NCBI GenBank assembly: GCA_017551675.1
Contig: JAFZLC010000004.1
Span: 1-60,424 of the forward strand
Length of the DNA: 60,424 nucleotides
From: Paludibacteraceae bacterium
GTDB taxonomy: Bacteria; Bacteroidota; Bacteroidia; Bacteroidales; Paludibacteraceae
Reading direction: 5' to 3'
Positions 1 through 60,424 of the stretch are shown here, in pieces. The notes beneath the pieces are model-generated. The model made no database searches. It saw only the letters and a program-made list of their open reading frames with translations, and was not told the origin of the DNA. Numbering within the stretch: the first letter of the stretch is position 1; each line of letters starts with the position of its first letter. The translations under genes and the position numbers were made by a program.

Positions 1-20
1 GGATCAAACTCTCCGTTGTA
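1..20 (-). rRNA. rrs: 16S rRNA gene, 5' tip only
   Basis: Read on the minus strand, the first 20 bases end in AGAGTTTGATCC, the universal 27F site at the start of bacterial 16S rRNA. The preceding TACAACGG is what I associate with Prevotella-type 16S starts (from memory). Only the 5' tip lies in the window; the rest of the rRNA operon is off the left edge. The exact mature 5' end cannot be set from sequence alone. Confidence 0.9.
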
Positions 21-242
21 TAAAAAGTTTTGTTTTTTTTCCCTTGCCCAGGCCTCATTCCTTCGTTTAAATCTGGAATTGATGGTCGTCGGTCTTGAAC
101 CGACACCCTTTCCCTTGTATTTCTTTTGCTGTCTCGATCAATTTCCTCAAAGATCTCTCTTCTTAAGTTCCTCCCGCCTCCTGCGGTGGTGCTTCCCTTA
201 GAAAGCGAGTGCAAAGGTATAGCCTTTTTTATTCCCCACCAA
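21..242 (-). promoter_or_regulatory. rRNA operon promoter and leader
   Basis: On the minus strand a TACCTTTG -7 element (212-219) sits 20 bp from a TTG -33 element (240-242), the Bacteroidetes housekeeping promoter layout. Transcription should start near 205 and give a leader of about 185 nt before 16S. The leader is G/A-rich and contains a stem-loop at 88-104. No ORF here is credible. Confidence 0.8.
88..104 (-). other. tRNA T-arm-like hairpin in the rrn leader
   Basis: Minus-strand GTCGG-TTCAAGA-CCGAC is a 5-bp stem closed by a 7-nt TTCAAGA loop, exactly the geometry and loop of a tRNA T-arm. No D-arm, anticodon arm or pairing acceptor strand can be built upstream, so this is not an intact tRNA. 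It may be a tRNA relic or a processing hairpin. Confidence 0.55.
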
Positions 243-519
243 AAGTTTTCGCCACTTTTTTTCGAAGTTTTTTATAATGCGCTGATATTAAATGAATTAT
301 TTTGTTAAAATCAATTATTTCAGCTAATAAAACAAGAAGCAAGCGAAACGATGTACTCATGAGGTATACCTTAATTATATAAGAGACCCCATTTTTATCA
401 AATATGAGAAAAGAGTTTGTCGTAACGAAAAATGCTTCTCGAATCAACAGATTCGGATTATTTAGGTGGCAATAACAAAAAAAAAGATTTTTTTTAACGC
501 AACTTGCAAATATTTATGT

Positions 520-527
520 TATTTTTG
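520..527 (+). promoter_or_regulatory. -7 element upstream of TonB-C gene
   Basis: TATTTTTG matches TAnnTTTG, 56 bp before the start at 583. No TTG lies at the usual 19-20 bp spacing, so only the -7 box is supported. Confidence 0.5.
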
Positions 528-582
528 CGTTGGATAATATGCATAGTATTATTTAACGTGATTAATATATAAAAATAAAAAT

Positions 583-1272
583 ATGGAAATTAAGAAATCC
601 CCAAAGGCAGACCTTGAAAATAAACGGTCATTGTTTACATTAGTAGGTCTGGTGTTGGCGTTAGGTTTCACTTATATATGTTTTGAGTGGACCAACACGG
701 AAGCGATGGTTGCTGATGCCAGCAACTTAAATGAAGAGGTTTACAACGACTCTGAGGAGTTGCCACCTCCATCAGAACAAAACGAGCCACCTCAAGAGGT
801 GAAGGCTGAGACTCCTCCACCACAAATTGTTACTGAAATCAAAGTGGTAGAAAACGACAAGGAGACAAAAGAGGTAATTATTAAAGATCCTGAAGACAAG
901 GGTGACCCTATTGCCGAGGCTCTTCCAATAGAAGAAGATGAGCAAGAGGATACAGAAGAGATCTTCACCATCGTAGAGAAAAAGGCTGACTTCCCTGGCG
1001 GAACAGCTAAATTGATGGAGTTCTTGAAGAAAGAGTTGAATTACCCTCAAGTTGCCATCGACAATAACATTCAAGGACGTGTATACGTTGAGTTTGTCGT
1101 TAACAAAGATGGTTCTATTCAAGACGTTAAGGTAGCACGTGGCGTTGACCCTTCTCTTGACAACGAAGCTATTCGTGTGGTAAAGAAGATGCCTAAGTGG
1201 ACACCAGCAGAACAACGAGGCAAAACATGTCGTTCAAGATTTACATTGCCAGTGTTGTTTAAATTCAAATAA
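583..1272 (+). CDS. TonB C-terminal domain protein (energy transducer type)
   Basis: A 229-residue protein with a short cytoplasmic N-terminus, one membrane helix (about residues 18-36) and a long acidic/proline-rich spacer. It ends in a TonB C-terminal domain (about 128-229) with FPGG, YPQVA, GRVYVEFVV and MPKWTPA motifs. TonB-C domains normally touch outer-membrane receptors in the periplasm and pass on energy from ExbB/ExbD; no exbB or exbD is in the window, so the partner is elsewhere or the protein has another role. It is a close paralogue of the protein at 2480-3160 (near-identical N-terminus and C-domain, unrelated spacer). Transcription ends at the hairpin at 1294. Confidence 0.88.
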   Translation: MEIKKSPKADLENKRSLFTLVGLVLALGFTYICFEWTNTEAMVADASNLNEEVYNDSEELPPPSEQNEPPQEVKAETPPPQIVTEIKVVENDKETKEVIIKDPEDKGDPIAEALPIEEDEQEDTEEIFTIVEKKADFPGGTAKLMEFLKKELNYPQVAIDNNIQGRVYVEFVVNKDGSIQDVKVARGVDPSLDNEAIRVVKKMPKWTPAEQRGKTCRSRFTLPVLFKFK

Positions 1273-1293
1273 GATTTTATTTGCTAAAAATAT

Positions 1294-1330
1294 AAAGGGT
1301 GTGTCGAAGAAATTTGACACACCCTTTTTA
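1294..1330 (+). terminator. Rho-independent terminator
   Basis: A 12-bp perfect stem (1294-1305 with 1316-1327), loop of 10, then TTTTT. A-rich sequence on the left makes it plausible also for the convergent gene ending at 1361. Confidence 0.9.
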
Positions 1331-1360
1331 GTTGTCTTTTTAACCACCAATATGTTTGAA

Positions 1361-2332
1361 TTACATCAGTATTCCTTTCAATAAATAATCTAAATATCTT
1401 GAATACGACAGACCAATGCAATCACAAGATAAAAGTTCCTTCTCTTCCTCGTCCCATAATTTCAACTGACATTCTTCTGTATCATAAGAAACCGAGAAAG
1501 AATGTATACTATCATAATTCACCTTCTTCTGGATATGTCTGCATAGTTCCCTCGTGTGTATATCCACCGATATTCCGTCTTGATCAAATGTTAGACTATC
1601 TTTATTCTTAGCCTTATTGGTATAGAAAAACCATATACCAGCTAAACAACAGAACGCGATAAATCCATAAAGGTAATTCCTTTCATTTTCATATAATGCC
1701 GCTATATATATCATAAAAAGACTACAAAAGCCCATAATACCCGCTCTCACATAACCATTATTAGTTTTCCTTGCATTTAAAGTGGTCTTGCCATATTTAT
1801 TGAATTCATGCACTTGTTTGATTTGGAGATGATCAGACATGTAATCATCTAATTCTGACATAGCCTTACCAAAAGCGTGTTGAAACTCATACTTCTTGAG
1901 AAGAAGACCATTCACATCATACACTTCTAGATGATATTCATAAAATACTATCCCTTTTCGTGTATCTTTGACATTCAAATCCAACGCGTAGGAAGACAAA
2001 TCACTCCATTGATAAGAGTCTTGATAGTGTTTCTGAAAAAAAGTATTACTACTATGCGCATTAATAGTGATTCCTTTTGAATCTATCTGAATATAGTCAT
2101 CCTTAATCCGCCAAAAAAACAGAGCAAATGCTACACCAAAAATTAGACAAACCAACCCAATTATTAGGCAACACAATATTACATCCACCCTATGCGGCGA
2201 CTCTTCCGAATACCCTTGGAAACCAGCGCCAAAGAAAAGTATGGAAGACACTATACAGACAATTGTCAAAATAATGCCCAACACCAACTGTGATTTTTTT
2301 GTCTTTACAATCAATTTTCCTTTCATATCCAA
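1361..2332 (-). CDS. Membrane protein with two repeated TM-hairpin plus beta-domain halves
   Basis: A 323-residue protein of unknown function. Two membrane helices (about 17-37 and 52-73) precede a soluble stretch containing DYIQIDSKGITI. A second helix pair (about 195-212, 218-235) precedes a similar stretch containing DSLTFDQDGISV. The two halves look like a duplication of one TM-hairpin plus PH-like/beta module, a layout seen in small membrane-associated PH-domain proteins. That family link is inferred from the pattern only. The gene stands alone between the two TonB-C paralogues and is convergent with the first. No clear promoter was found just upstream. Confidence 0.75.
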   Translation of the reverse strand: MDMKGKLIVKTKKSQLVLGIILTIVCIVSSILFFGAGFQGYSEESPHRVDVILCCLIIGLVCLIFGVAFALFFWRIKDDYIQIDSKGITINAHSSNTFFQKHYQDSYQWSDLSSYALDLNVKDTRKGIVFYEYHLEVYDVNGLLLKKYEFQHAFGKAMSELDDYMSDHLQIKQVHEFNKYGKTTLNARKTNNGYVRAGIMGFCSLFMIYIAALYENERNYLYGFIAFCCLAGIWFFYTNKAKNKDSLTFDQDGISVDIHTRELCRHIQKKVNYDSIHSFSVSYDTEECQLKLWDEEEKELLSCDCIGLSYSRYLDYLLKGILM

Positions 2333-2479
2333 TAGTTATTAATCTCGATTTTGTCCAACAAAAATAGGCTTTCTGAGGTAACCCGCAAAAATTTTTATCC
2401 TTTACACACAATTTTACAAAATTTATCGTTTTATAAGTAGAGATAGCAAACCCGATAGTGCAACTTAATTTTTAGGAAT

Positions 2480-3160
2480 ATGAAAACGAAGAAATCATTC
2501 AAAGCAGACCTTGAAAGTAGAAGGACAACATTTGCCCTGATAGGTCTTGTGTTGGCACTTGGTTTCACCTACATTTCTTTCGAGTGGGGAAAAACCAATA
2601 CACAGGTCAATAATGAAATCATTGATCCGTTTGATCGAGAAGATATTCAAGATATAGATATCCCGAAGACATGGCAAGAGGAGCCTAAACAACAGACAGC
2701 TCCTATTGCAAAAGTCACATTCAAAATACCAAAACCAGTTGATAACGATGTCCCAACCAATCCTGATATAGATTTGCCAAGTGACGACACCCCTGATTTG
2801 CCTTTATTGCCGATAGACACAACGGAGGATGACGAAACTCCTGATTTAATCGTGGATTTCGTACAAAAACGTGCAAGTTTCCCTGGTGGAGATGCAGAAT
2901 TGATGAAATTTTTGAGTCGTGAACTACAGTATCCTCAGATAGCAAGGGATAATAATATTCAGGGACGTGTCTACATACAATTTGTAGTGAATAGAGATGG
3001 TTCCATACAGGATATCACATTGGCAAAAGGCCTGGATAACGCAATCGACCAAGAAGCTATACGTGTGGTTAAGAAGATGCCAAAATGGATTCCTGCAGAG
3101 CAGAACAATACTACATGTCGTTCTCGATTTATACTCCCTATATTATTTAAACTAAAATAA
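2480..3160 (+). CDS. TonB C-terminal domain protein, paralogue of the 583 gene
   Basis: A 226-residue protein with the same plan as the gene at 583: N-terminal KADLES, a membrane helix (about 18-35), a spacer rich in Asp/Pro/Thr, and a TonB C-domain (about 125-226) with FPGG, YPQIA and GRVYIQFVV. The N-terminus and C-domain are strongly conserved between the two copies while the spacer has diverged completely. This suggests duplication, with the linker free to change length and charge. The gene ends just before a strong hairpin terminator. Confidence 0.88.
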   Translation: MKTKKSFKADLESRRTTFALIGLVLALGFTYISFEWGKTNTQVNNEIIDPFDREDIQDIDIPKTWQEEPKQQTAPIAKVTFKIPKPVDNDVPTNPDIDLPSDDTPDLPLLPIDTTEDDETPDLIVDFVQKRASFPGGDAELMKFLSRELQYPQIARDNNIQGRVYIQFVVNRDGSIQDITLAKGLDNAIDQEAIRVVKKMPKWIPAEQNNTTCRSRFILPILFKLK

Positions 3161-3180
3161 GGAGGTCACTCTTATCAAAA

Positions 3181-3219
3181 ACACAGGGACGGTGCTCACA
3201 CATCGTCCCTGTGTTTTTT
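3181..3219 (+). terminator. Rho-independent terminator (possibly bidirectional)
   Basis: An 11-bp perfect stem (3181-3191 with 3204-3214) is followed by a T-run. It lies between the convergent TonB-C and ABC exporter genes and probably serves both. Confidence 0.9.
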
Positions 3220-3253
3220 ATCCAACCAGCGTTTTTTTTAACTTGATCAGTAT

Positions 3254-5101
3254 TTATTCACTTATTGTCTTAGCAATCTTTTCAATATTTAAGCTTCTTG
3301 CAGAAGCATCTACAATATCCTTATAGATACCACCTTGTTTGTATACCTCATCTGGGTCACCTCCCTGTTCCACACGACCATCTTTCAATGCATAAATAAT
3401 GTCGCTATCAATGATTTGAGAGATGCTATGCGAGATAATGATAACCGTACGATTCTTCTTTATCGCATCAATACTATTCTTTATCTGCTCCGTAGCGATG
3501 GCATCAAGACTTGCAGTAGGTTCATCCAAGAAGATGATTGGAGGATTTTTCAGGAACATACGTGCTATGGCGATACGTTGTTGCTGACCTCCCGAAAGCA
3601 ATGTCGCCTTCGTGTCAAACTTATCAGGAAGAGCCATCACCTGATCATACAAATAGGATTTCTTAGCCGCATCGTAGACCTCATCCATTGTGGCATTTGG
3701 TTTTCCGTAAAGAATATTCTCTGCAATCGTACCATCGAAAATATGGTTTTTCTGAAGAACCAATCCGATGTTATCACGCAAGAACTGTGTATCATACTCC
3801 TGAATATCTACGCCATCCAATAGAATAGATCCACAATCTGGCACGTAGAACTTATCCAGCAAGTTGACAATCGTACTCTTTCCTGCACCCGAAAGTCCCA
3901 CAAAAGCAGTAATCTTACCACTATTAATCTTCATGTTGATATTATGGAGGGCTTTTGTTCCATTTGGATAGGTGAAATCAACATTCTTAATTTCAAAGTT
4001 TCCTTCCACCTTTTCTGGCTTGTAATTACCAGTTACCTCAACCTCTTGCTCATTATTCAGAATGCCGAAGAATCCCTCTGCATAAATCATCGCATCATTC
4101 ATATCATCGAAGACACGTTGAAGTTGGGTGATTGGTGCTATCACATTGCTGAACAACATGACATGATACATAATCTTACCAATGGTCATACCTGGATAAT
4201 CGATCAATACCAAATATGCAGTTAGAATAATGATCAGTACCGTACCTATCTGTTGAACACATTTTTTTAAACCATCAAACTTGAAACTCGTCTTACGGGT
4301 TGCCATCTGATTTTCAGTCACCTTATTCTGAATATCAAGCTGTTTCTTGCTTTCGATTGTTTCACGGTTAAATGATTTTATCACATTGATAGACTCAATG
4401 ATGTTCATGATTCCGTGGCTTTTCTTTTCTCTGAACGAGCGCATATCACGACGCCATCCCTTTAATTTTCTTGCTTGAAAGAATACAATTGGGAAATAGA
4501 TAGCCACAATAAGCAGAGCTACCAAACCAACATAAAGATTAGCCGAGAAAATCAATACTAATGCCAAGATGGCACTCGTAAACAATGGAAGAAGGTCGAT
4601 GAAAATATTTTGCACGGTCATGGAGAGACTGCTGACACCTTGGTCGATACGTGTCTGCAACTTTCCAGGTTCATTATCATTCGCAGAGAAGTAAGCCACA
4701 CGGAAAGAAAGAATCTTATCGACAACCGCTTGAGCCAAATCGCGAGATACATATATTCGCATCTTCTCCCCAAAGAAACGTTGTGCGAAGGTGATGATAA
4801 CAGAAAGAATCTCCTTACCCAATAACACAACAGAAATAAAGGTGAGCAGCAATGGAGCATTCAGTCCATCGCCAAAGAACGTCATAAACCAATTTAAAAA
4901 TTCCGATAAGAAACCGACAGATTCAGCTGTGACATTGGGATTAATCAATTTGTTAATAGAATCGACTGTCCAATCTAGTACAATAGCGTTGACCTGAGCC
5001 ATCAACGAACCAATCAAAGTAAGAATCAAAGTAGCAAGGACCAGCCATCTATATGGCATCACAAATGGTCTAATGCTTTTAAATAATTGTATTAAATTCA
5101 T
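3254..5101 (-). CDS. ABC exporter, fused membrane and ATPase domains (MsbA/lipid-drug type)
   Basis: A 615-residue half-transporter. The N-terminal six-helix membrane domain (about 15-320) is followed by a nucleotide-binding domain with Walker A GLSGAGKST (about 397-405), signature LSGGQQQR (about 495-502), Walker B IIFLDEPTASLD and a switch His (IISHS). Such proteins work as dimers in the inner membrane, exporting lipids, peptides or drugs using ATP; the substrate cannot be read from the sequence. A -7 box (TATCTTTG, minus strand) lies at 5122-5129. It is a single-gene unit divergent from mrp. Confidence 0.92.
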   Translation of the reverse strand: MNLIQLFKSIRPFVMPYRWLVLATLILTLIGSLMAQVNAIVLDWTVDSINKLINPNVTAESVGFLSEFLNWFMTFFGDGLNAPLLLTFISVVLLGKEILSVIITFAQRFFGEKMRIYVSRDLAQAVVDKILSFRVAYFSANDNEPGKLQTRIDQGVSSLSMTVQNIFIDLLPLFTSAILALVLIFSANLYVGLVALLIVAIYFPIVFFQARKLKGWRRDMRSFREKKSHGIMNIIESINVIKSFNRETIESKKQLDIQNKVTENQMATRKTSFKFDGLKKCVQQIGTVLIIILTAYLVLIDYPGMTIGKIMYHVMLFSNVIAPITQLQRVFDDMNDAMIYAEGFFGILNNEQEVEVTGNYKPEKVEGNFEIKNVDFTYPNGTKALHNINMKINSGKITAFVGLSGAGKSTIVNLLDKFYVPDCGSILLDGVDIQEYDTQFLRDNIGLVLQKNHIFDGTIAENILYGKPNATMDEVYDAAKKSYLYDQVMALPDKFDTKATLLSGGQQQRIAIARMFLKNPPIIFLDEPTASLDAIATEQIKNSIDAIKKNRTVIIISHSISQIIDSDIIYALKDGRVEQGGDPDEVYKQGGIYKDIVDASARSLNIEKIAKTISE

Positions 5102-5121
5102 TTTATTAATTTTTGACGGAA

Positions 5122-5129
5122 CAAAGATA
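5122..5129 (-). promoter_or_regulatory. -7 element for the ABC exporter gene
   Basis: Minus-strand TATCTTTG, 20 bp from the start codon at 5101. Confidence 0.6.
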
Positions 5130-5163
5130 AAAAAAATTCATAACCCACAATTCTCACTAACGA

Positions 5164-5193
5164 TTGTTTAAACAGTGAAAATTTGTAACTTTG
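5164..5193 (+). promoter_or_regulatory. Promoter of mrp
   Basis: TTG (5164-5166), 19 bp, TAACTTTG (5186-5193): a full match to the Bacteroidetes promoter. The predicted start near 5200 leaves a leader of about 100 nt. Confidence 0.75.
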
Positions 5194-5212
5194 CAGAAAT
5201 GAATGAACTGAC

Positions 5213-5285
5213 CTAAGGTGACTTCTATAAATTCATCATTTTAATTATATGTGGGCTAATGAATTTATTTATAGGAACCACCTTT
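5213..5285 (+). promoter_or_regulatory. Structured 5' leader of mrp
   Basis: The left arm at 5213-5236 and the right arm at 5257-5283 can pair (AAGGTG with CACCTT, ATAAATTCAT with ATGAATTTAT). The 3' part, TTTATAGGAACCACCTTTAA, recurs before the genes at 7371 and 19713. An AT-rich stretch separates it from the start codon. Confidence 0.5.
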
Positions 5286-5302
5286 AAAATTTTTGTTGAA
5301 TT

Positions 5303-6409
5303 ATGGCATTTTATCCACAACTAGTATTGGACGCCTTAAAACACGTGCGTTATCCTGGAACAGGAGAAGACATTGTGAGTGCAGGCATGGTAGATGACAA
5401 CATACGCATTGACGGCAAAAAAATCTCTTTTTCCCTTTTATTGGAAAAACCGAATGACCCATTTGCCAAGTCGTTGGTAAAAGCGAGTGAGCAAGCAATC
5501 ATCACTTACATAGGAGAGGGAGTTGAAATCAAGGGGAACATTGATGTGAAATATCGCATACAAGTGCCTGAGCAACCTGCCAAATTATTACCTAATGTAA
5601 AGAATATCATAGCCGTATCATCCGGCAAAGGAGGCGTAGGAAAATCCACGATATCCTCCAACCTAGCAGTAGCATTAGCAAAGCTTGGTTATAAAGTAGG
5701 TTTGTTGGATGCCGATATTTTCGGTCCGTCAGTTCCAAAGATGTTTGGATTGGAAGATGCACGACCTTGTTTAGAGCCTGTCGACGGAAGAGAATTAATT
5801 TGTCCGGAGGAGAAATATGGTGTCAAGATGTTATCCATTGGTTTCTTTGTTGATCCAGAGAATGCAGTGTTATGGAGAGGCGGAATGGCTAGTAATGCAC
5901 TCAAGCAGTTGATTTCCGATGCTAATTGGGGGGATTTGGATTATTTCGTAGTGGATCTACCACCAGGAACGAGTGACATTCACCTGACGATGGTGCAGAC
6001 GGTTGCCATCACAGGAGCGATTGTAGTAAGTACGCCACAAGCAGTAGCCCTTGCCGATGCACGAAAAGGAATCAGTATGTTCCAAGGCGAAAAAGTGAAT
6101 GTTCCGATTTTAGGATTGGTGGAGAACATGGCATGGTTTACCCCAGCAGAGTTACCTAATAACAAATATTACCTTTTTGGAAAAGAGGGATGCAAGAAGT
6201 TAGCCGAAAGTCTAAACATTCCATTGTTAGGTCAGATTCCAATCGTACAAAGTATTTGCGACGGAGGAGACAATGGCATACCTGTGGCATGTGATGAAGA
6301 TTCCATTACGGGAAGAGCCTTTTATGAGTTGGCAAAGAAAGTTGTCGAACGAGTAGAAGAAAGGAATGCGACACTCCCCGAAACAAAAAAAGTAGAAATA
6401 AAACATTAA
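5303..6409 (+). CDS. mrp: Mrp/ApbC-type P-loop ATPase (iron-sulfur carrier family)
   Basis: A 368-residue protein with an N-terminal MIP18/DUF59-like domain (about 1-90) and a MinD/Mrp ATPase domain starting at about 100, with the deviant Walker A SGKGGVGKST, the switch motif DADIFGPSVPKM and Walker B-like DLPPGTSD. The family carries and delivers Fe-S clusters to apoproteins in the cytosol. Many members have a C-terminal CxxC that ligates the cluster. Here the equivalent region reads ENMAWFTPAELPNNKYY with no CxxC; I recall this as usual in Bacteroidetes, but it leaves the cluster ligands unclear. The start at 5303 follows a strong promoter and a structured leader. Confidence 0.92.
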   Translation: MAFYPQLVLDALKHVRYPGTGEDIVSAGMVDDNIRIDGKKISFSLLLEKPNDPFAKSLVKASEQAIITYIGEGVEIKGNIDVKYRIQVPEQPAKLLPNVKNIIAVSSGKGGVGKSTISSNLAVALAKLGYKVGLLDADIFGPSVPKMFGLEDARPCLEPVDGRELICPEEKYGVKMLSIGFFVDPENAVLWRGGMASNALKQLISDANWGDLDYFVVDLPPGTSDIHLTMVQTVAITGAIVVSTPQAVALADARKGISMFQGEKVNVPILGLVENMAWFTPAELPNNKYYLFGKEGCKKLAESLNIPLLGQIPIVQSICDGGDNGIPVACDEDSITGRAFYELAKKVVERVEERNATLPETKKVEIKH

Positions 6410-6597
6410 AATAGTAAATTACAAAAAAATTTATATATTTGCACTCTACTAAACTGAAATACAGAAAAGTAGAAACTATTGTGAATAGTTTAATTTCACT
6501 AGTTTTATAACAAATAATATGAATTATGGGTTGATGAACATTATAAAAACCCGCATTATGTAAGACTAATTTATTAACTTTATATAATAGGAATATT

Positions 6598-7080
6598 ATG
6601 AAACAGTTCAGATTATTTTTCACAGCAGTGTTAGCAATAGGTTTAGCACTTATTTCAAGTAGTTGTAAGGATGACAATGGGGGAAGCGGATCCAAACAAG
6701 AATTGGAAGGCTATATCAAAGCAGGAGTAAACGAGTTCTACACATCTCTAAACAATGAGAAGAAGAATGCCGGAGATGCTCAAATTCTTGATTACAGATC
6801 AGAAGCCAAATATAAAGAAGGTCACATTCCAGGAGCAATCAACATTGATGCATCTAATCCTGCAGATTGGAAAGATGACAATGGTCCGTTCATGCAAAAA
6901 TTAACCTCAACATTCAGCACATCTAGAAAGATTTACATCTATGGTGCATCTGGATGGAGCCAAACAGGTATTGCCCTTCCTGGCCGTATTGCTAGAACAT
7001 GGGGAAAAAGTAACACTATCAACCTAGAGGCTGGCTACGCTAAATGGGCAGAAACATATCCATCAGAGGTAGAGAAATAA
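6598..7080 (+). CDS. Rhodanese-like lipoprotein lacking the catalytic cysteine
   Basis: A 160-residue protein. A signal peptide ends in a lipobox (ISSSC, Cys23), so the mature protein should be lipid-anchored. A rhodanese fold follows, with DYRSEAKYKEGHIPGAINI (about 65-83). Where active rhodaneses carry the loop Cys (YCxSG) this protein has YIYGASGW: Gly116 replaces the Cys, and the only Cys in the protein is the lipidated one. Sulfur transfer is therefore unlikely; the domain may bind a ligand or partner. It has its own terminator at 7118. Confidence 0.85.
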   Translation: MKQFRLFFTAVLAIGLALISSSCKDDNGGSGSKQELEGYIKAGVNEFYTSLNNEKKNAGDAQILDYRSEAKYKEGHIPGAINIDASNPADWKDDNGPFMQKLTSTFSTSRKIYIYGASGWSQTGIALPGRIARTWGKSNTINLEAGYAKWAETYPSEVEK

Positions 7081-7117
7081 GATTATTACATCTGATATAA
7101 TACGGGTGTAACACCCT

Positions 7118-7163
7118 AAAAACGAGTAGAGACGTCACATGCACTGTCTCTATTCGTTTTTTT
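7118..7163 (+). terminator. Rho-independent terminator
   Basis: An A-flanked 13-bp stem (7121-7133 with 7146-7158, one G.T) is followed by TTTTT. A smaller hairpin, GGGTGTAACACCC, lies just before it at 7104-7116. Confidence 0.85.
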
Positions 7164-7245
7164 ATACCCAAACAGCTATTCCACAAAGAATAACCTATCT
7201 ACAAATATTACAAATAAAAAAATTCCCCATCTTAAAATTTCTCAG

Positions 7246-7355
7246 TATCTTTGCGCATGAAAAAAGATGAGTTCTGTACACCAGATTCACCATCAAAATA
7301 TTTTTAGCAAAAATGTGGGTGAATAAGTTTATAACTAATTTATAGACCCCACCTA
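7246..7355 (+). promoter_or_regulatory. Promoter and structured leader of the DUF4254-GT9 operon
   Basis: TATCTTTG at 7246-7253 is the -7 box. The roughly 110-nt leader contains GTGGG (7316-7320) pairing with CCCAC (7347-7351). Its 3' arm AATTTATAGACCCCACCTAA matches the mrp leader and the leader at 19729-19745. An A-rich gap of about 18 nt precedes the start codon. Confidence 0.55.
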
Positions 7356-7370
7356 AAAAATAGAAAAGTA

Positions 7371-7976
7371 ATGAGTTTCAGTCAGGAAGCGAATCGATTA
7401 TTTGACGCTGTAATAAAGGACTACCACAAAACCGATGATGTGGATGCCCCAATGGTAAATCCTTATCAACCACAAACAATAGAGTGTGTTTTATATCTAA
7501 AAAACTGGATTGACACCGTGCAGTGGCATTTAGAGGACATTATCAGAAATCCAGAAATCAATCCTGTAGAAGCTCTTACCATCAAAAGAAGAATTGACAA
7601 GTCCAACCAAGACAGAACCGACTTGGTAGAGCGAATCGATAGCTATTTTTTGGAGAAATACAACAACGTAAAAGTTAAGTCTTCAGCTGTTATAAACACC
7701 GAGAGTCCCGCATGGGCCATCGACCGATTGTCCATTCTTGCCCTTAAAATATATCACATGCAGCAAGAGGTGAAAAGGACCGATGTAGACAAAGCGCACA
7801 TTGACGCATGCCAGAAAAAGTTAGACATTCTTTTAGAACAGAGAGAAGATCTCTCATCAGCCATCGACCAATTGCTAAAAGATATTGAAAACGGAGATAG
7901 ATACATGAAGGTGTACAAACAAATGAAGATGTATAACGACCCTAATTTGAATCCTATACTCTACGGAAAAAAATAA
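7371..7976 (+). CDS. DUF4254 protein
   Basis: A 201-residue, mostly helical soluble protein I recognise as DUF4254, with WQLE-like QWHLEDIIRNPEI and RRIDKSNQDRTDLVERIDSYF motifs. In Bacteroidetes this family is usually found next to GT9 glycosyltransferases, as it is here (GTG start of the next gene 5 bp downstream). A role in lipopolysaccharide core or lipid A assembly is inferred from that context; no catalytic motif is visible. Confidence 0.85.
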   Translation: MSFSQEANRLFDAVIKDYHKTDDVDAPMVNPYQPQTIECVLYLKNWIDTVQWHLEDIIRNPEINPVEALTIKRRIDKSNQDRTDLVERIDSYFLEKYNNVKVKSSAVINTESPAWAIDRLSILALKIYHMQQEVKRTDVDKAHIDACQKKLDILLEQREDLSSAIDQLLKDIENGDRYMKVYKQMKMYNDPNLNPILYGKK

Positions 7977-7981
7977 TTATT

Positions 7982-9025
7982 GTGAGTAAAAACTTACTAA
8001 TAATGAGGCTTTCAGCCATGGGAGATGTAGCGATGACCGTTCCTGTCATCGCCTCTTTTTTGAACACATATCCTGATGTTCATCTCACCATGCTATCTCA
8101 TCCACGACTGAAACCCATTTTTCCCACAACCCCTAACTTCACGTTTATACCCGTCAACACCAAGAAGGAGTATGCCGGCACCCTCGGAATGTACAAGCTT
8201 TTCAAACAATTGAACAAAGAATACCATTTCGATGCCATGCTTGACCTTCATGATGTGCTAAGAAGCAAAATCCTGCGAACACTATACAAATCGAAGGGGA
8301 CACCCATCTATGTGATTGATAAAGGGAGGAAAGAGAAGAAACAACTGACGAAACAAAAAGGGAAACGAATGGTCCAGCTGAAAAGTTCCATTCAGAGATA
8401 CGCAGACGTCTTCGAAAAAGCAGGCTACCCCATCACAATCAACCCAACCGTTCCTTTCTATCCAACAGAAGGAATCAGTTGCTCGGAAGCACTCATTCAA
8501 CTGTTACCCCCATCCGCTAAGCATATCATTGGAATAGCACCTTTTGCACAACATCAGGGGAAGATTTACCCCCTTGAGAAAACAGAGAAAATCATCGCTC
8601 ATTTTTCTCAGCAAGAAGGAACTCAAATTCTACTATTTGGAGGAGGTGACAAAGAAAAGAAACAACTGGAACATTGGTCCAATAAATATCCAAACACACA
8701 CTCAACCGCAGGGAAGTTCTCGTTGGGCGAGGAACTCATACTACTACAGCATTGCCATGTTGTCTTGTCGATGGATTCCTCCAACATGCACCTTGCATCA
8801 CTTGTAGGCACGACAGTGGTCTCAATATGGGGAGCTACCCATCCATACGCAGGTTTTTATGGCTACGGACAGAAAGAGTTCAATGCTGTTCAGATAGAGC
8901 TACCTTGCCGTCCATGTTCCATCTACGGAAACAAACCCTGTCAGTTTGGCGACTATCCTTGTTTGAAGAATATTCCAGAAGAGAGCGTAATAGAAAAGAT
9001 AGAACGTGAGCTACAAAATAAATAG
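7982..9025 (+). CDS. GT9 (heptosyltransferase-type) glycosyltransferase
   Basis: A 347-residue GT-B enzyme of family GT9. The N-terminal half has RLSAMGDVAMTVPV; the C-terminal half has the donor-binding region IGIAPFAQHQGKIYP, LLFGGG and MDSSNMHLASLVGTTVVSIWG, the last being the GT9 hallmark. It should add heptose or another sugar to the LPS core in the cytoplasm. The start is GTG at 7982, 5 bp after the DUF4254 stop; the next ATG would lose the beginning of the nucleotide-fold strand. It forms an operon with DUF4254 and ends before the terminator at 9036. Confidence 0.9.
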   Translation: MSKNLLIMRLSAMGDVAMTVPVIASFLNTYPDVHLTMLSHPRLKPIFPTTPNFTFIPVNTKKEYAGTLGMYKLFKQLNKEYHFDAMLDLHDVLRSKILRTLYKSKGTPIYVIDKGRKEKKQLTKQKGKRMVQLKSSIQRYADVFEKAGYPITINPTVPFYPTEGISCSEALIQLLPPSAKHIIGIAPFAQHQGKIYPLEKTEKIIAHFSQQEGTQILLFGGGDKEKKQLEHWSNKYPNTHSTAGKFSLGEELILLQHCHVVLSMDSSNMHLASLVGTTVVSIWGATHPYAGFYGYGQKEFNAVQIELPCRPCSIYGNKPCQFGDYPCLKNIPEESVIEKIERELQNK

Positions 9026-9035
9026 CAATACACTA

Positions 9036-9076
9036 AAAAAATGAGACTCAAGAAATTTTGCAATCTCATGTTTTTT
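9036..9076 (+). terminator. Rho-independent terminator
   Basis: An A-run, then ATGAGA (9041-9046) pairing with TCTCAT (9064-9069), then TTTTTT. The stem is short but the flanks are symmetric. Confidence 0.7.
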
Positions 9077-9117
9077 CCCTTTCTTTGTCACTGTTTATAT
9101 TTTAAAAATTCATCGCA

Positions 9118-10149
9118 ATGAGACATTTATTGACATATCTTATTTTTTGGGGAGGGGGATTTTTGACCTCAGTGGCACAAGATATGATTGTCATGAATCG
9201 TTATGAGCAAGCATATCAAGAAATGTCTGAAATGCTAGACGGGAAACGAGAAATGTCACTAAAAAGGGCTGTTTTCGTAGCAGAGAATGCCTATCTTGAT
9301 GGCGAGCTTGATTTTGAAAAAGATTTTTGTAAACCTATACGTACGGTGTCTGAATATCTGTATCGTTTAATAGATGTCAATCATTGGAATAAGTACAAAA
9401 CCGCTAAACAAATAGCCCTATGCAACTTCTTTTTCTATCCCTGCAGTGGCAACGAACAAAAAAAATTTGTTTACGATTTCGACAATGAGTATTCCAATGA
9501 AGACTGGCGCTATCAACTCGTATCTCAAACGATAAAAACACATAAAGGTCAATGCAGAACCCTTCCATGGTTGTTTAAATTATACGCAGAGGAAATAGAT
9601 GCGAAAGTTTACATTGCTCATGCACCAAGACATTGTTTCATTATGTATAAAGATGAAGACGACCTTTTCCCAGAGGACTGGGTGAACGTTTCTCTTTCAT
9701 CACAACAATACCAACCCACAATATGGATAAAGGATTTCTTTGAGATAAAAGACTCTGCCATTGTTGTTGGCACTTATCTTACCCCACTCACCGATGTGCA
9801 GGCAGTGGCGACACAGTTGGGTGATTTGGCAATGGTTTACGCAGAAAAGTTTAAGAAATACGATGAATTCACACTGAAATGTGCAGAGAAGTCACTGGAG
9901 TACTTCCTTATGAACCCCAATGCGATTATTATAAAAGGGAAATCCGTTGTAGAACTTTTGAAACAGCATCTCAAGGCGAATGGGTTCAGGAAGGATGCAT
10001 ATACAAATATGATGGATGTACAAAACGACCAATGCTGGGCAATGCTACAAGCAACCCATTGGACGCAAGAGACCCCAGAATTACGAAAGAGATGGACTCA
10101 AAATGCTAACGACATGAATCAATTGAAAAACAGTAATACAATACGATGA
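9118..10149 (+). CDS. Secreted transglutaminase-like cysteine-fold protein
   Basis: A 343-residue protein with a signal peptide (about 1-20, SVA-Q). The core has KGQCRTLPWLFKLYAEE (Cys146), then APRHCFIMY (His172) and DWVNV, the Cys-His-(Asp/Asn) order of transglutaminase-like proteases. The rest is helical. Its stop overlaps the next gene (ATGATG at 10146-10151), so it is translationally coupled to the metzincin gene. It could process, activate or accompany that protein; this is inferred from context only. Confidence 0.7.
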   Translation: MRHLLTYLIFWGGGFLTSVAQDMIVMNRYEQAYQEMSEMLDGKREMSLKRAVFVAENAYLDGELDFEKDFCKPIRTVSEYLYRLIDVNHWNKYKTAKQIALCNFFFYPCSGNEQKKFVYDFDNEYSNEDWRYQLVSQTIKTHKGQCRTLPWLFKLYAEEIDAKVYIAHAPRHCFIMYKDEDDLFPEDWVNVSLSSQQYQPTIWIKDFFEIKDSAIVVGTYLTPLTDVQAVATQLGDLAMVYAEKFKKYDEFTLKCAEKSLEYFLMNPNAIIIKGKSVVELLKQHLKANGFRKDAYTNMMDVQNDQCWAMLQATHWTQETPELRKRWTQNANDMNQLKNSNTIR

Positions 10150-10922
10150 TGAAAAAACAAATTCTATTAGCAATGTTATCCACTATCCTCATCCTAAGGT
10201 TAAATGCCCATCCAGGCATGTCTCCTTATGCTTATTGCGGAGGGAATCCAGTGATAATGGTAGATCCTGATGGAAGGGACTATACTATACATATTGACGA
10301 CAAAACTCAAACTATCACTATTTCGGCTACATACTACACAACCGATCAAGATGCGGCATCCGCACAAAAAGCGGCTGACTTCTGGAACAACCAGAGTGAA
10401 GAATTCATCTATCAGGTAACAAACAAAAAAGATGCGACGGATGTAAAAAACTACACCATCAGATTTAATATGAAGGTGGTAAAAGTAGGAGAACTCGATA
10501 AGAACGACGAAAGGAGTAAATTAAATATAATTAGACCTTTTACATCTTTTGATAAATCAGCTAATGCATATATGGTGCTTCCTGACGAGGAATTTAAAGA
10601 TAAAAACGTAAATGGTCGAACAAGAGCAGGGAATGTAATCACTGTGAGAAATTCCAAAAAAGAGTCTCTAACATCCCCACATGAAATGGGACATACTTTG
10701 GGACTGGACCACAACGAGACAGGACTGATGACCCCGAGTGAAACCGACCCTTACAGATCGCAGGAAGTGAGAACAGATGACATAAATAAGATAATTTATT
10801 ATCCTTTGAAAGGAGACGTAAATTCGGAAAACAATAATCATGCAGGAAAAGGAACACTCACTCCCAACTCCTCTAAAATCGATTTAAATAATTATGAAGG
10901 AACAGTTATTCGAAAGAAATAA
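10146..10922 (+). CDS. Orphan Rhs-tip metzincin: signal peptide, Rhs C-terminal remnant, zinc peptidase domain
   Basis: A 258-residue protein. A signal peptide (about 1-21) runs straight into SPYAYCGGNPVIMVDPDGR (26-44), the motif that ends the Rhs core just before the variable toxin tip. A metzincin domain follows, with HEMGHTLGLDH (179-189, three zinc His and catalytic Glu180) and a Met-turn candidate GLM (Met195). Rhs proteins normally have over 1,000 residues before this motif; here they are absent and a Sec signal takes their place. The start could be 10146 or the ATG at 10149. It overlaps the lipoprotein gene downstream by 29 bp, like a toxin-immunity pair. Confidence 0.8.
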   Translation: MMKKQILLAMLSTILILRLNAHPGMSPYAYCGGNPVIMVDPDGRDYTIHIDDKTQTITISATYYTTDQDAASAQKAADFWNNQSEEFIYQVTNKKDATDVKNYTIRFNMKVVKVGELDKNDERSKLNIIRPFTSFDKSANAYMVLPDEEFKDKNVNGRTRAGNVITVRNSKKESLTSPHEMGHTLGLDHNETGLMTPSETDPYRSQEVRTDDINKIIYYPLKGDVNSENNNHAGKGTLTPNSSKIDLNNYEGTVIRKK

Positions 10923-11463
10923 AATTATAGAGATAATTCTTATTAGTATTTTATGTTGTGGAATCATATTTTCTTGCAAAACACAACATGATAATATATC
11001 TCAGAAAGAAGAATTTAATATTCCAAGAAACACACCATACATCACCTCGGGAGGTTATAAAAACATCTATTTGGTAGACACGATCCGAATTGAAAATGCT
11101 GTCAGTTTCACTACCACGGGAGGGCATCGAGTAATAACAAGTGACAGTGTTTTCCATCAACTCAAATCATACAATGATGACATATTAAAAAGAGACAACG
11201 TGTTTCTTCTGAGTTGCTTCGGCATACGCCCAATAGAAATATGGAAATTTAGCACCTCATGGTTTGACAACTCTCATTTAAAATACGAACATATAGAAAA
11301 CACACCAGAAAACATTTCTGCCATACGATTCCACGGGACCTACATTTCCAGATTGTTTTTAATGACACGCAAATTTTACAATGATTGGTTCTCTGGTATG
11401 GATTGTTGTCCTATGATCAGAGATGGTGACGATCATTTGTTCATTAAAGTACTAATAGATTAA
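10894..11463 (+). CDS. Lipoprotein, candidate immunity protein
   Basis: A 189-residue protein with a signal peptide and lipobox-like IIFSC (Cys28), so probably lipid-anchored in the periplasm or outer membrane. I recognise no family. It begins inside the metzincin gene and overlaps it by 29 bp. Its stop is directly followed by a degraded second copy of the toxin tip, the layout of polymorphic toxin loci (tip, immunity, orphan tip). A lipoprotein would be in the right compartment to block a periplasmic peptidase. The immunity role is an inference. Confidence 0.6.
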   Translation: MKEQLFERNKIIEIILISILCCGIIFSCKTQHDNISQKEEFNIPRNTPYITSGGYKNIYLVDTIRIENAVSFTTTGGHRVITSDSVFHQLKSYNDDILKRDNVFLLSCFGIRPIEIWKFSTSWFDNSHLKYEHIENTPENISAIRFHGTYISRLFLMTRKFYNDWFSGMDCCPMIRDGDDHLFIKVLID

Positions 11464-11464
11464 A

Positions 11465-11730
11465 GTGAGGGACTCCAAACGAATGCTCCATCATCCCCAC
11501 ATGAAATGGGACATACTTTAGGACTGGACCACAACGAGACAGGACTGATGACCCCAAGTGAAACTGATCCTTACAGAACCCTAGAAATAAAAACAGATGA
11601 CATAAATAAGAAATATGTTATCCTTTGAAAGGAGAAATAAATTCGAAAAACAATAATCATGCAGGGACAGGAACACTCACAAAAGAAATCATCTAAAACA
11701 GATTTAACCATTTATGAAATGGGAAAATAA
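11465..11730 (+). pseudogene. Degraded second copy of the metzincin toxin tip
   Basis: From GTGAGGGACTCC (11465) onward the DNA matches the metzincin gene from about 10643 to its end, including HEMGHTLGLDHNETGLMTPS. It has a one-base loss before the zinc motif and another near 11610 that creates an early stop. There is no start codon or upstream part. The match begins 2 bp after the immunity stop, so this is a displaced tip left by cassette exchange or duplication. Confidence 0.85.
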
Positions 11731-11766
11731 TGTCAAAACACATAAGAATTATTTTTCCAAAAAGCT

Positions 11767-11796
11767 TTGAACTTTCAGATAAAATTCATAATTTTG
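11767..11796 (+). promoter_or_regulatory. Promoter of rpmH
   Basis: TTG (11767-11769), 19 bp, TAATTTTG (11789-11796): a full Bacteroidetes promoter, 71 bp before the start codon. Confidence 0.75.
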
Positions 11797-11867
11797 CAAA
11801 CCGAATTTTAAGTATAAGATTCATAACTAATTAAAAACGAAATAAATAATAATAAAAATACACGGCA

Positions 11868-12032
11868 ATGAAAAGAACATTTCAACCTTCGATTAGAAAG
11901 AGAAAGAACAAGCATGGCTTCCGTTCTAGAATGGAGACAGCCAATGGACGCAGAGTATTAGCATCTCGTAGAGCACATGGAAGAAAAAAACTTACAGTTT
12001 CTGACGAATATACAGTTAGAACATTGAAGTAA
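11868..12032 (+). CDS. rpmH: Ribosomal protein L34
   Basis: A 54-residue, highly basic protein beginning [18 protein letters not shown] and continuing with [20 protein letters not shown], the unmistakable L34 pattern. It binds 23S rRNA in the large subunit. It has its own promoter and terminator. The C-terminal extension after GRKKLTVS is slightly longer than in E. coli L34, as in other Bacteroidetes. Confidence 0.97.
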
Positions 12033-12054
12033 TATTTTCTTTTTCACAGAATAT

Positions 12055-12081
12055 GGCGTACTTTTCAGTACGCCTTTTTTT
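12055..12081 (+). terminator. Terminator of rpmH
   Basis: GGCGTAC (12055-12061) pairs with GTACGCC (12068-12074), followed by T7. Confidence 0.92.
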
Positions 12082-12101
12082 GTTGCTATAAAAAATGTTT
12101 T

Positions 12102-12109
12102 TACCTTTG
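12102..12109 (+). promoter_or_regulatory. -7 element for the PASTA-rluD operon
   Basis: TACCTTTG, 31 bp before the start at 12140. A TTG lies 16 bp upstream, shorter than the usual spacing. Confidence 0.5.
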
Positions 12110-12139
12110 TAGAGATAGAAATTAAATATCGGTATAAAG

Positions 12140-13000
12140 ATGAAAATAGATATAAAGAAACTCCTTGTCAATCCGTATGTCATTAGCTTGGTAGCTATGA
12201 TTGTAATCATTATCATCCTCTACGTAGGTACACTATCATGGATTGACTCTTACACAAACCACGGAGAAAAAGTAATCGTTCCTGATTTATCCGAATTAAC
12301 ACTAGATGAGGCTGAAACCGTACTTCGAGAGAAGAATCTGAAGTACTCTGTAATTGACTCCATCTATATGAAAGGAAAAAAACTGGGCGTTATCGTAGAG
12401 CAAATCCCCGCTGCAGGTTCAAATGTAAAAGAGAATCGTACTATCTATTTAACCACCAATTCCAACTCTATCCGTAAGGTGATCTTGCCTGATGTAAAGG
12501 ATGTTTCTTTACGTCAAGCTGAAGCTATGATTAATTCAGTAGGTTTAAAGGTGGATAGTATCGCCTATGTTCCATCTCAATACAAAGACCTTGTAAAAGA
12601 CGTGAAACTGAATGGCAAGTCCATACTCGCAGGTGCTCGTATTCCCGAAGGTTCTGCCGTAGTTCTCATGGTGGGTCGTGGCGAAAGCAACGAGGAGGTG
12701 GACGTTCCAAGTTTCCGTTCACTCAACCTGGATCAATCCATCAGCAAGGCACATGCTGCCTATCTAAACATTGGCGACGTCTATTATGACGTACCTCCTA
12801 CTGATGAGAAAGACAGAGCGTCTTATTTCGTATACAAGCAAAAACCTATCACAGGAACATCCGTTAAATTAGGAGAGACTGTCGACCTATATTTAAGCAA
12901 GGATCCTACTATTCTTGAGACTCCTGAGGAAAAATTCACCGTAGAGCAACCAGCCAGTGAAGGCGATGAGTTAGAACAGAAAGACGAATTTCTCCAATAA
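12140..13000 (+). CDS. PASTA-domain membrane protein
   Basis: A 286-residue protein with one N-terminal membrane helix (about 13-33) and then three PASTA repeats, starting at VIVPDLSELTLDEAE, VILPDVKDVSLRQAE and VDVPSFRSLNLDQS. An acidic tail follows. PASTA domains bind peptidoglycan fragments outside the inner membrane; there is no kinase domain here. The stop overlaps the rluD start by one base (TAATG), so the two genes are coupled, a common order in Bacteroidetes. Confidence 0.9.
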   Translation: MKIDIKKLLVNPYVISLVAMIVIIIILYVGTLSWIDSYTNHGEKVIVPDLSELTLDEAETVLREKNLKYSVIDSIYMKGKKLGVIVEQIPAAGSNVKENRTIYLTTNSNSIRKVILPDVKDVSLRQAEAMINSVGLKVDSIAYVPSQYKDLVKDVKLNGKSILAGARIPEGSAVVLMVGRGESNEEVDVPSFRSLNLDQSISKAHAAYLNIGDVYYDVPPTDEKDRASYFVYKQKPITGTSVKLGETVDLYLSKDPTILETPEEKFTVEQPASEGDELEQKDEFLQ

Positions 13001-14094
13001 TGACAGAAGATTCACTTGATTATTTAGACGAAGTGGAGGATGGAGAACCGTCCGAAGCTCCTGCTTTAGGCAGTGACGGACAATTTCATGAGCATTTCCG
13101 CTTTACCGTTGAAAAGGGACATTCGTTGCTACGCATCGACAAATACCTAGTCAACTGCATGTCCAACATTTCACGCAACCGCATCCAAGATGCGGCTGAT
13201 GCTCATTGCATCCTCGTGAATGGCAACCCGGTAAAATCCAACTACCGCGTAAAGCCTTTGGATGTCATCCAAATCATGCTCTCCTACCCTCCTTCTGAAT
13301 TTGAAATCATTCCACAGGAGATTCCTCTCAACATTGTATACGAAGACAAAGATGTCATTCTAATCAACAAGCAACCAGGCATGGTCGTACACCCTGGCTT
13401 TGGCAATTTTCAAGGCACCCTACTCAATGCTCTCGCATGGCATCTAAAGGATGACCCTGATTTCGACACCAACGACCCTCGCTTAGGATTGGTTCACCGC
13501 ATAGACAAAGACACCTCCGGACTTCTCATTATCGCCAAAAATGAAGATGCAAAGACGCATCTTGGCAAACAATTCTTCAATAAGACAACAAAGCGTCTAT
13601 ACAACGCATTGGTCTGGGGTAATATTCCAGAAGATGAGGGAACAATTCGCGGAGATTTAGGTCGTGATCCAAAGGACAGAATGCTTTTTACCGTCTTCCC
13701 CGAAGGAGAAAACCCCAATGCCAAACATGCCGTCACCCATTACAAGGTGTTAGAACGTTTTGGTTACACTACCCTTGTGCAATGTAAATTGGAGACAGGT
13801 AGAACACATCAGATTCGTGTTCACATGAAACATATTGGTCACACACTATTTGCCGACGAGCGATACGGCGGCTGTGAGATACTACGTGGTAACACTACCT
13901 CAAAATACAAACAATTTGTGAAAAACTGCCTTGAGATATGTCCTCGACAAGCCCTTCATGCCAAAACATTAGGCTTCGTGCATCCACGCACGGGAGAGGA
14001 GATGTATTTCGACTCCGAATGGCCAGACGATTTCCGCCAACTCATTGAAAAATGGAGACGATTTGCACAAGGAATCGATCCTGACACAATTTAA
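13000..14094 (+). CDS. rluD: RluD-type 23S rRNA pseudouridine synthase
   Basis: A 364-residue protein with an acidic N-terminal extension, an S4 RNA-binding domain (about 40-95) and a RluA/RluD catalytic domain with GLVHRIDKDTSGLLIIAKN, where the Asp after HRI is catalytic. RGDLGRDPKDR and RTHQIRVHMKHIGH are further family motifs. It should isomerise uridines in helix 69 of 23S rRNA (RluD) or a related site; the exact target cannot be told from the sequence. Start codon overlaps the PASTA gene stop. Confidence 0.9.
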   Translation: MTEDSLDYLDEVEDGEPSEAPALGSDGQFHEHFRFTVEKGHSLLRIDKYLVNCMSNISRNRIQDAADAHCILVNGNPVKSNYRVKPLDVIQIMLSYPPSEFEIIPQEIPLNIVYEDKDVILINKQPGMVVHPGFGNFQGTLLNALAWHLKDDPDFDTNDPRLGLVHRIDKDTSGLLIIAKNEDAKTHLGKQFFNKTTKRLYNALVWGNIPEDEGTIRGDLGRDPKDRMLFTVFPEGENPNAKHAVTHYKVLERFGYTTLVQCKLETGRTHQIRVHMKHIGHTLFADERYGGCEILRGNTTSKYKQFVKNCLEICPRQALHAKTLGFVHPRTGEEMYFDSEWPDDFRQLIEKWRRFAQGIDPDTI

Positions 14095-14234
14095 CATGCC
14101 ACCCGGACACCCTGCCGCCTAATGCCACGGATAAAGAAATAGAAGAAGCCACGATACGTTTCCGTGCGATTACGGAGGCGTACAATTTTTTGTGCGCAGA
14201 GTTAAGTGCCGAACCGGTTAATGTAGCGAGGTGA
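14095..14234 (+). pseudogene. Remnant of a DnaJ-domain protein
   Basis: Directly after the rluD stop one open frame (no start codon) reads CHPDTLPPNATDKEIEEATI then RFRAITEAYNFL. This is the HPD motif and helix III of a J domain, with the expected FRAITEAYNFL segment, ending at TGA 14232-14234. Helices I-II and any C-terminal domain are missing. It is probably the tail of a J-domain gene lost by deletion against rluD. Confidence 0.75.
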
Positions 14235-14251
14235 TGCTCCAAGGTGGGGAC

Positions 14252-14291
14252 AAAAATAAGGGTGTATCAAAATTCAATTTATGATACACCC
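14252..14291 (-). terminator. Terminator downstream of nadB
   Basis: GGGTGTATCA (14260-14269) pairs with TGATACACCC (14282-14291). On the minus strand it is followed by TTATTTTT, so it fits the end of nadB best. Confidence 0.75.
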
Positions 14292-14333
14292 TCATGATAA
14301 CCCATGGTAGGTTCTCTATTTACAGAGCCCTCC

Positions 14334-15962
14334 TTATGCCTTTACCTTTCCTTCCTGACGTTTCTTCAGCACCTCTGTATCATACAGACTCATGTGCTCA
14401 TTCTTTTCAGGATAATCAATGGTATAATGCAAACCTCTACTTTCCTTACGAGCCTGTGCATATTTGATGACCAAATAGGCAGTATTGATGATGTTTCGAA
14501 GTTCACAAATCTCTTTCGACACGATTGAACGTTGGAAAAGGCTTTCCGTCTCTTTATAAAGCAACTCAAGTCGGTCGAACGCTCTCTTCAAACGAAGATT
14601 AGAACGAACGATACCCACATAGTTTTGCATAATCTGGTTCACCTCTTTCTCACTTTGGGTAATCAACACCATCTCCTCATTCAAAGAAGTTCCCTCATCG
14701 TTCCATTCAGGAACTTCCTCATTCCACGTCAAGGAATTAATCTGTTTCAACGCATCCTTAGCCGCAGCATCCGCATATACGATTGCCTCAATCAATGAGT
14801 TAGATGCCAAACGATTGGCCCCATGCAATCCTGTGCATGAGCATTCGCCAGCAGCATATAGGCGATTGATGGAAGTGCGTGCATTCATATCCACTTTGAT
14901 ACCACCGCAAAAATAGTGAGCTGCAGGAGCAACAGGAATATAATCCTTCGTGATATCAATACCGTAAGATAAACATTTCTGATAAATGGTAGGATATTCA
15001 CGTTTTGTCACTTCAGGATCCTTGTGAGTCACATCCAAGAAGACACACTCATCACCCGTCTTTTTCATCTCCTTATCGATAGAGCGAGCCACCACATCTC
15101 TTGGAGCCAATGAGCCACGTGGGTCATACTTATCCATGAAAGCCTCACCCTTCTTGTTACGAAGGATTCCTCCATATCCACGCATAGCCTCTGTGATAAG
15201 GAAAGAAGGACGGTCGCCCGGATGATACAAAGCCGTAGGGTGGAACTGAACAAATTCCATATCCTGCACCAATCCCTTAGCACGATAGACCATAGATATA
15301 CCATCACCCGTCGCAACAGGAGGGTTGGTGGTCGTTTGGTAAATGTTACCGATACCACCCGTCGCAATCATTGTCATCTTAGCAAGGAAGGTATGTACAT
15401 GGTTTGTACGAATATCCAATACATAAGCGCCATAACACTCAATGTTAGGTGTAGTATGTTTCACCAACTGTCCGAGATGATGTTGGGTAATGATTTCAAT
15501 GGCAAAATGTTGGTCGAATACATCAATGTTAGGATGTTTCTTTACTGTTTCAATCAGGCTGTCTTGAATCTCTTCACCTGTATTATCCTTATGATGAAGG
15601 ATACGGAAATCAGAGTGGCCACCCTCCTTGTGAAGGTCAAAATCACCCTTCTCATTCTTATCGAAATCGACGCCCCACTCCAATAGTTGTTTTATTTGTC
15701 CAGGAGCCTCTTCAACCACTTTTCGAACCACCTTTTCATCGCAGATTCCATCACCTGCAATCAATGTATCCACCACATGATCTTCGAAGTTATCCGTAGG
15801 TTTTGTCACTGCAGCAACACCACCTTGTGCATAGTGGGTATTTGCCTCTTCCATATTGGTTTTGCATAGTATAGCCACCTTCCCTTTGTGTGCCACTTTT
15901 AAAGCAAAACTCATTCCAGCTATACCGGAACCAATCACTAAGAAATCATATTTCTTTACCAT
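14334..15962 (-). CDS. nadB: L-aspartate oxidase
   Basis: A 542-residue flavoprotein of the succinate dehydrogenase/fumarate reductase family. It has an N-terminal FAD-binding VIGSGIAGMSFAL, THYAQGGVAAV, the catalytic region FVQFHPTAL, and YFCGGIKVDMNARTSINRLY with GANRLASNSL. It converts L-aspartate to iminoaspartate, the first step of NAD synthesis, in the cytoplasm. Length matches NadB, and HYFCGG distinguishes it from fumarate reductase. nadA and nadC are not nearby. Confidence 0.95.
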   Translation of the reverse strand: MVKKYDFLVIGSGIAGMSFALKVAHKGKVAILCKTNMEEANTHYAQGGVAAVTKPTDNFEDHVVDTLIAGDGICDEKVVRKVVEEAPGQIKQLLEWGVDFDKNEKGDFDLHKEGGHSDFRILHHKDNTGEEIQDSLIETVKKHPNIDVFDQHFAIEIITQHHLGQLVKHTTPNIECYGAYVLDIRTNHVHTFLAKMTMIATGGIGNIYQTTTNPPVATGDGISMVYRAKGLVQDMEFVQFHPTALYHPGDRPSFLITEAMRGYGGILRNKKGEAFMDKYDPRGSLAPRDVVARSIDKEMKKTGDECVFLDVTHKDPEVTKREYPTIYQKCLSYGIDITKDYIPVAPAAHYFCGGIKVDMNARTSINRLYAAGECSCTGLHGANRLASNSLIEAIVYADAAAKDALKQINSLTWNEEVPEWNDEGTSLNEEMVLITQSEKEVNQIMQNYVGIVRSNLRLKRAFDRLELLYKETESLFQRSIVSKEICELRNIINTAYLVIKYAQARKESRGLHYTIDYPEKNEHMSLYDTEVLKKRQEGKVKA

Positions 15963-16342
15963 GTTTTTGCTACTTCTCTCTATTTTTTTATTAATAACTA
16001 ACCTCGTATATCGGTCATACTAGTACAAACCGACTCACTATATCACAAAGTTAAATCACTTTACAATTAGTTGGTAATTAAATGTTGTTTTTTTCTACAA
16101 TAATTTGAGGTAGGTTCTGTCGTTCCATTCACTATACCTTCCATAAAACATACAAATAGACGTTCTCTTCGAAAACAAATCTATTCAAACGAGTATGTAA
16201 TTTTATAAATTATATTTAAATTTGCATTATTATCACATGGATGTGAAGGGTATTTCATAGTCAATGGGTTCAACTATTGAAGTACGACAAAAAGAGAATA
16301 ATAGAACTCTTATACATATAGATTAAGAGCATAAAAGGGCTT
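15963..16342 (+). promoter_or_regulatory. Divergent promoter region, nadB / coiled-coil operon
   Basis: 380 bp with no gene. Minus-strand TAACTTTG (16046-16053) serves nadB. Plus-strand TAAATTTG (16217-16224) serves the operon at 16343 and leaves a leader of about 110 nt, with an imperfect stem CTCTTA/TAAGAG at 16309-16330. I see no repeat or conserved RNA. Confidence 0.55.
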
Positions 16343-17035
16343 ATGAGTTTTCGAGATTTATTCATTAAACCTGAAGCAAATGATCAACCATCGAATCGTT
16401 CTTCCAAGCAAAATGAGAAGGATGAGAAGAAGGTAAGAAAAGAGGAAAAGAAGGAAGAGAAGCAAAAGGACCTTCCCAAAGATACTGTTTCATATTCATC
16501 TGAAGTAGGAACAGAGGTAAGTCTGGACATACAAAAGAAGATATGGAAAACGTTGGAGGATCGCAACATTCCTGGGCCAGACATGATGGAGCTGATTACC
16601 TATTCAGCCTCTTTGGAAACGATGGGTCTTCAGAAGGATCAGCGATACATTGCCGCTTTTAATATGTTGAAAGCTCAATATCCCAATTTTGACAAAGCAA
16701 CATTGGTCAACTCTGTGGATACCTACATTGGTTTCGTGAATGAGGAGTTGGCAAGTGGAAGAAGACAATTCAAAGAGAAGTACAAAAGAGACGTGGAGGA
16801 TAAGAAGACAGAGATACAATCTTTGGAAGGTAACAACAAGTCTATTTTGGAACAGATTGAAGAGTTGAAGAAGAAGAGTGAGGCAATCACCGAAAAGATC
16901 AAACAGATTACAGCTGATGTTGAAGTGTCAGAAAAGGAGATTGCGCACAACGAGCAAGTGTTCATCAACACGGTGAATGCGGTTATCGAGAAGTTAGAAA
17001 CTGATAAAAATGTAATGTCAAATCTAAACATATAA
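16343..17035 (+). CDS. Coiled-coil protein, first gene of a three-gene envelope operon
   Basis: A 230-residue soluble protein. A charged Lys/Glu-rich stretch (about 20-50) is followed by a helical domain and a long coiled coil (about 140-230). No signal peptide or membrane helix. I do not recognise a family. The next gene starts 7 bp downstream and also encodes long coiled coils, so the two products may bind each other. Confidence 0.7.
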   Translation: MSFRDLFIKPEANDQPSNRSSKQNEKDEKKVRKEEKKEEKQKDLPKDTVSYSSEVGTEVSLDIQKKIWKTLEDRNIPGPDMMELITYSASLETMGLQKDQRYIAAFNMLKAQYPNFDKATLVNSVDTYIGFVNEELASGRRQFKEKYKRDVEDKKTEIQSLEGNNKSILEQIEELKKKSEAITEKIKQITADVEVSEKEIAHNEQVFINTVNAVIEKLETDKNVMSNLNI

Positions 17036-17042
17036 TAGAGAT

Positions 17043-18125
17043 ATGGATACTGAAATAATTCCAAGTAACAATACGGAGAACACAGGAAGTAAGAAACCTT
17101 CTATCAAGGACTTATTCAACTTACCAGGAGGTACTCTTGCGAAGATATCTGCAGTTGCAATTGCAGCAGGTTTAGGGTATGGTTTCGTGAAGTTACTACC
17201 AACGCTCATCGTAGCAGCGTCAAACACATTGATTTTCATTGCTGAATTGGTAGCTATTGCGGCCATTTTAGGAGTATTGACAAGTAAATCATTTTGGAAG
17301 TGGATCTCTCTGTTCTGGTATCAACTCAACAGAAAGATCGTCGGAATGTTTGTGAAGATTGACCCCATCTCTATTTTGGAGCAATCCATTAAAAAGATGA
17401 AAGAAAAATTGAACAACGTTCATGAGAACCTTACCAATTTGAAAGCCATCCTTATCAAGATGAAAAGAAAATTGCAAGAGTATGAGAACCAACAAGCTGA
17501 CAACATCAGCAAGTTGAAGATTCAAAACTCTCGCTTGAAGATTGGTGGTGTCAACCCTAACGAGCAACTCCGAATAGAGATGAGTATTGGTACGTTAAGC
17601 AATGACATCTCACAATTGGATGCTATCATTGAAAATCAAAAGCAACGTATCGCCACTTCTGAAAAATACCAAGAGGTGATGGAACGTTTGGAGATCATTG
17701 CCAAAGCAAAAGTGGAACGTTCCACTCTCGAACTGAAGAGAACCAAAGATGCATACGAGGCAGCAGAGGCTCAAAGAAGTGCCCTCAAGTCTATCTCTAA
17801 CATCTTAAGCGGAGACTCTAAGAGCCTTGAAGAGGAAATGGCCATCGAGCATATCACCAACACAATCGATTTGAGTGTTGCCGAAATGGAACGCTTCTTG
17901 GACGACTCCAACAGCATTTTGGAGAATTACAATTTGGAGAGTGCTATGAATGTTGAAAAGGTGAACAAGATTATCTCCAAATATGGACAAAAAGGTTCAT
18001 TCTCTTCATTCTCTGAAGACAACATCCTCGATGTTCCATACGAGGACTTGAAAATACAAAACACTTCATCTTCTAAAATGGAAGAAAAGAAAGAGGAAGT
18101 GATCGACAGAAACAAATGGTGTTAA
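17043..18125 (+). CDS. Membrane-anchored coiled-coil protein, PspA-like in shape
   Basis: A 360-residue protein with one or two N-terminal membrane helices (about 33-55 and 60-78), then a long helical region (about 95-260) with heptad-like Leu/Ile spacing. The alternating helices, including EKYQEVMERLEIIAKAKVER, resemble PspA/ESCRT-III-type proteins in layout, but the resemblance is only structural. The middle gene of a tight operon (7 and 18 bp gaps). Function unknown; a membrane-shaping or stress role is a guess. Confidence 0.7.
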   Translation: MDTEIIPSNNTENTGSKKPSIKDLFNLPGGTLAKISAVAIAAGLGYGFVKLLPTLIVAASNTLIFIAELVAIAAILGVLTSKSFWKWISLFWYQLNRKIVGMFVKIDPISILEQSIKKMKEKLNNVHENLTNLKAILIKMKRKLQEYENQQADNISKLKIQNSRLKIGGVNPNEQLRIEMSIGTLSNDISQLDAIIENQKQRIATSEKYQEVMERLEIIAKAKVERSTLELKRTKDAYEAAEAQRSALKSISNILSGDSKSLEEEMAIEHITNTIDLSVAEMERFLDDSNSILENYNLESAMNVEKVNKIISKYGQKGSFSSFSEDNILDVPYEDLKIQNTSSSKMEEKKEEVIDRNKWC

Positions 18126-18143
18126 CAATATAATATTTAAGTT

Positions 18144-18332
18144 ATGGGCTTTTTCAGTAGATTAACATTCCTTGGAAGAATGGTGATTATTTCCATTATT
18201 GTTGCCGCAGTAGGATTTGTTCTACACTATACGGGCGCAGTAAAGGCTGGTGCAGAATATTATTCAAATAAGAATGCAAATACCCCTCAAACAGAAGTTG
18301 TTTCTGAGCAGCAGGGTGATGAGGCTAAATAA
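18144..18332 (+). CDS. Small single-helix membrane protein
   Basis: A 62-residue protein with one membrane helix (about 11-31) and a short polar tail. The N-terminus GFFSRLTFLGRMVIISIIVAA resembles the anchor of larger substrate-binding/OmpA proteins found near such operons (from memory), so this could be a truncated version. The start at 18144 follows 18 bp after the previous stop. Confidence 0.65.
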   Translation: MGFFSRLTFLGRMVIISIIVAAVGFVLHYTGAVKAGAEYYSNKNANTPQTEVVSEQQGDEAK

Positions 18333-18337
18333 AATTT

Positions 18338-18410
18338 AAGGAGGACTATTATATATCTGACGTCCCTATGGATTGTCATTTATGAATGTATAATAGTCCT
18401 CCTTGTTTTC
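18338..18410 (+). terminator. Long-loop terminator hairpin
   Basis: A 15-bp perfect stem (18338-18352 with 18390-18404) encloses a 37-nt loop and is followed by GTTTTC. The stem is stronger and the loop larger than usual, so a regulatory or stability role is possible. Confidence 0.75.
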
Positions 18411-18471
18411 TCTAAACAGATTCAACTACATCAATAGTATACCACCTGTCAGATAGTTTTGCGAAATGGCG

Positions 18472-19713
18472 TTATTTCATCCACTTCATACTACATCTCT
18501 TGGCTGTTTCGATAATCTCCTCTTCGTTCTTCACCTTACGATTCCTCATCAATATCTTACCATCACAAATCATCGTATTGATTGCCTCACAATTAGATGC
18601 ATAGAACCAGTTGGATGACATATTAAAATTAGGAACAAATCGCTCGTTATTCATATCCAGCAACAAGGCATCTGCCAATTTACCGACTGCAATCTCTCCC
18701 GCGTCTATGCCAAACACTTTTGGTCCGTTGGTCAACGACCACTGCTTTAAGACATCGACAGGCAATGTCTCTGGTCCGTAGTTGCACTTCGCTATCATGG
18801 CTGCAAACTTCGTCTCTTCCTGCATATCCAGATTGTTGTTAGACGAACAGCCATCCGTTCCAATCATCACCTTGTTGGCACTCTCCTGCATCTGTAATGA
18901 TTTAAAATAGCCTGATGACAATTTCATATTAGACACAGGATTATGGGCAATGGCAACGCCTCTCTCTTTCAATATCTGAATCTCTTCCTCATCCACATGC
19001 ACCACGTGAGCGGCTACACAATTAGAGGAGAGAACTCCCAAACTATCCAACCAACGAACTGGAGTCAATCCATGTTCTGCCACACAATCAGCCACCTCCT
19101 TTTCTGTCTCCGACAAATGAAAATGAAGAATCGTATTGTGTTGCTTTGCATACTCAGCGGAACGCACCCACAGCTTATCACTCACTGTATAAGGTGCATG
19201 AGGAGCTACCGACATACTGATTAGTGGCGACTTCTCCTGATACTCTTCAATCAAATCGAAACTCTTACGAAGCTTCTCTTCTCCAAGATTATCCATCACC
19301 GTAACACCCAAACATGCACGAACACCCATCTCATCAGTTGCCTTCCATACCGCATCCATCATCCAATACATGTCATTATAAAAGACCGTACCCGATTTTA
19401 TCATCTCCAAAATGGCCAGACGAGTACCAATATAGATATCATCGGAGGTCATCTTCGCCTCAAACGGCCAGATATGATCATTCAACCATGGGAACAATGG
19501 CATATCATCCGCATATCCTCTAAGTAGGGACATTGGTGCATGGGTATGTGCATTGTAAAAAGGTGGAACAATGGCAAACTGACTTGCCTCAATCACCTCA
19601 TCATCTTGCTCAGGCGCGATTGTAGTACTAATCGAAGAAAAACGGTTGCCCGTAATTCTTATATTGGTGTGCGTGCCATTCAACAACACGTCTTTTAAAA
19701 ATATAGACTTCAT
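18472..19713 (-). CDS. Amidohydrolase, MTA/SAH deaminase type
   Basis: A 413-residue enzyme of the TrzN/MtaD amidohydrolase group. Metal ligands are visible: NAHTH near residue 60, FHLSE, AAHVVHV and IGTDGCSSNN. It also has MSLLRGYADDMPLFPWL, typical of 5'-methylthioadenosine/S-adenosylhomocysteine deaminases. These deaminate adenosine-type nucleosides in the cytoplasm; guanine deaminase or chlorohydrolase-like activity is less likely. Its leader carries the short TATAGGTCCCACCTAA element shared with mrp and DUF4254. Confidence 0.88.
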   Translation of the reverse strand: MKSIFLKDVLLNGTHTNIRITGNRFSSISTTIAPEQDDEVIEASQFAIVPPFYNAHTHAPMSLLRGYADDMPLFPWLNDHIWPFEAKMTSDDIYIGTRLAILEMIKSGTVFYNDMYWMMDAVWKATDEMGVRACLGVTVMDNLGEEKLRKSFDLIEEYQEKSPLISMSVAPHAPYTVSDKLWVRSAEYAKQHNTILHFHLSETEKEVADCVAEHGLTPVRWLDSLGVLSSNCVAAHVVHVDEEEIQILKERGVAIAHNPVSNMKLSSGYFKSLQMQESANKVMIGTDGCSSNNNLDMQEETKFAAMIAKCNYGPETLPVDVLKQWSLTNGPKVFGIDAGEIAVGKLADALLLDMNNERFVPNFNMSSNWFYASNCEAINTMICDGKILMRNRKVKNEEEIIETAKRCSMKWMK

Positions 19714-19728
19714 TTTTATAAAATTTAG

Positions 19729-19759
19729 GTGGGACCTATAAAGTTCATTTGCAAAATTA
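19729..19759 (-). promoter_or_regulatory. -7 box and short leader element of the amidohydrolase gene
   Basis: Minus-strand TAATTTTG (rc of 19752-19759), then TTTATAGGTCCCACCTAAAT within a leader of about 32 nt. Confidence 0.55.
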
Positions 19760-19802
19760 ATGGAACTTCTATAAAAAAACGTATCAATGTATTGTTTTTG
19801 AA

Positions 19803-19831
19803 TTGTTTTCTTAGAATTATTATTATTTTTG
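19803..19831 (+). promoter_or_regulatory. Promoter of the OmpA-TonB fusion gene
   Basis: TTG (19803-19805), 18 bp, TATTTTTG (19824-19831), 41 bp before the start codon. Confidence 0.65.
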
Positions 19832-19871
19832 TGATTGTTGACAGGTAATATCGCTCGATAAATACGTATTT

Positions 19872-20867
19872 ATGTCCAAAGGGAAAAAGACATGTGAGTT
19901 TCTTAGGAAAGTTCGTCAGCAAATAGCAGACGCTAACGGGATCGCTTATACACCCGCAGTGTGTACGCACAAGGGGGACTGTGCAGGTACGTGTCCGACT
20001 TGCGAGCGAGAACGTCAATACATTGAAAAACAATTAGCAAATAAGGCGAAAAAGGGGAAGGTTCTCAAAATTGTCGGTATTGCCGCAGGGCTCTCTTCCA
20101 TGGTGGCTTGTCAAGAAGCGAAAGGTCAGGAGTCGTTGGCAGAAGATTCTCTAATCCAACAAAAGTTTCAATGGGAATACAACGACATGACAATGGGATT
20201 GGTAGGGCCTCCTCCTGAAAATAATATTCAGTGGGAAGAAATGGCTGAGTTCATTTCTAAGTTTCCCAACGATACATTCTTGATTGTGGGACATACGGAT
20301 GTCATAGGAAATTTTAATTATAATTTAAAACTGTCGGAAGGAAGAGCAAAATATCTTCGTACGCTTCTTGCAGAAAAAGGCGCAGACACCACAAGAATCA
20401 AAACGATTGGTTGTGGACCGAAAGAACCTGCTATACCCAATCCACAAAATGTAATGGAAATGATGATGAATCATCGTGTCACATTGGAATTCTACACACC
20501 AGAACGAGAGAAAGAGATTAAGGATAAAATCGCAGGTAAGTCTTCTGAAAAGATTTGGGAATCATCGAAAGTGGATGAGGCTCCCCAATTTCCAGGAGGG
20601 AAAGAGGCATTGATGACATTCATAAAAAAGAACTTATGCTATCCTTTTGCAGGTGATGTTTGTTTCCAAGGTAGAGTCAATGTCTCTTTTGTTGTTGAAA
20701 AGGATGGTTCTATTACGAATGTAGAAGTAGAGAGAGGTATTGATCCTACTGCAGATAAGGAAGCTGTTTATCTGGTGAAATCCATGCCCAAATGGAAACC
20801 GGGCAAACGGAAGGGGAAGGTGGTTAGGTGTCGAACTCTCTTGCCTATCTCTTTTAAAGTTAAATAA
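19872..20867 (+). CDS. Cys-cluster / OmpA-like / TonB-C fusion protein
   Basis: A 331-residue protein with four parts. An N-terminal cytoplasmic module has a Cys cluster (CTHKGDCAGTCPTCERE). A hydrophobic segment follows (about 62-80). Next is an OmpA-like peptidoglycan-binding domain (about 105-215) with VGHTDVIGNFNYNLKLSEGR. Last comes a TonB C-domain (about 230-331) with FPGG, QGRVNVSFVV and MPKWKPGK. Peptidoglycan anchoring plus TonB-C could hold the periplasmic arm between cell wall and outer membrane. The Cys motif could bind a metal or sense redox state; both are inference. Confidence 0.85.
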   Translation: MSKGKKTCEFLRKVRQQIADANGIAYTPAVCTHKGDCAGTCPTCERERQYIEKQLANKAKKGKVLKIVGIAAGLSSMVACQEAKGQESLAEDSLIQQKFQWEYNDMTMGLVGPPPENNIQWEEMAEFISKFPNDTFLIVGHTDVIGNFNYNLKLSEGRAKYLRTLLAEKGADTTRIKTIGCGPKEPAIPNPQNVMEMMMNHRVTLEFYTPEREKEIKDKIAGKSSEKIWESSKVDEAPQFPGGKEALMTFIKKNLCYPFAGDVCFQGRVNVSFVVEKDGSITNVEVERGIDPTADKEAVYLVKSMPKWKPGKRKGKVVRCRTLLPISFKVK

Positions 20868-20900
20868 AAACAATCAAATTAAAATAATCAAAAATAGCCC

Positions 20901-22415
20901 ATGAAAAAGACTCTTATTGCTATCCTAACATTATCAGCATACATTGTTTCTTCCTATGCACAGGAAAGAACTGCTGACGTCAAACGTATAGAAATTGAAC
21001 ATGACGCATCCGTTACGGTCCTAAGTTGTAACCCTATTGGTGATAAAGGATTGATTTTAATCACAAAAGAAAAAGACAAACAACAGTCTGCTGAAAAAGA
21101 TTATAAAATTCTAACATTCACTAAATACGATACGCTTTTAAACAAAGGTAAGAGTGTAGATGTTACTTGTTTGGATAAAATGTATGGAGGAGAAATAACA
21201 GAAAACGGGATTATTTATTGGATGAACAATGTAAAAAAGAAGAATAAATATGAAGTACTTCTTTTTGATGGAGAGAAAATGCAATCGAAGGTAATCTCGG
21301 GAGAACTGGAGGCGAAAACGTATACCATCCATGAAAAATTGGTCGGAGACTATCTATATTGTTATGGAAGTCAGGGTGACACACCCATTGTATTAATTAT
21401 CAACACAAAAACTGGTGATAAAAATTTAGTTACATTGTCAGTAACAAATAAGAAAAAGGCAAAACTTATATCTTTTGAACCAGACGAAAAAGGCGAAGAA
21501 GTTCACGCATTTATCAAAGATAAGGAGGAGTCTGGTTATATGATCAAATTTTTCACTTTTCGCGATGGAAAATTGGATAAGAAATATGTGTTTGCAAATG
21601 AGGAGAATGGTAAATTCATAGAAAGTTTGTATGCATCTAAAATGGATGATGGTACATACATCATCTCTGGCACCTATTCTGATAAAGAGAGAGGGACATC
21701 CACTATCGGTATCTTTTTGAAGAAAATTGACAATGGGAAAACGGTCTTCTCCACTTATACCAACTACCTTGACATAACCAATTTTACCTCCTATATGAGT
21801 AAGCACAAACAAGAGAAAGTAGAGAAGAAAAAGGAGAAAAAAGCTCAGAAAGACAAAGAATACACCATCAAGTATAATATGTTGCCATACAGGGTGATTG
21901 AGGAGAATAACAATTATTTATTGGTTGGAGAGGCATACTATCCAACTTATGTCATGAAGCCATATACAGAAATGGTTCCTACGGGTAACGGCGGTATGAC
22001 TACCAAAACAACGTGGACGATGGAATTCGATGGATATGCCTTCTCTCATTACTTTTTGATAAACTTTAACAAAGAAGGAGTCATTGAATGGTCTAATGCA
22101 GCTCCTTTATCAGTAATGAAAACATGGTTCCCTTATTTTCGTCACTTGTCTATAAGCAAAGATACTAAATCCCTCGACATCACTTACCCATCATTTGGAT
22201 TGCTAAACCATATCTCGTATGGATACAATGGAGAGGAATTAAAAAAAGAGGATATCCCATATGTAGGAGAAGAGCAAAAGTTGAAGAGATACTATAGTCT
22301 TCAATCACAATTTTGGTATAGAAATAATTTCGTTTCATCAGGCCTCTTGAAAATTAAGGATGACGATGGAAAACGAAAAATTTACAGCATCAATAAAATA
22401 ACATTCAAAAAATAA
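20901..22415 (+). CDS. Secreted protein of unknown function
   Basis: A 504-residue protein with a clear signal peptide (about 1-20, SYAQ). The rest is beta-rich with repeated short strands and one highly charged Lys/Glu insert (about 300-325). It could be a beta-propeller, but no family motif is evident. It follows the OmpA-TonB gene by 33 bp on the same strand and may belong to the same transcript. Confidence 0.75.
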   Translation: MKKTLIAILTLSAYIVSSYAQERTADVKRIEIEHDASVTVLSCNPIGDKGLILITKEKDKQQSAEKDYKILTFTKYDTLLNKGKSVDVTCLDKMYGGEITENGIIYWMNNVKKKNKYEVLLFDGEKMQSKVISGELEAKTYTIHEKLVGDYLYCYGSQGDTPIVLIINTKTGDKNLVTLSVTNKKKAKLISFEPDEKGEEVHAFIKDKEESGYMIKFFTFRDGKLDKKYVFANEENGKFIESLYASKMDDGTYIISGTYSDKERGTSTIGIFLKKIDNGKTVFSTYTNYLDITNFTSYMSKHKQEKVEKKKEKKAQKDKEYTIKYNMLPYRVIEENNNYLLVGEAYYPTYVMKPYTEMVPTGNGGMTTKTTWTMEFDGYAFSHYFLINFNKEGVIEWSNAAPLSVMKTWFPYFRHLSISKDTKSLDITYPSFGLLNHISYGYNGEELKKEDIPYVGEEQKLKRYYSLQSQFWYRNNFVSSGLLKIKDDDGKRKIYSINKITFKK

Positions 22416-22424
22416 AGATAGCTT

Positions 22425-22766
22425 ATGGCAACCATTAATGTATACGAACGTTACTACGAGGCAAACCTCGTGGCAAACGGAGTGCAACGCAATGGCGCGT
22501 TGGTCATGCTGGTATCCGACTCCGAGTGCGGTAATATCCGCTACGAAGCGGCTGTCACCTTTTTTCCACACAAAAGTGAGGACGACTTCGCTGTATCGTA
22601 CGACGCCTATTATAGTGAAATCCTCTTTGAAGCAAAGGGTAGACGCTCAAAGAAACGGGAGGAGAGTCTCCTCGCCGAACTTGAGCAACACATCAACGCA
22701 TTGGCCGAGAAGGCTGGCGGTCAGGTCCTATGGGACCGCCCAATTGGAGAAGAGAGAAGAGGATAA
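22425..22766 (+). CDS. Small soluble protein of unknown function
   Basis: A 113-residue protein, start 9 bp after the previous stop. N-terminal half looks beta-rich (INVYERYYEANL, ALVMLVSDS); C-terminal half is a charged helix. Base composition is more GC-rich than its neighbours. No family recognised. The transcript ends at a strong terminator. Confidence 0.65.
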   Translation: MATINVYERYYEANLVANGVQRNGALVMLVSDSECGNIRYEAAVTFFPHKSEDDFAVSYDAYYSEILFEAKGRRSKKREESLLAELEQHINALAEKAGGQVLWDRPIGEERRG

Positions 22767-22808
22767 AAAAAACGACTTACAATCGCTTGTGATTGTAAGT
22801 CGTTTTTA
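22767..22808 (+). terminator. Bidirectional terminator
   Basis: A 16-bp perfect stem (22769-22784 with 22791-22806), flanked by A-run and T-run, between convergent genes. Confidence 0.92.
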
Positions 22809-22836
22809 TAATGGGTTCAACCTTTCGAACCTATAT

Positions 22837-24894
22837 TTACTTACAGATGAATATCCGGTGATATTGATTTGCCTTAATCAGATAAGTACCTGCTGGAAGA
22901 TTCGCTTTGCGTAATTGCAGCCTCAACTCCTCATCATCGGACGACTGGATGGTTATGGTACCACACAGTCTTCCACTCAAGTCGTAGACTGTAGCCACGA
23001 ATGGATATGTAATAGCATCATTGTTCACCTCAATAGCAGATACGTCACCCTCCCCAATAAACCGAATCCAATCCAAATTGGCATAAGGTGCCGTTAACAA
23101 TACTCTCAGAATGTGTTCTCCTTCTGTCAATTCTCCTGTCTTTCCTTTCACCACTGTATAGGTGTTCCAATCTTCCGTATTAGGAATCTCAATCTCCTGA
23201 CTCACCTCTTTATCATCTAAAAACAACTGAATACCGGAAGTGTTAAGTCCGCACGCTGTCCGAAGTTCATATTCATACGCCTTCGACTCTTTCACCTGAA
23301 CACTGTATTCCAACCACTCACCTTCATTGGTGAATCCGATAGCATAGCCTTCTGATGGATCATCGTCAGGTGCAACCGTTACGATATCCACCCTATCCTC
23401 TCTATATTGGTTGCCTTGATTCTCCATATCAGCGTCATAATAGGCACGGTTTTGTCCTCCTTCATCATAGTCCTCAAACTCTATCTTACCAGGGATGGTA
23501 TGCATCACGTCATTGTAAGGTGTTTGAGGTACAATCACCGAATTGCTGGTGAAATACCAGTAGTCGAAATCGAACAGCTCCACATTAGAAGCACCTTTGA
23601 AAACGAAGAAAATATCATGTTTTCCAATCGTATTTGCCACCTCACACTCTATCTCACGCCATGCGCCGTTCGTGTTCTCTACCTGCAACGTACCTATCAA
23701 CTCTCCATCTTGCTTATCCAAATGGATTTCAATGCTCGCATTATTTTTACTTGAAACCGAAGCGGTGAAGAAATCTGCCCCCATCTCTCCGAAATCAAGG
23801 CAACGAACCTTGATGTAGTCATTGTTATGGATCTTGTTAATATAAACTCCATTATTGTTTTTTTCTGCACCTACCCCATAACTCCATGCTTTCGTCTCCG
23901 CTTCCACTCGCTTGAATGGATCCACATAATGGATAGGTTTGATTACACCCTCATCTGTCATTTTCAATTTAGGAATTGATCCATCGGCGTTCCATGTAAA
24001 CTCCTCCACAGCCGACGTACGGTTGTATCCACCTGCACCAGGGACACGACGTTGGTTATGGTAAAAGAAGAAACTACGTCCCTTGAAATCGATAATACCG
24101 CAATGGTTTGTAAAGGCAGACCCTGTACTTGGTTCCATAATCAGTCCACCCCAAGTCCATGGACCGGTTGGAGAATCACTGGTAGAGTATGAGATTCGCT
24201 CACCTCCATTTCCCGTACCGTGGGAAGCATATAGCATATAGTACTTATTGTCACGTTTGTGAATCCACGGACCTTCCGTATAAACAGAGGAACCACCAGA
24301 TGAAAAGCCACGACTCATATCCACTTCATGAATTCCTCCGTTAAAGGAGATCATGTCTTCATTCAATTTTGCCCAAAACAATTTTGAATTTCCCCAATAG
24401 AGATAGGCTTGACCATCGTCATCGATCCACACAGTTGGGTCGATATACGACCAGTTCGGTCCTGCCAAATGTCTATCTCCCAAAGCATTCTTAAAAGGGC
24501 CTTCAGGTCTGTCTGCCACACCCACGTTGATGGCATAGCCTCCCCCCGTCGATGATGACACCGTTACATAGTAGTAGTACTTGCCATTACGACGGATAAC
24601 TTGTGCAGCCCAGTCGCCATTCCTATTAGCATTTGGAAAATCTCTGGAACTCAATATGATTGTACCTCGGTCGGTCCAATTCACCATATCGGTAGAAGAG
24701 GATACTCTCCATCCGTCCATAGTAAAAAAATCTCCTCCTAGATCGTTTCCCGTATAAACAAAAACCGTATCATCTATGACAACCGGCGCTGGATCAGGAG
24801 AATAATAGGTCTGAATAATGGGATTATCAGCCCATCCTGTGTGACATGTCAGTGCTACAATAGCCCCCATGATCAGTTTCTTTGTGCTTTTCAT
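22837..24894 (-). CDS. Secreted GH43 arabinofuranosidase/xylosidase with CBM6 modules
   Basis: A 685-residue protein. Signal peptide (about 1-22). A GH43 five-bladed propeller follows (about 25-335) with base Asp34 in SPDPAPV, Asp152 in YIDPTVW and acid Glu207 in TEGPW. Two CBM6-like modules follow (about 345-455 and 470-605). The C-terminal tail VYDLSGRLCG ... LPAGTYLIK resembles a type IX secretion sorting signal. It should release arabinose or xylose from plant hemicellulose outside the cell. Divergent from the other glycosidases; -7 box TACTTTTG at 24949-24956. Confidence 0.88.
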   Translation of the reverse strand: MKSTKKLIMGAIVALTCHTGWADNPIIQTYYSPDPAPVVIDDTVFVYTGNDLGGDFFTMDGWRVSSSTDMVNWTDRGTIILSSRDFPNANRNGDWAAQVIRRNGKYYYYVTVSSSTGGGYAINVGVADRPEGPFKNALGDRHLAGPNWSYIDPTVWIDDDGQAYLYWGNSKLFWAKLNEDMISFNGGIHEVDMSRGFSSGGSSVYTEGPWIHKRDNKYYMLYASHGTGNGGERISYSTSDSPTGPWTWGGLIMEPSTGSAFTNHCGIIDFKGRSFFFYHNQRRVPGAGGYNRTSAVEEFTWNADGSIPKLKMTDEGVIKPIHYVDPFKRVEAETKAWSYGVGAEKNNNGVYINKIHNNDYIKVRCLDFGEMGADFFTASVSSKNNASIEIHLDKQDGELIGTLQVENTNGAWREIECEVANTIGKHDIFFVFKGASNVELFDFDYWYFTSNSVIVPQTPYNDVMHTIPGKIEFEDYDEGGQNRAYYDADMENQGNQYREDRVDIVTVAPDDDPSEGYAIGFTNEGEWLEYSVQVKESKAYEYELRTACGLNTSGIQLFLDDKEVSQEIEIPNTEDWNTYTVVKGKTGELTEGEHILRVLLTAPYANLDWIRFIGEGDVSAIEVNNDAITYPFVATVYDLSGRLCGTITIQSSDDEELRLQLRKANLPAGTYLIKANQYHRIFICK

Positions 24895-24948
24895 ATTTCA
24901 TATAGTTAGTTTATTATTTCTTACAATCTTCGTATAGTTTCCCAATGA

Positions 24949-24956
24949 CAAAAGTA
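24949..24956 (-). promoter_or_regulatory. -7 element of the GH43 gene
   Basis: Minus-strand TACTTTTG, 55 bp before the start codon, within the 241-bp divergent gap. A weaker TACTTTCG at 25082-25089 may serve the plus-strand operon. Confidence 0.5.
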
Positions 24957-25135
24957 AATCTTTCAATGGGGGGCCACTATAAAAAAATGACATTTTTTTG
25001 GTAAAATCATGTCGAAATAGCAGTGCAACAAAAATTTTATAACATGAACAATTATTCCCCTTTACCTTGCAAATATATAATTACTTTCGCACTGATAAAC
25101 AAACTAATACTGAACATTAAACAGCCATAAAAGCC

Positions 25136-27715
25136 ATGAAAAAAACAGGACTAATTCTGATGCTTTTGTTATGCACTTATGTAGGATACTCGGATCCTTA
25201 TACGTTTTATGTGTCGCCTACTGGCAACGACATGAATGATGGAACAGAGAGTAAGCCATTTAAGACGATAGTGCAGGCGCAAAAAGCGGTGAGAGCCATC
25301 AATGGGACTATGGATGATGATATCATAGTTTATTTGAGGGAAGGAACGTATGCTTTGGACAACACCATCACATTCTCCAATGCGGATGGTGGTATGAATG
25401 GTCATCAAGTTCGATACGAGAACTATCCGAACGAGCATCCTCTAATCACAGGTGGTATTCCAATTGTAGGATGGGAACTTTACGATGCGGAGAAGAACAT
25501 CTGGTGTGCAAAGGATGTTTCAACGCGCTTCCGTCAGCTTTATGTGAATGGACAAAAGGCCATACGTGCCCGCTACCCTAATCTGAAAAGCGATGGTTCG
25601 CACAACATGTTCCGTCTGACAAAGGTGGATACTATGGGACGTGCATTCGATGTTGCTTCATCGTATGTCTCTGATTGGAAAAACTTCGATAAGGTGGAGA
25701 TGCACCTGATGATTGCTTGGTCGGACAATGTCCTTCGTTTAGAGAAGAAAGAGTCTTATGGCAACGTTACGAAACTGATTCCTCGCGACCCAGAGCGCAC
25801 ACGCCTTTTCAAGCGTAAATATCCTATGTTGGGTACTGCGTTCATGAGTAATCCGCCTAAGCAACAAGCTTTCTATTTTGAGAATGCATACGAGTTTATC
25901 GATGTCCCAGGCGAATGGTATCTGGATGAAACGACTGACGTACTTTATTACAAAGCCAGAGAAGGTGAATCGATGACCGAAGCCACTGTGGTAGCCCCTC
26001 GCATCAACACTCTTATCAGTATAGAAGGAACAAGCACTCAGGACAAAGTCGGCAATCTGACTTTTAAAGGATTAACCTTTGCACATACCAACTTCCTTCG
26101 TCCTAGTCAAGAGGGATTCCTTGATTTACAAGCAGGTTTGTTTAATATCGATGTACTCAATGAGGGAGGACTTCTAGGTAGCAACAAGTTCCTCTTGTGG
26201 CGTCCTGATGCAGGCTTCCGTGTGGAAAACGCACATCATATTATTTTGGAGGATAATGTATTCGCACAGATGGCCGCAACTGGTCTCGATTTTGTCTCTG
26301 GTACGAACGATGACCGTGTGGAAGGAAATGTCTTCATGGACTTAGGCGGAACAGGTATCTGTGTAGGTAAATACAGTCAGGACTCGTTGACAGAGATCCA
26401 TATTCCATATAATCCTACTGATAAGGATGAGATATGTACGCGTGATACTTTGAAAAACAATCTTATTTCGCATGTCACTACCGAAATACAGGGTGCTGTC
26501 GGTATTGGATGTGGTTATCCACGTGACATTCTGATTGAACACAACGAGGTCTGTTATACCAACTATTCCGGTATCTCCGTAGGTTATGGTTGGACCGATA
26601 GACAGACTGCTATGAATCACAACCGAATCAACTGGAACTATATTCATCATGTGGCTCAATTGCTATGTGATGCAGGAGCTATCTATACGTTGTCTAATCA
26701 AGGTTATGAGGGTGAAATACAGCATAATTATTCGAAATATATCAGTGCCTCGGAATGGGCTGATTACTGGGTGTGTCCAATCTATTTGGATGAGGGTACC
26801 AGCGGTTTTAACGTTAGTTACAACGTGGCAGAAAACGCACCAGATGGTATTGCTTGCAACAGTTGTGTCAATTATACTCAAAACCCTGACACCAAAGATG
26901 CATCTAAGTTGGAAGAAACCAGAAGATATGCAGGAATTGAAAGCAAATATTCATATATCAAAGAAATCACAGCCATTCCGGATGTTGGTTTTGTAGATTA
27001 TTTTCAACAAGAGCCTTTCATCGAACGGCTCTCCATCCCAGGTTTGATTGAGGCGGAGAACTATGACAAGGGAGGTGCCGGCATTGCCTATTCAGACCAA
27101 GATGCAACGAACGAAGAGGAGTTTTATCGAAATGATGGTGTAGATATCGTCACAGTGCTTCCTGATATGGATGAGTCGAATGGTTATGCCGTAGGGTATA
27201 CCAACACGGGTGAATGGATGGAATACTCTGTCAATGTGATTTATACCGACAGCTATATAGTGAGAGCTAAGGTGGCAAGTGGATTGGAAAACGCAGGATT
27301 CACATTGCTTATGGATGGAAAAGAGATCATCGAACCTTTTGTGATTCCACAAGGAGAGGATTGGAACAGCTACACAACAATAGATGCCAAGACCTCCATT
27401 TTGGAGGAAGGAGAGCATGTGTTGAGATTAAAGATAACGGGAAGCTATGCAAATATTGATTGGATTCAGTTCGGACGCACAGAGGGAGAACTCTCCTCTA
27501 GTTCCTTATCTTCTGACAACCTGATAGGATGGTTACAGAAGGGTGAGTATTGTCTCTATTCATTGGACGGCATACTACGATCCACCTTCTCACTTACAGA
27601 GAAGACCTCCTTGTCTGCACTGACACAGCAATTTAAGGAAAGTAACCTACCATTAGGTGTCTATATCATTCAAGCTAAAGGAGGGAAAATCCGTCAGAAG
27701 ATTTCAATTCAATGA
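25136..27715 (+). CDS. Secreted GH141-like beta-helix glycosidase with CBM6
   Basis: An 859-residue protein. Signal peptide (about 1-19). A right-handed beta-helix (about 22-620) begins YVSPTGNDMNDGTESKPF and TIVQAQKAVRAI, the start typical of GH141 proteins (alpha-L-fucosidase or xylanase). A CBM6-like module is at about 635-780 and a secretion-like tail, YSLDGILRS ... LPLGVYIIQ, at about 790-859. GH141 is the best guess from N-terminal pattern and helix repeats; a pectate-lyase-like lyase is the alternative. First gene of an operon with GH95 and GH2. Confidence 0.75.
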   Translation: MKKTGLILMLLLCTYVGYSDPYTFYVSPTGNDMNDGTESKPFKTIVQAQKAVRAINGTMDDDIIVYLREGTYALDNTITFSNADGGMNGHQVRYENYPNEHPLITGGIPIVGWELYDAEKNIWCAKDVSTRFRQLYVNGQKAIRARYPNLKSDGSHNMFRLTKVDTMGRAFDVASSYVSDWKNFDKVEMHLMIAWSDNVLRLEKKESYGNVTKLIPRDPERTRLFKRKYPMLGTAFMSNPPKQQAFYFENAYEFIDVPGEWYLDETTDVLYYKAREGESMTEATVVAPRINTLISIEGTSTQDKVGNLTFKGLTFAHTNFLRPSQEGFLDLQAGLFNIDVLNEGGLLGSNKFLLWRPDAGFRVENAHHIILEDNVFAQMAATGLDFVSGTNDDRVEGNVFMDLGGTGICVGKYSQDSLTEIHIPYNPTDKDEICTRDTLKNNLISHVTTEIQGAVGIGCGYPRDILIEHNEVCYTNYSGISVGYGWTDRQTAMNHNRINWNYIHHVAQLLCDAGAIYTLSNQGYEGEIQHNYSKYISASEWADYWVCPIYLDEGTSGFNVSYNVAENAPDGIACNSCVNYTQNPDTKDASKLEETRRYAGIESKYSYIKEITAIPDVGFVDYFQQEPFIERLSIPGLIEAENYDKGGAGIAYSDQDATNEEEFYRNDGVDIVTVLPDMDESNGYAVGYTNTGEWMEYSVNVIYTDSYIVRAKVASGLENAGFTLLMDGKEIIEPFVIPQGEDWNSYTTIDAKTSILEEGEHVLRLKITGSYANIDWIQFGRTEGELSSSSLSSDNLIGWLQKGEYCLYSLDGILRSTFSLTEKTSLSALTQQFKESNLPLGVYIIQAKGGKIRQKISIQ

Positions 27716-27763
27716 TTAAATAACGGAGGAAAGGGATTCTTTCCCCTAAAATAATATGGACGT

Positions 27764-34577
<6,814 letters not shown>

Positions 34578-34610
34578 TACGGACTGAAAAAATTCGTTTT
34601 CGACAAACGA

Positions 34611-34642
34611 GTAGGGCTGGCAACACACGTTACCAGCCCTAC
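34611..34642 (+). terminator. Hairpin between convergent GH2 and secreted-protein genes
   Basis: GTAGGGCTGG (34611-34620) pairs with CCAGCCCTAC (34633-34642). The T-runs are weak on both sides, but its position between convergent genes fits a terminator. Confidence 0.7.
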
Positions 34643-34667
34643 CTATTTATGTCGTCTTTACTGACGA

Positions 34668-36095
34668 TTATTTTCTAATCAATTTCTTTGTTCCGATAAT
34701 ACCTTCATTGTTCTTAACGATGATGATGATTGTTTTATCATTGATTGTTGCCAATTTACCATTTAGGTTATAAGCAGCAACCAAATCACCGTTCAATACT
34801 ACGATGCTACCATCAGCATCAATGTAAGCCTCAACATTGAATAAACTATTGATATCCTTTGTCTTGTTGAGTGGCTTAGTAGCCAACATAACTTCATCAA
34901 CCAAATAACCAACCTTTATAGAACCGAAGATCAAATCTACAGTTTTAGCTCCATCTGGAACAGGAACCTCACCCTTGTAGAGAGTCCATTGTCTCTTTAA
35001 TGGGTCTTCAGTAACATCCACAACTTCACCATTGTCAAACTTCATTCTGACTGGCATATCCTGATCAAGTGCAGCCAAAGAATCTGCAGGGTCGATTACC
35101 CATCTTCCCTCATTCTTATGCATCTTCATAAGCATCTGGGTATAGATCTTAGTGCATCCTTCAGGAATAGCAATACCTGCGAATACGATAGAGTCTCTTT
35201 GAGGTTCAACCTGTAAAGCATGAAGGATTTCGCAATCGTAGTATCCAGAACCATCTTGACCATTCAAGCTATCAGGCAAGAAGTCTCTAAAAATGACAAG
35301 AGGGAAAGACTCATTAGCTTTTGCTCTATCAATATCCTCCTGTGTAAGTGTAGGTCTGATACCACCATTGAAAGTTGCTGCTTCAAGTTGGTTAACATTA
35401 AATCGTAATGATTCATTATAAAAATTACCCAAACCATTGCCATCGAAATTTTCTGCATAGAATGGTTTGTCATTGTTCTCAAACTTTTCAAAATAGAAAT
35501 TTTTAATGAGAGGATATACTTCGATGTCCTTTTTCACCTCACGAGCGTATGAGAACACAATACCACCAATGTTCTTAATCTCTGGATTGTTATACAAATA
35601 TTTCTTTGCAGTTACCCATGTATCATAAGGGCCATATTTTGCATCTATAAACGTACTAATATTACGAGTAGGAGGGTTTGGTGAAGATTCAATAGCTGCG
35701 TATGTGCTCTCCATTCCAATGATAAACAACGGTTTCTTGTCTAACGATGACAGGTTGCTATCAATAAGGGCTACCGTCTCCGAAGGAATCAAGTATTCCA
35801 ATACCATGACGTAGTTTTTACTTAGATCAATTGGATTCAAAGAATCTAGTTTTAACTTCACATCAAGATAATTATTGCTTCGTTGCTGATAGTACATAAC
35901 ATTTTCACCATTTACCACAGTATCTTTGAGGAAATTAGCAAACATCTGTCGTCTTCCTGAATAGGGTACGATTTCTACATCACTACAGAGTCTACCATCC
36001 TTGATAATCCAATAATTTCCGTCACTCTGAGCACCTGCAAATGTGGAGGCTACAGAAGCAATGAAAGTAAAAGCTAGTAAAAATAATTTTCTCAT
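34668..36095 (-). CDS. Secreted protein with type IX-like tail, function unknown
   Basis: A 475-residue protein with a signal peptide (about 1-20, TFAG). Its beta-rich body has two similar parts, each with FDNG/ENFDGNG-type segments, suggesting carbohydrate-binding-like jelly-roll folds. The last 60 residues (YNLNGKLATI ... IIGTKKLIRK) resemble the sorting tails of the glycosidases next door. No catalytic motif seen. The -7 box is TATATTTG at 36161-36168 (minus). Location suggests a surface binding or structural protein of the carbohydrate locus. Confidence 0.75.
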   Translation of the reverse strand: MRKLFLLAFTFIASVASTFAGAQSDGNYWIIKDGRLCSDVEIVPYSGRRQMFANFLKDTVVNGENVMYYQQRSNNYLDVKLKLDSLNPIDLSKNYVMVLEYLIPSETVALIDSNLSSLDKKPLFIIGMESTYAAIESSPNPPTRNISTFIDAKYGPYDTWVTAKKYLYNNPEIKNIGGIVFSYAREVKKDIEVYPLIKNFYFEKFENNDKPFYAENFDGNGLGNFYNESLRFNVNQLEAATFNGGIRPTLTQEDIDRAKANESFPLVIFRDFLPDSLNGQDGSGYYDCEILHALQVEPQRDSIVFAGIAIPEGCTKIYTQMLMKMHKNEGRWVIDPADSLAALDQDMPVRMKFDNGEVVDVTEDPLKRQWTLYKGEVPVPDGAKTVDLIFGSIKVGYLVDEVMLATKPLNKTKDINSLFNVEAYIDADGSIVVLNGDLVAAYNLNGKLATINDKTIIIIVKNNEGIIGTKKLIRK

Positions 36096-36160
36096 TGTAT
36101 TTGTTAGTTAATTAATTAGTAATTTGCTCAATGTCGTAAGTAGAATAATTGATATTCTCG

Positions 36161-36168
36161 CAAATATA
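36161..36168 (-). promoter_or_regulatory. -7 element of the secreted-protein gene
   Basis: Minus-strand TATATTTG, 66 bp before the start at 36095. No well-spaced TTG. Confidence 0.5.
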
Positions 36169-36301
36169 TGAATTATTTTATTATTGCTATTGGTATATTC
36201 AAAATAATCACAAATTTCATGCTTTGAGCTCCTCCCCATCTTATACTATAAGATAGTTCATCACCCATTTTTGTTTATTAGTTGTTTTACATCGTTGGTC
36301 A

Positions 36302-37450
36302 CTATGAACGCATATTCGACATAATAACCGACACCCCTCCCAGCGATATCAGTTCCTGTCCAATTCTATGTGCATTTTCTTGGTATTTGTGGTTGTTGAT
36401 GATCTGGAATGCCACACGTCTGATCTCCTCCGAGGTGAAGTCAGCGACGGACAACTCTTCTCCAGCTCCCGCTTTCACGATGCTCTGAGCATTATACTTC
36501 CGCTCAAACACCTTGCCTGCACAAATAAGAAGAGGAACGCCATAGAGTAGCCCGTCCGCGATGCTGTTTTGCCCTCCATGATTGATAAAAAGCAGTGACT
36601 GCGACAGATATTCATCGAAGTTGAAGAATGGAGCGATATGTATATTATTAAAGCTTTGTTCCTTTAATCCCTGTCCGGCGATATAGACTTGGTATGCCGT
36701 GTTTTCGAATGCGCGAGAAACCTCCTTCACCATCTTACGTTGTGAGATGGTTCCATTACCCATGTAAACAAGGATTTTATCTCGCTCGGCAGAGTTGTTT
36801 GAGATACTATTTTTGAATGTTCCACAGAAGGAGACTTTGGGGTCTTCCATCGGCTCCAATTCTCTGCAACTCGGCACAAATTTCTTTTCTGCAAAATCAA
36901 ACAATTCGAGGCATGAAGTTAGTGGTGGCAAACCATATTCTTGTAGCAGTTTATTTAAACCCTTGGCATATTTCGGGTTATGACTATATTTGTGTTGTGT
37001 CGGGAAACTTGCGGAGATGAACAATGTCACATTATCCAATTTTGCCGCCAGCATGGCAGAGATATTAAACTCAGAATAGACGATATCGGGCTGAAATGCT
37101 TTGATGGCGTTCCGAATCTCCTCCACACTCTGTTTGAGGTATGCGTAGTCGGTACTTCCCGTCAGGTGGAGCACCTCATCAAAGCTATCAACGCTTCTGA
37201 ATCTGTTGACCCCTAATTTTTGAACGATAGGAAATATATGTGTGCCGACGAACGAGGGCATACCCATAGGCGAAGGCACCGATAAATAGTAATTCTCTAT
37301 ACCTTCAATCGGCTTATAATTAACATCTTGTGCCTGGCAAGTGGCAACCGTCAAACCCTCTTTTTGCATCTCTTTTGCGATGCACCTTGTTCGATATGAC
37401 GGACCAGCTGTTGGTGCCATAGCTGCCATTGGAACGATTAATACTCTCAT
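36302..37450 (-). CDS. GT1/MGT-like glycosyltransferase
   Basis: A 382-residue GT-B enzyme. The N-terminal domain begins RVLIVPMAAMAPTAGPSYRT; the C-terminal domain has the donor-binding segment FINHGGQNSIADGLLYGVPL and FERKYNAQSIVKAGAG, typical of macrolide/UDP-glycosyltransferases. It should glycosylate a small molecule or lipid in the cytoplasm. Its start overlaps the DUF3781 stop (ATGA, 37447-37450), so the two genes are coupled. Confidence 0.85.
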   Translation of the reverse strand: MRVLIVPMAAMAPTAGPSYRTRCIAKEMQKEGLTVATCQAQDVNYKPIEGIENYYLSVPSPMGMPSFVGTHIFPIVQKLGVNRFRSVDSFDEVLHLTGSTDYAYLKQSVEEIRNAIKAFQPDIVYSEFNISAMLAAKLDNVTLFISASFPTQHKYSHNPKYAKGLNKLLQEYGLPPLTSCLELFDFAEKKFVPSCRELEPMEDPKVSFCGTFKNSISNNSAERDKILVYMGNGTISQRKMVKEVSRAFENTAYQVYIAGQGLKEQSFNNIHIAPFFNFDEYLSQSLLFINHGGQNSIADGLLYGVPLLICAGKVFERKYNAQSIVKAGAGEELSVADFTSEEIRRVAFQIINNHKYQENAHRIGQELISLGGVSVIMSNMRS

Positions 37451-37719
37451 GCCTGTTTATTTATATGAGCAGTTATAATGGTAAAACTGAACGAGTTGAC
37501 TGTAATGACGATATCATCTATCCGACAATAGTAATTCTTCCCCTGTTGGGTGATTTCACATTTCGGAGAGGCAATCTTCTCTTTGCAATACGCCACCACA
37601 TCCTTGTCCTGCAGGTGCAGGTTCCTTTTTATCCTCTCAACGCCCATAGGGGTGGTGTGGATTTGGGAGAGGGATTGGAGGAGGGTTTGACGAGGTGTTT
37701 GCATTGAGGCTAAATCCAT
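37447..37719 (-). CDS. DUF3781 protein
   Basis: A 90-residue protein with IHTTPMGVERIKRNLHL, DVVAYCKEKI and VNSFSFTIITAHIN, the pattern of DUF3781. An upstream ATG at 37815 would add 32 residues, but the -7 box TATCTTTG (37748-37755, minus) lies inside that extension. The start is therefore set at 37719, about 20 nt after the predicted transcription start. Function unknown. Coupled to the glycosyltransferase. Confidence 0.8.
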   Translation of the reverse strand: MDLASMQTPRQTLLQSLSQIHTTPMGVERIKRNLHLQDKDVVAYCKEKIASPKCEITQQGKNYYCRIDDIVITVNSFSFTIITAHINKQA

Positions 37720-37747
37720 ATATTTGGTGATTAAATATTCATAATAA

Positions 37748-37755
37748 CAAAGATA
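37748..37755 (-). promoter_or_regulatory. -7 element of the DUF3781-glycosyltransferase operon
   Basis: Minus-strand TATCTTTG; it decides the DUF3781 start codon. Confidence 0.65.
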
Positions 37756-37802
37756 TAAAATATTCAGGAATGGATAGAGAGTGAAGTGTCTTGAAAAATG
37801 TA

Positions 37803-37810
37803 TATATTTG
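37803..37810 (+). promoter_or_regulatory. -7 element of the coiled-coil/deiminase pair
   Basis: TATATTTG, 22 bp before the start at 37833; short leader. Confidence 0.6.
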
Positions 37811-37832
37811 TGCATACTAAATTTCTTTATAT

Positions 37833-38216
37833 ATGACAGCAGAATCTTTAATTGGCGTTATCAGTGGTATAATAGGCATTGCAACAGCAATAATTACATT
37901 AGGAATATGGGGCTACAAACGTTATAAAAAACAATCACTAACAGAGTTGATGAAACAACTTGTGGATAATAAGAAGTCACAAGAAGAACATAGGAAGATT
38001 TTAAAGAAAATGAAACTTTTCGAAGAACGTATCAAGACAGAATACATTCAAAGTTTTACATTGAATAACAAAAAATTGGAAGAATTATTTAAAGATATTT
38101 GTGTTAAGAATGATATAGAACCAACGACAGAAATATGCAAAAAGTTTTTAGGATATGACAGTCGAATAACAAGAGAATATTACAATAGTAAAAAGAACGA
38201 CAACATATCTGAATAA
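37833..38216 (+). CDS. Small membrane-anchored coiled-coil protein
   Basis: A 127-residue protein with one N-terminal membrane helix (about 5-27), then a basic coiled-coil segment (about 30-85) and a short C-terminal domain. No family recognised. Its stop is directly followed by the ATG of the deiminase-like gene (TAA at 38214-38216, ATG at 38217), so the two are one unit. It could tether the enzyme to the membrane. AT-rich like the rest of this island. Confidence 0.7.
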   Translation: MTAESLIGVISGIIGIATAIITLGIWGYKRYKKQSLTELMKQLVDNKKSQEEHRKILKKMKLFEERIKTEYIQSFTLNNKKLEELFKDICVKNDIEPTTEICKKFLGYDSRITREYYNSKKNDNISE

Positions 38217-39095
38217 ATGACATCATCAACCAATCAATCATCAGATTTTCACTCATCTATGGATAACAAAGGACAAACCGTTTATATGTCAGAATTATTA
38301 ATGAGCAAGTACCCCGAGACATGCAAGAATCTAATCGAAATTCTTGAAAAGCATCGTGTAAATTACTCATTCATAAAAGGAACAAAAGATATTTGGTGCC
38401 GTGATTATATGCCAGTTCAGACAAAATCGGGCAAATTAATTCAATTTAAATATGAGCCAAGTTATCTTAAAGGAGAGAAATGGGACAGCGTTCGCTCTGA
38501 CGTGCACGAAGTGTGTAAAAAGAATGGTTTGACTCCACATTTTTCGGATATAAATTTGGACGGAGGAAACGTACTTATATGCGAAGACAGAGCAATATTA
38601 TCAGATAGAATTTTTGAAGAAAACCCTAACTTCCACAAAGACACACTAATAAATGAATTAGCTAAATTGCTGGAATGTGAGATAATTATAATTCCTTCTC
38701 TAAGATCCAAAGAAGAAGACTTCACAGGACACGCAGATGGCATGGTTAGATTTGTGGATAGGAACACTATATTAGGAAACAAATTGTCCGATGAATACCA
38801 ATACATGCAAACGGGAATGCAAAAAGTCATTGACCAATATGGGCTGAAATATATAGACGTTCCTTTCTTCATCAACAAAAAAGATCCTAAACACCCAGAT
38901 AGTGCAATTGGAATATATGTGAATTATTTGGAAGTCAACGATTTGATAGTACTACCAATCTTTAATAGAGAAGAAGACAACCAAGTTTTGAAAATTCTTC
39001 ATAGTACATTCCCTAATAAACAAATAGAGACAATTAACTACAATGATGTTGCACAAGAAGGCGGTTTGTTGAATTGTACTACATGGGTTGTATAA
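38217..39095 (+). CDS. Short agmatine-deiminase-family (PAD-like) enzyme
   Basis: A 292-residue protein of the peptidyl-arginine/agmatine deiminase superfamily. Conserved sites are visible: DIWCRDYMP (Arg62, Asp63), NLDGGNVL, FTGHADGMVRF (His172, Asp174) and the nucleophile GGLLNCTTW (Cys287). Agmatine deiminases are usually about 340-370 residues; this one lacks the N-terminal part of the first module, so the substrate may differ. The Cys-His-Asp set is intact, so it should hydrolyse a guanidino group. It sits between a membrane partner and a viperin gene (stops 18 bp apart). Confidence 0.82.
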   Translation: MTSSTNQSSDFHSSMDNKGQTVYMSELLMSKYPETCKNLIEILEKHRVNYSFIKGTKDIWCRDYMPVQTKSGKLIQFKYEPSYLKGEKWDSVRSDVHEVCKKNGLTPHFSDINLDGGNVLICEDRAILSDRIFEENPNFHKDTLINELAKLLECEIIIIPSLRSKEEDFTGHADGMVRFVDRNTILGNKLSDEYQYMQTGMQKVIDQYGLKYIDVPFFINKKDPKHPDSAIGIYVNYLEVNDLIVLPIFNREEDNQVLKILHSTFPNKQIETINYNDVAQEGGLLNCTTWVV

Positions 39096-39112
39096 AACTG
39101 ATATAATTGTAA

Positions 39113-39910
39113 TTATCTATGTTCTCGTTCGTTATATTTGTCAATGCGCAATGGATATTTAGTTAACAACATATCAACATCATCGTGCAATACGTTTCCA
39201 TATTTCTTATACGTTATGCTGGAAACTAGGTCTCCTTGCGGATTGACAATGATGTATGTATTATGCATATCATCTTCAATGGTGGTTCCATCAAATCCCT
39301 TGTTGTTTCGGCAAAAGTTCAAAAACGCATCATTAGAAACCAACATCGAACTATCTCTTGTGTTTTCTTGGCAACGAAGAATTTTCCACTGATCAATAGG
39401 AAGTTGCTTTATCCTCGAAACCATATTCTCGTCTTTATTCAGACTGCACACAACAGTATTAACTTTAATTTTACAATCATACCCAGATGCAGTAATCTTA
39501 TCACATATTTCACTCAATTGATAGTTGGTCAACGTGTTAAGATTGTTTGTGCATGACATCATCGCCTTTTTCGTTTCCTCATTGAATGAGTGTACAGATA
39601 ATCCGATTTTTGTGATGTACGGAAGAATGTTTTTCAATAGGTTGTCATCCAGGTTGTAACCATTTGTTATCAGTGAACATTTCAAACCACACTTGTGTGC
39701 AAATTTGATTAACTCAGACAATCTATTATAAACCGTCGGCTCGCCACCTGCAAAATTAATTGCAGAGCAACTTTTTGACTCCGCGATTTTGCATATTATT
39801 TGCAGTAAAGAGTCAAACGGCAACACCTTGCTTGCAAATGGAGCAAAACAGAATTTGCAGTGGAAATTACAACCTTCCATAAAGTGAAAATTGAGTTTTA
39901 AATCTGTCAT
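39113..39910 (-). CDS. Prokaryotic viperin (pVip), antiviral radical SAM enzyme
   Basis: A 265-residue radical SAM protein. It begins LNFHFMEGCNFHCKFCFAPF with the CxxxCxxC cluster (Cys14, Cys18, Cys21), followed by NFAGGEP (52-58). The C-terminal part is viperin-specific: KVNTVVCSLN (149-158), IDQWKILRC (172-180) and the later NTYIIVN strand, matching the human protein's RWKVFQC and YLILDEY regions. Viperins make 3'-deoxy-3',4'-didehydro-nucleotides that stop phage RNA polymerases. The -7 box TACTTTTG is at 39930-39937. No nucleotide kinase is adjacent. Other radical SAM maturases lack the tail motifs. Confidence 0.88.
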   Translation of the reverse strand: MTDLKLNFHFMEGCNFHCKFCFAPFASKVLPFDSLLQIICKIAESKSCSAINFAGGEPTVYNRLSELIKFAHKCGLKCSLITNGYNLDDNLLKNILPYITKIGLSVHSFNEETKKAMMSCTNNLNTLTNYQLSEICDKITASGYDCKIKVNTVVCSLNKDENMVSRIKQLPIDQWKILRCQENTRDSSMLVSNDAFLNFCRNNKGFDGTTIEDDMHNTYIIVNPQGDLVSSITYKKYGNVLHDDVDMLLTKYPLRIDKYNEREHR

Positions 39911-39929
39911 TTTATTTTTTTTTTTGGCA

Positions 39930-39937
39930 CAAAAGTA
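39930..39937 (-). promoter_or_regulatory. -7 element of the pVip gene
   Basis: Minus-strand TACTTTTG, 20 bp before the start. It gives the viperin gene its own transcript rather than only read-through from the ankyrin gene. Confidence 0.6.
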
Positions 39938-40032
39938 ATATGGAGGTCTCTTTCGGGACGAAACGAAAACAGGACATTTTTTTTACGTTGATTATCAGAC
40001 AGTTTTAAAACAAATCAAATTCAGTCTAGACA

Positions 40033-42387
40033 TTAATTATCAGCAAACAACTCCAAGATTCTCTTGTCATAATACTGTGAATTATATTTCAAGAACAACA
40101 TAACAATATTCCTAACGTAATCAATTCCTTTATTCTTTTTGCAAACATTCATCTTATTATCTAGAAAAAACCTTAAATCTGAGGTATAAATATCTTTTCT
40201 TGTTTCTTTTGGAAATTCCTTCATATACATTTCAAGTACATCCCAACTTTCCCAATAAATACACCTATAAAGGAAAGATGATTGTCTGTTAATATGAGGA
40301 TCTGCCCCATGTTCTATCAAAGCACGACAAATAGGAACGTTGTTAACTTCTGCCGCGAAAAGTAAACTTGTAATCTTCCCTTCCTCCGTATCCATGTAAT
40401 AATCATCTTGTTTCCGCGTATGCTCTATAAGATAAAGGCAAATATTTTGAATCTTCAACAAGTCATCCCAAGTTATTTCTTTGGCATATAGTAACCTAAC
40501 TGCTTCAATAGTGTTTTTATAATATTTATCAAATCGTTTAATGTAACTTTTTTTCTCCTCCGCTGTATATCCGGGTACATCCAAGTTCTTCCATCGCATA
40601 CTTTCTTCTGCTTTTTCACTTGGTTTCAGTTGTATATGATTTTTCAAACGATAACAACACACGTACATATTAATTGCAAAATAAACAGGGGATGATTCAT
40701 CTGCAGAAATCCTAAGAGAGTCTATATTTCCAATTTTTTCAACAACGGCTTTTACAATATCCATGTCACAAGATTCTATGGCCTCTTGCAATGCACATCG
40801 TTTTTTTTTCAATGAGTTTTTGGACAAAGTATCAGTATCAGATTTCTCAACGATTTTCATCACAATCGTTTTCAAGACGGAAAGGTTTAAATCTGGCTTT
40901 TTCACTTTTAATAGATTTTTATATGTTTGAATTGCATCGCAGGCAATTGAACATCCTTTGTCGGATAATAAAGAGTAATCTATGTTGTCAAACTTATCTA
41001 ACCAATCTTCAACCAAATCTATAAATTTTTTTGCCAAACTTACACATCCGATGCTACAACAATCATAGAAATAAAACAATACCACTACAATTGGCATATT
41101 TTTAGTTTGATCTATACAACAATGCTTAACACGCCTATTTATATCTTTTGAGGTTAGTTGTTTTAGTTTGTAGTATTCTTTTTCGAGTGTAGGGAGAAGC
41201 AGCTCATAAAAAAATGATTTTTTGAGAAACATACATGGTCTAAAATAGGAAAAAAAATTTTCTTCGCAATGAAATGTTATCAAATGAGTATTCTCGTCCT
41301 TTATGTCGAAAACTCCAGCTGCATAACCATAATTCCAAAACTTTTTTGCATCGGATGAAAGAGGACTTGTCGAACCATTTTTTGAATCGGCGGAATCTCT
41401 AATTTTATCTGCATTAAAATCAAGATAACACGACAAAGCGAATGCCTGTTTTATAAAACGTTTAAATTGACATCCTGCAAAACGTCGTGCTTCAAAAGCC
41501 TTTTTATAGTAATCTTTTGCTTGTTTGAGTTCGCCTTTGTCTTTGGCATTAGCAACAGATACGAAACCTCTGAACCAATTGCAATAAAACTCTGATGCAG
41601 GTGTAGATTGTTCTATCGACTTCAAAATATCATTTCCTTTTTGCTCAAATGTTTTGTAACCATAATCAAAAAAGAAAAAATCAATTGCCTTATTGATACG
41701 ATCAGATTCAACATTGTATTGAACTTTAACAAATTGATTTGGCTTAACCTTATCTTGAAACGAGTGCCAAATGTTGGACATTATATATGCTTCAATAAGC
41801 AATGAAGTAATTTTTTTATGGACTTTAACTTGTTTGAGAATTTGCTTCATAATAAACCAAGAAGGATTCTCACCTTTCTTCATCGCAATTACATTGTTTT
41901 TTATTGTCCCTTCATTGTCAAATCTCTTATAAAATTCGGTTAGTAATTTGTATTGCTGTTCGATTAGAGCAAATGCATATATATTTTTTTGTTTGGCTTG
42001 TTCACGATAGTCAGATTTGTAAAATTCGTCATAATTCAAGCACAAATCCAATATCGGCATTTTATTTGCCTTAAATTTATCATATAGACAATAAACGAAT
42101 TTCTTTACATCATCACTGATGTATTTTGGAAGTTTATATTCTTGTTGCAAGTGCGGCAAAATCTTGTCAAATACAAACTTCGCAATTGACCTTTCATCAA
42201 CAAGCGATAGAACAGTGAAGTCAATGTCTTCTTCTTTCGCTAATCTGTTTAACTTTCTTTTATATGCTTCAATTGATTCTTTTGGATTATATTTCGTCCA
42301 ATAATCAAGATACATATCCTTCCCGATAAACGAAATCAACATTTCATTTATCTCTCCGAGACTTACATTTCCAAATCTTTGTTCCAT
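40033..42387 (-). CDS. Large helical protein with C-terminal ankyrin repeats
   Basis: A 784-residue soluble protein. Almost entirely helical, with repeated helix-pair texture through about residue 620. A C-terminal ankyrin stretch (about 670-730) reads SLLFAAEVNNVPICRALIEHGADPHI, with a second weaker repeat. No enzymatic motif. Very AT-rich, like its neighbours. It lies 123 bp upstream of pVip on the same strand, so it could share regulation or be a second defence protein. It may be a helical-repeat sensor. Confidence 0.75.
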   Translation of the reverse strand: MEQRFGNVSLGEINEMLISFIGKDMYLDYWTKYNPKESIEAYKRKLNRLAKEEDIDFTVLSLVDERSIAKFVFDKILPHLQQEYKLPKYISDDVKKFVYCLYDKFKANKMPILDLCLNYDEFYKSDYREQAKQKNIYAFALIEQQYKLLTEFYKRFDNEGTIKNNVIAMKKGENPSWFIMKQILKQVKVHKKITSLLIEAYIMSNIWHSFQDKVKPNQFVKVQYNVESDRINKAIDFFFFDYGYKTFEQKGNDILKSIEQSTPASEFYCNWFRGFVSVANAKDKGELKQAKDYYKKAFEARRFAGCQFKRFIKQAFALSCYLDFNADKIRDSADSKNGSTSPLSSDAKKFWNYGYAAGVFDIKDENTHLITFHCEENFFSYFRPCMFLKKSFFYELLLPTLEKEYYKLKQLTSKDINRRVKHCCIDQTKNMPIVVVLFYFYDCCSIGCVSLAKKFIDLVEDWLDKFDNIDYSLLSDKGCSIACDAIQTYKNLLKVKKPDLNLSVLKTIVMKIVEKSDTDTLSKNSLKKKRCALQEAIESCDMDIVKAVVEKIGNIDSLRISADESSPVYFAINMYVCCYRLKNHIQLKPSEKAEESMRWKNLDVPGYTAEEKKSYIKRFDKYYKNTIEAVRLLYAKEITWDDLLKIQNICLYLIEHTRKQDDYYMDTEEGKITSLLFAAEVNNVPICRALIEHGADPHINRQSSFLYRCIYWESWDVLEMYMKEFPKETRKDIYTSDLRFFLDNKMNVCKKNKGIDYVRNIVMLFLKYNSQYYDKRILELFADN

Positions 42388-42752
42388 AGTTTTTGTTATG
42401 TCTCATTATTCTTATCTTACCCCTTTTTTCTCATCTTCACCTTTTTCTCACACATTAACATCAACAACCGACATTTCAACTCTATAAAATTCTATTTCAA
42501 TTAATCTCAACTAAATTCGCTGCTATAGTTTTTCATGTCTAATCACAAATGTAGAAAAAAATAAAAAATAAACTCTCATCAATTTTTGATTTATGACATA
42601 CTTTATAATTTGTATTTTACAAATACCCCCAAACTCCCATCATTTACTTTTTAAATTTTGTCATTCTTTCACAAAAACTCTTAACTTTGTTAAAGTGATT
42701 GGCAATAAATAGGTTTATATGTTAAGCCTTCCCAATCAATAAAAATTTTATT
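42388..42752 (+). promoter_or_regulatory. AT-rich divergent gap with promoters and a leader hairpin
   Basis: No gene in 365 bp. A minus-strand TACATTTG (rc of 42546-42553) could serve the ankyrin gene with a leader of about 150 nt. On the plus strand TTG (42658-42660), 21 bp, TAACTTTG (42682-42689) serves the HEAT gene. Its leader starts almost at once with a stem GATTGG (42697-42702) / CCAATC (42734-42739), then an AT-rich run before the ATG. Confidence 0.6.
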
Positions 42753-43385
42753 ATGATACACACAAACACCCCCAACACCCCTTCTGAAAAGTCCCTCTAC
42801 AGCAACCTATCAGCCCTAACCAAGAACAAAGATGCTTGGCAGGAAAGCATCCCCTATGTCGGGTCACTGCTTGAAAACCAACCGCCCAAGATTACTGCCA
42901 AGGCACTTTGGCTCTTAGGGGAGATGGGACTGCAATATCCGGAGACAATCGAACCATACGTCAGCAGCGTCGCTTCGTTCATGGATTCGTCCAATGACCT
43001 CCTTCGTGAACGGGCTTTGAATGCGTTGGGCAGAATCGGACGGGCTCGATTCGAACTCGTACAACCCTACTGGGAAAAGATGTTCGAACTAGCCACAGAT
43101 GGTATTCCACAAGTCCGACTGAGTTTCATCTGGGCATCAGAAAACATTGCTACCAATACGCCAGACCCATACGAGACTTACATGCCCCTGTTCGCCAACT
43201 TGTTAGAAGACAACGACGATAAGGTGCGGATGGAGGCTCCTGAGATGTTTCGCGTGATGGGCAAACGTCGTCCGCAGATGGTTACCCCCTATCTGGACCG
43301 CTTACAGTGGATGTCTGTGAACGATGCGAATCCAATCGTACGGATTCATAGTGCGGGGGCGGTTCGGGCTGTAGGGAAAGAATGA
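42753..43385 (+). CDS. HEAT-repeat protein
   Basis: A 210-residue all-helical protein with about five HEAT-type helix pairs, for example AKALWLLGEMGLQYPETIEPYV, RERALNALGRIG and RLSFIWASENIA. Such folds act as scaffolds for protein or nucleic acid binding. Base composition is clearly more GC-rich than the viperin island to its left, marking a composition boundary. Strong promoter and leader hairpin upstream. Confidence 0.82.
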   Translation: MIHTNTPNTPSEKSLYSNLSALTKNKDAWQESIPYVGSLLENQPPKITAKALWLLGEMGLQYPETIEPYVSSVASFMDSSNDLLRERALNALGRIGRARFELVQPYWEKMFELATDGIPQVRLSFIWASENIATNTPDPYETYMPLFANLLEDNDDKVRMEAPEMFRVMGKRRPQMVTPYLDRLQWMSVNDANPIVRIHSAGAVRAVGKE

Positions 43386-43575
43386 TTAATTCAGTTCTGT
43401 ATCAATTAAGAATCTCCACTGTCACTTAATTATTTTTTTATCAATATAAAATTATTTACTTTTGCATATCAAACCTTTTTGCAAGTATAATTTTGCAAAT
43501 TTAAGGTTTACCATACATGAATAATCTGCATATATGGTTTGTCGTACATAAAAGTCTGTCTGATATAAATAAATC

Positions 43576-44149
43576 ATGTCAATGAAAAATAACAACATAC
43601 CTGCTTCAGAAGCAAATAAAACAATTTCCATCAACGAAATAGAAGATATGATTTTCAATATTCGTGGGGTACAAGTAATGCTTGATAGTGATTTAGCGCA
43701 ATTGTATGGAGTAGAAACAAAACGAATAAATGAGCAAGTAAAACGAAATATAGAGCGTTTCCCTAAAACATTCAGATTTCAATTGTCTGATAATGAAACA
43801 AATGAACTGGTCGCAAATTGCGACCGGTTACAAAATCTGAAACATTCGTCGTTTCATCCTTATGTGTTTACGGAACAAGGTGTAGCAATGCTTTCAACCG
43901 TCCTACGAAGCCAAACAGCTATTACCGTGAGCATTCAGATTATGGACGCATTTGTTGATATGAGACATTTCCTTGTATCAAATTCAGAATTATTTCATCG
44001 TGTAACATCCCTTGAAAAAAAACAGTTTCCTCTGCATCGACAATCAAGTTTACCACATTGGCGCATCACTCAAAGATTTAGGTGAAAAATGGTTCGCTTT
44101 CAATAAAATGGAGATTACAACGGATACATTGTTGCAAAAGATTCAATAG
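43576..44149 (+). pseudogene. ORF6N/KilA-N-type protein, frameshifted at an A8 tract
   Basis: The first 150 residues are a standard ORF6N domain: NIRGVQVMLDSDLAQLYGVE, NEQVKRNIERFPKTFRFQL and YVFTEQGVAMLSTVLRS. After SLEKK the frame is lost at A8 (44015-44022), and the ORF ends at 44085. Removing one A restores the family ending VYHIGASLKDLGEKWFAFNK to a stop at 44147-44149. ORF6N proteins are DNA-binding and common in phages and mobile elements. The shift could be a real inactivation, phase variation by slippage, or an assembly error. Confidence 0.85.
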
Positions 44150-44215
44150 TTATTTTCATAAATTTTAACGATATATATGTATTACGTTCGTTAACAATAA
44201 AATCAAGATTATGCG

Positions 44216-44223
44216 TATATTTG
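44216..44223 (+). promoter_or_regulatory. -7 element of the alpha/beta-hydrolase gene
   Basis: TATATTTG overlaps the TTG at 44221, so that TTG cannot be the start codon. Confidence 0.65.
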
Positions 44224-44244
44224 CCAAACACCAATTCCAATTTT

Positions 44245-44979
44245 ATGCTATTCTACACTTACGGAAATAAAGAAAACAAGCGTCTGCTACTAATTCCAGG
44301 ATTGGGAGTGTCTCATGAGATATTCCTGCCGCTGATAGATTTGCTAAAGGACGACTTCCACATCGTCGCGGTGGGAATCGACGGATTCCTATTGGGACAG
44401 ACTTCTCAATACACCTCTGTCGATGACCAAGCCATGCAGGCGGCTCGGTATATTCGAGAGAACTTGGATGGACATCTGGACGTTGCCTATGGTCTCTCCT
44501 TGGGAGGAAAGATTCTGTCCCGCATCATGGAACGGAACGAGATAGTGATCGACCATGCCATTCTGGATGCAGCGCCACTATTGCCTCTCCCTAAGTGGTG
44601 CGTGGATCCTCTTCGGTATTACCAGAGTTTCAACGTGTGGACCTGCTACCACTGTACGGGTTTCTGGAAGTTCGTCTTCCATTCACACTATTTCGACGTG
44701 TTGTTGGACGAATGCAAGAAGGTGTGGCCCTATGGGAAGGGCAAATCGGTGCGCGACGGCTACAAGGATGTCTATACCCATAAGCTAGAATCGATCCATG
44801 GGGCAGATATCCATTTCTGGTATGGCACCAAAGAGGCTTTCGTGGCGAAACCACAGGCGAAGCATCTATGCGAAATCCACCCGGATACGCACGTCGAGGT
44901 CTTCCCAAAAATGAATCACGGACAACTATTGGTTGATCATCCGGAAGATGTAGCCAAGAGGATTCTTGGTATGGTATAA
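44245..44979 (+). CDS. Alpha/beta-hydrolase
   Basis: A 244-residue soluble enzyme. Oxyanion region LLLIPGLGVSHEIF, nucleophile elbow YGLSLGG, acid region and a C-terminal MNHGQ His complete a plausible triad. Substrate unknown; esterase or lactonase are both possible. The ATG at 44245 is chosen because the upstream TTG at 44221 lies inside the -7 box. The next gene starts 19 bp downstream, so they likely share a transcript. Confidence 0.85.
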   Translation: MLFYTYGNKENKRLLLIPGLGVSHEIFLPLIDLLKDDFHIVAVGIDGFLLGQTSQYTSVDDQAMQAARYIRENLDGHLDVAYGLSLGGKILSRIMERNEIVIDHAILDAAPLLPLPKWCVDPLRYYQSFNVWTCYHCTGFWKFVFHSHYFDVLLDECKKVWPYGKGKSVRDGYKDVYTHKLESIHGADIHFWYGTKEAFVAKPQAKHLCEIHPDTHVEVFPKMNHGQLLVDHPEDVAKRILGMV

Positions 44980-44998
44980 ACGATTAATTATAAGCAAT

Positions 44999-45499
44999 AT
45001 GAATATCCTACTTCGTAAATGGACCTTGTCCGACAAAGATAGTTTGAAAGCATTATGTAACGCTGTTGACAGACAATACCTCTCCGACCGCTTGCCATCC
45101 CCCTACACCGATTCCGATGCGGAATGGTGGATAAACATGGTGACGGAGGCGGAGGGCAAGACCGGTCTGTTTCGTGCCGTGATGGTGAATGGACAGGTGG
45201 TGGGTAGCATCTCGGTGGAACGGAAAGAGGATGTCTACCGCATAGACGGTGAGTTGGGCTATATGCTGCTGACGGACCATTGGTCGCAAGGCATCATGAC
45301 GCAAGCAGTAGCACAGATCAGTCGTTTGGCCTTCGAACTGCTTGACCTACAGCGTATCAGCGCACACGTCTTCGCTCCCAATATCGCCTCAGCCAAGGTA
45401 CTGGAGAAGAACGGATACGAGCAGGAAGCTACAATACGTAAGGGAGCCATCAAGAACGGGAAAGTCTATACAGTGCTAAGGTATGGGGTGGTGAGGTAA
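44999..45499 (+). CDS. GNAT acetyltransferase, RimJ/RimL type
   Basis: A 166-residue GCN5-type acetyltransferase. It begins ILLRKWTLSDKDSL and contains VGSISVERKEDVYRIDGELG (motif D), LLTDHWSQGIMTQAV (acetyl-CoA site) and NIASAKVLEKNGYEQEATIR (motif B). It acetylates amino groups of proteins or small molecules. The ATG at 44999 matches the family start; an in-frame extension to 44966 overlaps the hydrolase gene and is rejected. Confidence 0.9.
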   Translation: MNILLRKWTLSDKDSLKALCNAVDRQYLSDRLPSPYTDSDAEWWINMVTEAEGKTGLFRAVMVNGQVVGSISVERKEDVYRIDGELGYMLLTDHWSQGIMTQAVAQISRLAFELLDLQRISAHVFAPNIASAKVLEKNGYEQEATIRKGAIKNGKVYTVLRYGVVR

Positions 45500-45516
45500 A
45501 GTGCACAATAATTAAA

Positions 45517-45960
45517 ATGGGTAATATCATGAAACATATCTGCAACATAATCCTCTTCTTCGTTACGATGCTATTAAGCACCGTGAGTGGTTTTGCCCAG
45601 AACTTGGAGGGAGAATTTATGCAAGTGGCAGCCGAACGGGTCACGGTCGATGATAAACGTTGCTATTTGATAAAAAAAGGATATAGCAGAAAAGATACCA
45701 CAAAATGGGAACCCTTTTGTGGTGAATTCAGTAATCCCTATTATGAGGAGGGATATCCTTACAAGTTATACGTTGAAAAGTATGACCCCCATGCAGATAC
45801 GATTCATGTGATAAAAACAATTGGTCGTGATAGTAATATTCTTGATACTGATGAGTTTTTGAAGCAGCTATATTTGCGTCGGAAGAAAGCGAAGAGAGAC
45901 TCCATAAAGGCCGCTTACGAATCGCCTGTCACAGAACCTGATAAAAAAGAAAAGGAATAG
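45517..45960 (+). CDS. Secreted protein of unknown function
   Basis: A 147-residue protein with a signal peptide (to about residue 28, SGFAQ). An alternative ATG at 45529 (MKHICN) gives a tidier signal peptide. The body is beta-rich and ends in a highly charged Lys/Arg/Glu tail. No family recognised. It is followed 7 bp later by a membrane protein gene, so they probably form an operon. Confidence 0.65.
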   Translation: MGNIMKHICNIILFFVTMLLSTVSGFAQNLEGEFMQVAAERVTVDDKRCYLIKKGYSRKDTTKWEPFCGEFSNPYYEEGYPYKLYVEKYDPHADTIHVIKTIGRDSNILDTDEFLKQLYLRRKKAKRDSIKAAYESPVTEPDKKEKE

Positions 45961-45967
45961 AGATATT

Positions 45968-46534
45968 ATGAAACTATCCAAGACGCTCATATTCGCAATT
46001 CTGTTGCTTCTGGCGGTAAACACGCAGTTCCTCTGGGAAGGGAAACTGGGGATTTTCTTTTTTCCTGTCTGTTTGCTGTTGTTTGTCTGTTTCATTGCCC
46101 TACTCATCCGTTTGATTAAAAAAGTTTATCGATTGATAAAGGGGACGGATCGAACAAGACAGAATGTGATTGAATGCGTGGTGATGGGCGTATCACTCGG
46201 ACTAATCGTCGCTTATCCGATGGGGATCGTCAGGTTTCCCAATGTGGGGGCACCCATTAAATTAATGGCCTTTCATGAAGCGGCTGGAGGATGTGGTAAT
46301 ACGCTATACTTACGGGAGGATGGTAGCTTTGTGGAACGAGCCGTATGCTTCGGAATCTTTGACAGAAAAGGCACGTATCGCATCTCCCACGACACAATAT
46401 ATTTTTCCAGTGATGATTATCCGTTCGATTATGCGGTGATGGATTCTACGACTATCCGTGTGCATGAAAAGGGATCGGCGGATGAGCGTGTGACGCCATT
46501 CCCATTTTATGGCATACGCCCATTACATCACTGA
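45968..46534 (+). CDS. Membrane protein of unknown function
   Basis: A 188-residue protein with three membrane helices (about 7-24, 29-49 and 72-90) and a C-terminal soluble domain containing LREDGSFVERAVCFGI and YRISHDTIYF. That looks like a small beta domain on the periplasmic side. No family recognised. Last gene before the REP/RAYT element. Confidence 0.65.
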   Translation: MKLSKTLIFAILLLLAVNTQFLWEGKLGIFFFPVCLLLFVCFIALLIRLIKKVYRLIKGTDRTRQNVIECVVMGVSLGLIVAYPMGIVRFPNVGAPIKLMAFHEAAGGCGNTLYLREDGSFVERAVCFGIFDRKGTYRISHDTIYFSSDDYPFDYAVMDSTTIRVHEKGSADERVTPFPFYGIRPLHH

Positions 46535-46545
46535 GACTAAAAAGT

Positions 46546-46584
46546 TCATACAGATACAGCCTGCGGTACCGCCGTAGGTAAAAA
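46546..46584 (+). repeat. REP unit left of the RAYT gene
   Basis: TTCATACAGATACAGCCTGC followed by a hairpin CCTGCGGTACCGCCGTAGG (46560-46578). The same unit recurs at 47233, 47311 and partly 47331. Confidence 0.85.
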
Positions 46585-46607
46585 CATAATTAATAAATTC
46601 ATATACT

Positions 46608-47063
46608 ATGGCACAATCGCTAGCAAAAGTCTATCTACATCTAATCTTCCATGTAAAATACGACTCTGTTATCATTCGAGAAGAAGATCGTCCAAAACTA
46701 TACTCCTACATCGATGGTATCATCGTTAATAAGAATTCGACGGTACTTCAAATAGGAGGGACTTCCGATCATATCCATATTCTATGTACCCTTCCCCGAA
46801 CAATTTCCATGTCCAGTTTAGTGGAAGACATCAAGAAGTGTAGTAGTTCTTGGATTAAGACCATCAATCCATGCTATTCTAAATTTGCATGGCAAGGTGG
46901 GTATGGTGTATTCTCTGTCAGTTCCTCTATAGTGGACAATGTGAAAATGTACATTTTAGGTCAAAAGGAACATCATCGCAAGAAAACTTTTCAAGAGGAA
47001 TATGAGGCATTTCTGAAAGCCTATCACATTGAATATAATCCTGATTATGTGTTTAGTGATTGA
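46608..47063 (+). mobile_element. REP-associated tyrosine transposase (RAYT, IS200/IS605 TnpA-like)
   Basis: A 151-residue Y1/HUH nuclease. The HUH motif is SDHIHIL (His55, His57) and the catalytic Tyr115 sits in VKMYILGQKEHHRKK. It has the size and layout of IS200/IS605 TnpA, and with REP hairpins on both sides is best called a RAYT. RAYTs nick and join single-stranded REP DNA and spread REP copies; they are not usually mobile themselves. No TnpB and no IS200 ends are seen. Confidence 0.88.
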
Positions 47064-47350
47064 TGTAATTCCTTGATCTGTCCCAGCCCTTCAGGCTGGT
47101 TGGGGGTACGTCTCTACTTTCCAACCCAAGGCGTTGCCGTTGGGCTTTATCTGTCACAGCCTTTCAGGCTGATTGGTGACAACACGGCTATCAGCACCAT
47201 CCTTTGAGCCTAGAAGGCTCATACAGATACAGCCTGCGGCACCGCCGTAGGTTATATGGCGGATTCCTCCCCAATTTCCTCATGAGCCTGAAGGGCTCAT
47301 ACAGATATAGCCTGCGGCATCGCCGTAGGTTGCGGTACCGCCGTAGGTAA
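47064..47350 (+). repeat. REP cluster right of the RAYT gene
   Basis: Two kinds of hairpin alternate. Type A is CCTGCGGYAYCGCCGTAGG (47233-47251, 47311-47329, partial 47331-47347), each full copy led by GGCTCATACAGATA. Type B is AGCCCTTCAGGCT (47086-47098) and AGCCTTTCAGGCT (47158-47170), preceded by CTGTC. An AACCCAAGGCG-TTG-CCGTTGGG hairpin (47123-47144) lies between. No gene is present. Confidence 0.82.
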
Positions 47351-47384
47351 TGGTAACATTATGGGTGATAACAACATCGTGGAC

Positions 47385-47918
47385 CTACAATCCCACTCCC
47401 AATTCATAGGCCCGTTGCAATGCGTCAGTCGAGGAGATGTCTCCCTTCTCCTTCACACCGCGGACCAATATCTGACCCCTGTCCTTCAACTGGAAGAAGT
47501 TGAGGCAAAGTCGATACTGGGCAAGGATGCTATCGAACAACTCCGGAAGCGTGGCAGCGCCAACGAGGAGAAGTGCCATCTGCTGGATGCCAAAGGTGTC
47601 ACGGATAGGATTATGGCACCGATCGATGACCGCCTTTAACTGCGCACTTAACCCATAGAAATAGACGGGTGAGGCGATCACCAACATCTCCGCTTGCTTC
47701 ATCTTGTTGTAGAGATTGGTCATGTCGTCTTTCTGCACGCAGGTATGCTCTTCATCCCTAAAACAGGCGTTGCAACCCATGCAGGGCGCCACCTTGTAGT
47801 CGTGGACGGAGACAACCTCCACCGTATGTCGTTGCGACGCACCCTTGACGAATGCCTCCACCAATTGGTCTGTATTGCCACCCTTCCGTGGACTTCCTGA
47901 TAGGATTAGTATGTTCAT
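47385..47918 (-). CDS. NADPH-dependent FMN reductase/flavodoxin-fold protein
   Basis: A 177-residue protein of the NAD(P)H:quinone/FMN reductase group: ILILSGSPRKGGNTDQL (FMN phosphate loop), PCMGCNACF (a Cys pair near 46-52) and IASPVYFYGLSAQLKAVIDR. It reduces quinones, azo or nitro compounds, or flavin. Last gene of the HEAT / CAT-like / flavodoxin operon, starting 7 bp after the CAT-like stop. Similar in family to the protein at 50941. Confidence 0.88.
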   Translation of the reverse strand: MNILILSGSPRKGGNTDQLVEAFVKGASQRHTVEVVSVHDYKVAPCMGCNACFRDEEHTCVQKDDMTNLYNKMKQAEMLVIASPVYFYGLSAQLKAVIDRCHNPIRDTFGIQQMALLLVGAATLPELFDSILAQYRLCLNFFQLKDRGQILVRGVKEKGDISSTDALQRAYELGVGL

Positions 47919-47925
47919 AACTTAT

Positions 47926-48552
47926 TTACTTTATTTCATTGACACACCCTTGCAACTCCCCCAAAAACCGTGCGGCGTCTCCGCCATCCATCTGTGTGTG
48001 GTGGAATTGGAACGAGATAGGTAGGGTAGTCTTGAACCATCCCTTGCGGTATTTTCCCCACATTACCATCGGGTTGTTGAAGACTCCGCTGTACTGATTG
48101 ACGATGCTGTCGAGCTCCGTCTCCACCATGGCGGAGGTACCAATCACCATGGCATCCTCTATGGTGATGCTTTCGCAGGATTCGCTCACCTTCTGAGTCC
48201 GTGAGAGGTACTCCGCATTGAACTGCTCCAGATTCTCTGTGTAGGGAATACTGCAGGAATTGATGCCTCCCTTGCAATTGTTCACTATTACATCGATGGC
48301 GAGCTTGTCGTATTGGTAGAGTTTGTCTCCTTCGGGCAACATTCGAAACTCTTCTATGCGGCTTGCAGCCTTGCCGATGCACCAGCATAGGAGCATAGTG
48401 AACTTCCACCCTCCCCTCTTGCTTAACATGAGGAGGCGGGTCACGTCAAATGTTTTGGTGAGCGTCACCATCGGCATGGGCGACTTCATCCACATCTCGA
48501 AAGCGTACGCCCGGTTGGTCTCTTGAGGGTTGATCTCCTGTTTCATTGTCAC
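47926..48552 (-). CDS. CatA-like O-acetyltransferase
   Basis: A 208-residue protein of the chloramphenicol acetyltransferase fold. It has the catalytic motif QFHHTQMDGGDAARF near the C-terminus (active-site His of HHxxxDG). Length and motif match type-A CATs, but many chromosomal relatives acetylate other substrates, so resistance is not claimed. Its start overlaps the HEAT gene stop (ATGA, 48549-48552), so translation is coupled. Confidence 0.88.
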   Translation of the reverse strand: MTMKQEINPQETNRAYAFEMWMKSPMPMVTLTKTFDVTRLLMLSKRGGWKFTMLLCWCIGKAASRIEEFRMLPEGDKLYQYDKLAIDVIVNNCKGGINSCSIPYTENLEQFNAEYLSRTQKVSESCESITIEDAMVIGTSAMVETELDSIVNQYSGVFNNPMVMWGKYRKGWFKTTLPISFQFHHTQMDGGDAARFLGELQGCVNEIK

Positions 48553-49070
48553 TTCATTTTCCCACTTAATATCTTATTTCTAACGCATTTGATGGCAGGC
48601 GTATAGTAATCTATCTCCATCGCTTCCAGTGTACGTTTCAGTTCACCCATCAGTTCAGGGTAGAACTGGCACATACGGAAGGCAAGTTTCAGGCAAAGGG
48701 ATTGGATGCCAGGGAACTCACGAACATCCATCATGTGCTCCAAACAGAAATCGAGGAAGTCGGTCCGAAGATCCTCCTCTTCCATCTTGAGACGCAACAC
48801 GATGTTCAGGGAGAGTCGCCTTACTGCGGATTCGCTCGTCTGCATAGCGAGGGCAGTCAGCTCGTGCAACATTTCCTGCAACTGCACCAGCTCCGCATCC
48901 GTCGCCTTGGTGAGCACCCATAGGGCATTGCGTGCCACATGGCGTTCCGTGCTGAAGATGAAACACCGAGCGAAGCCGATGAAATCATTCGATTGCTTCA
49001 GTTCGCGATATACCGCCTGCGCTGATAACTCACTGTTGGTCTCTGCTATTTGTTCTTCTGTCAGTTTCAT
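48549..49070 (-). CDS. HEAT-like helical protein
   Basis: A 173-residue all-helical protein with HEAT-like pairs such as RHVARNALWVLTKATDAEL and SAVRRLSLNIVLRL. It lacks catalytic motifs. It heads a coupled operon with a CAT-like acetyltransferase and a flavodoxin-fold reductase. The promoter (49112-49142, minus) is canonical and has a palindrome directly upstream. A role as a partner for one of the enzymes is a guess. Confidence 0.75.
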   Translation of the reverse strand: MKLTEEQIAETNSELSAQAVYRELKQSNDFIGFARCFIFSTERHVARNALWVLTKATDAELVQLQEMLHELTALAMQTSESAVRRLSLNIVLRLKMEEEDLRTDFLDFCLEHMMDVREFPGIQSLCLKLAFRMCQFYPELMGELKRTLEAMEIDYYTPAIKCVRNKILSGKMK

Positions 49071-49111
49071 CTCGGTTTAACGGTTGATTTAAGGCGTTTC
49101 GCATCTTAATG

Positions 49112-49142
49112 CAAAGTTATATCTCAGAAGGTAGTTTCACAA
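49112..49142 (-). promoter_or_regulatory. Promoter of the HEAT / CAT-like operon
   Basis: Minus strand: TTG (49140-49142), 20 bp, TAACTTTG (49112-49119). Confidence 0.75.
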
Positions 49143-49150
49143 GTTTTGGG

Positions 49151-49174
49151 GCGTGGTTTACGGATATACCACGC
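49151..49174. promoter_or_regulatory. Palindromic candidate operator
   Basis: GCGTGGTTTA-CGGA-TATACCACGC, 10-bp arms with one mismatch, directly upstream of the HEAT operon -33 box. It could bind a dimeric regulator. Confidence 0.55.
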
Positions 49175-49266
49175 TCGCATTTAATTTTAAAGGGGGAAAG
49201 TCCTTCCATTCTTCTTTTTTACCATATCTTTACAAACAAATTATTTCGCAGATTTGATTCGTGCTT

Positions 49267-49452
49267 ATGGAAAACATGACTGACTTCTTCAAAAACTATT
49301 ACGAGAAAAATGGTTCTCAGGGTGAACTTGGCATGATTCACTCTTGTCCGGAACTGATGGAGTGCATCCAACAAAGTTTTCATTCTCCATTATTTGTCAC
49401 CTCTCCCCTCGTCCGCAGATACGTACTTAGCCCATACAATGGCACGTTCTGA
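49267..49452 (+). CDS. Short ORF, possibly a truncated gene
   Basis: A 61-residue frame starting MENMTDFFKNYYEKNGSQG. It overlaps the 3' end of the minus-strand ATPase gene by 73 bp. A near -7 box, TATCTTTA (49225-49232), lies upstream. The N-terminal part looks like coding sequence; the part after about residue 41 is read on the ATPase antisense strand. It may be the start of a gene cut off when the ATPase cassette arrived, or spurious. Confidence 0.3.
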   Translation: MENMTDFFKNYYEKNGSQGELGMIHSCPELMECIQQSFHSPLFVTSPLVRRYVLSPYNGTF

Positions 49453-50705
49453 ATTTTCGTGTCTGAATGGAACGGCAACAAAGAGGTTTTCACTGCACAA
49501 ACGGGCTGATACGTCTGACAGAAAAGCGTGAAACTACGAGAACGTAAGTTTTCACCCGATTTCACTTCAATAGGAATTATATCACCTTGTTGCTGCACAA
49601 GAAAGTCTATTTCCGATGTACTTCGATCATTTGTCCAATAGCCAATGTAATCAGTGGCAATCGTGGCAAGATTCTGCATGACGAACTGCTCTGTCAAAGC
49701 TCCTTTAAACTCGGTGAATATCGCATTCCCATCGATCAAGGTCTTTTCGTCTAACCCTGACATGGCACTTAGTAACCCAACGTCCACCATGAACAATTTA
49801 AAAACATGCAGGTCCTGGTAAGCGACGAGAGGCATTCTCGCAGCACTCACTCTGTTCGATTTAAGTACCAGTCCGCAGTCGAAAAGCCACATTATGGCCA
49901 ATTCAAAATCCTTTGCCCTCGCACCATCTCGCATTACTCCATAAACAAACTTTTTATTCTCTTTGCTGAGTTGTGCCGGCAAACTGTTCCAAACCATATC
50001 CAACCTTGGCACTTGTTCTTTGGGAACATGTTTGGAGAAATCAGCTTGATAGGAACGCAATATCTCATGTTGGACATCTCGCACTTCTGAAAATTCCTTT
50101 GTGTCAATCCACCGCTGTACCACTTCAGGCATCCCGCCTACAAACATATAATAACGCAGGAACATAAGCAACTCCGTATGGAAAGACCTCAGTATGTCCC
50201 ATTGACCTTTTCGCATGACATCCACCAACATCTCTTTCCCGTTTGCCATCAAAAACTCCTCGAACGAAAGTGGATGCAAATCAATAAACGACACCTTCCC
50301 CACTGGAAATGAGTTTTTCTCATGAAGCGAGATTCCTAATAACGACCCAGCGGCAATGACCGCATATTGAGGTGCTTCCTCGCAAAAATATTTTAATGAC
50401 GTCAATCCCCCTTCAACCGCTTGTATCTCATCGAAAATAATAAGGGTTGTGTCAGCATCAATCGGTTTACCATAAAATATCTGAATAGTATAAATGATGC
50501 GTTTAGTGTCATAATCCTGCAAAAACAAATCCCTGAAACGGGGTTCATTCTCAAAATTAATATATACAGTTTCCTTAAATTCCTGTCTTCCGAACTCCTT
50601 CATCAACCATGTCTTACCTGTCTGCCTGGCCCCTCGTACAATAAGCGGCTTACGTCTTTTCTGATTTTTCCATTTTACAAGTAACTGAAGTGCATCTCGT
50701 TTCAT
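49380..50705 (-). CDS. AAA+ ATPase with DUF4143 (ATPase 1 of 3)
   Basis: A 441-residue protein. Walker A GARQTGKT (25-32), Walker B LIIFDE (88-93), sensor-like IAAGSLLG, then a winged-helix-like region (about 245-300). The DUF4143 C-terminal domain carries SEIDFLVQQQGDIIPIEVK, the D-x-ExK pattern of PD-(D/E)xK nucleases. This family is widespread in Bacteroidetes, with function unknown. It has a canonical promoter, preceded by four exact-length 33-bp repeats. Its 3' end may have overrun the ORF at 49267. Confidence 0.9.
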   Translation of the reverse strand: MKRDALQLLVKWKNQKRRKPLIVRGARQTGKTWLMKEFGRQEFKETVYINFENEPRFRDLFLQDYDTKRIIYTIQIFYGKPIDADTTLIIFDEIQAVEGGLTSLKYFCEEAPQYAVIAAGSLLGISLHEKNSFPVGKVSFIDLHPLSFEEFLMANGKEMLVDVMRKGQWDILRSFHTELLMFLRYYMFVGGMPEVVQRWIDTKEFSEVRDVQHEILRSYQADFSKHVPKEQVPRLDMVWNSLPAQLSKENKKFVYGVMRDGARAKDFELAIMWLFDCGLVLKSNRVSAARMPLVAYQDLHVFKLFMVDVGLLSAMSGLDEKTLIDGNAIFTEFKGALTEQFVMQNLATIATDYIGYWTNDRSTSEIDFLVQQQGDIIPIEVKSGENLRSRSFTLFCQTYQPVCAVKTSLLPFHSDTKIQNVPLYGLSTYLRTRGEVTNNGE

Positions 50706-50730
50706 AGGCTTTTTATTTGATTTTCAAGTA

Positions 50731-50760
50731 CAAAAATAGATTTTTAATTCAAACCAACAA
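50731..50760 (-). promoter_or_regulatory. Promoter of ATPase 1
   Basis: Minus strand: TTG (50758-50760), 19 bp, TATTTTTG (50731-50738). The 33-bp repeat array starts 6 bp upstream of the -33 box. Confidence 0.75.
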
Positions 50761-50765
50761 AATTT

Positions 50766-50897
50766 ATCTCGATAAAAGTGTTGTCGAGTGACATTTTTAT
50801 CTTGATAAAAGTGTTGTTGAATTACATTTTTGTCGTGATAAAAGTGTGTTGGAGTATCATTTTTATCGAGATAAAGGTGTTGTCGGATAAAATTTTT
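50766..50897 (-). repeat. Four 33-bp tandem repeats upstream of ATPase 1
   Basis: Units at 50766-50798, 50799-50831, 50832-50864 and 50865-50897, each exactly 33 bp. The conserved core on the plus strand is GATAAAAGTGTTG with an ATTTTT end; the first unit is bounded by CTCGA/TCGAG. Copies differ at several positions, so the period rather than identity is preserved. A partial fifth unit (CTTGATTGTACA) follows. Confidence 0.9.
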
Positions 50898-50940
50898 CTT
50901 GATTGTACATTCCTTGTAAGCTTAACCATTACAGGAGTCT

Positions 50941-51513
50941 TCACTTCACCTTATCAATCGCCTTAATGCACTTCTGTCTGTCCTTGCCCGTCAGTTGGGA
51001 CTTCATCACTGTACCTCCCCGTTCAATCTCCTTGACAATCTTAAATCCAGCATAGCGGCATATCTCACGCATGGCACGGATGGCGCCCCGTGATTGCTTA
51101 AACCAGATGTTAAACGGCCAAGGGGTAGTGCAAGTGCTGACGAGGATGCATTTCTTTCCCTTCATCAGGGGCTCGGGAAAACGGGGTGTGTCTCGCATCA
51201 TGCCATAGACCAGACGGTCGAACAACACCTTCATCTGTCCGGGGATGTTGCCCCAGTAGCAAGGCGCTCCCATGATGACGGTATCCGCCCAACGTAGTTT
51301 CTCCAGCACTTTCAGCGTGTCATCCTCGGGTAACACACATTTCTCTTTGGTTCGACAGACCATGCAACCGATGCAGGGTTTCATCTCGAGGTCCATGATA
51401 TTGACCGTCTCCACTGTCATATTGTTCGACTGAGCCTCTTCCTGCATGATGCCCAGCATCTGTGATATAAGTCCCTTCTTGCGCGGACTTCCATTGATAA
51501 TCAGTATATTCAT
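50941..51513 (-). CDS. Flavodoxin-fold NADPH-dependent reductase
   Basis: A 190-residue protein starting MNILIINGSPRKKGLISQ (FMN loop), with PCIGCMVCRTKEKC and GAPCYWGNIPGQMKVLFDR. These are marks of the iron-sulfur flavoprotein/FMN reductase group; the Cys set may bind a cluster or flavin. An ATG at 51606 would add 31 residues overlapping the ATPase 2 gene; the family start is at 51513. It follows ATPase 2 by 16 bp and is likely co-transcribed with it. Confidence 0.88.
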   Translation of the reverse strand: MNILIINGSPRKKGLISQMLGIMQEEAQSNNMTVETVNIMDLEMKPCIGCMVCRTKEKCVLPEDDTLKVLEKLRWADTVIMGAPCYWGNIPGQMKVLFDRLVYGMMRDTPRFPEPLMKGKKCILVSTCTTPWPFNIWFKQSRGAIRAMREICRYAGFKIVKEIERGGTVMKSQLTGKDRQKCIKAIDKVK

Positions 51514-51529
51514 ATTGTCATTCTTATTT

Positions 51530-52744
51530 TCAGAAATCTTTTCTTGAACAGAATTGGCGAACGGAAAGTTCCTCAATTCCCTCGTATGTATTGCCTTCGA
51601 AGCCATTCCATGTGACGACGTACTTAGGATAGTTATCTTTGATTTTCAATAGGTTGCCGAATTCACGGTTCTCCGTCTCTTCATCATTTATGGCAAGGGC
51701 AGCCTGTATATAGATGCGCTCATTGTTCTTTTCAGCGACGAAATCGATTTCCTGTCCATTCATATTTCCCACCTTTATATCATATCCTAAATATTTCAAA
51801 TGCTTGAAAATCAGATTCTCAAGTATCTTCCCTTTATCTTTGGACCGGTATCCCACCAACACGTTACGTATCCCTAGGTCTTCAAAATAGTATTTCTCTC
51901 CTACTTCAAACATCCGTTTGCCTGCCAAATCATATCGTTTCACGTTATGAAGCATAAATGCATTGCATAGATAACCTGCGTATGCTTGTATTTGGTTGAC
52001 TGACAATGTTGAAAACTGCGATTTCAGATAATCACTGATGTTTTTTGCCGAAAAAAGTGAACCAACATTATCCGCAAGAAATTTCACTAAGTTTTCTAAT
52101 AACAAAGTGTTACGGATTTGATACCGTTCGGTTATGTCATGGAATAAGATGGTGGAATAAACCGATTTCAGATAATCAGTGACGATTGACTCTTCAAGAG
52201 GAAGATGACGAAGGAAAGGCAGTCCACCGAATCGTGCATACTTTTCAAAGCTTTGATCAGAATCGGCAATGTTGTTAAATTCAATGAATTCGGGATACGA
52301 AAGGCCATAAACAGGTATTTCTATGTAACGACCACTCAGGTAAGTTGCCAACTCACTTGAGAGCATTTTGGCATTGCTACCTGTCACATAGATATCGAAA
52401 GATTCGTTAAGTAAGATTGAACGGAGGACTTTCTCGAAGCCATTGACATTCTGTATTTCATCAATGAACAAAGCCGTCTTTTTATCAGGAGATGTGTGTG
52501 TGGTGATATATTGATGTAAATGCTCATCGGTTCTGATTTTTGAGAGTTCGTATTCCTCTAAGTTGATATAGACTAATGCTGTGTCAGGTTGTGTGAGACT
52601 GATTTTGTTCATGATTTGTTGAAGCAAACAACTCTTACCCACACGACGTTGCCCTGTGAACACTTTTATAATCTGCTTGCCTATAAATGGCTGTATGCGA
52701 GATGTATATTCGTTCCGTTCTATGATTTCCCTTCTCTTGCTCAT
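51530..52744 (-). CDS. AAA+ ATPase with DUF4143 (ATPase 2 of 3)
   Basis: A 404-residue protein. Walker A GQRRVGKS (31-38), Walker B ALFIDE (91-96), YVTGSNAKML sensor, winged-helix-like region (about 210-275) and a DUF4143 C-domain with GQEIDFVAEKNNERIYIQAA. The acidic residues are kept but the usual ExK is YIQA, so the nuclease-like site looks degenerate, as in many members of this subgroup. Its promoter region is filled by three 40-bp palindromic repeats. Followed in the same operon by a flavodoxin-fold reductase. Confidence 0.9.
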   Translation of the reverse strand: MSKRREIIERNEYTSRIQPFIGKQIIKVFTGQRRVGKSCLLQQIMNKISLTQPDTALVYINLEEYELSKIRTDEHLHQYITTHTSPDKKTALFIDEIQNVNGFEKVLRSILLNESFDIYVTGSNAKMLSSELATYLSGRYIEIPVYGLSYPEFIEFNNIADSDQSFEKYARFGGLPFLRHLPLEESIVTDYLKSVYSTILFHDITERYQIRNTLLLENLVKFLADNVGSLFSAKNISDYLKSQFSTLSVNQIQAYAGYLCNAFMLHNVKRYDLAGKRMFEVGEKYYFEDLGIRNVLVGYRSKDKGKILENLIFKHLKYLGYDIKVGNMNGQEIDFVAEKNNERIYIQAALAINDEETENREFGNLLKIKDNYPKYVVTWNGFEGNTYEGIEELSVRQFCSRKDF

Positions 52745-52747
52745 TGT

Positions 52748-52857
52748 CGAATGTTTTAAATGTACTTAAAACTTTTGCGCAAATATACGAAAGTTTCAAA
52801 TACGATTAAAACTTTTGCAAAAATTCGGTAAAGTTTTAAGTATGATTAAAACTATTC
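52748..52857 (-). repeat. Three 40-bp-period palindromic repeats at the ATPase 2 promoter
   Basis: The core TTAAAAC occurs at 52766, 52806 and 52846, exactly 40 bp apart. Each is preceded by an inverted copy (for example GTTTTAAATGTACTTAAAAC), giving imperfect palindromes at about 52748-52778, 52789-52818 and 52827-52857. The first lies in the leader next to the -7 box, the other two upstream. Confidence 0.85.
52780..52787 (-). promoter_or_regulatory. -7 element of ATPase 2, between palindromes
   Basis: Minus-strand TATATTTG lies between the first and second palindromes, so a bound regulator would cover the promoter. No TTG at standard spacing. Confidence 0.6.
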
Positions 52858-53002
52858 ACGATCTCTTGATACAACAAAGGTATATCTCAATCATCTTGTC
52901 TGCAAGTTTTCGGGGTATAAAGCACAACGACTTTGATGGTTTTTCATGGGAAATTTGTTTATATTTGTGAATCTTTTTATTATAAATGCAAGATAGATTA
53001 GG

Positions 53003-53572
53003 ATGAGTCGTGTTTTGAAATTATCACTTTTATTATTGGCAATAGTCTTTTTAGCCGGGTGCCGAACCAGTTCTCCATCTCGCTATTGTTCTACGATTGT
53101 GGGTGGAAAGTATGAGGAGTCAAAAGACAGCACCTCCTATTTTGTATTACCTTATGGTAGCGTGATGATACCTGGCAAGTGGAAGAAAACATCGTACAAC
53201 AATGTCAGCCGACAACAATTTTTCATGAATAGCGACTCCGTTACCCTCTCTGTCGTTTTTTCTCGGTTTAACGGATATGAGTTCAATCTGGATGGGGCAA
53301 AGACAGGATACGATTTTGTGAAGGCCTGCTACGAATGGGAGACAGATTACTTTGAGAAAATACATGGTCTGAAACATATGATCATCGAGGAGGACAAGGA
53401 AAAACATTATATGATTTTCAGGGTTTACGACGCATCCGATAAGGCCAACGTTAATACGTATTTTCTATTGGGGGAAAAGAATGGTAATGTTAGCTATTTT
53501 TCCCTCTCCCGAGCAGAGAAATGGACGGAAGAGAGACGATTGGAATTTTTACGTGGATTGTTGAAGCCTTAA
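53003..53572 (+). CDS. Lipoprotein of unknown function
   Basis: A 189-residue protein with a signal peptide and lipobox VFLAGC (Cys20). The body is an alpha/beta domain with IPGKWKKTSYNNVSRQQFF and VTLSVVFSRF, similar in texture to the C-terminal domain of the next gene product (FIIPKEF, CVFSSYDGG). Such pairs suggest a stress-response or surface role, but no family is certain. The -7 box TATATTTG is at 52960-52967. Confidence 0.75.
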   Translation: MSRVLKLSLLLLAIVFLAGCRTSSPSRYCSTIVGGKYEESKDSTSYFVLPYGSVMIPGKWKKTSYNNVSRQQFFMNSDSVTLSVVFSRFNGYEFNLDGAKTGYDFVKACYEWETDYFEKIHGLKHMIIEEDKEKHYMIFRVYDASDKANVNTYFLLGEKNGNVSYFSLSRAEKWTEERRLEFLRGLLKP

Positions 53573-53610
53573 ATGTTGTCTGTGTTGTACTTTAAACAAT
53601 ATGTTGTACC

Positions 53611-54687
53611 ATGAATAATAGTGAAAACAATAACATCACCAGTGAATGGCTAAAAGCCAATACGAAAATAACAGGATGGCTTACGCTCTTCCTGGTGCTG
53701 CCATTAGGTGTAGGAAGCGCAAGAAGCTTTCTCTATCAAATCAAAGAATATAATGCTGAGGATTATGGCAATAATCTTTGTTTAGGCTCAGTGGACATTT
53801 TTATCAGTTTGTCATTCTTAGGTATGGCAATTTTTATTATCTATTCTTTTCTCAACAGAAAACGGAACGCCGTATTTTGGGCAAAGGCTTATATTATATT
53901 GTCCATTCTATTAAATTTCCTAAACCTCATCCTGAATATGAATGCGGATGCCGATTTTATTGGCGAAAAACTTAAGATAGACCATGAAAACTATCGATTG
54001 ATTTGTAGTATCATGTGGGGAGTGATTTGGTTTTTATATCTGACGTTCTCAAAACATGTACAAGAAATTATACCCAAATCGTTCAGAAAAGTTTCCAAAT
54101 TAGACTGGGGCATTTTGGCCGCTATCATATTGATTCCTATCGCCTTGTATGTTATTGGAATGGCTCAACTTAATGCGATGGATGCCACAGATTCCCAAGA
54201 GATAGAGACCAATATCATATATCAGGATGCAGATTCTCTCTATTATGCGGAAACGGAACAAGTGAAATTCATCATTCCAAAAGAATTTAGTTGTGATGCA
54301 AGTCTCGCTTATGATATAGAAGGCAAAGACCTTTATGCTTATGATCTTGCGGACGAGGTTAATTTCTTCAGCATGGTCACTTTGTGCTCTGAATACAAGG
54401 CAGATAGCTCACTCTCAAATCTTGACCGACATTGGGAAGTCTGGAAAAAAAAGGAACATAAAGAGGTCTCTATGACCGATGTGGATCGAGGTGTGCAATC
54501 CATAAATGGGAACAAATGTTTGTACCGCATCTGTAAATATATTGATGAGGATGGTGAGAGTTTATACTGGAGATTCTATCTCCTGTTCGATAGTGAAACA
54601 GACAAATCATGTGTGTTTTCATCCTATGATGGTGGAGAGTCAACTGAGTATGTTGATGAAATATTGAACTCCATCCAATTTAAATAA
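53611..54687 (+). CDS. DUF2569-like membrane protein with soluble C-domain
   Basis: A 358-residue protein. The N-terminal part has four or five membrane helices (about 20-190) and the ITGWLTLFLVLPLG start of DUF2569 proteins. A soluble C-terminal domain (about 200-358) resembles the lipoprotein encoded just upstream. The start is 38 bp after the lipoprotein stop. Function unknown. Confidence 0.78.
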   Translation: MNNSENNNITSEWLKANTKITGWLTLFLVLPLGVGSARSFLYQIKEYNAEDYGNNLCLGSVDIFISLSFLGMAIFIIYSFLNRKRNAVFWAKAYIILSILLNFLNLILNMNADADFIGEKLKIDHENYRLICSIMWGVIWFLYLTFSKHVQEIIPKSFRKVSKLDWGILAAIILIPIALYVIGMAQLNAMDATDSQEIETNIIYQDADSLYYAETEQVKFIIPKEFSCDASLAYDIEGKDLYAYDLADEVNFFSMVTLCSEYKADSSLSNLDRHWEVWKKKEHKEVSMTDVDRGVQSINGNKCLYRICKYIDEDGESLYWRFYLLFDSETDKSCVFSSYDGGESTEYVDEILNSIQFK

Positions 54688-54778
54688 GTCCAACGTAAGC
54701 GACGCCATGCCTTCTACCTACACAACGGCTTTCGCGACACGCACATTTACCAATCACTCGGCGACATAGCGGCTACTA
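54688..54778 (+). pseudogene. Remnant of a GNAT acetyltransferase C-terminus
   Basis: After the 54687 stop, an open frame without start reads RKRRHAFYLHNGFRDTHIYQ. This is the end of a GNAT domain (FY-x-x-NGF motif) in more GC-rich DNA. It runs into the convergent gene at 54776. The rest of the gene is absent. Confidence 0.7.
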
Positions 54779-55474
54779 AAAACTCATTCGTAATGATAAT
54801 GTGTTTATACCTATTTCAAGATCAATTTGGGAATTGAATCCTGTTGTTCGCGAATTGTGTTTTTCTACCAATTGGTTGCATCCATGTTGACTTTTTACAA
54901 GATTCACTATACCCAACGCGAAGAGTGGAGTGCTTGTTAGCCTCAACCCTCCAGTAACTATCAAAAGGGGAGGTTCACCACCATATAGTCCTGCTATCAT
55001 GGTTCCAACACTCATCGCCCTACATATACCTCCCAAAATCAAAAGCCGCTTACCTTTTTTTCTCTTCTCTTTATACATGGTGAACTCGTTCCAGTCATCC
55101 CCCATAATGGATTGCGCCTGCTCTACTGAAAGAGCCATGCCTCCTAAAGATAAGCCAGACTCGTATTCCTTATCATACTTCAAATTAGGGATTGTGATTA
55201 TCTGTGACTTATCAGTGACAATATTAGATTGGGGTGTAGGTTTCACCCCAAATACATCTTTCTCTCCATTTTGATACTTAATCATGAAAATCTCTTCCCG
55301 TTCTTCAACATAAGTAGGTCCATTCTGATTTGTCCATCTTTTGTATTTGACACTCTCTGTACCAACTTCAAGTAGTTTACACTGAATTTCATCACCGTTT
55401 TGTTTTATAATAACATCCTGTGCCATCGCTGGTATTGAGCATAGAGAACAAATTAAGAATAAAGCTTTTTTCAT
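54776..55474 (-). CDS. Secreted/anchored protein, paralogue of the 55481 gene
   Basis: A 232-residue protein. Signal peptide (about 1-18, AMAQ), then a small beta domain DVIIKQNGDEIQCKLLEVG and VKYKRWTNQNGPTY, ending in EIFMIKYQNGEKDVF. A linker and a C-terminal membrane-hairpin-like region follow (about 135-185). The N-terminal domain is nearly the same as in the upstream gene; such proteins are common and uncharacterised in Bacteroidetes. Starts 6 bp after the upstream stop. Confidence 0.78.
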   Translation of the reverse strand: MKKALFLICSLCSIPAMAQDVIIKQNGDEIQCKLLEVGTESVKYKRWTNQNGPTYVEEREEIFMIKYQNGEKDVFGVKPTPQSNIVTDKSQIITIPNLKYDKEYESGLSLGGMALSVEQAQSIMGDDWNEFTMYKEKRKKGKRLLILGGICRAMSVGTMIAGLYGGEPPLLIVTGGLRLTSTPLFALGIVNLVKSQHGCNQLVEKHNSRTTGFNSQIDLEIGINTLSLRMSF

Positions 55475-55480
55475 GTAAAG

Positions 55481-56377
55481 TTAGAATGTAAGTGAAAATA
55501 CTATATTATTACCATATGAATCGATGTTGAACTCAGGCTTAGACATGCTTGTCTTACCTTGGATCTGTTCATACTCATCTATGTGCTTGTTAACAATTTG
55601 AATGGCGTTACTATGTCCACGCTTCGCCTTTATGATGCCGAATATCAGTAGTGGTGTGCCAGTGGCAAGACCACCTATCATGAGGTAACCACAAGTCCTT
55701 CTCCAATCTGCCGCCCAAAGCTTTTCTTCGTTAGCATATGAAAGTTTATATATATCATGTTCTAAAGAAATATCATACATTCTCCTAATCTCTTCATAAT
55801 TTCTTTTTGCATCTATATATTCCTTACATGCAATTGAATATGGAACTATCCAGCATGATCCTCCAAGGAACAATGGACCTCCCGTAAAAACCATTATTTT
55901 ACCCGCTCTTTCGTTTTTTCTTGCTTTTTTGTAATCGAGCCAGTCTTTTGTAAAGATGTTCTGAGCCTGTTCCTTCGTTTGTGGGTGTCCCCACTTGATT
56001 ATGCCAGATTTGCTTCCAAAAGCTTTGTATTTCAAATAAATATTTGAAATCGGAGTTGGATCAGCTACTATGACTTCATTTGGCATTGAGAATGACAAGT
56101 TTGGAATAGATATGGCGGTATCCAAGGCGGGAACTTCATAGGCCATCACGTCCTTTTCTCCATTCTCATATTTAATCATAAAGATATCAGACTTCTTTTC
56201 TGCAAATATAGGTCCATCCAAATTCGACCAACGCTTGTACTTTACTTCATTCTTGCTAACTTCCAAAATTTTACATTGAAGTTCATCTCCATTGCGTTTT
56301 ACAATAACGTCTTGTGCTGATGTTGTCAAAACAGTACATGTCATTAAAAAGAATAATAATCGTTTCAATCTATTCAT
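55481..56377 (-). CDS. Secreted/anchored protein, tandem paralogue
   Basis: A 298-residue protein with the same plan: signal peptide (about 1-21), DVIVKRNGDELQCKILEVS and VKYKRWSNLDGPIF, SDIFMIKYENGEKDVM, then a longer linker and a C-terminal region with two hydrophobic segments (about 165-185 and 225-245). It heads the pair. Directly upstream lies a terminator hairpin and a structured RNA on the same strand, so read-through could control this gene. Confidence 0.78.
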   Translation of the reverse strand: MNRLKRLLFFLMTCTVLTTSAQDVIVKRNGDELQCKILEVSKNEVKYKRWSNLDGPIFAEKKSDIFMIKYENGEKDVMAYEVPALDTAISIPNLSFSMPNEVIVADPTPISNIYLKYKAFGSKSGIIKWGHPQTKEQAQNIFTKDWLDYKKARKNERAGKIMVFTGGPLFLGGSCWIVPYSIACKEYIDAKRNYEEIRRMYDISLEHDIYKLSYANEEKLWAADWRRTCGYLMIGGLATGTPLLIFGIIKAKRGHSNAIQIVNKHIDEYEQIQGKTSMSKPEFNIDSYGNNIVFSLTF

Positions 56378-56421
56378 ACTTTTTGTTGTTTAAAAATTAC
56401 TCGCTCGTCCTATAAGTACAT

Positions 56422-56674
56422 AAAAAAAGCGTGAACTTTAACATTGTTCCCGCTTGCTGAGGTATTTGGCGTAACCCGTAAATGCAGAAATAAGTTAAGC
56501 CCACGCCTAAGCGCGAGCAATCTTAACCTATCATCTCCATTTACCTTAAAATCGCCAAATTTTCAGCAAGAAGAATGAAAAGCCAAAATGCTTTTTATAT
56601 GTCTGTTATATATGATATGTACAGGTGTCTCTATTATTCTTACCTTGCACATATCTGATTTTTATTGCTTTATA
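56422..56674 (-). ncRNA. Structured RNA candidate, 6S-like in shape
   Basis: A canonical promoter leads to about 250 nt without ORF, ending in a strong terminator. The 3' half forms one long irregular hairpin: P1 56563-56570/56453-56460 (8 bp), P2 56553-56559/56465-56471 (7), P3 56538-56544/56478-56484 (7), P4 56522-56527/56494-56499 (6), P5 56511-56517/56500-56506 (7). A wide internal loop lies between P3 and P4. P5 pairs by G.U only on the minus strand, supporting that strand as the transcript. Terminator at 56422-56455 (10-bp stem, T7). A leader/attenuator of the 56377 gene is the alternative. Confidence 0.65.
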
Positions 56675-56680
56675 TCTATG

Positions 56681-56710
56681 CAAAAATAGAAAATCGGTTT
56701 GAATTAGCAA
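56681..56710 (-). promoter_or_regulatory. Promoter of the structured RNA
   Basis: Minus strand: TTG (56708-56710), 19 bp, TATTTTTG (56681-56688). Predicted start near 56674. Confidence 0.75.
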
Positions 56711-56784
56711 AAAGGTTGACAGCATAAATATTTTCACTTCGAATAAACTCCACAATATCCACATCGAGGAACGACCATCGCCAT

Positions 56785-56812
56785 GTAGAGACGCAATGCA
56801 TTGCGTCTCTAC
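56785..56812. repeat. 28-bp perfect palindrome
   Basis: GTAGAGACGCAATG followed by its exact reverse complement, with no loop. Palindromes of this GTAGAGACGCA type recur in many bacterial genomes as REP-like elements (from memory). It sits just left of the ATPase 3 element. Confidence 0.75.
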
Positions 56813-56835
56813 GGTGCCAGCCTAACAACCAGCAA

Positions 56836-56989
56836 AGAACCAAATCATTGCCGATGATCTATTCCGTTAAAATATCCGATAACCAACCAAATCCCACCCC
56901 AAAACCATAGATTTAGTTGGCTATCCACCAAAAACTATATCGATAGCCAACTAAATCGTGGTAAAAAAGGGTAGATTTGGTTGGCTATC
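56836..56989 (+). repeat. Left copy of a 154-bp direct repeat with a 32-bp operator-like array
   Basis: The first 32 bp match the end of the ATPase 3 gene (frame NQIIADDLFR plus stop). Four 16-bp copies of GATTTRGTTGGCTATC follow in alternating orientation at 56878 (-), 56910 (+), 56942 (-) and 56974 (+), exactly 32 bp apart. Copies 1/4 and 2/3 are perfect complements (apart from one change in copy 1). The fourth copy contains the TTG -33 box (56981-56983) of ATPase 3. Confidence 0.92.
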
Positions 56990-57003
56990 CAAAAAATGAA
57001 TAC

Positions 57004-57011
57004 TATATTTG
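57004..57011 (+). promoter_or_regulatory. -7 element of ATPase 3
   Basis: TATATTTG, 20 bp after a TTG inside the last repeat copy. Predicted start about 17 nt before the ATG at 57035. Confidence 0.75.
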
Positions 57012-57034
57012 TGGCATGATAAAACTCTTTTATT

Positions 57035-58451
57035 ATGCTGGTAGGACGTGAATTGGAACAAAACTTACTCTTGGAAACCCTCAAGAGTGACAAGTCTGAA
57101 TTCGTCTATCTACGGAAGAAGACGTGTGGGTAAAACATATCTGGTCAGAGAAACTTTCAACTACGAATTTGCTTTCCACCATACAGGTGTGCAGAATGGC
57201 GACAGAAACCGCCAACTCTCCGTGTTCGAAAAATCTCTTGTAGCGGCAGGCTTATCTAAATGCCCTAAACTAAACGACTGGTTTGATGCTTTCGATGCAC
57301 TTGGCAACTTCCTGCAAAGTGTTCCCAATAAGAAAAAAATCATCTTTATAGATGAACTGCCTTGGATGGATACTCCTAAATCAGACTTCATATCCGCCCT
57401 CGAACATTTCTGGAACGGTTGGGCAACCATGCGCCGCGACATCGTACTCATCATCTGCGGAAGCGCCACTTCCTGGATTGTCAGCAAAATAGTAAATAAT
57501 TATGGAGGTTTACACAATCGTCTTACCCGCCAAATCTTTCTGAAACCTTTTTCTTTGCATGAATGCGAACTGTTCTCTTCTGCTTGCGGACTGAAAATGA
57601 CTCGCATGCAAGTGCTACAGACGTATATGATTCTGGGCGGTGTACCCTACTATTGGAGTCTTCTCAGACGAGGATTGAGTTGGGCTCAAAACATTGACTT
57701 CCTGTTCTTTGATGAGAATTCGGAACTTAGAAACGAATTCGACGCCCTTTATTCATCACTCTTTAAAAACAAAGAACCCTATATCCAGATTGTCAGAGCG
57801 TTAGGAAAGAAAAAAACTGGAATGACCCGTGGAGAAATTGCCACAACCATCGAACAAGATCATGGCGGAACTCTTTCGAAAACACTGAAAGACCTCGAAC
57901 TATGTGGTTTCATTCGCACATATACTTCCATCGGAAAAACAAAAAAGGACACCCTTTATCAATTATACGATAATTTCACTTTGTTCTATTTCCGTTTTGT
58001 GGAAGGCAATCCAACAAAAGACCCGCAATTCTGGTCTCGATCCATAGGCGGAGGCACCTACAACGCATGGTGCGGACTTGCATTTGAACGAGTCTGTTTA
58101 CAACATATCGACCAAATAAAAAATGCACTGGGAATAACAGGTGTCATCAGTAGTGTCTATTCATGGCTATACCGCCCTAAAAACAATAATGAAACAGGTA
58201 CTCAGATAGATCTTCTTATCGACCGTGCAGATGGAGTCATCAACCTCTGCGAGATAAAATTCTCACAAGGAAAGTATGAAATCAAAAAGAAGTATGCTGA
58301 TGAGTTACGTCAGAGAGTCTCCATCTTCCAATCAAAAACGGAAACCAAAAAGGCTGTGTTCATGGTTATGATAACAACAGAGGGATTGGTCAACAATGAA
58401 TATGCCGGTGATGTCCAGAACCAAATCATTGCCGAGGATCTATTCCGTTAA
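57035..58451 (+). pseudogene. AAA+ ATPase with DUF234-type C-domain (ATPase 3 of 3), frameshifted near the start
   Basis: From the ATG at 57035 the frame reads MLVGRELEQNLLLETLKSDK and SEFV, the family's N-terminus, then is lost at 57107. The rest continues in another frame as IYGRRRVGKTYLVRETFNYE (Walker A), IIFIDE (Walker B), a winged helix (GMTRGEIATTIEQDHGGTLS) and a C-domain with TQIDLLIDRADGVINLCEIK, an intact D-x-ExK site. Two bases appear missing where relatives read FVA-x-YGRRR. An ORF from 57048 stays open (467 residues) but has a nonsense N-terminus. It is inactivated, recently shifted, or misassembled. Confidence 0.8.
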
Positions 58452-58570
58452 AATATCCGATAGCCAACCAAATCCCACCCAAAAACCATAGATTTAGTTG
58501 GCTATCCACCCAAAAATATACCGATAGCCAACTAAATCGTGGTGAAAAAGGGTAGATTTGGTTGGCTATC
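58417..58570 (+). repeat. Right copy of the 154-bp direct repeat
   Basis: Same length and order as the left copy. It begins inside the ATPase 3 coding end (NQIIAEDLFR) and has repeat copies at 58459 (-), 58491 (+), 58523 (-) and 58555 (+), again 32 bp apart. Here it is followed by a T6 run and the promoter of the DUF4298 gene. Confidence 0.92.
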
Positions 58571-58642
58571 GTTTTTTATCAGCTACATTCCATAGGCGAA
58601 TATTATATATTCATTACATACCTATTACCTCCGAAGAATTTA

Positions 58643-58650
58643 TATCTTTG
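58643..58650 (+). promoter_or_regulatory. -7 element of the DUF4298 gene
   Basis: TATCTTTG, 21 bp before the ATG at 58672, which shows the upstream start at 58558 is wrong. Confidence 0.65.
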
Positions 58651-58671
58651 TACTTCAAACATCAAACAGAC

Positions 58672-58956
58672 ATGACACGAAAAGAACGTATAGAACAGAT
58701 GGAGAGTCTCTTCGACCAAAGCAACGAAGTACTCCAACGATTGAGAGAAGCAGTCGATGACTTCTTCGCCCTACAACCCACCATCTCCAAACTGGAGAAC
58801 TATTACAACACCGATTGGCGCACTGATTTCGAGGCCGACGAAAAGGGAAAATTGCCAGCCGATCTCAAACGAGGAGTACTCAGTGAAGACGGATTGTGGG
58901 ATTTGCTGGAGGAGTATCAACGGTTGAAGGAGAGCATGGAGGATGACACCGTTTAA
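58672..58956 (+). CDS. DUF4298 protein
   Basis: A 94-residue protein with ERIEQMESLFDQSNEVLQRL, YYNTDWRTDFEADEKGKLP and LKRGVLSEDGLWDLL, the DUF4298 pattern. Small, helical and soluble. Function unknown. The start is fixed by the -7 box at 58643. Its last codons and the following 25 bp are duplicated after the next gene. Confidence 0.88.
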   Translation: MTRKERIEQMESLFDQSNEVLQRLREAVDDFFALQPTISKLENYYNTDWRTDFEADEKGKLPADLKRGVLSEDGLWDLLEEYQRLKESMEDDTV

Positions 58957-58977
58957 ATAACTAAAAAAGGACAAACA
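58942..58977 (+). repeat. 36-bp direct repeat, first copy
   Basis: GATGACACCGTTTAAATAAC through ACAAACA, covering the DUF4298 stop. A second copy with two mismatches is at 59465-59500. Confidence 0.85.
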
Positions 58978-59010
58978 CAAAGCAAGTTAATACTAATAAA
59001 ACAATAGCCT

Positions 59011-59463
59011 ATGAACCGTCGAGAAATCATGTATAGTGCAGTGAAGGCATTGCCCTATGTCGCCATTTTACTCATATCGAGCACCCTTCTTTTCCTCTTC
59101 ACCCCAGAAAAAAGCAACGGGCATTGCTTACCACCGTGCTTCTTTTACATACCCGTATTGTTCTGCATCTCGCCCATATTCTTGTTCCTGCTGAAGAAAT
59201 ATCCCTATATACCAGGAATCATCTGGGGCATTATAGTACCCATATTGGCCTTTTTTTCATCAAACTACAAAAATGACCCATGGGTTTTGGTCCCTATCAT
59301 ATTGTTCCCTATAGGGGTATGGGCCTTCACATACTATTACCATAAAAAAATGTACGATGAAATGGAGAATAACAAACAAACGCTGAAAACATCATTAACC
59401 CTCTTTTTTATAATATCGTTCATTGCAATAATATCCACAGTGATCTTTCTTAGCGTGATATAG
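59011..59463 (+). CDS. Membrane protein of unknown function
   Basis: A 150-residue protein with four membrane helices (about 12-30, 43-62, 67-100 in two short helices, 128-149) and short loops. No family recognised. The gene lies exactly between two 36-bp direct repeats, suggesting it was inserted or duplicated as a unit. It belongs to a run of three small membrane proteins. Confidence 0.68.
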   Translation: MNRREIMYSAVKALPYVAILLISSTLLFLFTPEKSNGHCLPPCFFYIPVLFCISPIFLFLLKKYPYIPGIIWGIIVPILAFFSSNYKNDPWVLVPIILFPIGVWAFTYYYHKKMYDEMENNKQTLKTSLTLFFIISFIAIISTVIFLSVI

Positions 59464-59464
59464 A

Positions 59465-59500
59465 GATGAGACCGTTTAAATAACTAAAAAAAGACAAACA
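59465..59500 (+). repeat. 36-bp direct repeat, second copy
   Basis: GATGAGACCGTTTAAATAAC through ACAAACA, ending at the A of the next start codon. Confidence 0.85.
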
Positions 59501-60132
59501 TGAAAAACATTTTTTTAAAGCTGAAGCATTGGCAACTCTTCTTGATAATGTGCCTCCCCCCTATAGCATTGTGGTTTGTAATGCACATATGGTTCCCTTC
59601 GGTTGCAAAGAATGAAAATGTTAACGGACCCTTTAATCTCGAAGAAATCTTCTTATATTTTACAATCCCCTTAACATTTATCTCGTCCATAATTCGGGCA
59701 TGTTATATGTTAACAATACTTTTTGCTTTAAACAATCGAATGCCAACAGAACTAAAGAAAAATTTAGTTTTCCCTACAATTTCTATTCTTTTCCCAATGA
59801 TATATGCACTAGTAATGTGTTTTCTTAACTATTATTTCATTCAGAAATTTAGCAACAACGACACCAACATAATAAAAGTCATAATTGAAGCATTACCCTC
59901 ATTTTTCCTTGCAATTACAATTATTCTTCCTTTTCATTTATTTTCCATATTTTCATCCTTCTACTCATTTTATATAGAGGCTAAGCTATTGAAAACAGTA
60001 GAAATACAACAAAAAGCGGAAATCAATAATTATATCAGAGAGTTTATCCTATTTTGGATATTCATAATAGGGATTTGGTTTATCCAACCAAGAATCAACC
60101 GCATATTCGAACAGGAGAATGTAACACCTTAG
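59500..60132 (+). CDS. Membrane protein of unknown function
   Basis: A 210-residue protein with five or six membrane helices (about 13-31, 47-80, 90-110, 125-150, 180-200). AT-rich. No family recognised. Its leader is the second copy of the 36-bp repeat. The next gene starts 25 bp downstream. Confidence 0.68.
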   Translation: MKNIFLKLKHWQLFLIMCLPPIALWFVMHIWFPSVAKNENVNGPFNLEEIFLYFTIPLTFISSIIRACYMLTILFALNNRMPTELKKNLVFPTISILFPMIYALVMCFLNYYFIQKFSNNDTNIIKVIIEALPSFFLAITIILPFHLFSIFSSFYSFYIEAKLLKTVEIQQKAEINNYIREFILFWIFIIGIWFIQPRINRIFEQENVTP

Positions 60133-60157
60133 TTACTTTCATATAAACAAAGATTAT

Positions 60158-60424
60158 ATGCTTAAAGGGATTCTCAAATATTCAATCGTAGCGATATTAG
60201 TTATAATGGCAGGATTCTTGCCAAGTTTAATGTTGTTTTACAAATATGCCATTCTAAAATATGCCATTCTATTGCTTATTATTCCCATTGCTATAGTAGC
60301 GACAGGTGCAGTCCGTTTTTATAGGAAGAGGAATACCGACAGTAAACGGTTTTTAAAAAGCATTATTTTTTTCATCGCCTCCTTGCTTTTAACAAGTGGA
60401 GTTATCTATGCCCTCTTTGTATTA
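60158..60424 (+). CDS. Membrane protein, 3' end outside the window
   Basis: An open frame from ATG 60158 to the window end (89 codons, no stop). It begins MLKGILKYSIVAILVIMAGF and has at least three membrane helices. Likely co-transcribed with the two preceding membrane protein genes. No family can be assigned from the fragment. Confidence 0.6.
   Translation, partial: MLKGILKYSIVAILVIMAGFLPSLMLFYKYAILKYAILLLIIPIAIVATGAVRFYRKRNTDSKRFLKSIIFFIASLLLTSGVIYALFVL

Follow-up and report, generated by a model that had tools for sequence, protein, structure and literature searches.

Private repeat arrays at the promoters of STAND-like ATPase genes suggest a family that controls itself through its own DNA address

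Introduction

Archaeal Orc1/Cdc6 genes with their origin recognition boxes and plasmid Rep genes with their iterons combine a gene with an adjacent array of phased sites. Toxin-antitoxin operons are autorepressed through an operator that lies across a conflict gene's promoter, and RptR is said to be a repressor of defence islands. A further group, PDC-S01 and PDC-S27, joins ATPase domains to the PD-(D/E)xK superfamily and is reported to be very common, although most PDCs await validation (PMC12988326). PDC-S01 is reported to rank fourth among the commonest defence systems across prokaryotes and to be the individual locus found most often in a rumen survey (PMC12988326, PMC13356809). The family arCOG03166, in which an AAA+ ATPase is joined to HTH and RecB nuclease domains, was considered likely to act in defence or to be a gene of some plasmid (PMC4158269). 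The available text on PDC-S01 and PDC-S27 does not mention a promoter array, an operator or self-regulation (PMC12988326, PMC13356809), and the available text on arCOG03166 does not mention cis arrays (PMC4158269).

Here, we describe three ATPase loci, A1 to A3, in a window of 60,424 nucleotides (the whole stretch of DNA analysed) from a Paludibacteraceae bacterium. A1 and A2 match PDC-S01 and an intact relative of A3 matches PDC-S27, both abundant candidate phage-defence genes; the promoter arrays are the feature described here. The proteins have the domain types reported for arCOG03166, and membership of that family would be our own assignment. They resemble Orc1/Cdc6 in that the gene lies beside an array of phased sites and, for the A3 type, in an AAA+/winged-helix fold match. 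Unlike Orc1/Cdc6 and the Rep/iteron systems, however, the cassettes are many per chromosome, are phased to promoters and carry an extra nuclease-like domain. With toxin-antitoxin operons and RptR they share an operator-like element over the promoter of a conflict gene, whereas here the ATPase-nuclease would itself be the repressor, the sites form multi-site arrays and no conserved separate regulator lies nearby.

Results

Three loci with private arrays

The A1 gene (49380-50705, minus strand) encodes a protein of 441 residues with AAA_14 and DUF4143 domains (98.6 and 117 bits in Pfam, both over the cut-off), residues 1-429 of which match the PDC-S01 profile in PADLOC (E 5.6e-179), a match over almost the whole protein; the PD-(D/E)xK residues are present. 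A TAnnTTTG (-7) element, identified by eye at 50731-50738 on the minus strand, has its centre 38 bp from that of the nearest box in an array at 50763-50897. TRF gave this array a period of 33 and 4.1 copies, and the box TTATCNNGATAAAA[AG]TGT is found on both strands. With at most one mismatch, the box TTATCNNGATAAAARTGT had eight matches in the 3.3-Mb genome, seven of them inside the A1 array. Comparison with the loci of two neighbours showed that in one (G015) the body of A1 is deleted and the array retained, and that in the other (G014) an unrelated gene occupies the place of A1.

The A2 gene (51530-52744, minus strand; 404 residues) scored 108.7 bits for AAA_14 and 62.7 bits for DUF4143, both over the cut-off, and residues 6-401 matched the PDC-S01 profile (E 8e-147, PADLOC). 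Its nuclease motif looks degenerate by eye, with Q and A replacing E and K. The A2 array (52752-52853; compare the array of the ortholog at locus L088) comprises inverted-repeat sites at 52752-52775 (three mismatches), 52790-52813 and 52830-52853, with a TAnnTTTG element, again seen by eye, between two of them (52780-52787, minus strand). TRF detected a period of 40 over 52766-52853. In a genome search, exact copies of the site AAAGTTTNAANTANGATTAAAACT were found at 52790 and 52830, and allowing three mismatches added 52752 and one stray elsewhere in the genome.

A3 (57035-58451, plus strand), of the ATPase_2 type, starts at an ATG at 57035 and continues in another frame as an ORF at 57048-58451. 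Because the frame of the ATG and that of the Walker A motif differ, A3 is not an intact gene; in the intact relative, at locus L053, residues 2-471 of 476 match PDC-S27 (E 5e-205, PADLOC). The upstream array (56878-56989) consists of four 16-bp sites on alternating strands, with the half-site GATAGCCAACYAAATC at 56878 (+), 56910 (-), 56942 (+) and 56974 (-), in steps of exactly 32 bp, followed by a TAnnTTTG element at 57004-57011 (plus strand, by eye). At up to one mismatch the half-site has eight matches in the genome, all at A3; with two mismatches there are four strays, and a reversed control pattern gives three. A second copy of the array lies downstream of the gene (58459-58570) as a direct repeat of the first, 95.5% identical over 154 bp that include the gene tail. 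At 56836-56870 (plus strand) there is a remnant of the C-terminal tail of a lost A3 copy (NQIIADDLFR, stop). Locus L088, which holds the A2 ortholog, has four arrays with gene pieces in between.

The earlier note had proposed, from the letters of the window, that three ATPase genes each carry a private, exactly periodic array at a TAnnTTTG promoter. The arrays and elements were confirmed by TRF, site searches and inspection, and all three kinds of site are nearly absent elsewhere in the genome. The spacings of 33, 40 and 32 bp also hold, but the A3 half-sites alternate in orientation, which gives a direct period of 64, and the A3 array is absent from the TRF list at score 30. A1 and A2 are Walker ATPases with DUF4143, as proposed; A3 is frameshifted. 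The note had missed the PDC-S01 and PDC-S27 assignments and the box that A1 relatives have in common.

Fold and nuclease residues

A structure search returned archaeal AAA+, STAND and ORC/Cdc6 proteins, consistent with an AAA+ and winged-helix fold, with the archaeal AAA+ and STAND matches scoring equal to or above ORC/Cdc6. These matches span the ATPase and winged-helix part, and among the matches listed, which cover mainly the ATPase part, there are no nuclease folds. Among 72 sequences of the A1 type, E365, E380 and K382 are invariant and D367 is kept in at least 90%; among 22 of the A3 type, D393, E407 and K409 are invariant. We take these to be PD-(D/E)xK-like residues, and at the level of residues they support, for the A1 and A3 types, the C-terminal domain that had been suggested for all three proteins, with A2 degenerate by eye. 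PHROGs and NCBIfam profiles gave no match. A CRISPR array was rejected, given the 32-40 bp periods, the similar DNA between sites and the lack of Cas among the eight window proteins scanned with Pfam.

Arrays are enriched upstream of related ATPase genes

A comparison proposed beforehand, of upstream periodicity in relatives and control genes, was carried out for genes that have 110 bp or more of intergenic DNA and whose N-terminus is nearly complete. This left 104 of 145 DUF4143 and 25 of 45 A3-type family ORFs, some genes being duplicated through overlapping loci. Controls were the other genes in the loci of genus, family and order relatives, after removal of 35 genes that share upstream DNA with an ATPase, and repeats were scored as z against dinucleotide shuffles. 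Direct repeats (z>3) were found upstream in 41 of 62 DUF4143-ATPase clusters, 13 of 21 A3-type clusters and 20 of 238 control clusters from the same genus and more distant relatives. Arrays are far commoner at the ATPases (Fisher 3e-20 for DUF4143, 2e-8 for the A3 type). Taking the strongest member of each cluster, the best lag was 32-33 in 23 of 43 DUF4143 clusters and near a multiple in eight, and 51-54 in 10 of 13 A3-type clusters. A strong direct repeat was missing in 21 of the 62 DUF4143 clusters, some of which have palindromes instead.

The A1-type box is phased to promoter elements

For the A1 type we used 79 of the best 80 relatives among the matches listed (at L262 the upstream DNA is too short). 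Their box combines a constant half, AAAA[AG]TGT, with a variable half and recurs every 32-33 bp. At least one core A[AT][AT]A[AG]TG[TC] was present in 74/79 A1 relatives, 55/104 genus DUF4143 genes and 49/264 controls, and at least two in 48/79, 33/104 and 4/264; the strict AAAA[AG]TGT was present in 65/79, 38/104 and 25/264, these controls, from loci of genus, family and order relatives, having a base composition unlike that of the Bacillota loci. A lone core is weak evidence: cores occur in 4 to 49 of the 264 controls, depending on the test, and the box matrix used for one such test was trained on the very sequences scored with it. The spacing result is independent of the controls: same-strand pairs were most often 33 (46), 32 (22) or 66 (20) bp apart in the A1 relatives (132 pairs) and 33 (54), 66 (24) or 32 (12) bp apart in the genus genes (149 pairs). 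Only three same-strand core pairs were seen in controls, none near 33.

The sites also have fixed positions relative to promoter elements. A sigma70-like promoter was found in 28 of 43 Bacillota-type loci, 23 of them with a box upstream, and the -35 lay 33 bp below the box phase in 19 of these and 32 bp below in two. Together, these 21 of the 23 loci show the geometry of a putative operator. Against it, a direct test found that a box-like match overlapped the -35 in 17/28. Where Bacteroidota-type loci have both a box and TAnnTTTG (n=55), the box centre falls at -12 in 22 and at -38/-39 in 12 (14 and nine, respectively, when counted once per protein cluster). These positions suggest what would be expected for self-regulation.

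The A1 box is the same in Fibrobacter and Bacteroidales, whose ATPases have ~70% protein identity, and other ATPase subfamilies have quite different sites. The repeat sequences had first been supposed to be unrelated; the arrays are private in detail, but A1 relatives share the constant half.

Protein-box covariation

Tree-based tests were run after 14 of 110 proteins had been dropped by eye for doubtful box register or remote sequence. In tests of 337 residues by mutual information and tree-based co-change, one co-changed with the private half at q<0.05 (residue 363, q=0.017) and one more gave q=0.084. Residue 363 lies in the nuclease-like domain; the winged-helix region, which had been expected to co-vary with the array, showed a slight increase (p=0.016 for this one region among the four tested). 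In the clearest residue-base association, T358N359 accompanies G at -7 in 53/53 proteins versus 2/43 of the others after removal of the 14 doubtful rows (55/58 versus 3/52 before, all three exceptions being among the removed rows), and the association hangs on just two changes that are shared on the tree. For residue 262 and box position -6, the top pair by the hypergeometric test, weighting of the branches weakened the signal to p=1.4e-3, among 2,696 tests. Over all pairs, box similarity followed protein similarity (Mantel p=0.001), and the correlation was seen also inside phyla, with phylum labels taken from record titles and pairs that include one of three unassigned proteins counted as same-phylum. 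Cross-phylum pairs as a whole showed no such tracking (Spearman -0.01, p=0.58; Mantel null), and box agreement was higher below 35% identity (0.47) than at 45-55% (0.36). Covariation of protein and box is only suggestive.

Discussion

Given arrays at three ATPases and at relatives in several bacterial phyla, we suggest a family that controls itself through its own DNA address. Each unit is a single gene for a STAND-like AAA+ ATPase (PDC-S01 or PDC-S27) that has a winged helix and a PD-(D/E)xK-type domain, together with a putative operator array of its own. We think it rather probable that this protein recognises its own array and thereby acts as its own repressor. The ATPase, probably as an ATP-dependent oligomer, would fill several sites at spacings typical of the family, mostly near three helical turns in the DUF4143 types and near five in the A3 type, and the ATPases of A1 relatives would read the constant half AAAA[AG]TGT plus a private half. 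With one site overlying the -35 or near the -7, bound protein would block the ATPase's own promoter. Self-repression may then keep levels of the ATPase-nuclease low until its nucleotide or oligomer state is altered by a trigger, for which phage or plasmid DNA is a plausible candidate, and the private half would prevent cross-repression among the many paralogues of one genome. The earlier interpretation, of self-recognising ATPase/operator cassettes, is partly supported.

A common host regulator that reads the constant half, and controls these defence-candidate genes in place of the ATPase, would fit the occurrence of that half in relatives from several phyla and the finding that ATPase similarity does not explain box similarity across phyla. 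We judge it distinctly unlikely: the other half varies between ATPases and is nearly unique in the genome from which the window comes, the box is kept with close ATPase relatives in Fibrobacter, another phylum, and other subfamilies have quite different sites. Nor is a neighbouring regulator conserved, a candidate that was rejected when no neighbour family exceeded 3 of 80 loci, once a cluster of 21 loci lying antisense to the ATPase had been left out. The same lack of a conserved partner gene speaks against a small mobile cassette, in which the arrays would be ends or recombination sites in an array-gene-array unit, duplicated or lost by recombination between arrays and perhaps cut by the nuclease. 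We hold this reading to be unlikely, even with the tail remnant at A3, the gene pieces at L088 and the finding that upstream DNA resembled downstream DNA (z>6) in 10/21 A3-type and 14/59 DUF4143 clusters versus 11/201 control clusters. Of 24 such cases viewed, 18 resembled by eye the gene's own array or palindrome, 16 of these downstream copies starting at most 40 bp from the stop and most being direct repeats, but six were other repeats. Moreover, the sites keep phase with promoters, identical traces would be expected from homologous recombination between operators, and a clean empty site or insertion boundary was not found at two loci. With downstream boxes at only 3/89 A1-type genes, the mobile cassette was rejected as a general rule, but for the A3 type it is retained as a rival.

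That the ATPase is an ORC/Cdc6- or Rep-like initiator with iterons, the array being a replication origin, is very improbable: the scores of archaeal AAA+ and STAND matches are as high or higher, the sites are phased to promoter elements, each of the 16 genomes of the genus has 3-19 DUF4143 matches and A1 relatives occur in just 59 of 72,556 plasmid records. Chance or low-complexity repeats of A+T-rich intergenic DNA are hardly credible and were rejected; z 3 is also exceeded in some control clusters, but the shuffle-based scores (Fisher 3e-20) and the fixed spacing, unseen in controls, argue otherwise.

Returning to self-regulation, a family of cis elements that accompanies these genes in several phyla offers a direct handle on an unexplained ATPase, and a self-addressed regulator predicts a ligand (its own box), a measurable quantity (promoter activity) and residues to mutate. 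More tentatively, and with a modest chance of being right, the array could be a storage and sensing device as well as an operator: an inactive multi-protomer ATPase-nuclease would be parked on its private array and released by invading DNA or by loss of the array (titration, replication or cleavage), whereupon the gene would be de-repressed and the nuclease armed. Defence would then need a single gene, its guard perched on the promoter DNA, and private addresses would allow each genome's 3-19 DUF4143 paralogues to work independently of one another.

Many Bacillota genes have one clear box and one degenerate box, hardly an array. By eye, a Fusobacterium relative has no array, and a Collinsella relative carries a variant core.

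Near-private arrays at three ATPase genes

Contig C56, one of 58 in the 3.3-Mb genome, carries three AAA+ ATPase genes, each with an array of spaced short sites at its promoter: A1 (49380-50705) and A2 (51530-52744), both AAA_14 + DUF4143 on the minus strand, and the ATPase_2-type A3 (57035-58451) on the plus strand. Among matches listed, the nearest named A1 relatives were in Paludibacteraceae MAGs from ruminants. A3 is broken, the ATG at 57035 lying in a different frame from Walker A. We noted that the frameshift falls between the start and Walker A (57035-57130) and that an A3 relative in genome G004, L053 (93% identical), is intact. PADLOC assigned A1 and A2 to the phage-defence candidate family PDC-S01 and L053 to PDC-S27. 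AlphaFold models of A1 and L053 (pLDDT 91.6 and 91.8) were closest among solved folds to the archaeal AAA+ ATPases 2qen and 2fna and then to STAND proteins (CED-4, plant NLRs), with ORC/Cdc6 also matched for the A3 type. PD-(D/E)xK-like residues are kept in the A1 and A3 types and, by eye, seem degenerate in A2.

The A1 array (50763-50897) has boxes on both strands, TTATCNNGATAAAA[AG]TGT, with a period of 33 bp; the A2 array consists of inverted-repeat sites at 52790-52813 and 52830-52853 and a degenerate third at 52752-52775; and the A3 array has four 16-bp sites on alternating strands, spaced exactly 32 bp. Searched genome-wide with at most one mismatch, 7/8 A1-box matches fell in the A1 array and 8/8 A3-site matches in A3 arrays (two mismatches gave four more, close to the control count of three), while both exact A2-site matches were in the A2 array, with one stray at three mismatches. 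Since site matches fall almost wholly within their own arrays, each array is close to private inside this genome. The earlier note had called the array sequences unrelated, which holds in this respect but not for A1 relatives, which have a constant half, AAAA[AG]TGT, in common. Arrays or palindromes also lie upstream of the genome's DUF4143 genes L001, L005, L006/L137, L007 and L004; the upstream DNA of L008 falls off its contig.

Upstream arrays are general among relatives

In same-genus genomes and in relatives as distant as the order level, direct repeats were scored against dinucleotide shuffles (z), using at most 300 bp of intergenic DNA upstream of each gene. Proteins were clustered at 70% identity, and 35 controls that had upstream DNA common to an ATPase were left out. 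Scores of z>3 were found for 41/62 DUF4143 and 13/21 A3-type clusters versus 20/238 control clusters, far above the control genes, a comparison that the earlier note had suggested. In the 300 bp downstream, direct repeats were not in excess for DUF4143 (10/59 vs 32/221) and weakly so for the A3 type (7/21, p=0.056). With every cluster represented by its strongest member, the best lag among the 43 DUF4143 clusters at z>3 was most often 32-33 bp (23 clusters), followed by lags close to a multiple (eight), 21-23 bp (four) and 40 bp (three); for the A3 type it was 51-54 bp in 10/13. Nearest relatives of A2 had at least two AAAGTTT half-sites in 3/12 clusters (controls, 1/238), and another DUF4143 subfamily tends to one long palindrome (inverted z>3 in 12/27, direct in 5/27). 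We conclude that these cis-elements form a real and strong family, general in extent, and that the gene family to which they belong is both very common and unexplained.

A ~390-aa DUF4143 subfamily (L161-L189) has one promoter palindrome each, whose outer arms, near TTATGCAAT, seem by eye constant and whose inner arms seem variable.

An excerpt of PMC12988326 ranks PDC-S01 fourth in frequency among the defences of all prokaryotes, and the excerpts of PMC12988326 and PMC13356809 on PDC-S01 do not mention arrays. A search of mostly open-access journal papers, whose results did not include the candidates' original description (reference 15 of PMC12988326), yielded nothing on point about arrays beside such ATPases. 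In that literature PDC-S01 turned up in three papers and DUF4143 in one, where a table lists a Thermus thermophilus AAA_14/DUF4143 gene with others that changed with plasmid DNA.

A constant and a private half-box, placed on the promoter

From a single A1 scan, the best 80 loci listed (50-100% identity) came from records labelled Bacteroidota, Fibrobacter, Clostridia and other Bacillota, Lentisphaerae, Opitutales, Chlorobiota and Gastranaerophilales. Among the 79 with enough upstream DNA, 49 had direct repeats at z>3. The core A[AT][AT]A[AG]TG[TC] occurred in 74/79, compared with 55/104 genus DUF4143 genes and 49/264 controls; at least two copies in 48/79, 33/104 and 4/264; and strict AAAA[AG]TGT in 65/79, 38/104 and 25/264. 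Same-strand spacings (132 pairs in the 79) were most often 33 bp (46), 32 bp (22) and 66 bp (20); controls gave three pairs, none near 33. The refined matrix reads [AT]T[AT][CT][CG]nn[GC]nn-AAAA[AG]TGT[AG]. By eye, plasmid relatives in Glaesserella, Acinetobacter and Vibrio have similar boxes upstream, a Collinsella relative has 33-bp repeats with a variant core, and a Fusobacterium relative has no similar box upstream.

In the Bacillota-type group (43 loci assigned from record titles, one being Gastranaerophilales), a sigma70-like promoter was found in 28, with a box upstream in 23. The -35 lay exactly 33 bp below the matching box position in 19/23 and 32 bp in two, and thus falls inside the following box, which is often degenerate; a stricter test gave overlap with a box-like match in 17/28 promoters. 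TAnnTTTG was present in 119/135 Bacteroidota-type loci, 55 of them with a box. The box centre lies 12 bp upstream of the element in 22 of these loci and at 38-39 bp in a further 12 (14 and 9, respectively, counted once per protein cluster). This placement is a repressor-like geometry.

One neighbour cluster was frequent (21/80 best listed A1-relative loci), antisense to the ATPase: 22/24 of its ORFs lie inside the ATPase gene and the other two, in L238, are by coordinates at its ATPase. No other neighbour family occurred in more than 3/80. The unit is a single gene plus its own array.

Suggestive covariation of protein and box

Of proteins with T358-N359, 55/58 had G at box position -7, versus 3/52 others. 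Once 14 doubtful rows were taken out, all three exceptions among them, the counts were 53/53 versus 2/43; on the tree, the shared changes behind this association number only two. When branches were weighted in the resampling, co-change with the private half was seen for residue 363 (q=0.017), which lies in the nuclease-like domain, followed by 361 (q=0.084). The winged-helix region, which the earlier note had suggested testing for covariation with the array, was mildly raised as a whole (p=0.016, one of four regions). With all pairs pooled, more similar proteins had more similar boxes (0.35, p=0.001), and the same held inside phyla (0.62, p=0.001). Pairs that cross phyla showed no such relation when taken together (-0.01, p=0.58), although 26 of them with 65-80% protein identity, drawn from few lineages, showed 88% agreement at variable box positions. 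These sequence comparisons are suggestive of box reading by the protein, and the best-supported mechanism is putative self-binding with autorepression.

Array bracketing and possible duplication

The A3 array and gene end are directly repeated on both sides of A3 (154 bp, 95.5%), and in L142 and L143, two orthologous loci, the gene is likewise flanked by arrays. In G004, L088 (4547-10301) holds four A3-array copies with gene pieces between them and is a decaying tandem cluster. Upstream DNA resembled downstream DNA in 10/21 A3-type, 14/59 DUF4143 and 11/201 control clusters; of the 24 ATPase cases, 18 seem by eye to be the gene's own array or palindrome and six other repeats. Bracketing is consistent with duplication and loss via recombination between arrays; that the arrays have a mobile role is not the reading we favour.

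In L022, L023, L026 and L114, the upstream palindrome or array is near-exactly repeated 0-25 bp past the stop codon. L089 (2262-2567, genome G015) has lost the A1 body, leaving 87 bp of the 3´ end, the promoter and the array, in which two successive units seem identical, as if one were recently duplicated. A perfect 28-bp self-complementary element (56785-56812) lies a short way before the A3 remnant, and in L030 a similar element flanks the ATPase on either side.

A small ORF at 46608-47063 seems to resemble an IS200-like/REP-associated transposase; L148 has a similar ORF with 35-bp repeats upstream. A 36-bp direct repeat (58942-58977 and 59465-59500, 94% identical) precedes two small ORFs, membrane-protein-like in appearance.
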